DNA from: Siphonodentalium dalli
Taxonomy: Eukaryota; Mollusca; Scaphopoda; Gadilida; Siphonodentaliidae
Direction: 5' to 3'
DNA: 64,000 nucleotides
Assembly (NCBI GenBank): GCA_032622095.1
Contig: CP136062.1
Location: 158,094,875-158,158,874, forward strand
The notes under the pieces were generated by a model. That model searched no databases. It had not been told where the DNA came from and saw nothing but the letters and a program-made list of their open reading frames with translations. This document shows, piece by piece, positions 1 to 64,000 of this stretch; positions within the stretch are counted from its first letter, which is position 1, and the number at the start of each line of letters is the position of its first letter. The position numbers were made by a program, and so were the translations under genes.

Positions 1-1334
1 CAATCTGGAAGAAAAAAAGAATATCGACCATCATATCTACAAACGTACAATTAAGAAATTACATGAAGATCGATTGGGGTCATTGGATTTTGACCGGCAG
101 ATAAATTAAACAAAGTGGGCGGATTCGTCATCTCCGGTTTAAACCCGGTCTTCGTAAACCTCTAGGTTTAAACCGCCGTTTAACAAATAAATCAGTGGTC
201 TAAAAGACGAGATAGCAGGCCTTATGGACGTATTCGTCGTCTCTGGCTAAACCGGGTCAGCCAAAACAACGGCTCAGCAGTAGAGTCTCTGTATCTTCGA
301 GATGGGGATACAGTTTTATCAATTTCGATAGTTGTTTTGCGTTTTATAAGCTTAAACCGGCAACTAAACCATATAATTCGATGGTCCAGCCAAACCATTT
401 TACGGAGGCAAGGCCTGAGGTGACGAATCAGCCTTTTCTGGAAGGCTGTTTAGATTGGTGGGTCTCGAGTGAGTGCGTGTCAAAGAGGCGACTGCCGACG
501 TGTTATCGTGTCACAATTGATTCGTTCGCATGCGAACGTTGCTCAGATATGGACATGTTCCTGAAATTTTATTTTGCAACTACTTTGTCGCTTTTTTTTG
601 GCTGTGGCAGTCACGAATAATGGCGCATTTTTCGAATTGATTTGAAGGATCAAAAGTTTTAATTTTGACACCAAACGAAGTTACTACATGACCACATATA
701 TGTACGCTAGATACATAGTTTGCAATCTTAAATTTATATTGCTTCATGAGTAAAATTCGATAACTTTTATAATTTTGATATAGATCATATCACGAATCTC
801 TACTTTGGATGCGCCTACAGAGATAATATTCCACCAGTTCAAAACCTATGAACGTTTTGATGTTCTGCATGATGGGAAATTTATAACAATGAAAAAAGCA
901 ACGCATGATATATGTAATATTCAATATTTCATTTTATATAACTGGCCCTTATAAAATAAAACATTTCTAAGTAGTTGAATATCCCAGCTCGCGATTGCAC
1001 GATAGGTTAACCAAATTGCGTTGCGTCACTTACAATCATGGAATTTTCCTCGGGCAATCAATTGAACCTGTTAAAATGTCGCTTAAATCATGCCATCTGA
1101 CCTTGTGCCAGTGCATTAATTATCTTATATATGGGAGTCTCATCACATTAGTTTAACAATCATGACATCAATTTCTTATTTTTCATAGTATCGAAAATAA
1201 ACGAGTAAGTTGTTCTTGATATCTTCAACGGGCTGCTCGCCGTGGTATTGTTTCCAATTTATCGATTTAGTACTGACGATACGGTAAAGGCGTAGTTAAG
1301 TTTAGGGCACACACTAGTAGTATATGTTTGCTTT
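1..1334. other. No gene recognised; TTTAAACCGG-rich stretch
   Basis: I see no supported gene. Between about 120 and 370 short motifs of the type GGTTTAAACC / TTTAAACCGG recur (near 138, 166, 249 and 352), which suggests a small unclassified repeat. Around 790-880 is a divergent copy of the arm sequence of the foldback element at 14.8-15.3 kb (shared words such as 'ttccaccagttcaaaac'). The 79-codon open frame at 381-620 shows no recognisable domain. Confidence 0.5.
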
Positions 1335-2945
1335 TTATGTTTTTATGATATCAACGAGATTACATCGGAGAAACCCCAGCGTTTTGTTGGCGTTGACTGT
1401 TATTATGTTTGCATGTTCATGCCACTCCACGTTTGACGTGATTTCCACTCTGAGGTAGTTACTTTGCTTTACTGTCTCGCGCATTTGACCGCCCATAGCG
1501 TACTGATATATGACTGGTGATTTTGTTGTTTGTATCCTTAAAACATAAATTTTTTGAAGATTGAAGCGCGTGTGCCAGCTTGAAGAACATGCGGTTAGAA
1601 CCGATAAATCCTGTTGCAATGTCTGGTATTTTTTTGCGGATTCTATGACGGCATACAAAAGACTGTCGTCAGCGAATAATCTGAGTTGTGACAGAACTCC
1701 GTCTCCAACATCGTTTATATACAACACGTCCTTGAGGGACATATGATTTCACTGAACATGCCGCTGATTCCTCGCAGCCCACACAAACTTTCTGCCATGA
1801 TCGAATCCATCCTAATATGTTTCCCCGTACACCGTAGTGAGATAGTTTCCACGTTAGTTTGATATGAGGGACTGTATTAAATACTTTGCTAAAATCTAAA
1901 ACTATTAGTCACACTTGGTTTGAGTTATCCAAATGACGTGCTATGGCCTCAACTGTGGTGATCAGTTGAGACTCACACGATCGTTCATTCCTAAATCCGT
2001 GTTGGTGATCCACTGAAATGTTGTGCTTTTCTAAGTGTTTTATTACATGTTTGTAAAGAACGGTCTTCAAACATTTTGCACGGCACAGATGTGACTGAGA
2101 CGGAAATAGTTGGCAGGTTGGGTTCTGTCACCTTTTTGAATAATGTTGTAATGTGAGCTATTTGCCAGTCTTTTGGGACTTTTTATTTGTCTACTCTTTT
2201 TTTGTTCAAAAATAAATTTAAGATATTTCGCTCTTATTGAAGCTGTTCCTTGAGTACTCTACCCGAAAAATGATCAGGTCCCGTCACTTTGTGAATGTTT
2301 AAGTTCAAAAGTAGTTTGCAATCCCGGTCTCGTCGAGGGTGATGTCCGGGAAAACGGCAATATTACTAGATCCTAAATCCGGAATTGTATTCAAGTTTTC
2401 TTCTGTGAAAACAGACTGAAACTGCTCGTTGAGTGCATTTGCTTTCTCTTTGTTGTCATCGAGTTGATGGCCATCATTGTTCAATGTCGATATCCCACTA
2501 CATTCACGTCTTATGGATATAATATACCTCCAAACGCGTTTACTGATTGCCTCTGATTGGTCTCTATTTATATCAGATGTGTTTTCTTTAACATTTCTTA
2601 TATTTGATGAGGTTGGTCTGGAATTGTCTCCCAAAAGACTGGAAATATATTATCATGTTCCAGTTTTAGTTTGTTTTTTATTTCTCGACTACATGATTTA
2701 AAGTTGTCCCCAGTTTGTATCATTGTTTGTGTGTTTCGTTCGCCTATATAGATGCTACTTTTTGCGAATTAGTCTTTTCAGAGCTCGAGTTATCCATGGG
2801 ATATTCCACCGAGAAGATAGTACCTTTGACGGTATACGTTCATTGACCAGTACAGATATAACATTCTTATATATTCTCCGACATATATGGCACCTCTGGG
2901 ACATTCAGAGAATAAACTGGCTTCCAAGGGCAAGTGTAAAATTAT
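1335..2945 (-). pseudogene. Degenerate LINE (non-LTR retrotransposon) reverse transcriptase, truncated
   Basis: Relic of the ORF2 polyprotein of an APE-type non-LTR retrotransposon, which copies its RNA into DNA at the target site. Reading right to left on the minus strand: an endonuclease-RT linker with the words IPSKV and NIPWITR near 2758-2840; a second linker block at 2305-2634 (RVWRYI, EQFQSVFTEE); then RT motifs. These are GFR-like near 1990, LDFSKVFNTVPH near 1880 (catalytic region, one Asp replaced by Asn), VPQG near 1735, and RLFADDSLLY at about 1675 (catalytic FADD). A thumb-like region follows to 1335. Several frame changes and stops separate the blocks. The endonuclease and the C-terminal part of the RT are missing, so this is a dead fragment. 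The linker and FADD context fit the CR1/Jockey/L2 group, but the clade is not assigned. Confidence 0.85.
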
Positions 2946-2949
2946 TAGG

Positions 2950-3012
2950 CTAATGTTTTCTCTTAAATATGCGAGGATCCATATGGGCAACTCGCATACA
3001 TAATTGAATGCA
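2950..3012. repeat. Decayed copy of the 67-bp palindrome family
   Basis: The words 'ttctcttaaatatgcgagg' and 'gaatgcattggcgcagg' match the two arms of the intact palindrome at 4803-4869, with many substitutions. It abuts the 5' edge of the LINE relic. Confidence 0.6.
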
Positions 3013-4802
3013 TTGGCGCAGGGTTTTCAGTCATGGAAGGATTAATAAGGGAGGTAACTCAAGTCATGGAAGGGTTAACAAAGAAATAAGTTCCCTGTGT
3101 TGTCTGTTCCAAGTTACAACGTTCCACTTCAGGAAATCAAAAGATTCTCATGTTTTGAACAGGCAGCCAGTGTAAAAATTCGTTGCGTGATCTAAATTTG
3201 ATGCGAAAAGCTGGACCTATAGCAAAAATGCACAACATTTTACACGCGATTTGTTTTCGTTTTGTATAATAACGGTTTGTAATTCGAGTTAAATCTTCGT
3301 TTTTTTTGGGGATGTTAGAATTTGGAAACTCGACAAAAATAACACAGAACATTCTGAGATAGTGTATGCGTGTTGTTCTATTGAACATCGTGTAATACAG
3401 ATGGAAAATTTAAGTATTATTTAAAAGTATATATCGGTTCCAGTTATCCAAACCTATATGAGAGTATTACCCGGTCGTGTTTTCACACTTTTAAATATTC
3501 AAGTTTACGTCATCGCAGTCTGTTGTTTTATTTTCCAAGTGTAGGTTATAAAATTGTTATTGTGGGCTATGAGAATTATCGCGAGCCAAAAGGCCAGCGC
3601 ATATTTCGAGTAAATATTAATAGAACAATAAGACAATGACGACTTTATCAATTCATTCATGATTGACCATGACTCGTCGTGATTAACTAATTGTGAATAC
3701 TGTGTTCTTGCTATATATATGTAGTATGAATTAACACAACTGACTGCTAATTAGATCATCAGTCCATTCATTTCATATACCTGCTTACACAAGTAGTAAT
3801 AGTTATGGATTTTGGAAAATCAGATTATAAGAACAATTTCAACATGTTGTTGGTGTGAAATTTCCAACTTAGTTTTGTGGTATGTATGACATTTCAAACT
3901 GTTGAACATTTGGACCAAAGTTGGGATGAGAAACCACCCCACCCCTGTCGCCATGTCCCTATAACGTTGGTCAACATTTTCAAACGATTGTAATTAACAC
4001 AGCACCAGTTAGAAATGTTCGTCCAGAATACGTTAACATTGTTTAAAGTCGAATACTTCCCATATTCGGATCGGAAGTTTGGACTTAAATAGCAATCACT
4101 TACAAGGTATGCAAATGTAATTTTTCGGACCCCTGCCCATACAGCACACCGCTCAGCGCAATGACGTCAATTTAGCAGCCAGTTTCTGAGCACACATTGG
4201 TTATTAAATGCGATTTAATTCGCTCGATCGTCCACTGCATGTATAGTGTAGTTGTGTACTGACAACACTGGTAACGGTACATGACATATGCAAACATGAT
4301 CTCACAATGGAAATTCTATCGTGGAGCTGTTTGGTCAGTTGGTCACGACGGTCCGTCAATATTAAACTTACAATTTTGTCCAACTACAAACATACAAATG
4401 CATAATTACAAATCGTCAGTACTTTCCACCTGATTCACACCCTCTTCGCTTTGAATTTACTAGTGGGAAATTTGTTGTTTTATACCAACAATTTCACATT
4501 CATCAACGAAATCACAGTAACCATATCAAGACACTCATATTTCAACAAAACATTATTTGTGTGATCTCAGTTTCAGCATATCAAAGATGTAGCCAATATA
4601 CACGGCGCCTTTTATTGTATTCTTTAACAATTTTATAATTTCACCCATACAGAGCCCCAGACAAACATGAGCAGACGACACTCTTCTATATGCTTATATA
4701 TATATGTGTGGGGCTCCCTGCAGGGTAATGGATGTTTTTTATTTTATGTCCTAAAAATTGTCAGAAACATTTATTTAAAAAATTTTATAAAAAATTGTTA
4801 GG
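3013..4802. other. No gene recognised
   Basis: AT-rich intergenic-type sequence. A short direct repeat, 'tcatggaagg' followed by A/T-rich text, occurs twice at about 3032 and 3065, with the molluscan-style word 'gggaggtaactc' between. A 'ttctttaacaattttataatt' word near 4619 matches the linker between the palindromes of the piggyBac-like MITEs, so 4.6-4.87 kb may be an eroded MITE. Confidence 0.5.
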
Positions 4803-4869
4803 CCAATCCATTCTCTTATATATGAGAGGCGACCTATGGTCGACTCGCATATATAAGAGAATGCATTGG
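4803..4869. repeat. 67-bp near-perfect palindrome (solo copy)
   Basis: Left arm CCAATcCATTCTCTTATATA, centre GCGACCTATGGTCGAC, right arm the reverse complement ending GCATTGG. It is followed by CACAG, as in the copies inside the MITEs at 34.4, 47.9 and 61.5 kb. Two arm mismatches show some decay. It could form a long hairpin or cruciform. Confidence 0.9.
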
Positions 4870-7800
4870 CACAGTGTAAAAAATATCCCGACTTACGACT
4901 GGATTTGATAAAATGTATATTCAACTCTTTCATGGTGGGAGCTGCGGTGCATGGTGCAGAATATTAGATATCATGTGCCAACGCATTATCTTATACATTG
5001 TATATGCGTGTCTCCCACTGGTTTACCAGTTCAAAGTAAATGTTGTTAGGCCAATGAATTATCTGATATATACGCGGCTCTTTATAAGTGAGTCTCCAGT
5101 GTTATGGAAGGGTTATAATAAACATTAAAGCGGGGGCTTATAGTCAAATAAGATCACCCCGACGGCATGCCCACAAGGCAAGTACACATTCTCAATGTTC
5201 GCGACATGCTATCCGACAATCAACCGGTCCTGCGGAAATATACCAAAATATACTGTGCCAGAGAGAAGGGTCATCAGTATTCCGGGTTTTGCAGAAACAC
5301 ACCATCTATAATAAATTCAGAGATGCGATGCAAACCCCGGAGGTGTATGTAACCCCTCCCTATCGAAGTTATCCTAAGGTTTAATCGGTATGCGATAATA
5401 ACGTTGCATACAATATGTTGTACACGCAGGATGCCATGGTTGGACTGACAAAGATCATGCACATTAGCCAAGCCCGGGTAAAGGTTAATAATCAAATCCG
5501 ATTTGCATGTCGCAATGCCTCGTTGTGACCGGGACACTTAAGCAGGAGGCACAGTGGTAACATTTGAATGGATAATTCGGGGAAAGATTACTCAATACAT
5601 ACATAGCGCACACGACCACTTCGTGTCTTGTCGAATGTGTGAACATATGTTTATGTATAACGTGAAGTTGATTTTTATTTTATTTTGTGACATTTTAATT
5701 TTGGTGGAAATTATTTGCAAACAATCATGTATTGTTGACCTACTTCCTAATAATATCCAAACTGCATGGGTCAAAAATCTAAATTCTGCTATAAGTTGTC
5801 ACAAGATAAGCATTCGTCCTTTCCAAACAGATATGCTATGATCACATACACGCTTTGTAACGTTCTTAGCACCCCCCCCCCAGAAAATGGACACTGAATT
5901 GCCCATCCATATATTAGCACTGTACCTCCCCCTTAACGGATACGATATTTGCTCACACATATCACACCAATGTAAAATTAGCCTTAACTTCGCCGGACTT
6001 AGATCGTTAATCACACTAGTGAGAGAATTTTTAGTTAGATTATATCAATTGAAAATGTACATGAGTGAGCATCTGCTGTTAATATACCACATACGTTTCA
6101 TAATAAGTGTTTGCTGATAACAGCATAACACTTTCTGTGTTTACGTCAAATCTAAAGAATTAACGAGTAACGAAAGTTACACGGCGGTCGATTCCGCATG
6201 TGAAGACATTTTATGAAAATATAATGATTAATGTGTATGTATGTCTATACATGTATAGCATAGGATAATACTTGTGTGCATATTAATTCAGAACATTTGA
6301 GCTCCGGATTGACTGGATTTCGAAAAACAGGTAACAGGTTTCCTCCTATAAAAATCAACACAATTTAATGTATAGAAATTCAATAAAATACATTTAAAAT
6401 AAATGAAAAAAAAATTAAATAAATTAAAAATAATGAACTCATAAATTTTGAATTATGACTTACATACCTTTTTTGCAGTAATAATAGCACCCTCCGCAAA
6501 AGTGTTCCCTGGAATAGAAATAGAAGTCATGTCGATTCGAAGACCATACCGTCATTTTCCACTTTAGCCATGTCTGTAGAGATCAATTCCACCAGTTCAA
6601 AACATGGGAACGTTTTGAATATTCTGACTGGAAACCTGATGACACCCAGGGCAACAACGGTCCAGATAAAATAAAGTCAGCCACTAATTATACATGTGTA
6701 TATAGTATCGTATTTTATAATAAGACCTGAGTCATTTATTGGGCTTAACGTATTTCATAATTCCAGGTGTTATTAGTTATTAACTTATAACACCTTCCGT
6801 TGATTTAATTTTTCAAAGCGAATTTGCGACTTGCTGAAAGTTGAAGGTAAAATGCATGCCCATGTAAACGTAACTATTTCAAAACACGCCTGCACCTGGT
6901 GAGACATAAGAGACCATGAACAGATATATTATCATAAGAACCTAACAATAACACTAACACTATATAATTATGTCACAAAGTAAAAGAACAATTTAATCGC
7001 TTACCTAAAGTTTCAATAGTTTGTATTTGTTTCAATTAAAACGTTCAAACAAGGTGGGAAATGCAATGTCCGCATGCACGCATGCATTGGCAAATCACTA
7101 GACACTAACTGCCGTCAAATTCTCCGTTCAAACTCCGAATATTATTATTACACAATTATGTACAGAGCTATACCAGTTTTGGCACATACTGTTCCTTTCT
7201 TTGAGTTACGTGCATGATGGAGGTCTATTATTTATTTACATGTATATACATGAAAAGCAATGTTGTCTATAATCAGTCATTTGGCTACAGACAGTCTTTG
7301 CATATATTAACTTGGGTTTTGAACATGATGTATGCTTGCTACGTGAATTTGTTTGAGTATTTTGCTGAAATTGTCTTGTCTATTACAGTTTCAGTAGAAT
7401 AATTGCTGTTCGAGGAACAACTATATCCATAATCAGTTTTTCGATCATAGCGATCATAGTTATTGATCTGGGATTTTTAACTTATGCTTTGAAGATAAAC
7501 CTGGTTTTGTGTGTGTATTTGTTTGAGATTGGGTTGAAATTTTATCATCTATTTCAGTTTCGATAGAATAATATGAACTTTCGTCGCTTTGAGAACTGTG
7601 AATTTGAGTGGACGTTTTAAATTCGTGCGTTTTATGTCCGGTCTTAGCAAATGTTTCATTTCAGGAATAGGAATGAGATTTAGAAAAATTTAAAGCCCAC
7701 TGAATATTCGAATCCCATATCACATTATATAAAATATATGCCATATTATAAATCATTTGAAATAGGAAGCTCCAAAACATTGTATTTTCAACTTATTCGA

Positions 7801-7879
7801 TGTAATGAACTGTGATCATGTTGCTTTTGTTGAGAAACCGACGTGTGTGCTGTGCTCAAGTTTCTGCACAATGTATATT
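4870..7879. other. No gene recognised; palindrome fragments and A/T-rich DNA
   Basis: Fragments of the palindrome family lie near 4976-5015 ('ccaacgcattatcttatac') and 5048-5100 ('ggccaatgaattatctgata'). Overlapping open frames on both strands at 5088-5540 have no recognisable domains. A divergent copy of the foldback arm sequence ('ccaccagttcaaaac') is at about 6555-6650. The stretch 6360-6440 is almost pure A/T. A C-run lies at about 5872-5881. Confidence 0.5.
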
Positions 7880-7944
7880 ATTTTCAATGCAAGGGGAATA
7901 ACTCTATATATTTAGATATAGAGTTATTCCCTTCCATTGAAAAT
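7880..7944. repeat. Short hairpin (inverted repeat)
   Basis: Arms 'attttcaatgcaaggggaat' ... and its near complement ending 'cattgaaaat' enclose 'aactctatat..atatagagtt'. The arms are about 30 bp with one or two mismatches around a small A/T loop. The core GGGGAATAACTC resembles a word common in molluscan repeats. Confidence 0.85.
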
Positions 7945-8815
7945 GAACAAAAGTTTGAATTGTGTTGGATTCTGGAAGCCATAACGGGGGGGGGTTGATT
8001 TTATGTTTTCTATTATTCTATGGACACCTTCTGAGACACGGACGTTCCAAATAGTGATGAATTATAGTATTTAATCATATTTTATGTCACATATTGTTAT
8101 TATCAAGGCACTATAAAAATAATCGGTGACTGGAAAATTAAGTGGACCTTTAAACACTTTAGTAACTGAATGAAATGATAATGGCCTGGAACCATAGGGA
8201 TCAGGGAACATTACATTTTTTTATTACATCAGTTTTATAATATTAAAAAAAAATCACGGACACATGTGCCTGGAACGCACAATACATCTTTGAATGTGGA
8301 GTATCTATGTTATCTGTGTGCTTATTCCAATCGATGACATGACGTGATACTTTGGTAAGTAACACAGATTCATCTGTCATCATCTTTATATATAGAAAAG
8401 GACCCTTTCTTGAAACCAGGGGCGTGGCGATAGGATAGGGCAGGATATTTTATATAAATATACACATATTAATGCATAATACATTTTACAAATATGTATT
8501 GTATATTCGAGGGGGTGGCATAGTCAGGCTAGACTGTCTTACTGCCACACCGTTAACGATGAATATATGTTACGATAGGCGGTCAAGATTTCTTGTACAA
8601 TGCACGGCTATATAATTATGTATCACATAATGGTTGCATTTAAATCGATTAATTGCATGGAGGGTATACGTATAGATAAATCGCTTATGGGTTACTCGAT
8701 GGTTTGTCTCGATAAGGGGGGTGGGTGTCAAATTTGTCAACAGTTGGCAATTTCATGCATGCCACAACATTAATTTGAAATTTTACACCACATATACAGT
8801 TATACACTCTAAGAA
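7945..8815. other. No gene recognised
   Basis: A/T-rich sequence without a coding region I can support. A G-run is at about 7986. No recognised repeat. Confidence 0.5.
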
Positions 8816-9200
8816 TTATCAAAGATGGCTGCCAAAATGGCACCAGAAAATCAACAATTTTGCGATTTTCAAGAATCTCATGTAAATGATCTTCCGTTTG
8901 GTAGCGACTGCGAATTGTGACAATTCAGTGTTTTCTTGTAACTTCAGCACAGTGGGGCATCAATTTTATTGTAAAAAACATGTTCGATCTATCAAAAATC
9001 CACTTTAGATAACCGAATAATTGCATTTTGTCAAAAATCAATTCCGATATTCTAGCAATAGATTTCAAGAAATGAGCGTAATTCAGTAAGAGGGAAATAT
9101 TCGTGCCACATACGGAATTATTATCAAACTTCAACAGAACTGTTCAATTTCATCCAAGATGGCTACCAAAATGGCAGTTAAAATACCAAAATCAGCTTTC
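8816..9200 (+). repeat. YY1-motif repeat family, short block
   Basis: Two copies of the family signature: 'aaagatggctgccaaaatgg' at 8821 and 'ccaagatggctaccaaaatgg' at about 9155, each followed by A/T-rich text. The longer blocks at 21.8-24.6 and 27.8-31.3 kb carry the same signature. The boundaries are approximate. Confidence 0.6.
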
Positions 9201-12200
9201 GTTACACCACCAAATGTCGCCCTGGCATTCCATCATGGGTTAGTCGGCTACTTTTCAGTAAATGCACATAGCTTTAATTTCTTATGCAAATTAACGGATG
9301 TCCTATACTTCATACATGCCATCTCTTCAAGTTTCCTGATATTAAGTGAGGTGGGAGTTGAAGAGAAAATCCTGTGTGAAATTAGAAAGTATGTGTAGGC
9401 CTTCATCTCAGATTGAGGGACAAATATTACCATCTCAATGTGTAAACTTCTTTGCTATACTCTAGGCCTGTACTCGTGTACTAATTGAGAATTACACATG
9501 TAATGGTGGTTACCATATAAAATGCAATTGATGAGCAGATAAGCTTTGGTGTTAGTTCTTTTCATGGCATCTCCTCAGAAGAAAATGCCTATAGCGTATC
9601 ATATATGATACAATAGTGTATCATATATGATACACAACTCTTTATTGTGATGTATGTGAGGTGGGTATTGTACTTCTCAGCTATACAGTTATTCTTGGCA
9701 AGCAAGAAACAACACATCCTTGTTTACAAAACACAAACAATAGTAGATTTATTTATATGGTTGTAATTTGGCCTGCTTGTCTCACTGATAGATGCCATGT
9801 AACCCTGAATTAAATTTGCACGGTAACACAATTTGAACCTCGATATGCTGAAGTAAGCAGCTGAACATGGCAGGTTCCAATCGTATTGATAACCACGACA
9901 TATCAAAATAGAATAGACCCCCGTAGGTGGATAATATATTCGTATAAGGGGTAGTGTCCCGTATCAAGATTAAAGTGATCAATTATGTTTATTGTGGATG
10001 ACGATAATTAACAAAGTAGTCCAACCACTGTCATGCCATGTGTGAAGTCCATATGTGACGTTACTATATGTTATTGACATCCCAGGACATGTTTATTCAG
10101 TTGAAATAAACATGATCATGCAGCAGGCTAGATCCCCGGCACCAGACGAATTGTGGATGGTTCTCGTCTTTCCTCGTGTTCAGTTAATTGAATACGAAAT
10201 ATGTCTTGGTATGAAGATGGTTGGAATGTTATGGACCATTGGTAGTATACAGTAACTTGATTTCTATGATTTAGGCATAGTAGTTTAGTGGGACGATGCA
10301 TTGCGTTGTACAGTTCAACATGAAAGTGGTTATTGGCAATGATTATGATTTTGCTGCTGGTTCCAATTGATTAATGATTATTTTGAAGTTTATCGAAATC
10401 AACAGGGACTGCGCAACTGCTCTGCATATCTAACCGTGCAGTTTAGATTACGAAAGAATGTGAATGGTAAACATGATAGATATGAGCCAAACATAGACAG
10501 GCGATACTTATTATATTACTAATTCCTGTGTTTTGACGAACTGTGAGAAACATGGTGGGAAACGGGTGTAGAATCCATTGGTAGTGATGGGTCTTCTGGT
10601 GTCATGTCATCAGTATGATTTATTATGTCCAATATACTCTGGAATCCAGGTTCTGAATACTGAATGACATAATGGGGCAAATTAGTCCACTAACTTCTTA
10701 CAACACAATGTGAAGTAATAGTTCGAGTTAATAACAGCTCGTGCCGGGCCATGTTGATTCTGAGGCAGAACGTTATCATGAACCAACGGAAATGAAGGAA
10801 GTTGAATTAGCACGCGTAACTACGAAGGTGGCCATGGTTCACTATAATAATGGCATCTTTCAGATCATATTATATATGCCGCTCCATATATATCATAATT
10901 CCTCAAACTGTTGTAATTCTGTTCGACTAGGAGTTATCAGATCAGTCTGGCTATATCCCATACATTGTATATATCATGCTACATTCATGCATCATGATAA
11001 TCAACGCCAACCAAGGTAATATATAGATCAACTTCAGCAGAAATCTAAACGATCATGGGGCGGCTATTGTACGAAGAACTCCATACACATTCACTTGATA
11101 CGCAATCCCGCTTGATCAGATAGACCTTAGTTTAAACAGTATTAATTCCATGAATAATACAACAATAAGTATACGTTTCATCGTGGACTGGATTCGACAC
11201 CAACTGTGCAGGCTCATGTGAGTCATTTCCGGGAAACATTTTACATTCACCCCATCTAACGAGAGTGTGTTTGTCCAGAAACACATCAGTGCTACTTGTA
11301 TATGAGACAAACTAATTATATGCATACATGTAGTAATACAAAAATATGCTAATATCGCTGTAATACAAGTGAATATATTGCTTGAGTTCTAGTTCAAATT
11401 TATCACGATACAATCTTGATCGTCTTATTAATGCACATGTGGAAATGTACCGGTAAGTTATATGAACTGGTGACAAGAAGCAGTTTAATCATGAGGCAAT
11501 CATCAACATTTCTTCCTCCAGATATATATTTGCCAGAATGGTAGAAGCGATCATTTTTTGTCGATTGTCCATTCCAATTACCAAGAGTGCCCATACAAGG
11601 ATTCATTTTACGAAGACTGGGATTTTATGGCTATTATGTCAGAAAACCGGCGGAATACATGTACCATGGTGAAATGGACAAGATTAAAGGTTAGCTATAC
11701 TATCCGAATAAGGCTCCGGGCGATCTCCTTGTTTAGGCCAGTCACTGTTAGCTATACACAGTAATCTGATTGAGTCCGTCGCTAGATCTTTTAGTATACG
11801 AGCAGATGTACTCAATTGTCATCGATATGCATGAACGTATGGCGATCAAATGCATCATTTGAGCTCTGATACCTGACAGCGCCTGAAGTTGGCAGCTTCA
11901 TTATTCTCTCCACATACCATATTGGTCCCTATTAAAATATTTATACAATATCATAATCTAATTTGGTACAAGTCCATATACTTATGGTGCTTGAAGATAT
12001 ATTTCGGTGTATTATAGTGAATGGTATGTTCTCACCGAAAGCCCTTGTACGATAATGATTTGCATATGTGTAATTCTTACACAGTGGGATATATTGCTGC
12101 CACATTGGCAGCCATCTCGATTGCAATAAGATATTAATAACTTCGGATTATCTAAATAGGACTACATTCATTCATATATCTAACACCGAAATATCGTTCT

Positions 12201-12430
12201 CCTGTAGAGGACACGTTATGTGATGTAAGCACAAATATATCGTTCGGCGAATTTTCACGATGCTTATTTTAGAACATAATTGTCAAATGAACTCTCATTT
12301 TGAGTCATTGCGGTAAGACAACTAACAATAATGTGCCATAACATGGCGATTATTTATTTTGAAGAAGCAAATTAGTCTACTTCACTCTCCTTCTAAAAGA
12401 CAGAAACGTAATTGGGTGAAAGAGGCTAAC
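9201..12430. other. No gene recognised; small palindrome pair at 9596-9633
   Basis: No domain is recognisable in any short open frame here. At 9596-9611 and 9618-9633 the 16-bp palindrome GTATCATATATGATAC occurs twice, separated by 6 bp. Confidence 0.5.
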
Positions 12431-13060
12431 ATTTGAGTATTATCGAATTTTGGCGGCCATTTTGGAAGCCATCTTGGATTAAGTTGACAGTATCTGGATC
12501 TAGTTAGATGTAGATACCTTACGTAATGACCCCACTCATGTCCAACACCGATTAATTCCAATTTTCTTTAAGGAAATAGTTAGAAAATAAAAAAGTATAT
12601 TTTGTTGAAAATTCATACCACTTCCATTAAACTATCGAATTTGGAGAAGAAAATCAAGATTATGATCCAAGAAATCAATTATTTTGATGCCTAAGTGATT
12701 CGTTATCAAGAATGAAGAGAGATATGTTCTCTAATCGTCACCAGTTCGATACAATCGGAAATGATGTAGGCGACTTATATGGAAAATCATAAATGTTCCC
12801 ACTTCCGGTCGCCATTTTGGCGGCCATCTTTGATCGAGAGGACATTGTTTTATATATAATATAACATGGCGTCACACCATACACTTTGCAAAAGGATTGT
12901 CATATATTTTATATCACAATTATATTTTTAAACAATAACGAACTTAAGAAACTGAGCATGGCGGCCATCTTTGTGACGTCATCATCCCAGGGGGTCTAAC
13001 AAATTTGTTTCTGAAGTAGAGACCATAGACTGGCTCATGAGGATGGTCTCTATATTTACT
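12431..13060 (-). repeat. YY1-motif repeat family, minus-oriented block
   Basis: Signatures in reverse orientation at about 12449 ('ggcggccattttggaagcc'), 12808 ('gtcgccattttggcggcc') and 12957 ('atggcggccatctttgtgac'). The last is followed by 'gacgtcat...gtctaacaaatttg', matching the 28717-28790 copy, so it belongs to the same family. The boundaries are approximate. Confidence 0.7.
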
Positions 13061-14786
13061 TGCGCCAGTCCATGATGGACGCAAGTAATGTTTTCGGCTC
13101 GGGTGTATGTCCTTCCGTGAATATGTTACGTTATACCGGAAGTACATATTGTAAAAAATGAACACGCGCTAATATGAAATGGTTGCATCAATTGTAATTT
13201 AAATCCACATATATACTTAATTTGCATTGTTATCTGGTTTTATTTTGGTAATAAATCGTTCATAAATGAACAATATTGAATTATTTCTTTCTGGAAACCG
13301 ATCAAGACGCCATGACGTCACGACGCACATCACGACGTCACAAGCTACATGGGCGCGCAAAACACCAGACATGATTGCATCGATGTCCAGGCAGCTGAGA
13401 CTCGTATTACAGGGACAGGCTAAACCATTCCATCTGCCAACAACTTCATGTTTGATTATTATAAATATATATACTACATGTAAAACAAACGTCGGCAACA
13501 GTACGTGCATTAGAAGCGTATTTTATATATCTTGAAACTCGAGGAAGTGAGTTGAGATCAGTCTAAAAGATGCGTGCGGAATCGTTTTTTTTTTCGCAGT
13601 GACTGTGAGGTGCGAACATATTTCTGGAAAGTTCAAAACATTTTCGAAAGATCCTGGTGCATATAAATCATGTCCGGTCAAACAGTCGGGCGCGTGGTTC
13701 AATTGAAAAACAATTGCACTGAAAATGTGAATGTGGAAACATGGATTATTAAATTGCCTTATTAATTAACTGGGAAAACAAGCTTTCTCATTCTCAAACG
13801 CAATAGACATTTTGATATGTTCCCGAAGTCTGTAGATCAGTCGCTAAGGGCATGTTCACATTGACACATTGTTAATCAATGATCCCGTTTCCTTTATTTA
13901 ATTGTGTCGGTATTTTGTAATTTATTTTGATGGTTGTTGCCACTGGCATACACACTTGATATCATTTTAGTCAAACTAGTAAGTTAACCCAATTGGCATA
14001 TAATATAGCATCGTCGGCAATCAATCGTCTTCACACCCTTCATATGAACGATGTCTATATTGTTATATTAATATGTCAAACAACTCGTACGTATTACTAA
14101 GACTATCATTAGTGTAACTAGTATAGTGTAGACCAAATTGAGATAACAAAGATATTATGTCCGTACACACAACTATTTCAGCGATGGATGAACAGAGATT
14201 TGATATCTAGATTTTTGTTATCAATCTCTCAAACGAGGGGCCAGCACCCGTGGTTCAATCTGTTGTTGGCAAGACACCACACAACATGCCAACTGTGTGA
14301 TTGGCGCAAGTATAGGCAGCTCCAGTGAGTGCATTCTAGTTGTTCATGGTTTTCCCACGGGAGCCCAAAATCGGACATAAGCGACTCTACCCGAAGATAC
14401 GAATATACCAGAATATGACATCGATAAATTGTAGAGATGTTCTAGCCAAAGATTATTATTGTAATGAAAAATAAACAACCCAGCATATTACGTAAGCGTT
14501 TACGATTGGTAAGCCATTGCGACAGAAGTATATGACGGCGAAATTGGGTGACATAAATTGCACAGCCATTAACCATCTTGCTGCTAATTTAAATTAATAA
14601 ATTGTCCCATGTTACGACGTCGGGACCGATATATCGGTCTGACTCGGTCACCCGTGAAGCAGTTTTATCACTGTGCCGCGGTAAAGGGATTAGCGAACAC
14701 ATTGACGCTAAAATAGCAAACAAAAATGTTAAATGCTTACAACTGTTTATGGCTATCTATGTAAACACACGTAAGTGACATTGCAT
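13061..14786. other. No gene recognised
   Basis: Short overlapping open frames on both strands at 13217-13535 lack recognisable domains. The sequence near 14225-14380 ('cccgtggttcaatctg') is vaguely tRNA/SINE-like but does not fold convincingly. Confidence 0.5.
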
Positions 14787-15345
14787 CAATGTTCATGGTG
14801 CTGGATAGATCATGCCATGGATATCTATTCTGGCTAACGACCATCCAGATCATATTCCGCCAGTACAAAACCAGGGAACTTTTTGAAGCTTTGACAGGTA
14901 AAATTACAAAATCGAACAAAATAACACAGGGGATATATTTCTTTGTTATCATTTGTTTCTTAATACTGTGATTCACTGTAGGTGAAGGTCCCAAATCGAA
15001 ATTTCACGATTTAAGTGACTTTGTGAGCGATTTTGCTTTGCCTTTCTTGAAATTATGCAATTTCTCATGGGTAATTAATTGAATGTTTATTGCTCACAAA
15101 AGTCACAGAAAAGCATGTAATTTAGAGTTGGGACCTTCATCTACAATGAAGTACACTATTAAGTAACAGATAATAATTAAGAAATATATTGCCCGTGTTA
15201 TTTTTCGACTTTATAAGGGTCCCTGTCAAAACTTTAAAAAGTTCCTACGTTTTTTACTGGTGGAATATGATCTCCAAGGGCGTTAGCCAGAATATAGATT
15301 CATGGCATGATCTAGGTGCCGCACACTTTTATTCTCATCGGACGA
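14787..15345. repeat. Foldback element with about 200-bp inverted arms
   Basis: Left arm about 14787-15000 and right arm about 15121-15345 are reverse complements by eye. Shared words include 'tattctggctaacg', 'agatcatattcc.ccagta', 'gaactttttgaagctttgac' and 'gaaggtcccaa'. The spacer is about 120 bp. Because the arms mirror each other, minus-strand reading of the left arm and plus-strand reading of the right arm give the same peptide pattern (VKxxKSSxVxYWxNMI; WHDL). That is most simply a mirror effect, though it may preserve a piece of an ancestral coding region. Divergent single arms occur near 0.8 and 6.6 kb. Confidence 0.8.
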
Positions 15346-15690
15346 TTGAAGTTAAGCAACACCGACTCTAGTATGTTGACTGAAACATTCAGTTAATGTA
15401 CTGGATCTGCCCATGCCAACAGTACCATTATGCTCAGCTGTCGTATCAGCTTAGCTGTGATACCATACACCAAGCATAGTAGTTGCATACAGACAGACAT
15501 GATAAAGTCACCAAACACTTCAACATTCTTAGGCCAACCTGGTCACTAGGACCTGTATCTAGTTTATTTAGTAAAGTTATATGTTATATTAGCCTGGTCG
15601 CCCTAGAACAAATTTTGACTAAGTTGATTACTATACCATTTTGAAGAGGAATATATCCTATATATCATATCCAAAATCCGCTTAGAGTTT
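15346..15690. other. No gene recognised
   Basis: Short stretch between the foldback element and the next repeat block. I see no coding or structural signal. Confidence 0.4.
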
Positions 15691-16260
15691 TTTTTGTAAT
15701 TCAAGATGGCGTCCAAGGTGGCTGCCATTTTCCGTTAAGTCAGTTTGGTGCAATTTTAGTGAGAATCTTGACATATGTATACACGTGTATACATTTTTGT
15801 CAAGCTAAGGCATAACACCACCATGTTGTGCCAAAATTGGAACTCCCTTCCAATATGGCCGCCAAAATGGCGACTGGAAGTGGAATGTTTACGATTCGTT
15901 ATAACTAATATATTTAAGATAACTTTCTGCTGTTCGGAACTGTGACTTTATTTTCTATTTAGCATTTTAATTGACCACTGGAGCAATGAAATATGCCATT
16001 CATGGGGTCTCAACCCCTTCCCATCACTCAAAACTTTGATTTTACAGAATGCGGTATAATAGATAAATAATATCACAATTGGGATTCTAGTCATATGCCA
16101 TCAAGAAATTGGAAGAACTGTGCAATGGAAGTGATGCATTCTATTTTTTTATGAATATTTCAACTCAATGGTACCAATATTGTCACTTTGGCTCAAAATG
16201 GCTGCCAAAATATGGAAGATGGTAAATAATGTCCCAGCGTGCCATGCAACCGCTTACAAC
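15691..16260 (+). repeat. YY1-motif repeat family, plus-oriented block
   Basis: Signatures at about 15703 ('caagatggcgtccaagg'), 15856 ('tatggccgccaaaatggcga') and 16194. The text between ('gagcaatgaaatatgcc', 'acagaatgcggtataat', 'ttgggattctagtcatat') aligns with 21.97-22.12 kb in the same order, so these are homologous blocks of one repeat. Confidence 0.8.
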
Positions 16261-17617
16261 TATTTACAACATTCATGAATACAATAACTCCATGTATACC
16301 TACTCACCTCACCTATGAACATACAGTCAACATACATACACACTGTATTAAGCTGATCAATTTTAATGCTAATGGGTGAGAGTAGCCACATACTATGACC
16401 CCTCTCAGTTCCGTTCAACGTTCTGCTCATTTTCGTTAAAAATCATTGACATAATCTCAAAAGATGTTTTCGGAAAAATCCATACTGCATCCCTTAAAAT
16501 GATTTGTAATTCCTCATAAGGTACTGGGACAACCAAAATATAACATTTAGTTGTCAGTTGATTAAGTATCATGTTTAATAACCAAGTGAGTCACAATTTG
16601 CTACAGTAGAGAATAATGTTCGGAATATATGTGACAAATCAAATTTTTACCAAATTTGGTTGCTATTTTGGAATGAACTCGAAAGAAGTAAAATCACAAC
16701 CGCGTATTGAAAACTTACATCAGGGGATAAAATCAAAACTAGGCTGTTGGATGTGTTGACATAACTAACTCAGACTGTTTGGTCCCATTGTACGTGTAAC
16801 GCCATTGTTGTAAATAGGGGAGGTGCTTTCGTGCATTTTTAGTTTGCAATGTGTATTTCTTACAAGTATTTCAACATTTAATATAAGTATGGCATACATA
16901 TCAGTTAGGGTTTTGATGTTGGTTGCCTGCATGTAAAATATCGTCCTACAAGCCTAATGCATTTGGTCCAACCTTCAGTAATGTGTATATGTAACTCATC
17001 AACATGTATGACCTTCTTGTTTCCCTGTGGTTTAGTATAAACTCTGGAGTCTTACTATTTTTAGCTCAGTTTTAAATTCGCGTACCGACGTGTGCGCGAA
17101 CAAAAGTACTGCGCGATTTTGAATACGAGTAAGATATACAAATAGTTAAAAAGTTGAAATAACTGAACAAATAATTGGCAAAATCAGCAGGATATACTTA
17201 TACGCGCCTTTCGCGAGCGGTTTGGAGTGACACCTTCAGTCTGGAACTATAACTCTATTCTTTAGCCAGTTAGTGTTTTATGAGATCGGAGAACCACTGT
17301 GCGTATAAAGGCAAAATAAAGGCACTGGTAAAGAATCAACTTTCTGGGTTGGTTCCCTAACTTTTATTCCCCGTTTGTTGTGAAGGATAAAATCGCTGTG
17401 AAGAATCGTTTGATCTGAATATTTCGGAGAGTGCAGGTGCAAATTTTCACATTGTTTGATTTTCCAACGAGTAATTAGTGGGATACTTGTTGTTATTGGA
17501 CCAACAGTAGCAAATGTTTTATACTTTTTGTCAAAATTGTGGTCTGAATGGTCAACTTGTACAGGGCATTTCGTCTCGTTAAAGTGGGTGAGGGTGTTGG
17601 AGCTTCCAATGTGGACA
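16261..17617. other. No gene recognised; upstream region of the GPCR
   Basis: I see no supported coding region. A minus-strand open frame at 17278-17625 (115 codons) has no recognisable domain and ends beside a hAT-like terminus. Confidence 0.4.
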
Positions 17618-17653
17618 TATCCCAATCAATAGAGACCCTCTAGCTACGTCCCT
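17618..17653. mobile_element. Solo right terminus of a hAT-like element
   Basis: The words 'gagaccctctagctacgtcc' and 'ctg' match the right end of the 1.23 kb element at 48473-49703 (gagaccctctagccacatcc, ctg). I found no partner left end nearby. Confidence 0.5.
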
Positions 17654-17849
17654 GCTTGGATATAGCGGATTAATATAAATGTTACAGTACTTGGATATTA
17701 CAAGCAGGCAATTATTTTCCGCGAAATTAAAATACTATTGGAGCAAAATTTTAATGTTCACACAACTTCCAAAATTAAATTTCCTGGATTCAAGAGGTAG
17801 ATGTGAATATTTGAAATTGTCTGACAGTGATTTCCTTTCGATCTTTCAG

Positions 17850-17915
17850 ATGAGAACTATAAGTTTGCTGTCGACAATAAAGAGGGAAAAGGCACTAGAC
17901 TTTGGGGAGACATGA
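17850..17915 (+). promoter_or_regulatory. Upstream ORF overlapping the GPCR start (ATGA)
   Basis: A 21-codon frame begins at ATG 17850 and ends at TGA 17913-17915, overlapping the GPCR ATG at 17912 as ATGA. The bases just before 17850 (TCTTTCAG) look like a splice acceptor, so the 5' UTR exon may begin exactly at this ATG. If the gene is transcribed, initiation at the receptor could depend on reinitiation or leaky scanning. This is inference from sequence only. Confidence 0.35.
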
Positions 17916-19420
17916 AGATGAACACTACTCTGCACTTCAGTTATATCAACGAGGTCAATGTCACGACAACAGCAAAAACCTTGTCAACTGACATAGAAGA
18001 CTGGTACCCGTCGGACTCGAGTGATATGCCATCGCCTAACCCCCGGGTAGTAGCAATCATAACCCTCTGTATTATCTCTTTATCTGGGACTGTTGGGAAT
18101 TTGATGGTGTTTCTCAGCGAATGGAATGAACCTAAGCTGAGAATCATTCCTAGTATATTCATCATCAATATCAGCATTATCGGGTTCCTCTACTCAGTTC
18201 TCTCAATCCCTCTTAACATATTTCATGTGATGGATATAAAGAACAGATTATTTACCGAAGGAACAATGTGTACGATATTCGGGTACTTGGATTTCGTTGT
18301 TCTCCTGGCGACGCTTGGAAACTCAAGCGCTATAGCTATAAACAGGTACGTGATAGTCACACAACCGAGGACCGACTACTTGAAATACTACTCTATCAAC
18401 AGTCTTATTGTTTGGATATTGGTTTTATGGTTGCTACCATCGGCTATGGCGGCTTGCGGGATTCCATATTATGACTATGACTTTCGAGTGATGACGTGTA
18501 CGCTGAGCAGTTCTCGGGACGCCTTCTGGTTTACTGTCATGGTTATCGGAGGACCGACGGTCGTCACATCCATCGTCATTTCTTCTTTCTATTACTTAAT
18601 TTTCAAGACCGTTCGAAACAACAGAAGAAGAATACAAGGGGGCTAATGACGACACGATGCAAATAAGTGCGTCTGCATGTAGTTCCGCCTGTGTAAATTG
18701 GGCAGGGCCATGCAAGAAATATGAGGCCAGTAAGAATAATGAATCTGGTACAGAAACTCAAGAGGAATATCCAGGAAAGAAGACTGTCACTTCCAAAAAC
18801 CACGTCGAGAAACTTACCCCGAAAGACAGCGATGGTGATTTATATCTTACTAAAATAACAAGTAGCGAAACAAAAATAAGCAGAGAAACGAAATAACGAA
18901 GACGACATTGGCAAATGTTCTGAAGGTGGCCGTCAGTACCTTTCACATGGAACGGAAATCAACGGTTAGCACGGTCCACGACGATCAATCCAACATATCA
19001 AGAAGTCAGATATAAAATAGAAACACAGCGAATATTCGATAGAAAGGAACAACTGACGAGTACGACACAATAGAAATAAAAACCCGTCAGAAAGTAAGAA
19101 ATACAGATCACAAGTTAGAGAGAGAAAAGAACGTCAATGTGGTCCATACGAAGAATAAGGCATCCCATGACATCAAGCTCACTTTTCACCTTTTGATCGT
19201 ATTTGCTGTTTTCTGTGTTCTGTATTTGCCCATGCGCGTCACCTACCTGATACACTATTGGAAACCAGTTCATCAAGATGTGTGGTTGGTTGTCCACATT
19301 CTTGCCTCGTCCTACTTTGCTCTTGCTTGGATTCTCTATGGTCTACTCAACAGAGGCTTTCGAAGAGCATACATGAAGATCTTCAAGTGCGAGAAAATTC
19401 GCAGTCGTCTCCTCATGTGA
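17912..19420 (+). pseudogene. Class A (rhodopsin-family) GPCR, disrupted in intracellular loop 3
   Basis: Plasma-membrane receptor with an intronless layout. The N-terminus has glycosylation sites NTT (residue 4) and NVT (16). TM1 is about 45-68 with GN at 62-63, TM2 79-102, and TM3 starts after Cys120. NRY replaces DRY at 144-146; TM4 has Trp168; loop Cys196 could pair with Cys120; TM5 is 206-231. The first frame stops at TAA 18644. A different frame then reads a plausible polar loop to 18896. The original frame resumes near 18878 but carries TAA at 19013 and TAG at 19040, then reads open through TM6 (VFCVLYLP) and TM7 (SSYFALAWILYGLLNRGFRRAY) to TGA 19418. NRY and the YGLLNRxFRRxY tail recall melatonin-receptor and Tre1/Moody/GPR84-type receptors; the TM7 NPxxY Asn-Pro is lost. 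The breaks lie only in the loop, so pseudogene, assembly indels or a cryptic intron all remain possible. The ligand is unknown. Confidence 0.8.
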
Positions 19421-19706
19421 GAAGTTCAACAAAAACATGACGAAAACTCAATTAGGGAGCATATTGACCGATTATGATGATGGTTATGATGATGATGATG
19501 ATGATTATGACGGTGATGTTGGGCACTTGTTGGACACTTGTTGTTGGTGGTGGTTGTGGTGATAAGTTTAGTTTGGCAGGCTCGTGATTTAGTCACTCGT
19601 TGTGGCGAAGTAGTGAACTAAACTGTTCAGAAGTGAATTTGGAAAACTTGCAGTGGAAACATATGGCTGAAAAAGAGCTAACAAAAACAATCACACCAAG
19701 TCTGAG
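19421..19706. repeat. 3' flank of the GPCR with a GAT-repeat microsatellite
   Basis: An imperfect (GATGAT)n run lies at about 19472-19516, followed by a TTGTTGGTGGTGG-type tract to about 19560. No AATAAA polyadenylation signal is evident close to the GPCR stop. Confidence 0.7.
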
Positions 19707-20139
19707 TTTAGTGTGCCTGGCATTGACAGAATGAGGTCCCCAGAGGGTGAATTTAGTGACTCGATCCCGCATAGTGGGATAGCATCACCAAATTTACCCT
19801 CTATTGACCGTTCTGCTTAAGCCTCATTTTCTCTGGAAAGTTTCATTAGTATCAAATTTCTATAGAAACTTAGATTCTATTTCTTTATTAGTCAAGTGTA
19901 TTTATATCCCCAAATTGGCAGACGACACATTGCATAATCGAGGTTCCAAATGGGTGTACATAACAATATTCACTATTTGGGAACTTTAATATGAGTCTAT
20001 GTCTCCCATGGCAGCAGATGAGGCCATGCAGGATGAGGTCCCCAGAGGGTGAATTTGGTGATGCTAACCCGCCATGCAGGATAGCGTCAATAAATTCATC
20101 CTCTGGGGATCTCATTCTGCAAATGACAGGCACACTAAA
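19707..20139. mobile_element. Non-autonomous TIR element with a palindrome at each end
   Basis: The termini are inverted: TTTAGTGTGCCTGGCATTGA at the left and the reverse complement of a very similar sequence at the right (TGACAGGCACACTAAA). The similarity continues for about 50 bp through GAATGAGGTCCCCAGAGG. Each end is itself a palindrome: at 19731-19815 'gagggtgaatttagtga' pairs with 'tcaccaaatttaccctct', and at 20028-20120 'cagagggtgaatttggtga' pairs with 'aaattcatcctctgggg'. No transposase and no clear target-site duplication were found. It lies directly 5' of the DIRS relic. Confidence 0.75.
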
Positions 20140-21830
20140 TGCAGGCTTGTAAACGATTTGATTCAGAAGAAGAATTATTTGGTCTGATAAACTACACTTT
20201 GGGCTGACTTGAATATCCATCCGAAGATGATCTGGTTAAACTTGTGAAGGAAAAAGGAGCGGATGTACCCGGATAAACGGGATTTGGACCGTTGCTGCAG
20301 GCAAATTCTTATATGCCCGGAAGATATAAATTTAGTTGGGTTTTTCTGGGAAGAGAAATTGTATTTGATGGGGAAATAAGTACGGGCCTGCGATATGTCG
20401 CATATATTTGTCAGATGGTAACGAACGCTGTTTGTCACATATGCATGACATCAGTATTGTTAGTGATTAAATATTTTAACGATCTGCGTGGACCGAAGTT
20501 TGGGAAAACGGGAATGAAGCACTTATCATATTAAAGCAAGTTTTGGTTTCATTTGGATTAGTGGAGTCAAATGCTAAGACATCTGCGCCTTCAAAAATAA
20601 TGGTGTTTTATTCATCATGTTTGAAACAGAAATGATGACGTTGAAAATACATTCTGTATTTGGAGAGGGTTTCCGTAAGGGAACATCAATATCTTTTGGG
20701 GAAACTGCAGTTTGTTGCTGCCTGTGTGCGACCAGGGCGAATCTTTGTATCACGATTGTTGACTTATTTTATGTCATTTGGAGGAAATTTAATTAAGAAA
20801 TATATTCCAATTCATGTCAAAGGGTGGTGGGCTACCTATCTACTAAATGGTATCTCAATGATGGCAATAGAGGAGTGGTCAGTTCCAGAAGCAGTTATGT
20901 CCTCAGATGCGTGTTTACCATCACGCGGAGAGTTGTGTTTTGGAGAATATTTCAAATTAATGAACTTCAGTTATTGACTATAGCAGGAAAAAGAGACAGT
21001 AGCATTGTAATTACAAGAGTTGCAGCAAGATGTTCAGTAAACCATATCCAGTGCATTTTCAAAGGGAACATATCAAAACCTTAGGCTACAATGGAAAACG
21101 TTCATTCTGTTCTGTGCATATTACAATTTAATACCTTTTCTTGCCAATGTAAAAACTATTCAATTATTTGCAAAATGTTTGAATAGGTCAGTCGGTACCA
21201 TTGTGAATTATGTCAGTGGAGTTGAAACGCTGAACTTACTGAACAATGCTGATATATCCAGTTTTGAAACAATTGAATTGAAATGTTGTTCAAATGTCTC
21301 AGGAGTTTGTGCAACACAAACTGGGTTCCAATCACCCGTGATATATTAAAGGATATGTATATGTACTTGGAGAAAGATAATAGCTTGCACATGACATATT
21401 GGTGTTTATTACTAATGGTGTTTTATTTGATGCTACGAAAGTCTAACTTGGTACCAGTTAGTAAATCTAGTTTTGATCCTAGGTGCCAGTTGACACTGTA
21501 ACATGGTGGTATTCATTCGTTGGTATAAAAAACATTCAATTTTGGCAGAGAGTTCTAAAAATTTCGATAATAGCCATAACAAATTATGTTTTATGTCCGT
21601 GGTAGCATTTCAACACATGATTACCCTTAATCCAGGTAGTGCACCAGAACTTCTTTTAAAGATGAAAGATGGTCCTTTGACTAACTTGAAATTTCAAAAA
21701 TTCCTGAAAAGTATTTTAGAGAAAAAACCCAGAAAGGCACACTTCACTATATTTCTCACATACTTTCAGACGAGGAGGCGCTTTCTGTTTAATGCCGAGG
21801 TTCCTGGGAAGATAAAATATTATGCCACCT
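20140..21830 (+). pseudogene. DIRS-like retrotransposon: RT, RNase H and tyrosine recombinase remnants
   Basis: Order on the plus strand matches DIRS pol. At 20200-20534 an RT fragment reads SWVFLGREIVFDG, then GLRYVAYICQMVTNAVCH, with the catalytic YLDD degraded to YFND. At 20660-20977 an RNase H region reads LLGKLQFVAACVRPGRIF and later SMMAIEEWS with SSDACL. At 21283-21890 the tyrosine recombinase reads FYLMLRKSNLVP (containing the catalytic Arg), a core domain with LNPGSAPELL, and, in another frame near 21760, the HTFRRGGAF box (H-x-x-R). The frame then runs into repeat DNA at about 21815, before the region where the catalytic Tyr should lie. Frame changes and stops separate the blocks, so it is dead. 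The family normally integrates through a circular DNA intermediate using its own recombinase; gag and terminal repeats were not identified. Confidence 0.85.
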
Positions 21831-24560
21831 GTTTATGGCCAAAATGGAACCCCTTGTCCCAGATGGCCGCCACAATGGCGGCCTAAACTCGAAAATTTGA
21901 AGTTTTTGCCTAATACCATAAAGATCAGTTCCTGTTGTTTGATAATGGTTGAGACTGCCGACTTTGATTAGTCTTATTCATGTTAATTCAGCATTGGAGC
22001 AATGACAGATACCATAAATGGGGTCCCAGAGTCATCCACACCCTCAAAAAATCGATTTTACAGAACGCGGTATAACATTTAACAAAAATCGCCATTGGGA
22101 TTCCAGTCATATATCAACAAGAAATGGACAGAACTGTACAATGTAAGTTGGGCATACCATTATCTATGAATACTCCAATTCAATGAAACCCAAATTGGCC
22201 TTTGTTTCAAAATAGCTGCCAAAATGGCGGTCAAAATATGGAAAATGGCGGATATTGCTCACAGTATCATTCAATCGATTATGAGTAGTGTTTGATGAAT
22301 AAAATTGACTAAATAAATACGAATGTATATCTCTTTGTGATGCCATTATGCTAGCTCTATGTAAAAATCAGTACCCAAAATGGCTGCCAAAATGGCCACC
22401 CGGTGTGAAAAATACTATTTCTATCACTTCTTTTTATCACTTATTGCTCTCTGAGCTTGGAAGCAATGGGTATAATCTTTCAATGGTCGGTCAACTTGTC
22501 ATTCCAGCAATGACATGTGTAATCGTTTAGTTCACTCCGGTCCTTCATTAATAAGTTCTAACGAATGCGGTATGAAATTTAACCAAAATCGCCTTTGGGG
22601 CTCTGGTCACATTGGATATTTAGGGATGAGCAATTCTTGTCTACAAAATAATTGAGCGTTTCTTTTATTTGTGAACATTCCATTTCAAATGGAACAAAAG
22701 AAACAATAAATTGTATCTAATATGGCTTCCAAAACGAAAATGGTAGACTCTCCCCAGCTTGTCATATAATGGAAGTTGTGAGTGGTGGATGCAGTTGATA
22801 GCTGGCTAATCTATGTGGCTTACATGCATCAAAACTATTTATTTTCAATCTTTTGGTGGCTTCCCGCGCGTTGGCAAATATTAACTATTCGGCCATCATT
22901 TCGTTTCACTTACGGTACACGGACTCGATAGTCGCAAAAGAGGTTGATCCAGAATAAATAAGCAGAGAGCGATTTTGACTTCAGAGCACCCTATCGGATA
23001 TCTGATAAAATGAGCTTTGGGAAAACTTTAAGATCCGAGATGACATCCAATATGACCCCCGACAACAATAGAAGTCATAAATAGGATATTTGCTCTTTGA
23101 TTCCTTTACGAAAACAGATTTTACGTGCATATATATAGTAGAGGCTCTTATGTCCATTTTTTGGCTCCAGTGTGCATTTTGTGAAGAACTATAGCCACTA
23201 TGCTCATGATGTTGCTTGATATCTGGGGAACCAGAAAACAAATGTTAGACACCTGGGGATCGCGACTGGGTGGATTTACGACGTCGTCAAAAGGGCCGCC
23301 ATCCAACATTTCAGAGTAGGCACTGGATCAGTTTGATTATTAGCTAGTAGTGAATTTATGGTAGGAAGTATAATATTTCTCTACTGTTGTGATACTATGA
23401 TAACAGGCTTCACTTTGACAGAAAATTTGACCACATTTAACCAAGATGGCCGCCAAAATGGCGACCGAAGTTCGTGAAAATGATGAATTTTCACACATGT
23501 CTCTTAAAACATTCACGGTTGTTTCATATCGGTGGCTAATAGCAACTTAATTTTACATAAATTTGAATACCTAACCATTTTAACATGATAATATGTCATA
23601 CTTTGGGTCTTATTCCTACAAAATGTCGTCAAAATGTGAATTCATAAATATGCTATGAAATTTTACCAAATATCGATTTTGTAATTCAAGCCAAGTGTTA
23701 GCCAGAAAATAGTTGAATTTGATGACAAACATATGCAACAGGTTTAAACATATAGATTGCCATATAATTACAACCAAAAAAGTGCATCTGTATTCAAGAC
23801 GGCGACCAAAATGGTTGCCACAATTGATAAATCACTAAAATTTGTCAAATTTTCTTTTATATCACCCCTAATGTGCGATTTAGTGAATATAGGTGAATAT
23901 ATTTGCTCCGTGTTGGCGTAATAACATGGAGATATTAAACGATATGAATAATTTGTGAACAATGGCTGTTTATACTCAAGAATTCGAGAGAATGAAACGA
24001 CGAAAATTAGGTGAAATCATCAAAATGGCAACCATGAACAATTTCAGAGTTGGCATTGAGTCTGGGAGGAAAATTTAGATAGTGAAATGATTATGTTTCG
24101 CGACCAATAATACCATTGGATCACACTTCCCCTTGACGGTGCAATTTGGACCTCAAAATCCAAGATGGCTCCCAAAACGGCGACCGAAATTCTAATAATT
24201 GATGATTTTTCACACTCGCCTCTTAAATTATTCACAGCGGTTTGAAATCGGTGGCTACTGGCAACCTTATTTTGAATGAATTATACTATCTAATCATTCG
24301 ACAACCATGATATGTTAGATTAACATATTATTATCCATATTAATCTAAATTCAGGATGGTGACTCAGATGGTTACCAAAATGGAGAAATCATCCAAATTT
24401 GCTAGTGTTCATTGATAACGCTCCTAATGTCGGTTTCAGTGACTGCTGGTAAACACATTTGTTCCCCAATTGACAAAAGTGCCAGGAATGCTGATACAAT
24501 ATGAATATTTTGCGAACAGTGGCTGCTTATATTCGAGATTTCATGAGAATGGAAACAGAA
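21815..24560 (+). repeat. YY1-motif repeat family, long plus-oriented block
   Basis: Signatures occur at about 21862, 22210, 22378, 23441, 23799, 24161 and 24356 (AGATGGCCGCCAAAATGG-type). The text around each is conserved between blocks. By eye, 21.82-22.25 kb matches the reverse complement of 30.6-31.05 kb closely, and 23.13-23.8 kb matches the reverse complement of 28.2-28.87 kb. No coding domain is recognisable. Peptides such as KMAAKMAAKM on the opposite reading are a by-product of the motif. Confidence 0.85.
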
Positions 24561-27500
24561 ATCATGAAAAGTAGATAAATTCATCTGATGTTGACCTATT
24601 TGAAAATATCCAAATCTGAATATATGCTGATTACATCCATCATTACATGTACATCGGAAATGTCCTGATTGGGTGACTCGACTGGAGAAAAATCCCTACC
24701 TCAACAATAAGGATATCGGTATTGAGCAATACTTTAATTACTTCCCCTTGATGTCGCACCCCTTATGGGTTTTTTCACTTGACTCCTGTATTGCTCATGT
24801 AATGCCATCATAATAAGTAAATTCTACCGAAATTCCACTGCTTACGGAAATTAATTGAATGGACATCACACAATGCAGTACCCAAAAACATATGCGGCAT
24901 ATAATGCGTTGACATTACAGACATCTTCCATGTTAACAAGCTTAATAATTAGTGTACACTAAGTCCAAATATAAGAATAGGTGCTAATATTTGTGTGATT
25001 CGTTCTTAGTAATATACATGTACAAAAACACAGGGTATACTTTTGTGAAACTGAGAAAATTTACAATTGCTCGTCCTTGAATAACATCTAGTTCATATTG
25101 TGTGTGCATCAGGGGATTATATGACATTAATTGCTTTGTCGCAGACTACCAAACGAGAGCGTTCAGATGTGAGCTCTATGTGTCTGCGAAGAAGAATCGC
25201 ATTGGCGGATTTCTACCAGACCTCTGCTTATTACATGCGATATAGAGCGACTAGAGATAAATTATGTTCAGGTTCGTACCAAAACATAAACAGCTGTGGA
25301 GCTCTGGACAGCTCGTAGGTCAAGTCACTGACTCCACACCCAAGATTTGCGAAAGCGTGGCTGATTTTGACCAAGCTAGGATAGGAAGATAGCCTCATAT
25401 AATGAGTTCAATTGGTATACATGTGTATTTGAGTTCCACATATATAGTTTTCTGGACATCGCATATACTGCAAGTTCGTTCCGTGTATGATTCCCATCTT
25501 CCGGTGCAGAACTTATGCACTTATGTCATATTTGTCACATGTGTTATCGAAGTTATTTCATGCCTGCGTTATGCGGTCTCATCAAAATGTCATACAAGAA
25601 ACACATTCACACCAAATTGTCTTTAAATGCCTGCATTTCGGTAATAGTATCGGCTATCGGCAATGTTCCAGATAAAATTGATAATAATTTCTCGTACAAA
25701 TGCACTGTTCGACTTGGCTGTAGAGGCAACTCAACTCACCGACATGTTGATGTACATGTATTATTATTGGGTGGAAAGTTTGTAGTATTCTTTCCAGATG
25801 TTTGATACAGGAACATTTGATATCCCACTACAATGAAATCAGGTCTGCAGAAAACTCAGGTCGTTAAACGTTGTAATCTTATACCTCCCTGAACAATGGT
25901 TGAAGTAAATTTCAGTTATGGACTCTTCAAATAGCTAACAATCCACAATATTCTCTCAATTCAAGCATAACATTGTTATCTATTACTTCCAAATTTTGCG
26001 CAGTATCTATATTCCAAGCTTGTTATGGGCCTACTTGTGGATCCGACTATTATGGTTGTACTGTTTGCCAGCAAATTCTATAAACTACATTTGTTCGATG
26101 GACAATTAAAGGATTTCGTTCGAGATTGCGGGGTTTCTGTGATTCGAAGATCTTTACTTTCTGTGAACTAACATTTGATGTATAATGCTAATGAATGTCC
26201 CCGTGCAAGAAATCTTAATAAACGTTCCATTAAATGATCTTGATGACCCGTCACTGTATTCATTACTTCGATGCACCATCATATGGCACGGACCAAAGAT
26301 GAGCTTCTGGTGTTTCGATGAGGTATTTAATCACTAAATATCCAGGCACTAGGCATAGGCATTTTGATTTCACGATATGTTTTCGTTGACAACCAGGAAG
26401 AAGTTGAGGAGCCGTTATTGTCACTTGCTGGACTCGACATGGAGAATGACAAACCTTAGGCTATTTTTGCCCGATACTAATGTTTTGACATATGTTATAC
26501 TACATCGAAGTGAACATGCAATGTATCTGCTATGAGGTCAGCGGCCGTATCGACATTTATTTATTAAATCTGTATTATGGACTCTCCATTCCACAACCGA
26601 AGCAAACATTCTATATTGAGTCTCTGATATACAGTCGGATATTTGTGTGGTGAGCTCTGTTAGCTTGCGATATGAGTTTGTAATTCAACTGTAGTTGCTG
26701 GGGTGAGTTGGTAGTAGATAGACTACCATCAAAGTGACCATCTATTGGACGAAGTAACAAGAGTGGTACATGTGCTGACTCACGTCTTGAGAAGTGTGAC
26801 AATGTCTCAACTATTCAAACGAATTTCGGGTGATGAAACACATATATGCCAAAAACAAGAAACTGAACAATGGAATCTCCCCTTATTGTATCTTATTAGA
26901 CACAACTGTTTCATAATTAGATACGAAATAATGTTTGCACTAACATGTAATGCCTGTGTATTTCTAAGTTGAGCAATTATAATTCCCGGTGGCAGTATGA
27001 TAGCAATGCAACTTCGACTTCGATGAAGTCAAGGTGTTATATTTTTCCTGAATCTTCTAAATGTTTGTGGCCGGGCGAAATCGACGTGGTCAACAATTCA
27101 TCACGAATAGGCAACGAATAAAGCAGATCTGCCCCAAACGAAATAATAGAGCCATAAAGTTGGATTTCTGCCTATATTATGACTGCAGGGATTCTTTTGC
27201 GTTCGAGTACTCGTTATGCTCTTATAATGATACATTCAGCACATATCCGGTTTGACTTCCTTCCCATGAAAAGGGCAGGATCGTTCAAATTATATTGGGC
27301 AATTTCATGTTAGGTTTCTAAGAGTACATTCTGATATATTCTCGATTATAAACAAACTATGTCAAACATAGTCACAATATACCTTAACATGATAGTATCT
27401 AATTTAGATTGGGCGAATATATCCAACTCCTTTGCTAAATGTCGTTTGAGAATATAAACATTTGTCACATTTTATAACTGAGTTTTCGCGGCCATTCTGG

Positions 27501-27799
27501 CGAAATAGATCAATGTCGAGTGTAGTTGAATGACACTAACGATATTTAAAACTGTTTGCACCTTTGTTCATTTTATTATGCCTATTTCTGTCCAATGTTA
27601 ATCTAGAACTTCGAGAAGCAAGTTTATTTATGACATTACACAGCGCATTATTTAATTTGCATTTTTCGGAGTATGGACAACAATTAGACACAAATTACAG
27701 CATAATATGTTTTCCAAAGTACTTGGTGTCATGACTGATAAAAACAAAGACAAGTCCTACTCGCCACAGTTTACAAATAATCGAAAATGATGTAAGGGG
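24561..27799. other. Spacer between mirrored repeat blocks; no gene recognised
   Basis: Overlapping open frames at 25402-25805 and shorter ones elsewhere show no domain I recognise. If the flanking blocks are the long inverted ends of one element, this 3.2 kb would be its interior; I see no transposase motif in it. Confidence 0.5.
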
Positions 27800-28900
27800 C
27801 ATGTGTAACAATTCAACACATATCTATATTTCGGTCGCCATTTTGACAGCCATCTTGTTTTTTTATTATCAATCTTGTTCTTTCAAAAGGAAGCTTGGTG
27901 CAATTTTATCGCTGCCGTAGAAATATTTTTCATTTTCTGTGTTAAATTGTATTCCTCACTCAATGCCCATTCTTCAATTTTGTGTGGCTGCCATGAAGAT
28001 GATTTGACTTAATTTCCGTGGTATAATTCTGTTGAATTCTCGGGTATAAGCAGCTATATGGTTCACCAAATTTACAAATCATTCCAAATGTCGATGGATG
28101 TCCGCGAAAAAGTAGCACATATTCACACATATTTACTTTTCCCCAACACACGAGTGATATCAATAAAAATTGGACAGATTTTTGTGATTTCTCCATTTTG
28201 GCAGCCATCTTGGCCGCCATCTTAAACGAAAATGCACTATTTTCAGTGTAACTATATGGCAATTCACATATTTAAAACATGTTTACATTATCTTCATCAA
28301 ATTCAGTTATTTTCTGTTCAACTCTTGGCTAGAATCACATAATTGAATTTTGGTTAACTTTCATAGCACATTTTTGAATTCACATTTTAGAGATAGCTGG
28401 CAGAAATGAGATCCGAAATATGACATATTATGTTGTAGAAATGGTTGGATACTAGAATTTATTCAAATTTAGGTCTTTATTCGTTACAAATTTCAAACAT
28501 CGGTTAATGATTCAAGAGGAAAGTGTGAAAAATCATAAATTTTCTGAATTTCGGTCGCCATTTTGGCGGCCATCGTGGTTTATGGTGGCCACTTTTTCTG
28601 TCAATTGGAAGTATGGGGTATTAGTTTCACGTCAGTGGTGAGATAATCAAATTTCTATAATAAATTTACAAGTAGATATTAATCAAACTGACTCAGTGCA
28701 TACTGTGAAATTGTGTATGGCGGCCATATTGATGACGTCATAAATCCACCCAGTCGCGACCCCAAGGTGTCTAACATTTGTGTTCTGGTGCCTGAGATAT
28801 CACTCAACGTCATTGGCATAGTCGCTATATTTCTTCACAAAGTGCACACGGGAGTACATAAGAGCCTCTACTAATATCTCTTATTGAATACAGTATTATT
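27800..28900 (-). repeat. YY1-motif repeat family, minus-oriented block
   Basis: Signatures at 27833, 28195, 28553 and 28717, all reversed ('gtcgccattttggcggcc', 'atggcggccatattgatgac'). The stretch 28737-28870 is the reverse complement of 23130-23285 (shared words 'gtcgcgac', 'gtgtctaacattt', 'agagcctctac'). Confidence 0.85.
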
Positions 28901-30269
28901 TTAATCTGGAATATGTATGAAAAATCATATTCTCCAACCTCTTAAGAAGGTTACCAAAACAGGAACGTGTCCGATTTATAGCTAGGTTGAGATACACTGA
29001 ATAAAAACTCTTTAGTTGGACGGTTTTCATAGAAAGTAGAACATAATGACTATAAATTTCCGCTAAACGGATTGTGAACCAACATTTTTGGAACTAACTG
29101 GAACTAAATGTAGCCCATGGATTCCCCATTTCGACATGTACGAAAGGTGGTTTTAATCTTATCTCTTCCCATATATCAACTCTCCGGTGAATGGTGATGT
29201 CTTATGTCCTAGAAAATACGTGTGCCAAATACATATATGTATGAGGAAACATCAAATCAGTAAGTCTGTGGAGGTCTTCTTGGACCAGCGCGATTTTCAA
29301 AACTCGAAACCGTCTGTACAAACAGTAAAAGTTAATAGTAAATGACGTTGGATGTAGGTCTAGAGTACGTCGTCTGCATGAGATAGTTTTCATGTCATTA
29401 ATTTGCACATATTTCGTGCAATGATCAGCATGGAAGAAAGCCCTATGTGGCAGTTTGATTGTCTAGCATCCGGAGAAGTACATGTTCATTGTTCACATTT
29501 CTTTGACAAACTGCTGTTGACCATCATGTTCATGTGGCATTTCTATCCAATGACAACCTTGATATACCAGTTGGTCAAGCTAAATGGTTTATACGTTTAC
29601 GCCTACGGGTCAGATCCAGCCGTGGCGCACAGTGTGTCTACATATCATTGATGAAATTCACTCAATGTGTAGTAGATATCGGTGTGTCTATATATTTACT
29701 AGAATGTTTCTACCCACATGTATATACCCTGTCAGATGACACGGAATTGTCACATGGAGTGTGACGGGTATACAATGTACGTGTGTAATTTTCATTTTTC
29801 CTCTTGATAATGAAGAAAATAATTTACTTTGAAACTACCTAGCTCCGATAACCAACGTACCCACCCATTAAGTAAACCCCAGATTATTCGCTCTTCCGTC
29901 CTGTCCTTTCCATATTCCAGCTTCGCCATCACTGGGTGACCCATTATAGCCTGATGCCTCCGGACTAGACCACCGATGCCCATATATTTGCTGGAAATGG
30001 TCCGAATAGTCGTAATAAGTAGAAATATTGACACTGTGTTTTCAAATAATCCATATTCGAGCGCAATTTAATTTCTTTCTAATTAATTTCCAGATAGTCC
30101 CTCGTAATAAGTGGACATCATGTTGGATCCTGCAGTAGATACTACTTCGTTAGAACATTACGCGCTGAAATTATTGTGGTAGTAGATATTATTGGCAACA
30201 TGTTTAATGAGTCTGGTATCGTTGGCTCACAACGGAAGTGTTGTTTCGGCTTTCCTCTGAGCAGAACTT
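28901..30269. other. No gene recognised
   Basis: Interrupts the minus-oriented repeat blocks. Short open frames at 29202-30034 have no recognisable domain. The word 'cgtacccacccattaa' near 29857 recurs near 35510, its meaning unknown. Confidence 0.45.
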
Positions 30270-31300
30270 AAATTTCGACAATTTTCGGTGGCCATTTTGG
30301 TAGCCATCTTAGAATTTTGAATCGTGATTGGCTACTCATACCCACAAAAATATATTGATTTCAATCAATGATGTATATTGGTGCCGATTGGCGTTTTGTC
30401 GTATGGATTTTCGTGAATAACTACCTATTTTCTATTTTCATTATTATTGGCGACCATGTTGGGCACCATCTTGAATTCTGAATTTTCCCCAATGCGGATT
30501 TTAGCGAATTTTGGATATGTTATTCACGAGATTCTCCTGCGTCGAATGACACCAGAACCGCTTCTTTGCCAATTTATTCTGGGTCTAACCCTCCGATGAC
30601 CATACTAATTATCCGCCATTTTCCATATTTTGACCGCCATTTTGGCAGCAATTTTGAGACAAAGCGCCAATTTGGGTTTCATTGAATTGGAGTATTCATA
30701 GAAAATGGTATGCCCAACTTACATTGTACAGTTCTGTCCATTTCCTGTTGATATATGACTGGAATCCCAATGGCGATTTTGTGAAATTTTATACCGCGTT
30801 CTGTAAAATCGAATTTTTTAGGGTGTGGATGAGTCTGGGAACCCATTTATGGTATCTGTCATTGCTCCAATGCTGAATTAACACGAATAATACTAATCAC
30901 AGTCGGCAGTCTGAACCATTATCAAACAACAGGAACTGATCTTTAAGATATTAGGCAAAAACTTCAAATTTTCGAGTTTAGGCCGCCATGTTGGCGGCCA
31001 TCTGGGGCGAGGGATTCCATTTTTTCAATAGATAGGTGGCATAATACTTTACAATCGCAAAAATGTTTACATTTGTATACATATGGCAACATTTGACCTC
31101 ACTATAATCGAATTAATCTCAGTCAGATTCTCTTTTGACTAAGGGCGGCCATGTTGGACGCCATCTTGGATCCTGGATTTTCCCCAAAGCGGACTTTAGC
31201 GGATTTTGGATGTTGTACCAGAGATTCTCCCGCGTTGAATGACACAAAGATCGCTTATTTACCAATTTCTTCTGGGTCAACCCCCTTTTTTTTGCGTACC
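30270..31300 (-). repeat. YY1-motif repeat family, minus-oriented block with internal direct repeat
   Basis: Signatures at 30289, 30452, 30613, 30981 and 31144. The stretch 30600-31050 mirrors 21815-22260. Within the block, 30450-30600 and 31140-31290 are direct repeats of each other (shared 'ccccaa.gcgga.tttagcg', 'gagattctcc.gcg', 'aatgacac'). Confidence 0.85.
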
Positions 31301-31369
31301 ACGACCATACTACAGGGTTGAAGGGTCCTGGTTCTCCCCAGTCGCCAGTCAAAATAGTTTTAAAAGTCG

Positions 31370-31655
31370 ACTCCTGAAATTGTCTGGAGTTAGACCTCTA
31401 GATGCTAGGATTTTGCAGTTTTCACATTTTCTCCCACTGGGCCGAACCATGGTGGTCGGTTAAGGAATAATATCAACATAAATAAACTAAATTCAATGCT
31501 TGTTCGGTGCTTGTTCGGACACTTAAAAGCCAAGGGGTAGGGGTGCAATTGGTATTACGCGAACACGGGAGTTTAGCGTGGTCCAACGGGGTGCTGTTGG
31601 AAATTCTAAGGCGGACAACCCCCAAACGAGGTCCATCTAGCGACATCCCTAAACA
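31370..31655. mobile_element. Relic of the hAT-like element family
   Basis: Shares 'ctagatgctaggattttgc', 'gggccgaaccatgg' and the end 'catctagcgacatccct' with the 1.23 kb element at 48473-49703, in the same order but shorter and diverged. Confidence 0.6.
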
Positions 31656-32069
31656 CGACCGATATATAGTGAGCGGTAGCATTTGTTTTCAAGTATGCAT
31701 ATAATTGCCTATTAAAATACCAATTAATCAAGGACCACTGTAGACGGCGCCAAATATACACAGATGCAAACGCGCGTGTCAAGAACCCACATAGAAATCG
31801 ATCGGAGGATTCTTTGTGCTACCAACGAGGTTTCGAGCGTTAGTTGTGCATTTATTTGTTATTAAAATGTGATAACTCATCCCAAAATGTTTACGGCTTG
31901 ACAACAAACAGGTAGAGTGCTAATATTGGGGGTTTCGTCAGTGGTGGAACCTTCTCGCAAGCTCGTTTTCCCAAAAATCAGCACAGTATCGGCTTATAAT
32001 AGGATTTGTTTTAGATTCAAAAATCGGCGTAGATTCGCCTCATTTTGAATCAAAAATGAACTGAAAAAC

Positions 32070-33601
32070 AATATTGTTCCCACTGCCCCCCAGTAACGTG
32101 TCCTTAAATGTCGTTGCTCAAAACAAAAAAGTGAAACTCATTGAGTCGCATAAACATCTCGGTCTTGAAATTCAAAGCAAATTAAACTGGAATATGCACA
32201 TGGAGGCTATCGCCACCAGAGTTACTCCCCGATTGTCAATCCTCAGAATATTTAAATATAAGCTCGACAGAAGAACACTTCTAAACTATAAAAGGCCTAT
32301 ATTCAACCAATATTAGATTATACTGATGTCATGTGGGAAAACAACACTGATTATATTCTAAAGAAACTCGACCGAATTCACATCGATGTCGCCAGAACTG
32401 TATCAGGTCTCACGCACTCATGCTCTAATAGTTCCGTCCGGTGTGAAGCAGGCTGGCCTACACTGAAAATCTCAAGAGAAAAACATAAATGAAACACTAT
32501 TCAAAATTATAATAAAACCCCAGACTACCTTACTGGTTTACTGCCGGCCCGTTCATATATACAAGGTATCGGGATATAACATGCGATGCCCGAATACGCT
32601 CTACTCGTATTATTGTTCACAGAACACTATAACAAATCCTTCCTTCGACTGTGGCCGAGTGGAACAAGCTACCTAAGTATGTAACTGCAGCTGAAAATCT
32701 GAATATTTTCGATCTAGGCACGAAACCACCCAATTACTTTGCATTATGAAACCGGAAAAGTAATATTATAAACTGTAGGATACGGAACTCATGCATCGAC
32801 CTTCGTCAAGACATGTACGGAAACTATATTGCCGACAGTCCGAATTATAGGTGTGGATACGCATCGAAAGTGTCAATGTACTTCTTTCTTTTATGTACAC
32901 GATATTACGAACAGAGACATGTAGGTTACTGTAAACTGGACAAACATAATTTCCGAATATCAAACTGGAACCAACTGCTATGGGGAATTCCTGATGAAAC
33001 CTTTCCAAGAATCAAAATTTATTTCGCATTGTTCAGTTTTACATAGCTGCGCCAACACGCTTTAATCTGGATTAATTGCCCGATAATATACCTTTAGATA
33101 TAGCAACATAAGTATAAGGATTAGATGTCCTGCCCGTCCTCATATGCATCCCGAGAGACCGCTGGCAATTAAACACACAACAGAAAACCTCACAAGCCAC
33201 ACTCTTACCATTATAACTTCTATCTTTTTTCAGTTAGGTAATACACTACAATTGTAAATACTCTGTCATTTTGTAAATAAATACTGTAGTTCAACCTTGT
33301 ATCGAGAGATGGGTCTCCTGTAAGTTTCCGTAACTTGTTCACCAATCCCTTTGTAAATTGAATAAATCATAACCTAACATGTTTAAAGTAAAGGCAGCCA
33401 GTCTCCAGTGATGACCAGATTGCCTTATTCTAGAACCGTGTTATTCTATTATTTATACTGATGCATGTTTTAGGGGGTAGCAGAAAGACAGCCCGATATG
33501 GCTAGGCTACCCCCGGCAATATACTGCTTTACCTTATTATGTATTTCTGCCATTGTATAATTCATGTATATTGTAAATAAATTATCCTATCCTATCCTAT
33601 C
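32070..33601 (+). pseudogene. 5'-truncated LINE: RT C-terminus, tail domain and 3' end with ATCCT repeat
   Basis: At 32074-32316 an RT palm/thumb fragment reads NKKVKLIESHKHLGLEIQSK and RLSILRIFKYKLDRRTL. In another frame YIQPILDYTDVMWE continues at about 32310, then LDRIHIDVARTVSGLT and a GWPTLKISREKHK-type segment, as in the C-terminus of Jockey/CR1/I-like LINEs. Further frames to about 33050 resemble the distal tail of such ORF2 proteins, with stops between. A 3' UTR with two AATAAA-like sites leads to 'aaataaattatcctatcctat', a short ATCCT repeat that ends the element at about 33601. The 5' truncation and tandem tail are the usual products of target-primed reverse transcription. The clade is not assigned. 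Confidence 0.8.
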
Positions 33602-34377
33602 GATGTGCACATTTCCACTTGTGAATAGATTACCCTCGACCAGGTTGTCCATCTGTGACTATGGTCGCATAGTATACTCATTGGGCCTCAGCATTCTTCA
33701 TTTCTATAAATTCGGGACTCTGCTGTCTCATTGTACCAGCTATTAAGTTTGGAACTTTTTTTAATTTAGAGAATAAAATCACCAAATTTTCTTCCGTATG
33801 ATATGAAGAATAATATAACCTTATATGAAATCAGTACACAGTCATATTCTGTGTCAGAACTTTTAAAACACTCATCTTTCTTCAAATTGGTATTGTTCCC
33901 TAGCACGTATTATATGGTATTAATATGTGCTATTGCCACGCCTGATTGATGCACATGTCTGATTTCTATTTCACAAAGCACAACAAGTTTCTTGAAGACA
34001 TAATCTTGAAACATGCTGTTAAGAGCTGAATATTGTTTCGATATATGTCACAGACTTTACTTTATTCAATTGAATTTTCATAACAGGTATACGCGTTGAC
34101 TAGTACTATATGCGTATGGTCTGAAGTGTGTTGGCCTATGGCAAGGTAATGTATATTAATGGAATGAAAATTAGTCATTAGCCTCTAAACTGTATCATCA
34201 TCAGATAAGTGTCGTGTGCTGATAAAACATGGGTTCCAACTCTATTCATTGGATCTTTTACGTATCCGATAGTGTAAAATACTCATTGGAACACCATTGA
34301 CTTTGGGTGGCAAGTCGACTCATTTCCATTTAAGAACCGATATTAGACTGATTGATTTATTGGTGTTTATGGTCGTT
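33602..34377. other. No gene recognised
   Basis: A/T-rich sequence between the LINE 3' end and the MITE. I see no coding signal. Confidence 0.5.
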
Positions 34378-34777
34378 TTAACCCTTTACCCAACAGAAGG
34401 GCCCTGTGCCAATGCATTCTCTTATATATGCGAGTCGACCATTGGTCGCCTCGCATATATAAGAGAATGCATTGGCTTAACACATTACAAATTATAAAAT
34501 TGTTAAAGAATGTAAGAAAAAATGGTAAAAAGTGTTAAAAAAAGATTTTGTTTAGGCCAATGCATTCTCTTATATATGCGAGGCGACCTATGGTCGACTC
34601 GCATATATAAGAGAATGCATTGGCACAGGGCATAGCTATAACTATCACAATGTGGTCAAGGAGCCGGTTCCAATGATATCCATATTTGTATGGTTCTATT
34701 GAGACAGACCGAAGATATTTTAGGCTGTTGAAGCTTTATTTGGTCGTATTTGGCCGGTTTGTTGGGTAAAGGGTTAA
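34378..34777 (-). mobile_element. piggyBac-like MITE, copy 1 (inverted relative to copies 2 and 3)
   Basis: TTAA at 34378-34381 and 34774-34777 flanks a 392-bp body with 14-bp terminal inverted repeats, CCCTTTACCCAACA and TGTTGGGTAAAGGG. TTAA targets and CCC-initial termini are hallmarks of the piggyBac superfamily. Inside, two 67-bp palindromes (34409-34475 and 34557-34623) are reverse complements of each other and bound an A/T-rich 81-bp linker. CCTGTG and CACAGG close the outer edges, making a roughly 230-bp nested inverted repeat (34401-34630). No coding capacity, so mobilisation would need a transposase encoded elsewhere. Confidence 0.9.
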
Positions 34778-36366
34778 TCGCTAGGCCATATCACGACATC
34801 GTCAGTTTGCAGGTCCATGAAAGGTTGTGCATAGGATAAATTTCTATTAAAAGCGCCAAATTGTACACAGAAATCACTCAACACCGGATGGCAACTTACA
34901 AGCTTGGACAATTACATGATTCAAGCCTTTCATATGTGGATAACAAATATATAATAAATGGCTATAATAAATGCTATCAATCTTAAAGGGGTATTGTACG
35001 CCATTTTCAATAAATTGCCGGCGATAACAACGATCTGATATCGATAATATATAGAACACTACGTCGACGATGTATTATGTAAACTTTCAGGTTAATAGGT
35101 TAGCTTAAAATCAACTTAAAATTTATGGCTGGAGTTATAAATTAAATTACGAATTTCCGTATACAAGACGTAAGCAAAATAATTCACGGATACTGGATTG
35201 GGCAAAACGTGGCACACATGATCTTGTAAAAAATTATGTTGACACTGGACGTAAACTCAAGCCACTCACTGACTAGTGACTATACAATGACTTGATGAGT
35301 ATATGGGACTAGTATGCATATACTATAACATTTATTTGATACATTTGCTTGAAAACTGTCAAAATATTACTCGAAAACGACAATTGGTTTTATCGCATTC
35401 CGGCTAATGTGGCATCCGTAATCCGTAATCCGTAATCTGGTTACCTTATTCTATGACTCAGAGCCTATAGAAACCAACAACAACATTTGGGTACAGTATC
35501 CCTTTAACCGTACCCACCCATTAAACGTGCTATTATTATATGTCATATAGTTGACACGGCAGAAACTTTGGCTTTGTCTGTGTACTTTATTATCGCGGTG
35601 TTGGGGTGGGCAGAATTTGGCGCAGGACACGATTATTAATCTATGTCCAAGTATTATTTCACCCAAGCACCTGCATGTGTGTACACTTGTATGACCAGTG
35701 TTCCCCAGATAGGAGGTCCTATACCGACTCAGAAGACAATATATTTTATTGATGGCTATTCGAGAGCCTTCAGAGTGACATTGACTTTCCTAGTGTCGCC
35801 ATTTTGGGAGTTGAGTTATATCACCCCCTTCGCTTGGCACCGTAGTTTATAATAAGCCATTCACATAAATAAATCAGCTCTAGTTTTGCAATGTTGATCT
35901 CGTCGGCTATTTTGAATCGCGATTTTTTAGGTCAAGGATACCGAGATCGGCCTTGCTCTGTGGATCATTTTGTTTAGCATATCCCAATTATATAAAATCA
36001 CCTGAGTTACCACTGTTCCGGACAAATGCCGTTAACACTGTTTTCTAGTCCAGTTTTACGAAAACACATCTGCACATTAAGCCGTGTGCACATGGCACCT
36101 AATTCCGCGGGGGAGCATTCATGTTAAAATACTTCATACTGATATCCCCACAGGATACCATACTAATTAAATTATAATTAATATATCATTAGCATCTTGT
36201 TTTCGTCCTTTAGAAATCACCTTAGTTATATTATAACTTGAGTCGTTTGTTTATAAATTGTGGAAAGGCAGCACATTGCACTTGAAATCTGGCAACACCG
36301 GGATAGTTTATATGCAGCGTTCGCAGAAATATCCGATGAACATGGCCGACTCGAGTATGCACATAA
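34778..36366. other. No gene recognised
   Basis: No domain in the short open frames. A small ATCCGTA tandem run lies at about 35413-35435. Confidence 0.5.
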
Positions 36367-36812
36367 GGTTACACTGGTGTAAATAAGGTTCGAAGAGACC
36401 TCTAGCGGATGCGGGAGGAATATAAAGGAGAGAATAAAATAGACACTGGGCCCTTATTGGTCAATAGCCTTGTGTGCTTTTTGCATAAAAAAATCATCAC
36501 ACCTCTTCCCTATGGTTTCCCACTGGTAAAATAGCCATTGGCTCAGGAATTAACCCTCTGTAGTGAAGTTTAAATTTGTTGTTGTGGTCTAAAATATGAC
36601 AGTACTTTTTATGCGGTTCTGACACTAGTTAGGAAAACACAAGATTTAAAGGCGAATTCCCTGCCTGTCGTACCTGATTTGTGCAAAAAGTTTCCCAAAG
36701 TGTCAATTTTTCAGATTTAAAGAAAATTTTGGACCCAATGTTTATATTGCCAATAGTATACGCTAAAACGTTAGCAATGAGGCCTATGGGAAACATTTAC
36801 ACCTGTGTAACC
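36367..36812 (+). mobile_element. Repeat A, copy 1, of an A-B-B-A composite
   Basis: 446 bp bounded by inverted termini: GGTTACACTGGTGTAA at the left and TTACACCTGTGTAACC at the right. Nearly identical to 38611-39061. The left flank ends ATAA. No coding capacity recognised. Confidence 0.85.
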
Positions 36813-37711
36813 TAAAGGGGAAAATGAGCTTTTTGGCCTTTTTTATTCCTGGGAGTCACTTTAAAGTATTTTATTGCATTTTTAACAGCCTGGTCTTTCA
36901 GTCCAACGAATATCTCATGCATGGTGTAGCTATTCTTTCTGCTGATATCTTCTTGTTCTTACATCAGCAAAAAAAAGTATGATTTTTTCATAAAAATTGC
37001 CAATTTTTCAAGGTATTTTCAATTTTTTTCAAGGTGGTAGTAGTCACATGATAATGCAAATGACCCATAACATGAGCATGTCAATGAGACACATATCACT
37101 TGTTATAAGAAGCTAATCTGAAAAGTATTTTGGATTTTATAGCCAGTGATATACAGATATATATGATACAAGTTAGTCATTTCAACTGGTGGGTATGGTC
37201 ATTTGAAGGTTAATAGCACTACAAGTTGGACACATATAAGAAAATGCTCCAGCACTTCAAAGAGAGCATATTGTTGTTCAACTAACTCATTATACACCAA
37301 CAATCAGTTATCTCGGATCACCCTTGCAGACCTGAAAATATCATATTTTAGTCTTCCATGTGCTGATAAAGTCATGTGCTTCATGCTCAGCTGCTCAAAT
37401 CTGGACTCAATGACCTCACATTACCAGAAGTTCTCTCTTGGAAAGGATCTTGTACAGTCTTTCATAGCTGAGCCAAGTTTGCAACACCAGACCCCAAAAA
37501 CTGTGTGGAAATTGGCCCTGAACATGACCTGTGGTGGAAATTTGTGCTTTTTGATGAATAATGTGTTAAAGGGGGTGGGGTTAAATTGTGTGTGATAAAT
37601 AAAGAACCACAGAAGTGATATTGTTTTTGAACACATTTTTTCCATTGATGGGCAATTCTGATGAAATGTAGGGAGTTACAATTATTCTGCGAAAAAGCGG
37701 GCTATCGCTTT
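36813..37711 (+). repeat. Repeat B, copy 1
   Basis: About 900 bp, starting TAAAGGGGAAAATGAGC and ending GCGGGCTATCGCTTTA. The ends are weakly inverted (TAAAG/CTTTA). It is tandem with copy 2 and highly similar to it. The open frame at 37203-37595 is not preserved in copy 2, so it is probably not a gene. Confidence 0.8.
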
Positions 37712-38610
37712 ATAGGGGAAAATGAGCTTTTTGGCCTTTTTGATTCCTGGGAGTCACTTTAAAGTATTTTATTGCATTTTTAACAGCCTGGTATTTCAGT
37801 CCAACGAATATCTCATGCATTGTATAGCTATTCTTGCTGCTAATGTCTTCTTGCTCTTACATCAGCCAAAAATAGTATGATTTTTTCATAAAAATTGTCA
37901 ATTTTTCATAGTATTTTCAATTGTTTGCAAGGTGGTAGTAGTCACTTGATAATGCAAATGACCCATAACATGAGCATGTCAATGAGACACATATCACTTG
38001 TTATAAGAAGCTAATCTGACAAGTATTTTGGATTTTATAGCCAGTGATATACATATATATATCATACAAGTTAGTCATTTCCACTGGTGGGTATGGTCAT
38101 TTGAAGGTTAATAGCACTAAAACTTGGACACATATAAGAAAATGCTTCAGCACTTCAAAGTGAGCATATTTTTGTTCAACTATTTCAATATACACCAACA
38201 TCCAGTTATCTCGGATCACCCTTGCAGACCTGAAAATATCATATTTTAGTCTTCCATGTGCTGATAAAGTCATGTGATTCATGCTCAGCTGCTCAAATCC
38301 GGACTCAATTACCTCACATTTACCAGAAGTTCTCTCATGGAAAGGATCTTGTACAGTCTTCCATCGCTGAGTCAAGTTTGCAACACCATACCCCAAAAAC
38401 TGTGTGGAAATGGGGCCTGAACATGACCTGTGGTGGAAATTTGTGCTTTTTTGATGAATAATGTGTTAAAGGGGTGGGGTTAAATTGTGTGTGATAAATA
38501 AAGAACTACAGAAGTGATATTGCTTTTGAACACATTTTTCCATTGATGGGCAATTCTGATGAAATGTAGGGAGTTACAATTATTCTGCGAAAAAGCGGGC
38601 TATCGCTTTA
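37712..38610 (+). repeat. Repeat B, copy 2
   Basis: Head-to-tail with copy 1, with about the same length and a few per cent difference by eye. It ends at the CTTTA that abuts repeat A copy 2. Confidence 0.8.
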
Positions 38611-39061
38611 GGTTACACTGGTGTAAATAAGGTTCGGAGAGACCTCTAGCGGATGCGGGAGGAATATATAGGAGAGAATCAAATAGACACTGGGCCCTGA
38701 TTGGTCAATAGCCTTGTGTGCTTTTTGCATAAAAAAATCATCACACCTCTTCCCTATGGTTTCCCACTGGTAACATAGCCATTGGCACAGGAATTAACCC
38801 TCTGTAGTGAAGTTTAAATTTGTTGTTGTGGTCTAAAATATGACAGTATTTTTGTATGCGGTTCTGACACTAGTTAGGAAAACACAAGATTTAAAGGCGA
38901 ATTCCCTGCCTGTCGTACCTGATTTGTTTGTGCAAAAAGTTTCCCAAAGTGTCAATTTTTCAGATTTAAAGAAAATTTTGGACCCAATGTTTATATTGCC
39001 AAAAGTATACGCTAAAACGTTAGCACTGAGGCCTATGGGAAACTTTTACACCTGTGTAACC
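38611..39061 (+). mobile_element. Repeat A, copy 2
   Basis: 451 bp with the same GGTTACAC...GTGTAACC termini, in direct orientation to copy 1. It is followed by ATAA, matching the ATAA to the left of copy 1, as if the whole 2.7 kb A-B-B-A block were flanked by a 4-bp target duplication. Confidence 0.85.
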
Positions 39062-39609
39062 ATAAGAGAGGCAATTCAGCTCATTATCACCATCCCGGTG
39101 AAGGACTTCACTCAAGGTAGGTTTATTTATCCAACGTGTTATGACATACAGGGACGTGGCTAGGGCTCCGATAGTGGCGATGTGGCTCTTACTTGCAAAT
39201 ACGGACGGGAACTCGCACCTAAGTGTAGGTTCACATACTGGGAACCGGTGTTTGGGAGGTCACGCAAGATCACAGTTGGCGGTGGCTTTGGCAGATCGGA
39301 ATTTAAATAATATTCGGCATAAGATACGAATATTATCGACAGAATCTCAATTGGCAGTATCTTGTTATAGTGGGGACGCGGTTACATACATGTATATGGA
39401 TACTTATTACCGTAATCATGCTTTATTCATGAAAAACAGAACATGTATAATAACATGCTGATCACACGTGAAAGAAAATGTTTCTTTGATTTTTGTGATG
39501 ACCCGAACGTGTTCGAAAATTACTGTTGGAACCAGGCATCATTATAGATGGAATTCTCTTGTGGACAGCCGTGACTAGTCAATTTATTTAACCCGGTTAA
39601 CCCAACCAC
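39062..39609. other. No gene recognised
   Basis: Open frame 39141-39461 has no recognisable domain. Confidence 0.4.
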
Positions 39610-39840
39610 CACCACCTTAAAGATATATATTATTGCCGAAGTGAACTATAAGTTAAGCCGTTCCCACAGGTTGATGCCTCGCGTGGTACGGCCGCCCTAG
39701 TACCACAATGACTCATATACACCAAACATCACGGGATGCACCCCTGGCAAAAAAGGGTGCCATATTAGGAGATTTTTACCCTCGCAGTGGGACGGTAGGC
39801 TTTTATCTGGCCCACACGGGGCGCCAATTCATAAAATAGC
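39610..39840. repeat. Unclassified dispersed repeat (partner at 63.7-63.86 kb, inverted)
   Basis: The words 'ttaaagatatatattattgcc', 'cacgggatgcacccctggc', 'gcagtgggacggtaggc' and 'cccacacgggg' recur in the same order on the opposite strand at 63690-63860, where the middle is partly deleted. On the minus strand TGGCGCCCCGTGTGGG near 39830 resembles a retroelement primer-binding site, but no LTR was recognised. Confidence 0.6.
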
Positions 39841-39861
39841 ATATTCAAATATAATAAGTCA

Positions 39862-39902
39862 TTAACAATAATAATAACAATAACAATAATAATAAGTCAT
39901 TA
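39862..39902. repeat. Microsatellite of AAT/AAC triplets
   Basis: An 'aataataacaataacaataa' type run embedded between two copies of 'aataagtcatta'. Confidence 0.9.
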
Positions 39903-40109
39903 AGTTCAATTCAAAGTAATATAAGAATTTCACTTCACATAACTCATCTGGTAAATTACAGATATACCACATTTAAAATTACATTTTTGTCGGTGCTTCC
40001 TAATTGAGTTTTGAAACATGAGAGCCATTTACATTATTGTATGCTACTGTATGTTCAAAGTGGATGATGGGACATACATTTGATGCTATGACTACACTGT
40101 TAAAACAGA

Positions 40110-40360
40110 ACCACCATGAATTTTCACGGGAATTTGCCGGCAATTTGGGGACCGTTAAAAAATGTACAGCCAATCTGTGAATTTTTCACGGTCTGTCAGT
40201 TAAAAAATTTACAGCCAATCCGTGAATTGTTCACGGTCTGTCCGTTCTTGACTTTACAATTGAACAGTAGAATTAAACGGTTATGCCGTTAACAAATTTA
40301 CAGCAAAACCGTGAATTTTCACGGTCTGCCCATTTATCAGTTACAGTCACACCGTAAAAT
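40110..40360. repeat. Short repeats each containing a CCGTGAA..TTCACGG dyad
   Basis: Three or four imperfect copies of 'acagccaatccgtgaatttt' followed by 'tcacggtctg' (about 40164, 40211 and 40301, with a weaker one near 40113). Each can form a small hairpin around CCGTGAATTTTTCACGG. Spacing is about 48 and 90 bp. Confidence 0.8.
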
Positions 40361-43300
40361 TCTTAGTATTAGTCTGTTCATGTTTTGACTTTTGTGGTCA
40401 TTAATATAGGCCTGATGATTGAAAATTGAAAATCTATTCCTTATAATTTCAAAGATATTTAGCAATAATGTATATTCAACTCCGAACAGACACATGTATT
40501 TTATGATATGCATATGCAACTGGGGGTGGTTTCATACAACCTTAGTAAAGCTGAAAGTGTCTGTATGTATTTCATGAGTTATCTAACCTGAAAATGCATT
40601 AACTTATGAGATAACTTTCTGTGCACATTTAGCTTAACTGCAACTATGCTAATTCCTGCAGTTCAATTTCACCGCTAATATACATGTATGTATAGTTTGA
40701 GTAAGTATAGAGTGTCAATGGAATCTATTAAATAAAATGCACAGACGGTTATCGCATACAGGTTAGCGCATTTCCAGGATAGAAAACTCTGAAAAAACAT
40801 ACAAAGACAACATCTTTCGCTAAATAGTAAAATGTAAATATTATGTAGACAAATAACATTTAATGAACCTTATAAACTGATGAATCAGTCACACAACAGT
40901 CAACATATTCCTCTATCCATGTACTTGAATTCTCCATCACAGTGTACATATCCAGAAATGTCCATGTCCGGTTGGTCAGCCAGTGTATTGGCAACAATAT
41001 TTCTTCACGAAAATCCAGTTCAACTGTCAACTTTATATATCAGACAGTGCATCAGTTGCCATCGCATGCTTATATGGAAGCTCGTTATCGTCGCTGAGTC
41101 TTATATTCGAATCTTGGAACTGTCTCGTGTATCAGAATTTCTCACTTAAATTTCCACAAATCTTGTAACATTATATTCAGTGCATATATGTGCCAGTTCC
41201 TATTGAACATTCATCAGCTAACACCAGCAAGACCGGAACAGTCCATAATTCACTAGAATATGTTTGAGATGGTACTACATGCAATAGACCATAATTGTAG
41301 ATACTAGATTTTTTCATTGACCCAATCAAGGAATCTGTTCTTCATTCACACTCGCGCACACACACCATGTGCCTAGTACCGGTACTGGTACTTCAGTTAT
41401 TACACATCAACTTGAGAAGATTGTACCATCCTTATGTTGTGTCCGATGTTTTTTCGCAGATACTCAGTGTAACTCCTGAAAGAAAGAATAATTTAATATA
41501 TTAGTGACTCATTGAATTGCATCCTAATTATGATTGTTATTAGGGTGACATCTTACCTGCCTGCACTTTTTTCTAAGATTCTCGACTTTAAAATCATATT
41601 ATGGTATTGTACCAGAGTACATATAACTTGATTTTAAGAATAATACCTTTCCAATTCAAAGACAACAGTCTTCCAAAATTATACAACATTATTCTACTCG
41701 GAGTTGGCCTGTTGTCGTGTTGTTGGCTGGTTGGGTCAATCAGTGCACATGCATCAATGCGCTTCAAATGAGACATGATAGTACGTAATTGTCTAATTGA
41801 ATTACCTTCTCGTGGAAGATGGACTTATAAACATTTGAGACCAATGTAGATGTGGTTATCAGTGGTTATTGGTTAATATTCAAGACGTTTGGATCTCAAA
41901 ATTCACGATAATGTTCATTTCCGCGTCGCAATCGTGAATACTCAAGTATGGATTATATATTAAAAATCACGGATGTGGACGAGGATATAGTTAAAATTTA
42001 TAACGAATGCATTGTGATCTGCATGTACTAGACAGAAACTCACTTTTAAAACAATTCCTATCTCTTTGATCAAATTATGTATACATTGGCATTTTTAACA
42101 ATAACCACGCTAAGCATATACTTATTATTTTATTATTTCTTTCTTTCTTAATGATACTTGGCAACATTTTGAGGTGTTCCCCATACACATGAGGGACTTC
42201 CTATTGAACATATCCACCGGAATAAATTTTCCTATTCTAATAATTATGTCCGATTGAGTTAGACATCGGAACAGGGATGGCACCAGTATTCCACCGACAC
42301 AGGGGCAATAATATACGATCGATCTCGACCCCCCCCCCCCTCCGTTGGGGGGTGCTATTATACCGTAATGCTATATGGCTTACCATTGCACATTTCCCCG
42401 ACGAGGAGGAGATGACTAAGCTGTACACCACTTAGTGATGCCTCTGTCATTGAACCAGCCCGAACTCCCATGTACCGTACCTCGAACTGTCGAAGTGTTA
42501 GAAATATCTAACCTAATATTATGTCAAACTGAAAAAATATATGCTGTTGTTGTCCAAAAACAACATTTTCCCCACTAATTTCTCAAACAATGAGAACAAT
42601 TTCAATATATATGTGACAGAATAAAACACAGGTTAAAAAATTATCTTTTGCACTGTTTTCCAAATTTACAACCGTTTGAAACTTTTTACCAAATGTTGGG
42701 TAGGGTGAGACATTATTGCCAATAACAAATCAAATCATACCGGGAATGGAACAATATAACGTACTTACCTATGGTAATTCTGTGAAGATCGCCACGCAAC
42801 ACACATGAGAAGTGCTGATCAAATATGTTCGAGAACAAAACAGAGCAACTTTATGGAAGATCGAAGCGCGAAAATGAGAAACTGGTACCGTATCAACAGG
42901 CTGTTTAAAACTATATCTGAATCATTAACGATGTGATGGAATTTAAATCCAACAGCGTGTGTGTATAATAGCATATAACGGATGTAATTGATACCGCAAA
43001 CAGGATATATATGCCGACCCCGCGGCATTCATGTAGCCTACATATAGTCGCATGTTGATTAGTGGTGAAAGCTATATAGCTTTGTCCGTGAAAACACTGC
43101 TCAGAGTTGTAAATTGGTAATGGATTAAATATGTGTGCTAATAGTTAAAATTCTACAGCTTGGAGCTGTAAATTGCCGCCCAGTTTACAGCTCGTTGTAT
43201 GAGTGTAGCTAACTACATATTATTATTTAATACTAATTTTTCACATATTGTTACTGTCATTATCAATGAGACAAGTCCATTGTGTCATTTGTCATCCGTT

Positions 43301-43373
43301 GGCCAGCTAAGCATATATAATGTACAAAACTGTATTTTTCTACCACCCCCACATATGTATGGTATATGTGCAT
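40361..43373. other. No gene recognised
   Basis: No domain in any short open frame. A C-run (about 42331-42343) followed by a G-run near 42350 interrupts otherwise A/T-rich DNA. Confidence 0.5.
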
Positions 43374-43581
43374 GCACATATGGAACGCAACAAAATCAAA
43401 ATATATTACCTAATTACTATATACTAACTCAAACAGGCTCCATTCTGGAGCCATTATTCAGCGGTGGAGGGGCCCGTGCACATATGGAACACAACACAAT
43501 TAACAAATATTACTTTATTACTACATGTACTAACTCAAAGAAGCTCCAGGGAGGAGTTTATTCAGCACTGTATGTGCCACA
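43374..43581. repeat. Imperfect tandem duplication, 104-bp period
   Basis: 'gcacatatggaacgcaacaa' at 43374 recurs as 'gcacatatggaacacaacac' at 43478, followed in both by A/T-rich text, 'actaactcaaa', 'gctcca' and 'ttattcagc'. The open frame across it (43199-43603) has no recognised domain and is probably not a gene. Confidence 0.75.
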
Positions 43582-44220
43582 TGTCCAGGGGCCTATACTA
43601 TAGAATACAATTTTTGTAATATCAGCGTTAATTTGTGATTTACTAATTTTGTAATGCATATTTTGTGTTATATAGTATTCGACTGTATTTCTATCAGTGT
43701 ATTTCTTTCATTGTAGATTGAAACTCAACATATGCCCGAAACTCTTTATATGCCAAATACATTGACATGTAATGACTTATATGATCTTTTTGGCGAACCA
43801 TCTATATACCTGGATTCACTTGACCGGAAAATCTTTGCATTTGGTGGAGAAAAAGGGGGCCTGAAAGTTTCATCTGTTCATGTTTTCATAGTACTCGAAC
43901 GCTACAGCTTTGTAATATGTAAAAATCACAATACGGAATGATAAAGTACTGGCTAAGCGGGTTCTATAGTACAGCAATAATACCACTTTTGTGAAAATTC
44001 ATATTTAGATTACAACGGCACAGGCTACATTATTGATTTTTCACGACGATTAACCGTGCGGAAAATAGTGAGTGCGATTAGCTGGGTACATGTTCTTTGT
44101 AATGCGGTCACGGAATCTCAATTGTTAACCCATTGAGATGGTTTACGCTCAATGGATTTGAAAGGAGATAGCCATGTCAGCGGCCTAGATTTTAATTATG
44201 AATGGAATTAAACAGTAAGC

Positions 44221-44390
44221 AATTATTTCATGTGTCTTTTGGGAACAGTCAAAATTGTCGTCCCGAGGTATCAGGAATGACTATCGAACTGTTGACCAAG
44301 GCCGAAGGCCGAGGGCAACAGTTCGATAGTCATTCCTGATACCGAGGGACAACAATTTAGCCTGTTCCCAAAAGACACATGAAATAATTA
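44221..44390. repeat. Long hairpin, 74-bp arms
   Basis: Arms 44221-44294 and 44316-44390 are reverse complements with about five mismatches. The 21-base loop itself contains GGCCGAAGGCC. The arm tips next to the loop read CGAACTGTTG/CAACAGTTCG, the same decamer that is tandemly repeated 200 bp downstream. Confidence 0.9.
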
Positions 44391-44575
44391 CTTTGTTACC
44401 CAATACATTTACTTGTATATAATCAGGTCATTGCTAGACATATTCAGCGATTAATTCAAAATAATTGTGTTGTTTTTCGAGCGTGACAGTGACAATGCGA
44501 AAATCCGGTATAATTAAACAACGAAACTGGAAATTTCCGGAAATAGCCGAAACGTCATGGAAATTGCATACCATG

Positions 44576-44762
44576 TAACAGTTCGTTCGGGCCAGTCAAC
44601 AGTTCGCTCGGAGCCAGTCAACAGTTCGCTCGGGTCGGACAACAGTTCACTCGTGACGTCACGAAAGCTGACCGTGGTTGCAAACCGGGCAACAGTTAAT
44701 TCAGGGCGGGCAACAGTTCGTTGTGGCGTTACGAACGCGAATTTGGGGTTAAACAGTTAATT
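44576..44762. repeat. Short-period array of CAACAGTTCG units
   Basis: About seven copies of (C/G)AACAGTT(C/A) followed by GCTCGG/GGSCAGT-like text, with a period near 20-22 bp at the start and looser spacing later. G/C-richer than its surroundings. Confidence 0.8.
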
Positions 44763-46004
44763 CTAAATCCCAATGATTTACGAAGTAAAACTCTACTATT
44801 GGGTAACAATTACAGTTGTCGGGCTTGGGCTCAAAATGTATATATATAAACGATCTTTGTGCGAAGGTACACGGATACGCGGTGAATCGGGGGTGGTGGC
44901 ATTTCGTGTTGAAACAGTTACTGATAATTTCAGGCTAAGTTGCGTTAAGAATCAGTGGACCCCAAATATTTACCATGACATTATATAACATATTTGAACC
45001 GCATGGCATGTGTGTGCTCAATAATATTGCGTTCACCTTGTGGTCTAAACAATTTAATTTGGCCAATAGTGCCGCACAGAATGTTCCATGAGTGAATTTT
45101 TAGAACAAATCGTGGTCCCCCGATCTTTAACTTACCAATGTAGTAGTGCGTGTTGGTTATAACCAAATGTCATATGTTTACCTAAATTCAGCCGCTTAGT
45201 TGGGTATAAATGGAAGGTACTGAGAATTAGGTATAGTTTAAGTAGATGGTGCGCTATATATGTTTTAAAATCGAGGTTGGGTGTCCCCGGAGACCCTGGA
45301 CTAGGGAGTGTTGGTCCACATTGGAATTTCCAAATGAACACCCATCCTATACACAGGTCGAAAATACCAAGTCCGAGAACAGCCATCGCACCCCCATCAT
45401 GGGTTGAATTTTTCCAGCTGCATGCTACCTCAAACTTTTCAACTATTAAGGTCTAGATGTTCCCACTAATATTTCAGCCAGACAAAGCTAGCTAGACAAA
45501 TTAGGTTCCATCCTTGGTAATATTGCTATATAAAGTTGATGTGGCCATTTGAACGGCAACCGATGTGTGTGTTTGCCGACCTTTTTCGACAAACCGTTAA
45601 TAAACATGTAACATAAAACATCTGAAAATGGTAAGTATTCCACACGATACTGAAAAAATTACTTTTCATCGTGCGCAATTGTGGTCAAAATAACCTAAGT
45701 ATCGGAAACTAGTCACACATAATGTACCTTTATTCATCAACTAAATCACTCATCAACTGACACAAATAGGCATTGCCATATCATTCGCATATATCATTAG
45801 AGTAATTTCCCTTGACAAAATCACAAATGTTTAGATGTGCGTTTAACGAACGGTGGTCGATAGTACTCGATTTGCTGTCTTTTTGTGATTTACAAGAAAT
45901 CGCGTTCGCTGTTAGATTACAGTGGTCCATAGTACTCGACACCTTCTGTACGGCTCAAATAACCCTGCTATTACAAAAATTGTATTCTATAGTATAGGCC
46001 CCTG

Positions 46005-47049
46005 CTCTGAGGCCCATTTGCGCCATTCGCCTACATTTGATCTTTTAAACAGTATTTGTGTATATCATATGTACACTCAACTGCAAGATTAAGTAAGCAT
46101 TTAGCACCGATATTATTATAATGTGGCTTTTCTAACCGAGTTATGTCTAATATCCTGAAAGATACCCACTGTTGGGAGGTCATACGGTGTCAATTCGCCG
46201 ACGACTTTCTGGTATACTCCTTCGATACCAAAGAAAACATTCATTGCATTGAACTGACAAATTAGCACAAATAGACAATTTAACACCCATTTGCAACAAT
46301 GGTAGAGAGTTCGAGTCTCGACTCTTCAACCCGTGCACTTCCACAACAGAATCAACATTCATCACTTATATGCACATCACTCAACCTGACAAACAAATAA
46401 AATTAGCGCCCATTTCTCACGTTTTCCTTGACCAATTGGCGTGAAATTTGGTGAGTCATCTTTTACGAAAATTGTAGACCCTGGTCCAAATTTGGGTTAC
46501 ATTTGACGCATGGTTGAGCATTCATACACGCGCCAAATGCGTGACCGAGTTAAACACATATGACGGGTTTTGTTCATATATAAAGTAGACATGGGATATA
46601 TCGGAATCTGACCAGTAAACGACAAAGGACACATGTGGCGAGTGGTGTTGCGTACAACAGAATAGACATGGTGTAACACACATCGCCTAGTGTGTCTTAA
46701 AAAGTAAACATTAAATCGTGTTGCTCTTTTTAAAAAAGTAACATTACTATCCCAGTTCACGGAATGTATAGCACACATATGCGGATACAGCGTCCATTTA
46801 ATACATAAACTAATAGTACACTGTATAGCAATACAGTCCTATCGCAGTTCACGGAATGTGTTTTTAAATTTGATTCAACCATGTAAAAAATGCGAGGCAT
46901 GCAGAGAGCCCAGTTAATCAGTTATTAATATTGTGCGTATTTTGTCATAAACTATTTAAAATTTTGTTTAGAATTTAGCACATTATGTCTCATTTAACTG
47001 AATTATGTTTAAAACACAAAATTGAAATATGTGTAACCATGTTTGTCCC
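46005..47049. other. No gene recognised
   Basis: A minus-strand frame at 46497-46778 lacks domains. The word 'cagttcacggaatgt' occurs twice (about 46754 and 46846). A GTTCGAGTCTC word near 46308 resembles a tRNA B box, but I see no tRNA fold. Confidence 0.45.
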
Positions 47050-47222
47050 ATGGGTTGGGGGATTATGCGTTTGATGATACTGCACTTGGGGGTATTTCGT
47101 TTGGGGATAATGCGTTTGGTTGTAATGCTTGTGGTGATAGTGCATTTGGGAATAATGCGTTTGGGGGATAATGCTCTTGGGGATAATATTTCTGGGGAAT
47201 AATGCGTTTGGCGATATTGCAA
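47050..47222 (-). repeat. 15-bp-period minisatellite encoding a pentapeptide repeat
   Basis: Imperfect units of 'gataatgcgtttggg' (about ten). On the minus strand a 94-codon frame (46990-47274) reads it as degenerate pentapeptides of HYPQT / HYNQT type. A second minus frame reads IIPKR-type pentamers, so the open frames follow from a period divisible by three. No start context, signal peptide or domain supports a gene. Confidence 0.75.
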
Positions 47223-47727
47223 TCCAATTTTTAAAGAGTTTCATGGACAAGAATTTTAATGTTCCTGTTGGCAAAAGATAGAGTAAATTATTTTTAAAAT
47301 GGTGACATCGTCAAAATAATATCGATCATGGAAGATGACACGGTGGGTCAAATGTCTGGAGCATGTTTCTGAAGTTTGTTCTACCTTCTACCCACATTGT
47401 GTATAGGTACCATGTCGCCGATGAGCCGTATGAACGAAGGGGATGATATAATTCAATTACTGATACATACATCTGCAGTAAAACAATTAAGCCGATAGCG
47501 GCTGATCCGAAGCATTTGTCTCTGCCCCCTTGTGTAGAGGAAGACATTTCAATTTGATACATTCGTCTTTGTCTGTTTCAAATTTAAAAACCAACTAAAT
47601 AATTGGAATATAGTGGCCCACGATACATCGACTATACATTGTTTTGGAAACCGACAACATAGTATAAAAATTGTTATTGTGGTACGAATAAATACCGAAA
47701 CACCGTGAAGCTCTACAAAGATATCAG
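47223..47727. other. No gene recognised
   Basis: Short minus-strand frames without domains. Confidence 0.4.
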
Positions 47728-48127
47728 TTAACCCTTTACCCAACAAACCGGCCAAAACCGGCCAAATAAAGCTTCAACAGCCTAAAATATCTTCGGTCTG
47801 TCTCAATAGAACCATACAAATATGGATATCATTGGAACCGGCTCCTTGACCACATTGTGATAGTTACAGTTATAACCTGTGCCAATGCATTCTCTTATAT
47901 ATGCGAGTCGACCATAGGTCGCCTCGCATATATAAGAGAATGCATTGGCCTAACAAAAATCTTTTTTTAACACTTTTTACCATTTTTTCTTACATTCTTT
48001 AACAATTTTATAATTTTTAATGTGTTAAGCCAATGCATTCTCTTATATATGCGAGGCGACCTATGGTCGACTCGCATATATAAGAGAATGCATTGGCACA
48101 GGGCCCTTCTGTTGGGTAAAGGGTTAA
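47728..48127 (+). mobile_element. piggyBac-like MITE, copy 2
   Basis: TTAA at 47728-47731 and 48124-48127. The body is 392 bp, the same length as copy 1 and opposite in orientation. The TIRs CCCTTTACCCAACA/TGTTGGGTAAAGGG are intact. Palindromes lie at 47882-47948 and 48030-48096. Confidence 0.9.
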
Positions 48128-48464
48128 TCGGAACATCCTTCACTGGTAAATAAGTGATTTCCTAATTGTATCAACTAACTGGCACAGGAATTGTCGGTAT
48201 CTATTTTAGAACATAACAACATTGTTCACCATAGTTATCTATATTAAAAACATAACGGGAATATGTGTAACGGAGACATATCATCAACGAGTTTAATGGA
48301 TTGTATTATTTTTGCTGCTGGCAAGAGATATAACTTCCTTAACAGACTGAGTAAACTATTGTATACACACTGTTCTGGTGCAGTGCCACAAAGGAATCTT
48401 AGATTAATTGAATGATACAAACATGAGATTTTCGCTGTTACTAGCGATAACCATCGTGGTAGTG
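48128..48464. other. No gene recognised
   Basis: Short A/T-rich stretch between two mobile elements. Confidence 0.4.
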
Positions 48465-48472
48465 TGTGTCGT

Positions 48473-49703
48473 CAGGGATGTGGCTAGAGGGGGGTGTGGG
48501 GGGGTGTCTCACCCCCAGCAGAGAGCTATATTTTCAATAGTTGGAAATTTAATACCTGCCACAACGAAATTTCACACCAACAATAGGTTGAAAATGTTCT
48601 TGTAGTTTGATTATAAAACAATTTATTGGGGGGAATTTATTGTTTTTCAACCAATATTTGCATATGTTCCTATTTTTGGTCCAAAATTTTGACAGAAATG
48701 GTCATCAGTTGGAAATTTTCCAACCTTAGGGGGGTGACAGGTTGGAAATTTCCAACACTTGGAAAGCTTGTGTCCTGGTCCCTCCCCCGTGGCCAGTCAA
48801 AAACTTCTAGTTAATTTAAGAAAACAATATTGTCATACAATTGGTCAACATTGTCATTGGAATTGTCATCAGTTGGAAATTTTCCAACCTAAGTGGGGGT
48901 GTAGGGTTTGAAATTTCCAACAGTAGGAAGGCTTGAGGCTAGTCTAGATGTTAGGATTTTGCGATTTTCTTGTTCAGATTTCAAAATTTTTCGCACACCG
49001 GGCCGAACCATGGTCGGCCCGGTGTGTCATTGCCCCATCCACATGGCCAATACAAAACTGCTAATTAGTTTAGCAAAGCAATATTTTACTACATTTGGTC
49101 AAACTTGTAGACATAAATGGTCATCAGTTGAAGAATTTTCCAACCTGAGGGGGAGCATGAGGTTTTAAATTTCCAACACTAGGAAAGCTTCAGTTGAGGC
49201 CAGTCTAGATGCTAGGATTTGCGATTTTCTTGTATAGTTTTCAAAATTTTCTCACACCGGGCCGAACAACCATGGTCGGCCCGGTATTTCCTGGTCTGTT
49301 GTCGGTAGCTGTGTGCATTTGTCTGGAATTAGATCACTAGTTGTTTTTTTTGGGACATTTTCAGGTTAAAATATCTTAATGTTCTCATACTGGGAAAATA
49401 GAAGCATGGCTTATGAATATATAGGAAATTAGGCCTGAGCATGAGGTACAAGGGGGTGCAAATGGAATTATGCAAAAAGTTGTGTTGGTGTGATTCCGAC
49501 TCAAGGGGGGGGGGGGTGCAAATGGAATTATGCAAAAAGTTGTGTTGGTGTAATTCCGACTCAAGGGGGCGGGGTGCAAATGGAATTATGCAAAAAGTTG
49601 TGTTGGTGTGATTCCGACTCAAGGGGGGGGGTGCAGTTGGAAATTCCCAAGGTTGACAACCCCCCCCCCCCCCCCCCGCGGAGACCCTCTAGCCACATCC
49701 CTG
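48473..49703. mobile_element. hAT-like non-autonomous element, 1231 bp
   Basis: Ends CAGGGATGTGGCTAGAGGG and CCCTCTAGCCACATCCCTG are exact inverted repeats. The 8-bp flanks are tgtgtcgt (48465-48472) and tgtgtcat (49704-49711), a 7/8 match as expected for a hAT target-site duplication. Inside, 'catcagttggaaattttcca' blocks recur near 48700, 48870 and 49120. Two 'gggccgaac..catggtcggcccgg' hairpins lie at about 49000 and 49258. Three tandem 57-60 bp units ('gcaaatggaattatgcaaaa...') lie at 49455-49630. No transposase frame. A C-run is at about 49660-49678. Confidence 0.85.
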
Positions 49704-49711
49704 TGTGTCAT

Positions 49712-51238
49712 ACACCTATCAGAGGGTAAGTGTTAAGAGGCAGCCTACTCCAAAAAGTGTAAAGTTCACATGTATGTGCAGTAATGGTATATGCCATCGC
49801 CAGCTCAGATGAAACGACTATATTTTATAATTTATTGCACACCAATTGCTTTATTTTGCGAAATTCTGCAAACTACAGGTGTCAATAATTCAATAACAGA
49901 TCTGTATTTTCATTTGATAATACAATCGGCTTGTGGTGACAGCGCCATTGTCGTCGAAAGTTATAAAACAATATTTACTATTATGCGGTATATTCTAGCG
50001 ATATTTGTTTATGTAATTAAATGAATAAATAGCAAAATATGTTTCGTGTACTACAAGTGGGCAATAAACACCACCAGACTATACTGAAATATGTATTAAT
50101 ACCAAGAGGCGAGTAACAGATTCGTGGAGGCGCGGACTCAGTTTGAGTGTTCGTTGCTTCAAATGTGCTTGCTTCTGTTGGCGCGAACAAATTATCATCG
50201 TAGATATAACGACGCAGTAATGTGAACACGTCAGTGTGTGCGACAGGCACAATTCGAACCTACAGCCACCATTCAGCTGGACCGAAATCTACATTTGCTA
50301 AATTAAAATATTTTTTGCCAAATTATTTTAGAACTTGACAAATGGTATCACCGATATTATAATTTTTCTGCAAAACTTAATATTATATTTCGACAATCGC
50401 TATTTGAACAGCTTTTCGATATCGATATGAAATCAGTTAGTTATTAATTATTCTTTATTTCTATTGTGATTTATCATCAAAAAATAAACCAATAACTCAC
50501 CAATAACCAAGGGCTCACCAAAGAGGAACCACGAAACACATACTAGTAATCCCTCCGCCCGTCGATAATATAATGCTATCAGATTAACTACATGTTGATA
50601 GAGGTGTGACCATTTCCTAAACCTTATACAACACCACTACTACAATTGTATTGTTAGAGTTTCATCAAGTGAATGGTATTGATTGACCAATAGTTTTTCA
50701 ACTTGCTTGTGGAATTAAAAATTATTTTTGCCATTGCCAATTTGGCAAATTACAGCGCGAACCCTGCTCCCGTTGTACAATCGCCTCTTAACCAGGGTCA
50801 GCGCTGGCCTACAATGACATTATGCCAATGTTTTTGAGAAATGCAAATTATTTTTGTCCAATTATTTGAGAAGTTAACAAAATCTATCTGTTTCTATATT
50901 GAGCAACATGTTTCAACAATATGTTTGTGATCACTTTTGCAATCTTCTTCGACCTATTGTGTTGCATATTTCTTCCATTCTGGTGTTAATGCATGTATTG
51001 AGCGATCTGAAATCAGTCACATGTTATTAATTATTGTTGCTCGGTAGAAGGTCTGTTTCGTCGAGATGGCATATTGAAACAGAGGATTAGCTTTGTAAGC
51101 ACCATCACAATGCACCAGCCTGCCATCGCCCAATATCAGTGCAAGAAGATTAATTACATACGATAGAAGTGTTAACATTTCCTAAGTCAACATTAATTGT
51201 GAAATGAATGGTATTGAGCAACCAATATTTTCAACAAC
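49712..51238. other. No gene recognised
   Basis: No coding domain. Repeated words 'gtattga..gaccaata' and 'gatagaagtgt' (about 50600 and 51168) hint at an old duplication. Confidence 0.45.
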
Positions 51239-52212
51239 TTACATGAGAATTTGATAAGTATCTTGCCAAAACATATGCCAAATGAAATTTGCTAACAAAG
51301 CTGGGTTCCGTGTAAACCCTGCAAGACCATTCATATTTCCAAACATTACTTCCCTGTTTGGATCGGGTTTTCCAAACTGTTTTCTTTGGAAACAGAGCTG
51401 TTGATATATAATGAGACATTTAGGAGGACAAACTCCAGTTATCAAAATACTGGATAGGTCCTGAAAAAACACGTTCTTCGATACAGTATTGGGTTCATAT
51501 GAAAATCCCAGTAATCTGATGATAAATACATCTTTAACAGTTTTTTTAGACTCGAGTAAACAAAATGATGAAAACAAGGACACCTTTCTATAAATAATGA
51601 ATGTGATTAAAGGAGGAATACCAAGCAGACCCAAGACCATGTATGTGTTAGTTCTAGTTGTGAGGCCTTGTATAAGTTTGAGGCACATACGGTGTACCTT
51701 CTCAAGTTGAACAGTGTCCGATTGAGAAACCACACAAATATTCACTACCATATAAGCCTCGATGTAAGACCGCGGACTTGTAAATCATGAGAGAGCTCGC
51801 GGGGGGGGGGGGGGGGTAATACCGCCTGCATGTATGCCAGCATTAGCCAAAGAAAAGAAAGCGTTCTTGGTTTTTGTACAAATATTATCAACTAATTTTG
51901 AGCGAAAATTGTATTTCTCAAGCGGAATACCTAAATGAGTAACACTTTCGGTTTCTGTTAGGCCGTGAGAAGACATGTGCAGGTTCTTATGTCGCTTAAG
52001 TGCTGCGTTAGTACTTTCATTGAAAACAATGATATGGGTTTTGTTTGGGTTGTATCCATAACGCCATTTCAAGCTGTATTCGACACATATATCAACAAGA
52101 GACTAAAGTCCATATGCAGTTAAAGATAACAGTGCCATGTCATCGGCATGCGTTGGACGCCGAGCAGTTTGCACCTTGCACCGAAAAGCCATATCCCGAT
52201 AACTTTATATTT
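51239..52212 (-). pseudogene. LINE ORF2, reverse transcriptase C-terminal half
   Basis: Minus strand, reading downward from 52212: GYGFSVQ, a frame break, then HADDMALLSLT near 52150-52110 (the catalytic A-D-D of RT), WRYGYNPNKTHIIVFNES and ESVTHLGIPLEK at 52072-51900. A G-run at about 51801-51817 breaks the frame, after which a thumb-like IYKSAVLHRGLYG appears. The stretch 51751-51239 reads LEKVHRMCLKLIQGL, GLLGIPPLITF and onward. This is the distal half of the element whose endonuclease, linker and RT start lie at 58226-61026. The two halves are separated by the Helitron-like array. Confidence 0.85.
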
Positions 52213-52924
52213 GACATTATATATTTTGGAAGATCTGTGTGTGTGTGTGTGTGTGTCTGTCTGTAATCGATGGACTCGAAAATGGCCCAGCCGATTTCGA
52301 TGAAACTTGGTATGTGGGGGTATTTTCGGGTCAGGAGTAACATAGGCCTATTGATTTTCAGATCCGAGGTCAACTTTTCACCGAGGTCAAATCTGTTTTT
52401 ACGCCGTTTTGCGCTAATATATTTCAGTTCGGTGCTCACAAATCGATTCGATATAGCGCGAATAAAAATTGCCAGTCATATAATTTGCACGGTTAGAATC
52501 TGTGTGGCTTCATCTTTCCAATGATGCATCACACGCCTGTGTACGTTTAAAGTTTCTACCTTAATTATCGGGAAGAACGCAGGACCATGCTTCGCTCATC
52601 GAAAATCATTGCGTAAATATATTACGCCATCAACATATCGTGACGTGATCGCGTTAACTCTTATCCGGCCGATGTCGCGTTAACTCATCACCGGCCGAGG
52701 TATCCGCAAATGACATTGGGCTATATATCACGGAAACTGGTGGAGCTATCGACTTGAAATTTGTTATGTGAATGTATCTTGCCCCGCATACGAATTTTAT
52801 CGGGTCGCCGAGCCCGTGCGACACCAGCTTCGCGCATGCGCAGACCAGATCTCTGAAACGGGTGGAGCAATCGACTTGACATTTGGTTTTTGAATAGCCC
52901 GTACGAAGTCGGGTCACCTTCTAG
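52213..52924 (+). mobile_element. Helitron-like unit 1
   Basis: The left end is degraded (ACATTATATATTTTGG instead of TCTATTATATATTTTG), followed by AGATCTGTGTG and a (TG)n run, then 'gccgatttcgatgaaacttg'. The right end has hairpin CCCGTACGAAGTCGGG followed by TCACCTTCTAG, then T. This matches the Helitron pattern of a 3' hairpin just upstream of CTRR. 712 bp, no Rep/helicase. Confidence 0.7.
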
Positions 52925-53346
52925 TTTGTTTGTCTGTCTGTCTGTCTGTCTGTATGTCTGTCATGTATACAAATCTACGATACTCGACCGATCGGGACGA
53001 AACTTGGTACGTGTGTGTAGTTTGACCAGGCGGTCGACGTTGTCGTATTGGCGAGCCCGTGCGGCGTCCGCTTCGCGCATGCGCAGACGAGATCTCGGAA
53101 ACGGGTGGAGCTATCGACTTGAAATTTGCTATGTGAATGTATCTTGCCCCGGATACGAATTTTATCGGGTCGCCGAGCCCGTGCGACGCCAGCTTCGCGC
53201 ATGCGCAGACCAGATCTCGGAAGCGGGTAGAGCTATCGACTTGAAATTTGGTTTTAGAATAGCCCGGACAACGTCGGGCTGGGTAGAGCTATCGACTTGA
53301 AATTTGGTTTTTGAATAGCCCGGACAACGTCGGGCTCATCGGCTAG
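52925..53346 (+). mobile_element. Helitron-like unit 2 (short, divergent 5' end)
   Basis: Begins with a TCTG/TGTC microsatellite instead of the usual 5' end, then 'cgatcgggacgaaacttggt'. It contains three repeats of 'gagctatcgacttgaaattt' and ends with hairpin CCCGGACAACGTCGGG and CTAG. 422 bp. Confidence 0.6.
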
Positions 53347-54600
53347 TCTAATATATATTTTGAAAGATCTGTGTGTGTGTGTGTGTGTGTATCTGTGGGT
53401 GTGTGTGTGTGTAATCGATGGACTCAAAAACGGCTGAGCCAATTTCGATGAAACTTGGTATGTGGGGGTATTTTCGGGCCACGAGTAACATAGGCCTATT
53501 AATTTGTTCGTGCGAGGTCAACTTTTCACGTGCCGAGGTCAAATCTGTTTTTACGCTGTGTTACGGGACTTTCATTTGAGTTCGGTGCTTACAAATCGAT
53601 TCGAAACAGCGCGAATAATAACATGCCAGTCATAATAATGAAACTGTGAGAATCTTTCGTGTTTCCTCTTTCCAACGATATATAATATGTATGTATCCGT
53701 TTTAGTTATCTGCCTCAATTATTAAGAAGAAGTGGTACGATCTTCTATCAGGATAAAAACAATGCGTAACTTCTATGACGTCGTTAGAGGTCATAAAGTT
53801 AGATCACGTTAACTCTTAACCGGCCGATGCATTTGACTGTTTCAGACGTCTTGGCGATATCTCGGGCACCGATGGTAATTTATCTTTACGTTGAAACTTG
53901 ATAATTAATGAGCGTGTGTATATGAGCGCGTTTATATACTTCAGTGGAAATCAAATCGGGTTAAACTGGCGGATTTTTTACGGACGAAATCTGATGCATT
54001 GGGTATCTCGGTATCTGCTGGGCCGATTTATCGGTATCCGCTGGGCCGATTTCCCGGTATCCGCTGGGCCGATTTCCACCATTTTTGGGGTGTTTTCGGC
54101 CGGGGGGTGACATTTGCCTATTGATTTGCCCGTGCGACGTGACCTTGACATTGAAATCGGGTAATTTCAAGGTTAAACACCCAAATATCCCGGGATTTCG
54201 ATGAAACTTGGTGTGTGTGGGGGTGGGGTATCTTCGGCCGTGGAGTAGCATAAACATATTAATTTGTCCGTGCGACGTGACCTCGACCTTGAAATCGGGT
54301 CATTTCAATGTCAAATGCCCAAATATCATGGGATTTCGATGAAACTTGGTATGTGGGGTACATTCGTATGGGGAGTCTCATAAGCATATTCATTTGTCCG
54401 TGAGACGTGACCTTGACCTTGAAATCGGGTCAATTCAAGGTCAAATCGGGTAAAAAAGGATGGATTTCGACGGGTACGTTTGTCGGGTACTTTTGTCCGG
54501 GTAGTGTTTTGGACTGGTCAAATCGTGACCCCACTTGACATTGACCTTCAAAATGGACAATTCAAGGTCAAAGCCCGGACGAAGTCGGGTCACCTTCTAG
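53347..54600 (+). mobile_element. Helitron-like unit 3 (long, half-site-rich)
   Basis: Starts TCTAATATATATTTTGAAAG directly after the CTAG of unit 2. The 3' half holds repeated TGACCTTGACCTTGAAAT and TTCAAGGTCAAA words and three 'gatttcgatgaaacttggt' modules. It ends at the hairpin and CTTCTAG. 1254 bp. Confidence 0.7.
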
Positions 54601-54686
54601 ATGGTCCCCTGTGAATGTCTATAGAACACAGGTAGACAGACAGACATACATTCGCAAATATAGATATAATAAGGTACGTTATAATA
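54601..54686. other. Spacer between Helitron-like units
   Basis: An 86-bp spacer with an ACAGACAG tract, the only non-element gap in the array. It ends in A before the TC of unit 4. Confidence 0.6.
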
Positions 54687-54707
54687 TCTATTATATATTT
54701 TGAAAGA

Positions 54708-54748
<41 letters not shown>

Positions 54749-55409
54749 CTGTCTGTGTGTAATCGATGGACTCGAAAATGGCCCAGCCGATTTCGATGAA
54801 ACTTGGTACGTGGGGGTATTTTCGGGTCAGGAGTAACATAGGCCTATTGGTTTTCAGATCCGAGGTCAACTTTTCACGTGCCGAGGTCAAATCTGCGCTA
54901 ATATATTTCAGTTCGGTGCTCACAAATCGATTCGATATAGCGCGAATAAAAATTGCCAGTCATATAATTTGCACGGTTAGAATCTGTGTGGCTTCATCTT
55001 TCCAATGATGCATCACACGCCCGTGTACGTGTAAAGTTTCTACCTTAATTATCGGGAAGAACGCAGGACCATGCTTCGCTCATCGAAAATCATTGCGTAA
55101 AAAAATATATTACGCCATCAACATATCGTGACGTGATCGCGTTAACTCTTAACCGCCGATGTCGCGTTAACTCATCACCGGCCGAGGTATCCGCAAATGA
55201 CATTGGGCTATATATCTCGGAAACGGGTGGAGCTATCGACTTGAATTGGTATGTGAATGTATCTTGCCCCGTATACGAATTTTATCGGGTCGCCGAGCCC
55301 GTGCGACGCCAGCTTCGCGCATGCGCAGACCAGATATCGGTAACGGGTGGAGCAATCGACTTGAAATTTGGTTTTTGAATAGCCCGGACGAAGTCGGGTC
55401 ACCTTCTAG
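54687..55409 (+). mobile_element. Helitron-like unit 4
   Basis: 723 bp from TCTATTATATATTTTGAAAG to hairpin CCCGGACGAAGTCGGG plus TCACCTTCTAG. The first copy of a very similar trio (units 4-6). (TG)n follows the 5' end. Confidence 0.75.
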
Positions 55410-56146
55410 TCTATTATATATTTTGAAAGATCTGTGTGTGTGTGTATCTGTGGGTGTGTGTGTGTGTGTGTGTGTGTTTGTAATCGATGGACTCAAAAAC
55501 AGCTGAGCCAATTTCGATGAAACTTGGTATGTGGGGGTATTTTCGGGTCAGGAGTAACATAGGCCTATTGGTTTTCAGATCCGATGTCAACTTTTCACGT
55601 GCCGAGGTCAAATCTGTTTTTACGCCGTTTTGCGCTAATATATTTCAGTTCGGTGCTCACAAATCGATTCGATATAGCGCGAATAAAAATTGCCAGTCAT
55701 ATAATTTGCACGGTTAGAATCTGTGTGGCTTCATCTTTCCAATGATGCATCACACGCCTGTGTACGTTTAAAGTTTCTACCTTAATTATCGGGAAGAACG
55801 CAGGACCATGCTTCGCTCATCGAAAATCATTGCGTAAATAAATATATTACGCCATCAACATATCGTGACGTGTCACGTTAACTCTTAATCGGCCGATGTC
55901 GCGTTAACTCATCATCGGCCGAGGTATCCGCAAATGACATTGGGCTATATATCTCGGAAACGGGTGGAGCTATCGACTTGAATTGGTATGTGAATGTATC
56001 TTGCCCCGTATACGAATTTTATCGGGTCGCCGAGCCCGTGCTACGCCAGCTTCGCGCATGCGCAGACCAGATCTCGGTAACGGGTGGAGCAATCGACTTG
56101 AAATTTGGTTTTTGAATAGCCCGGACGAAGTCGGGTCACCTTCTAG
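55410..56146 (+). mobile_element. Helitron-like unit 5
   Basis: 737 bp with the same termini as unit 4, abutting it as CTAG|TCTATT. It differs mainly in (TG)n length and scattered substitutions. Confidence 0.75.
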
Positions 56147-56879
56147 TCTATTATATATTTTGAAAGATCTGTGTGTGTGTGTATCTGTGGGTGTGTGTGT
56201 GTGTGTGTGTAATCGATGGACTCAAAAACAGCTGAGCCAATTTCGATGAAACTTGGTATGTGGGGGTATTTTCGGGTCAGGAGTAACATAGGCCTATTGA
56301 TTTTCTGATCCGATGTCAACTTTTCACGTGCCGAGGTCAAATCTGTTTTTACGCCGTTTTGCGCTAATATATTTCAGTTCGGTGCTCACAAATCGATTCG
56401 ATATAGCGCGAATAATAAATTGCCAGTCATATAATTTGCACGGTTAGAATCTGTGTGGCTTCATCTTTCCAATGATGCATCACACGCCTGTGTACGTTTA
56501 AAGTTTCTACCTTAATTATCGGGAAGAACGCAGGACCATGCTTCGCTCATCGAAAATCATTGCGTAAATAAATATATTACGCCATCAACATATCGTGACG
56601 TGTCGCGTTAACTCTTAATCGGCCGATGTCGCGTTAACTCATCACCGGCCGAGGATCCACAAATGACATTGGGCTATATATCTCGAAAACGGGTGGAGCT
56701 ATCGACTTGAAATATTTGGTATGTGAATGTATCTTGCCCCGCATACGAATTTTATCGGGTCGCCGGGCCCATGCGACGCCAGCTTCGCGAATGCGCAGAC
56801 CAGATCTCGGAAACGGGTGGAGCAATCGACTTGAAATTTGGTTTTTGAATAGCCCGGACGAAGTCGGGTCACCTTCTAG
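56147..56879 (+). mobile_element. Helitron-like unit 6
   Basis: 733 bp, same termini and junction as units 4 and 5. Highly similar to unit 5 along its whole length. Confidence 0.75.
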
Positions 56880-57639
56880 TCTATTATATATTTTTTGGAA
56901 GATCTGTTTGTTTGTGTGTGTAATCGATGAACTCGAAAACGGCCGACCCGATTTCGATGAAACTTGGTATGTGGGGGTATTTTCGGGTCAGGAGTAACAT
57001 AGGCCTATTGATTTTCAGATCCGAGGTCAACTTTTCACGTGCCGAGGTCAAATCTGTTTTTACGCTGTGTTACGGGACTTTCATTTGAGTTCGGTGCTTA
57101 CAAATCGATTCGAAACAGCGCGAATAATAAAATGCCAGTCATAATAATGACACCGTGAGAATCTTTCGTGTTTCCTCTTTCCAACGATATATAATGCGTA
57201 TGTATTCGTTTTAGTTATCTGCCTCAATTATCAAGAAGAAGTGGTACTATATTGCATCAGGATAAAAACAATGCGTAACTTCTATGACGTCGTTAGAGGT
57301 AATAACGTTAGATCACGTTAACGCTTAACCGGCCGATGCATTTGACTGTTTCAGACGTCTTGGCGATATCTCGGGCACGGATGGTAATTTATCTTTACGT
57401 TGAAACTTGATAATTAATGAGCGTGTGTGTATGAGGCGCGTTTATATACTTGAGTGGAAATCAAATCGGGTTAAACAGGCGGATTTTTACGGACGAAATT
57501 TGATGCATAGGGTATCTCGGTATCCGCTGGGCCGATTTCCCGGTATCCGCTGGGCCGATTTCCACCTTTTTTGGGGTGTTGGTGTTTGACTCCACCTGAC
57601 CTTGACCTTCAAAATGGTCAATTCAAGGTCACCTTCTAA
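56880..57639 (+). mobile_element. Helitron-like unit 7
   Basis: 760 bp. Starts TCTATTATATATTTTTTGG and ends CTTCTAA (still CTRR), but lacks the CCCGGACGAAGTCGGG hairpin. Its interior is like unit 3 ('tgcatttgactgtttcagac', 'ccgctgggccgatttcc'). Confidence 0.65.
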
Positions 57640-58225
57640 TCTATTATATATTTTGGAAGATCTGTGTGTGTGTGTGTGTTCGCGATGGACTCGAACACGG
57701 CTTGACCGATTTCGACCAAACTTGGTACCGACACGTAATTCGACCCGGGACGAACATGGGCCCGTCCATTTGTCCGTGCGACGTGACCTTGACCTTGAAA
57801 TCGGGTAATTTCAAGGTCAAACGCCCGAATATCACGGGATTTCGATGAAACTTGGTATGTGGGGGGTACTTTCGTATGGGGAGACTCATAAGCATATTCA
57901 TTTGCCCGTGCGACGTAACCTTGACCTTGAAATGGGGTCAATTCAAGGTCAAATCGCCAATTTTGATGGTATTTCGACGAAATTTTATACATAGGGTTAC
58001 TTTTGTCCACTGGGTGTTTTGGACGGGTCAAATCGTGACCCCTACCTGACCTTGACCTTCAAAATGATCAATTCAAGATCAAATCGGGTAAAACCGGATG
58101 GATTTCGACGGGTACTTTTGTTCGGGCAGTGTTTTGGACGGGTCAAATCGTGACCCCACTTGACCTTGGCCTTCAAAATAGACACTTCAAGGTCAAAGCC
58201 CGGACGAAGTCAGGTCACCTTCTAG
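57640..58225 (+). mobile_element. Helitron-like unit 8 (array end)
   Basis: 586 bp, TCTATTATATATTTTGG to hairpin CCCGGACGAAGTCAGG and CTTCTAG, followed by T. Dense in TCAAGGTCA and TGACCTTGACCTT words. Confidence 0.7.
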
Positions 58226-59738
58226 TTGATATATATAATAGAAAAGAGGGGAGATAAGGAAGTTTCCTGTCTTGTCCCTTGCAGCATTGGGATCCACCGC
58301 GAACAACCGTATTTAATGCAACAGCGAATATTGTTCAACAAATGATAAAAGAGCCTCCAAATACAAATATGATTCAGCAAACGTAGGATCCGTTAGCGGT
58401 ATGGAATTTTTGTTATAATAGTACTCAGCCCAAGCTTCAAGAATATCCGGGGTTTCTCGTTCTATCGAGTTTTGAAAGGAGAAGTATGTATCACCAAGTG
58501 TACCTAGTGATTTGCGTTTGCCGTTAAAGTGTCTGAAGAAAGTATATTGATCACACTCAGCGCTTTTATCTATGTCATCGTTGAACGAGCGAAGAAAATT
58601 AGTTGATGCCCTCCGGTATTTGCGCCTGAATGTGCATTTGGCATTCTTATAACACCGATATAGACCAGTTGCATCGTTAATTGGCCTACCAGCCGAAATC
58701 CAAACAGATCTGTGATATCTCGTACTCTTGTGAAGTAAGCTTAATTCTTTCGACCAATAATGTTTAAGAAACTTCTTAAAACGTTTCTTTGGGATATTAC
58801 TCTGACCTGAAACCGTAATTGAGTTAATTATGTTTTCATAAATTGTATCCAACTCCGACTTGTCATTTATTTACGTCATATTGTGGAAACGATGTAGCTA
58901 AATCTGACTGAATTACATTACAGGGTCTAACCTAAATTTCTTCCAATTGAACTTGCATGTACTGTTGGTTGGTGCTGTACTACTTCGATGTGTACATGTA
59001 TAGTCATCGTACTTCATCATGGCGTAAATGGGCCTATGGTTCGACACATTGACTGCATCAATGAAAAATAAAAACAGTGTCGTCTTTGCTGACGACAATG
59101 TGATCGATCACTGAACCAGGTTAACCCATGGCAGGAACATTTGTTGCATGGGTGTTCAGAGGAAATGATACGACATTGACAGAGAAAAACTTATTGTCTA
59201 AAAATTTCTTAAATGATTTGGCATGCGCATCTTCACGCTGAAGGCTTGAATTAAAGTCGCCCATCAAAACAACTTTGCCGTGAACGTTATATGTATCACG
59301 GAGGTCAGTCAACTTCTGGGTGTACCCCCGGAAAAATGCTACAGTATAGTTCGTGGACGGAAGATAAACTTGGAATATGAAAATATATCTCCTTCCCATG
59401 TTTACTTGTATACCTATAATGCGATCATCATTTATATCAAGTGGGGTTACTCTGCCTCCGTACCTATCACGATTCCACATAAGGCATACACCACCAGATT
59501 AACGCCCGCGCTTCCAAGGGAGACGTTGAGAAAAATCGCTAACAGCATAAACGTCATATTTTGAGTTAATGTGGCGAAAGTAAGGTAAATCTGCATCGCA
59601 TAACCAGTGTTCGCTGATGCCACAGATATCCAGGTTCAGTTTATCAAGAAAATTACTAAGATAACACGCAGACGAAAGAATGCCAGTCGCGTTCCAGGTG
59701 CCAAGAGAAAGCATTGTGTGGATCAAGACACTTTTCAC
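58226..59738 (-). pseudogene. LINE ORF2, APE endonuclease, linker and RT start
   Basis: Minus strand from 59738: endonuclease with LGTWNATGI, a catalytic Glu in CGISEHWL, then (59480-59121) GGRVTPL, YLPS and the Asp/Asn motif VVLMGDFNSS. The terminal SDH box near 59050 reads VSNHRPIYAMM, with a catalytic Asp to Asn change. The stretch 58852-58313 is the endonuclease-RT linker (KHYWSKELSLLHKSTRYHRS, AGRPIND, YRCYKNAKCTFRRKYRRA). At about 58275-58226 another frame reads GTRQETSLSPLFS, the RT motif just before the YxDD region. Between linker and this motif the usual 130 or more residues of RT are missing, so an internal deletion preceded or accompanied decay. The element nicks its target and primes on it in active relatives; this copy is dead. 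Confidence 0.88.
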
Positions 59739-60171
59739 CAGTGGAAAATCATGTGAGCCACCGTAGGAAGCTCATCCTGCTTTGATAAATACTGAACAAG
59801 TGAGACACAGATTAATAACGACCAAATAAATATCAAATACATGAACAAAGTAACAATTCTGCATGTATTTGTCTTCGAGTCTCGCTGAGGAATGCAAAAC
59901 TGTTAAAAGAGAGTTAACTCCCTTCTGTGAAGGAGTTAACTGGAGTACTGCCCCGTTGGTTTTGTCGTTTTGTAAAGTTGATGAGCAACTCACTCTTTGC
60001 ATTGAACGTCGGCGGGCCAAAAGTGAGGTTCCAGAACGTCACCTACGTTATCTACACACACATTGATTCTTGCCGAGGTGCAACTAGAACGTCGTGTCCT
60101 GAAAATGCGAATGATGGTGTACGGAATGTCATACTTTTTCAAATAGGAACTCAAAACATTAGCATCACAAT
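59739..60171 (-). other. ORF1-ORF2 intergenic region of the LINE
   Basis: A minus-strand frame at 59772-60020 has no recognised domain. It contains an inverted pair, 'gagttaactcccttctg' / 'gaaggagttaac', at 59910-59941. Confidence 0.5.
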
Positions 60172-61026
60172 TTAATGGCAGGTTATTTTTTTAGTAACGA
60201 AGGTACGATCTGTCCTTATGGGACTATCATGTTTTTTATACATAAATTTCCGATAGTGTTGATGATATGAATAATGAGAACGATCACTGCTGTCAGATGC
60301 ACGTCGGCGTCGATCAAAGTTTTCCTCAGGTTTACTGGTATTGCTGGGGCGATATTTTGTGGCAGCGCCCCTTGACTCGCCAGGGGAATTTCCAACAGTG
60401 ACGTCTTCCAAATGTACTTCGTCACAGTTAGCTATCCGGGAGGCTGTTTACTTTACCGAAGCAGGCGATGATTTCGAGGATGGCTGAGAGATAGGGGATT
60501 TCCCATTAAAAGAGTTGTTTGCAGAGGACTGACAAAATTTCAAGATGCCACGGGAGATATCAGATTGACATTGGTTTATATAAAGCAACGCATTTTTTAG
60601 CGACTCAGCGAATTCATTCATTTTATTAAAGGTTTTTGTACTCAAAACATCGACGGCCTTTTCCGTAAACTTTAGAAATTCCTTTGTTGCTTTCTGCGTC
60701 GCTCTGTCCGTTGGTGTAACTTTTTTCTTCATTGTGTCACTAAGTGAAGCAATCGATCCAGATTGGCTAGCTATTTTCGTGTCTAGCTCATTACCTTGGA
60801 TACATCTTTGTGATCACGCTTATTGCACATTTAAAATCGGTCACATTCGATGAAATTCCACTTGCGAATCTACAATGTTCATCATATATTTCAAAAATGT
60901 TATTAACTTTGGTTTCAAGAGTTTCCACACGAGAGCAGGGATCGACGAGACTGTTGATAACTTATTTTCTATGGAAACTAAACGTGATTCAAAGTTTGTA
61001 ATCATTCCCCATTCAAAATTGTTCAC
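60172..61026 (-). pseudogene. LINE ORF1-like protein remnant
   Basis: Three minus-strand blocks in series: 61026-60841 (FESRLVSIENKLSTV, heptad-like), 60770-60448 (ASLSDTMKKKV, KATKEFLKFTEKAVDVLS, then Ser-rich SQPSSKSSPAS) and 60425-60172 (basic, RRRRASDSSDRSHYSYHQ). Position upstream of ORF2, coiled-coil-like helices and a basic tail fit a LINE ORF1 RNA-binding protein. No zinc knuckle or RRM is visible. Stops at about 60447 and 60840 break it. Confidence 0.6.
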
Positions 61027-61319
61027 TTGACCTCCCCTTTAAAGACCGTACACATGAAAAGGGAATATTTGTGTCATTGTCCGCACATAACCTGGTTGGA
61101 GTCGCTTCATTGTGAGTCGATAATGTGAAAAAAACTCTCTCATTTTCAGTACATTATCGACTCAAAATGAGGCGATTCTAAGCAGATTATCTAACCAAAA
61201 CAAGTTCAATAACACGCAGATAATTTTAGTATTTTCGGGAGAACAGGCTGTATACATACATTACCACGTTAGCAGAAGAGCAGCATGTTGGTTCTAATAA
61301 ATCCTCCGAAATAGTCGTT
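61027..61319. other. 5' flank of the LINE
   Basis: Contains an inverted pair 'gtgagtcgataatgtgaaaa' / 'cattatcgactcaaaatga' at about 61111-61170, possibly the LINE 5' UTR. No gene. Confidence 0.5.
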
Positions 61320-61730
61320 TTAACCCTTCACCCAACAAAACGGCCAAAACCGGCCAAATAAAGCTTCAACAGCTTAAAATATCTTCGGTCTGTCTCAATA
61401 GAACCATACAAATATGGATATCATTGGAACCGGCTCCTTGACCACATTGTGATAGTTACAGTTATGCCCAGTGCCAATGCATTCTCTTATATATGCGAGT
61501 CGACCATAGGTCGCCTCGCATATATAAGAGAATGCATTGGCCTAAAAAATTCTTTTTTTACCATTTTTCTTACATTTTTTAACAATTTTTATACATTCTT
61601 TGACAATTTTATCATTTTTAATATGTGTTAAGCCAACGCATTCTCTTATATATGCGAGGCGACCTATGGTCGACTCGCATATATAAGAGAATGCATTGGC
61701 ACAGGGCCGTTCTGTTGGGTAAAGGGTTAA
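61320..61730 (+). mobile_element. piggyBac-like MITE, copy 3
   Basis: TTAA at 61320-61323 and 61727-61730; 403-bp body. The left TIR has one change (CCCTTCACCCAACA). Palindromes lie at 61474-61540 and 61633-61699. The linker between them is longer than in copies 1 and 2, through a repeated 'cattttttaacaatttt'-type word. Same orientation as copy 2. Confidence 0.9.
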
Positions 61731-62588
61731 ACAGTTTGATATATGCCGCATGTGATGCGCACTGAGGCCTCCGATCGATTGGACAGTGTGTGGACGGCGA
61801 CGAAACGCTCTTTATTGTCACATCACGAACAATGTATCAGTGGACGCTCTTTATTTCACATGCTGCAATGACAAAGGGAAGTCCCACATGTTGCAAGGAC
61901 AAAGGGAACTATATGTAGCAATGCGAATAGAGCGCAAGTGTTCAGCTTAAATTAATATTAGTGGTTGCTATTATATGGGAGGCGGAGTTGTATTTATTAT
62001 TTCCAAGCAAGGAGCCCCTTGTTTTGTGAACTGTTTTCGTTCTAGGACATGACAATTTATGTCTTTCTCATTCAACGGGCAATGTTCATATAAGACAGCT
62101 ATATTCCCCGAAAAATGAAAAACACTTATTACTGCATGTTTAATTAGGCTTTATGGTTACGTTGTAATAAATGAAGAATCACAAATAAAGCATTAATGGC
62201 ATGCTTCATTTTTTCAAATAACATCGCTTTATTGAAGTTATTTCGAGAATAACGGATTTTCAAATAGGATTGTAACCGTCAACAAATCCGGCATTGTAGT
62301 GCTGTGTATGGAAGACAAGACCAGACCAAAACCAAATGCCCTGATGTATCGATCGTTATATACATACTTATAGATATATAATATCCTGCACACCCGATGT
62401 TCGGACGTCAAATATGCTAGTTGCAAAGTTGCCTCAGTGACATTATGTAGCTACATTAGCAGGCCTAGTCAATTAGATCGTATTACATGTACATTGGAGT
62501 GGCTTAACAATTTAGTGAAATAAGATAATTAATATATGATAGAAACCTTTATCAAATAACAAGCTACAATATCAAGGACAACAGAAGA
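61731..62588. other. No gene recognised; small direct repeats
   Basis: 'acgctctttatt' occurs twice (about 61806 and 61844), and 'gcaa.gacaaagggaa' twice (about 61866 and 61894). No coding domain. Confidence 0.5.
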
Positions 62589-63086
62589 GCAAAGCTGAAG
62601 CACATATTTAGTTGTACACAATAACATGTGTAAATAAAGAAGGCTATTTGGAAAAGATGGCATATAAAGGGAATAAAACAATTATGCACTTTAAACAAGG
62701 AAATTCAAGTTTAAGATGCGTCGGACGTGATGACAATTTGTGACGAGAACACATTTTTCAACAACCTGATATTGGGAATTTATTGGCGCCAACATAACTT
62801 GCACATCTGCTGTGCAATGTCCAAAACTAAAGCCAGAAAAGCAAAGCTGAAGCACATATTTAGTTGTACACAATAACATGTGTAAATAAAGAAGGCTATT
62901 TGGAAAAGATGGCATATAAAGGGAATAAAACAATTATGCACTTTAAACAAGGAAATTCAAGTTTAAGATGCGTCGGACGTGATGACAATTTGTGACGAGA
63001 ACAAATTTTTCAACAACCTGATATTGGGAATTTATTGGCGCCAACATAACTTGCACATCTGCTGTGCAATGTCCAAAACTAAAGCC
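62589..63086. repeat. Near-identical tandem duplication, 252-bp unit
   Basis: Copy 1 is 62589-62840 and copy 2 is 62841-63086, both from 'gcaaagctgaagcacatatt' to 'ccaaaactaaagcc'. By eye they differ at about one base (aca versus aaa near 62752/63004). Near identity implies a very recent event or an assembly duplication. No gene inside. Confidence 0.9.
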
Positions 63087-63689
63087 GGAGCATGACTATT
63101 GGGTGACTATTATAAATAAACCAACGATCATATGTCTAAGCGTGTTGGTATTTACGAATTATTCTATCGAAAAGGGGGGAACAAATTGTTTCTCAAAATA
63201 ATTTTTGCTTAATGTGTGTGCCTTATCGGTTCATTTCATAAACTCCCCCGCCTATATTACGGCTTATCCTTTGTAAATTTTCTCCTCAAAAATTGTTTTA
63301 ACGGATCAGGTTTATAAATGTTAATATCCAGATCCGATCAACATATCACAATGAAACATATTTGGCAAGACGCACAAACTCACACACACTCAGACACCTA
63401 CATTAACAGCTGTCGCAACACTACTTCTTTGACTATCGCACACGAACACAGCCACAAGTCTTTCACACCTTCTCTGGCTCGTCGCGCTGGCTCTCTCCTT
63501 GTTCTCGCGATGCATTCAGGCACTGCACATGCTCACATGCCAACAGCTGACGGAAATGGTAGCTTTGCTGGAAGAACAAAACTATTTTATTTAAAAATAC
63601 ACACATGCAAATATAGTTAGTTTAATACTAAAAACTATTTATTATCGTTCTACCATATATGAATGACTAAATTTCAGCAAAACATTAAA
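63087..63689. other. No gene recognised
   Basis: The open frame 63318-63620 (100 codons) is His/Ser/Thr-rich, with no signal peptide or domain that I recognise. Confidence 0.4.
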
Positions 63690-63860
63690 TGTTCTCTCTT
63701 GTAGTCCCCGCGTGGGCTCGTGTTAGAATAAGGCCTACCGCCCCACTGCGATGGGTAATAATCCCCTAAGGTGGCACCCTGTTTGCCGTGGGGTACAATC
63801 CCGCGATGCGTGGTATGAGTCCTGGAGGTAATATTATATATATCTTTAATTCCTCCATTA
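63690..63860. repeat. Partner of the 39.6-39.84 kb repeat, inverted and internally deleted
   Basis: The reverse complement carries 'cgcgggattgtacccc', 'cagggtgccacctta', 'gcagtggggcggtaggc' and 'gcccacgcggggac', matching 39610-39835 in order. About 60 bp of the middle is absent. Confidence 0.6.
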
Positions 63861-64000
63861 ATTAAGATGTTGATATACACATGTAATTTAACACAATCAT
63901 ACAAAAACAATTGAACATGGGAACGAGAACATAACATATATACAAGCACACACTTAACGTATGTGCAAAGCAAAACAAATATAGATTGGAACAGATCAGC
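63861..64000. other. Window edge; nothing recognised
   Basis: A/T-rich sequence with no supported feature. Confidence 0.4.

Follow-up and report, generated by a model that had tools for sequence, protein, structure and literature searches.

MITEs of the piggyBac/TTAA type are in general small, TTAA-flanked elements of high copy number with terminal inverted repeats (TIRs) that begin with CCC, and foldback (FB-type) elements have long inverted repeats that let them fold back. The closest precedent for the family described here is provided by the CMITEs of Acropora corals, which show TTAA duplications, have ends that mostly start with CCCTTT and differ between families, and also occur in tandem arrays (PMC2872659). 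As described there, CMITE families resemble one another more in the internal region than at the ends, a piggyBac relative has the same end with little inner similarity, and the authors suggest that the internal region matters for transposition (PMC2872659). Of piggyBac and piggyBat themselves it is reported that the Cys-rich domains of their transposases bind subterminal palindromes in the ends (PMC11707139).

The window studied here, i.e., the whole stretch of 64,000 nucleotides of Siphonodentalium dalli DNA that was analysed, contains three copies of a MITE family, F1, which with two further families (F2 and F3) resembles the CMITEs in its TTAA, differing ends, conserved inside, tandem arrays and end-sharing piggyBac relative, a likeness drawn from the published description (PMC2872659). 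CMITEs are ~100 bp long, their internal region measures 75 bp, their number in one genome is estimated at ~1600, and the main text describing them contains no word starting with "palindrom" (PMC2872659), whereas F1 is ~400 bp long, numbers tens of thousands of copies and carries two inverted palindromes of 67–69 bp; the double palindrome and the scale are what is new relative to CMITEs. With piggyBac/TTAA MITEs in general (criteria in PMC2872659) F1 shares TTAA, 14-bp CCC-initial TIRs, small size and high copy number, and it differs from them in its asymmetric arms (135 vs 12 bp, from the 18-bp end to the palindrome) and in a core common to other families. Like FB-type elements it has long inverted repeats that can fold back, but these lie inside the element, which terminates in short piggyBac-type TIRs. 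A literature search with the letters of the TIR and palindrome matched only one 12-mer (CCCTTCCATGAC), in papers with no transposon in the title; a search for palindrome-bearing MITEs returned none describing such an arrangement in titles or abstract starts, and one for the name CMITE gave, in the 10 of 24 matches listed, no further paper on CMITEs.

Table 1. Positions in the window of the F1 copies, their parts and related palindromes.
Feature	Position	Strand
F1 MITE copy A, short arm left	34378..34777	-
Copy A left terminal inverted repeat (TTAA 34378-34381)	34382..34395	+
Copy A palindrome 1	34408..34476	.
Copy A AT-rich inter-palindrome linker	34477..34555	.
Copy A palindrome 2	34556..34624	.
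Copy A right terminal inverted repeat (TTAA 34774-34777)	34760..34773	-
F1 MITE copy B, long arm left	47728..48127	+
Copy B left terminal inverted repeat	47732..47745	+
Copy B long arm, mostly without match in F2, F3 and F4 examples at E 0.001	47746..47880	+
Copy B palindrome 1	47881..47949	.
Copy B palindrome 2	48029..48097	.
Copy B right terminal inverted repeat	48110..48123	-
F1 MITE copy C, 411 bp, left TIR with one mismatch	61320..61730	+
Copy C palindrome 1	61473..61541	.
Copy C palindrome 2	61632..61700	.
Degenerate palindrome beside right end (TTAACCCTTCCATGACTTGAG, - strand) of F3 MITE; left end not found	2949..3078	.
Single palindrome in a diverged relative (F4), without a TTAACCC or GGGTTAA end nearby	4802..4870	.

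As the first-pass annotation had proposed, the three copies occupy the positions given in Table 1 with TTAA on both sides, and all of them have CCCTTTACCCAACA termini, except that the left end of copy C is off by one base (CCCTTCACCCAACA). The 392-bp body that copies A and B were said to share exactly proved not to be exact: the two copies, which lie in opposite orientations, are of equal length and differ at 11 of 400 positions (389/400 match, 97.25%), and copy C is 91.5–92.7% identical to both. Each copy contains two near-palindromes of 67–69 bp, with arms of 33–34 nt that are 94–97% complementary around a centre of 1–3 nt, and these sit in a pair of 80–85 nt inverted repeats (94–99%) flanking an AT-rich linker of 67–72 nt. 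The inverted pairs are thus present in each copy, but the mutual reverse complementarity to which attention had been drawn is a nearly automatic property of any palindrome; the informative feature is the inversion that also affects the imperfect centres (TCGACCATAGGTCGC / GCGACCTATGGTCGA), the outer flanks (ACAGG) and the inner flanks (CCTAA / TTAAG). A 26-base palindrome half has 15 matches in the window at ≤3 mismatches and none in 100 shuffles, and the 227-nt block of copy B, folded as DNA, reaches -98 kcal/mol (z -25), as expected of such an inverted repeat. Beyond the three F1 copies, window palindromes are found at 2949–3017 and 4802–4870. Elsewhere in the window, the reading frame at 17831–18643 (+) corresponds to a rhodopsin-family GPCR (Pfam 7tm_1), and positions 52000–58000 are G+C-richer and of skewed composition, with repeat-like frames on both strands, some of them like frames of locus L091 (see below).

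The genome searched comprises 2.23 Gb in 9 contigs. Copy B returned 998 candidates, of which the best 40 were scored; all are 99–100% identical and, as best matches, they are no fair sample of the family. The exact 14-base F1 end occurs 48,453 + 48,528 = 96,981 times (reversed-pattern control 5 + 11), and with TTAA attached, as an 18-mer, 45,784 + 45,828 = 91,612 times, i.e., in 94.5% of cases (reversed control 0). A pattern that departs at five positions from both inner sequences of F1 leaves 254 + 258 ends, and nearly all of the 100 listed belong to one other family, GTAATAT; since a random inner sequence passes this pattern about 1 time in 4, the few ends that remain indicate that other families with the F1 end are a small minority. 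The copy number of F1 is estimated, assuming two exact ends each, at ~45,000 elements; as members of so abundant a repeat, the three window copies are unremarkable. F1 is also present in each unit of tandem arrays with periods of ~14.6 kb and 11.2 kb (L039–L058 and L062–L065; C1:0.735-0.786 and 0.848-0.916 Mb). Rfam gave no match in the window or in L062–L065, so the arrays at the latter loci show no sign of rDNA.

The expectation that copies elsewhere in the genome would be flanked by TTAA was borne out in the fetched sequence, where 60 of 63 distinct insertions have it on both sides (all but L010, L041 and L078@5540). When raw match edges were used instead, 28 of 30 loci had TTAA on both sides, the failures being L010, which fails in both counts, and L023, where the match had been trimmed and which passes in the 63-insertion test. 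Empty sites, which the first-pass annotation had suggested looking for, were found as paralogous pairs of filled and empty repeats: with the flanks joined, they show one 4-base site and no indel there. A single TTAA is present in L027 and L064 for the insertion in L031 and in L018 for that in L067, and a mutated 4-mer with no indel at the site is present in L062 (TCAG, for L039) and in L009 (TTAG, for window copy A). At the L086 empty site compared with L078@710 the 4-mer is TCAA, and a single gap lies within a few bases of it; the alignment of L066 with L065 is gapped at the site and the L015 query matched its own flank only, so neither is informative. These eight comparisons were hand-picked from a longer list. 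TTAA is duplicated as the target on F1 insertion. The F1 copy L078@710 apparently lies inside another copy of a repeat found at L086:2584-3045 (C1:55.19 Mb), which is a different repeat of the same architecture, with two inverted 93-bp palindromes; it is located just after a piggyBac transposase ORF and is flanked by an 8-bp AAACTAGA repeat, hAT-like.

F1 does spread the palindrome block, as had been claimed, and the palindromes also occur elsewhere. Their centre pattern, TATATGCGAG-N15-CTCGCATATA, was found at 141,351 places in the genome (control 0), and among 125 palindromes in the fetched sequence 26 are outside paired F1 elements, 19 of these with no F1 end within 200 bp. Members of this set of 19 are accompanied by TTAA ends of other families. 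In family F2, with ends TTAACCCTTT[G/C]AGTGCCAGG, there is one palindrome; both ends were found in each of L025, L031, L033 and L062@5781, some with a substitution, and these copies (L025, L031, L033, L062) have a single palindrome plus linker and no whole block. Family F3 is recognised by TTAACCCTTCCATGACTGGAGC- or TTAACCCTTTCATGACGGGAGC-type ends, many of them diverged, with both ends found in L003@1209, L020 and L073 and one end only in L003@3166, L022, L023, L035 and window 2949; L073 contains two full palindromes and L020 one and a half. No convincing TTAA end is present at L012, L039, L061, L062@6428 and window 4802, of which L012, L061 and window 4802 were named F4. Genome-wide there are 11,558 + 11,674 exact F2 ends and, for the first form of the F3 end, 4,119 + 4,109 exact matches. 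Over 81 bp the F1 block is 97.5–98.8% identical to F2 and 96.3% to F3 L073, with only 81–85% for older F3 copies, while the F1 long arm has almost no match to the F2, F3 and F4 examples at E 0.001; as in the CMITEs, the inside is more conserved between F1, F2 and F3 than the ends are. Among the 76 palindromes listed for the first 3 Mb of C1, 40 are near an exact F1 end, 8 near an F2 end, 1 near an F3 end and 27 near none, and some of these 27 will have mutated ends. A short tandem array of palindromes with a TTTACAAGGTCAAGGTAAATATTGTTAGG spacer was also observed at L023:2040-2480.

The reading that we favour, with a probability of roughly 0.7, is that F1 is a piggyBac MITE moved in trans, that its core is shared with other TTAA families and has been re-fitted with ends, and that its palindromes aid transposition in cis. 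Matching piggyBac transposases would cut and paste F1 in trans. In the likeliest history, one palindrome-linker-palindrome core would have taken on ends from different piggyBac elements, each new end pair giving the core access to another transposase. The palindromes, and of this we are less sure, may assist transposition in cis, e.g., by offering the C-terminal Cys-rich domain of the transposase a place to dock; the palindromes beneath the tips of piggyBac and piggyBat measure ~14–19 bp (PMC11707139), against 67–69 bp in F1, where such binding is putative.

The role in cis has to be weighed against the possibility that the palindromes are neutral passengers of a high-copy MITE, kept alike by gene conversion or common descent. 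For this comparison 59 distinct F1 sequences were aligned (29 best copy B matches, 28 exact-TIR copies from the beginning of C1 and 2 from the window), identical ones having been collapsed beforehand; this sampling lowers diversity and biases the TIRs towards conservation. Variants were counted on 54 of the 59, after dropping the misoriented L009@2376 and L028 and the near-duplicate or tandem-array L033, L041 and L050, and compensation was scored on 57, with only L009@2376 and L028 dropped. Sites with a variant in at least two copies make up 7/138 of the palindromes, 20/135 of the long arm, 13/79 of the linker and 2/36 of the ends; shared-variant sites are thus ~3-fold rarer in the palindromes than in arm or linker (Fisher p 0.008 vs the long arm, 0.003 vs arm plus linker), with the reservation that shared variants are non-independent events. 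Private variants occupy 30 of 7,146 cells in the palindromes vs 45 of 7,129 in the arm (p 0.08), a rate not clearly lower. None of 40 changed palindrome pairs shows a compensatory change, and partner sites are changed alike in both palindromes in 1 of 41 cases. F1 copies thus appear to decay almost evenly after insertion, with the palindromes retained in lineages that still transpose. Since compensation is absent and the deficit of private mutations relative to the arm is slight, it is this conservation in the source lineages that would speak for a role in cis, and gene conversion between elements could produce it likewise. The passenger explanation, which the absence of compensatory changes and the private mutation rate favour, and against which stand the rarity of shared variants and a core kept across families with different ends, is therefore a possibility to be taken seriously, if not the one that we prefer.

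As for the transposases that the favoured reading calls for, a genome search with PF13843, in which 116 of 649 candidates were scored, gave at least 128 matching stretches, many with open frames, and Pfam identified DDE_Tnp_1_7 in 4/4 and zf-Tnp_2 in 2/4 of the transposase ORFs tested. An element with a 606-codon transposase (L092 + L081) is bounded on either side by TTAA/CCCTTTATCTGCTA, with L093 confirming the 5' boundary, and another transposase-linked 5' boundary, TTAACCTCTTCGCTGCTATGACG, is agreed between L084 and L094. L081–L086 were considered as partners of F1 and rejected, none having an F1 end (TIR plus TTAA, ≤4 substitutions in the TIR), though L081 and L084 have verified 5' piggyBac ends. 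At twelve listed piggyBac places (on C1, C3, C4, C8 and C9) there is a 562-codon frame with exactly one TGA, for which an intron, an inherited stop or decoding are candidate readings.

A candidate partner family was traced via two transposase-flank loci, L099 and L100. Its 3' end is the exact end of F1 plus GTAATATG (156 + 164 genome-wide) and its 5' end is TTAACCCTTTAGCGTTCA (CCCTTTAGCGTTCA type; 149 + 132), and both F1 ends are of the partner's 3' type, whereas the partner's own two ends differ. On C1 and C2, the contigs fully covered by both partner-end lists, 67 of 88 CCCTTTAGCGTTCA 5' ends face one of 92 partner 3' ends within 13 kb; 41 of these 67 pairs are spaced 2.6–2.8 kb and no pair was found in the other orientation. 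One of the 28 transposase places listed on these contigs, C1:255677782-255678864(-), is enclosed, judged from positions, by an 11.9-kb partner end pair, the remaining 27 lying outside any such pair. A second, C1:180752980, has the same partner 5' end ~1.4 kb upstream, and the other 26 have no partner 5' end within 6 kb. In L089/L091, a member 2,731 bp long, bases 1–165 match L102 at 92% identity (175 alignment columns) and bases 434–676 match L100 at 84% over 245 columns, L102 and L100 being the 5' flank of the transposase gene enclosed by the 11.9-kb pair. F1 and the partner family have in common only TTAA and the 14-bp TIR (18–19 bp), with no inner match at E 0.001.

Two other candidates with F1 ends were rejected. 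L061, with 2.4 kb between F1 ends, is, judged by eye, not an autonomous element but an F1 copy (L061:1028-3434) with a ~2 kb linker insert, in which the longest insert-only frame has 104 codons; the insert lies between CTTTAA repeats with ends AGGAATTAG.../...AAATCCT and is, by eye, possibly Kolobok-like. L087 (3.4 kb, C1:163.916 Mb, two F1-type ends), considered as a transposon, is a non-coding inverted duplication of ~960 bp that extends past the TIRs and has no clean target site; for its end region 40 of 606 candidates were scored, all 98–100% identical. At L088 (C1:12.905-12.908 Mb) a 2.7-kb CCCTTTACCCAACA/CCCTTTAGCGTTCA element is flanked by palindrome and linker, and so is inserted in a palindrome MITE.

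Deletion is a usual origin of MITEs, and F1 might be an internal-deletion derivative of an autonomous piggyBac with such palindromes beneath its ends. In line with this, palindromes of 12–23 bp (arms ≥6) occur within 124 bp of the tip in 4 of 5 transposase-linked 5' ends, above shuffles (values as high in 8, 0, 5 and 5 of 500 shuffles for L081, L084, L083 and L096, the ends of L083 and L096 each being known from one copy); in L102, the 5' end of the TIR-matched family, there is no palindrome with arms ≥6 in the first 124 bp. The F1 half-palindrome (≤6 substitutions), however, is missing from 18 stretches at or beside transposase loci (L081–L086, L092–L102), a minority of the 116 scored places, and from the inside of the partner stretches L087 and L089–L091, the single match in L088 lying in its flanking target; moreover, the TIR-matched family has no inner sequence in common with F1. 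We regard such a derivation as unlikely.

The first-pass annotation had described a MITE hosting a nested foldback unit, and in this vein the block could be an independent foldback transposon inserted into several MITE families. Its edge, CCCTGTGCC...GGCACAGGG, is by eye the same in F1 and F3, and also in F2 and F4 on the side present, some with substitutions, and the 27 of 76 palindromes listed away from exact F1, F2 and F3 ends would suit an independent unit. Against this, inspection by eye shows no duplicated target at the edges of the F1 or F3 block, where it could have been lost from old insertions; the F2 copies examined lack the whole block, and in F4 the similarity between L061 and window 4802 extends by eye past the block edge, so that a free-standing unit is not demonstrated. 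An independent foldback transposon is in our opinion distinctly unlikely. Because the block shows no target-site duplication to the eye and is shared across TTAA families, it looks like a core module common to at least two further TTAA MITE families with different ends, and not like a guest of F1 only.

The assignment to piggyBac made in the first-pass annotation is upheld by the TTAA fidelity, the empty sites, the 5'-CC ends and the genomic piggyBac transposases with TTAA and CCCTTT or CCTCTT ends, and also by the family whose identical 14-base 3' end goes with a match to the 5' flank of a piggyBac transposase gene. The TTAA target-site duplication is that of piggyBac MITEs, and CCCTTTACCCAACA falls within the 12–19 bp TIRs with a CC[C/T]T tip described for them (PMC2872659). 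From TTAA fidelity, empty sites and the same 14-base end on a transposase-linked family it follows that F1 is a non-autonomous piggyBac MITE, and its description as a ~400-bp, non-coding member of the superfamily is supported; we infer that piggyBac transposases mobilise it in trans. Membership in Kolobok or in a TA-duplicating superfamily is very improbable: Kolobok likewise duplicates TTAA, and a TA within TTAA means that sequence alone cannot tell the two duplications apart, but Kolobok has 5'-RR ends (PMC9587614, PMC6004289) and F1 5'-CCC ends, and the 14-bp end of F1 is also found on the family linked to a piggyBac transposase gene.

A bolder version of the favoured reading, which we consider rather doubtful, is that the 67-bp core is a selfish module that has outlived its ends, re-capped with terminal repeats from at least three TTAA transposon lineages, and that its oversized palindromes make it a preferred substrate; if this were true, the re-capped core would follow whichever piggyBac transposase is active. 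F1 is a far larger further case of the puzzle posed by the coral elements, in which the inside of a MITE is conserved while its ends change. With more than 140,000 palindrome centres, varied ends, empty sites and open transposase frames in one genome, the role of internal sequence in the success of a MITE becomes directly testable.
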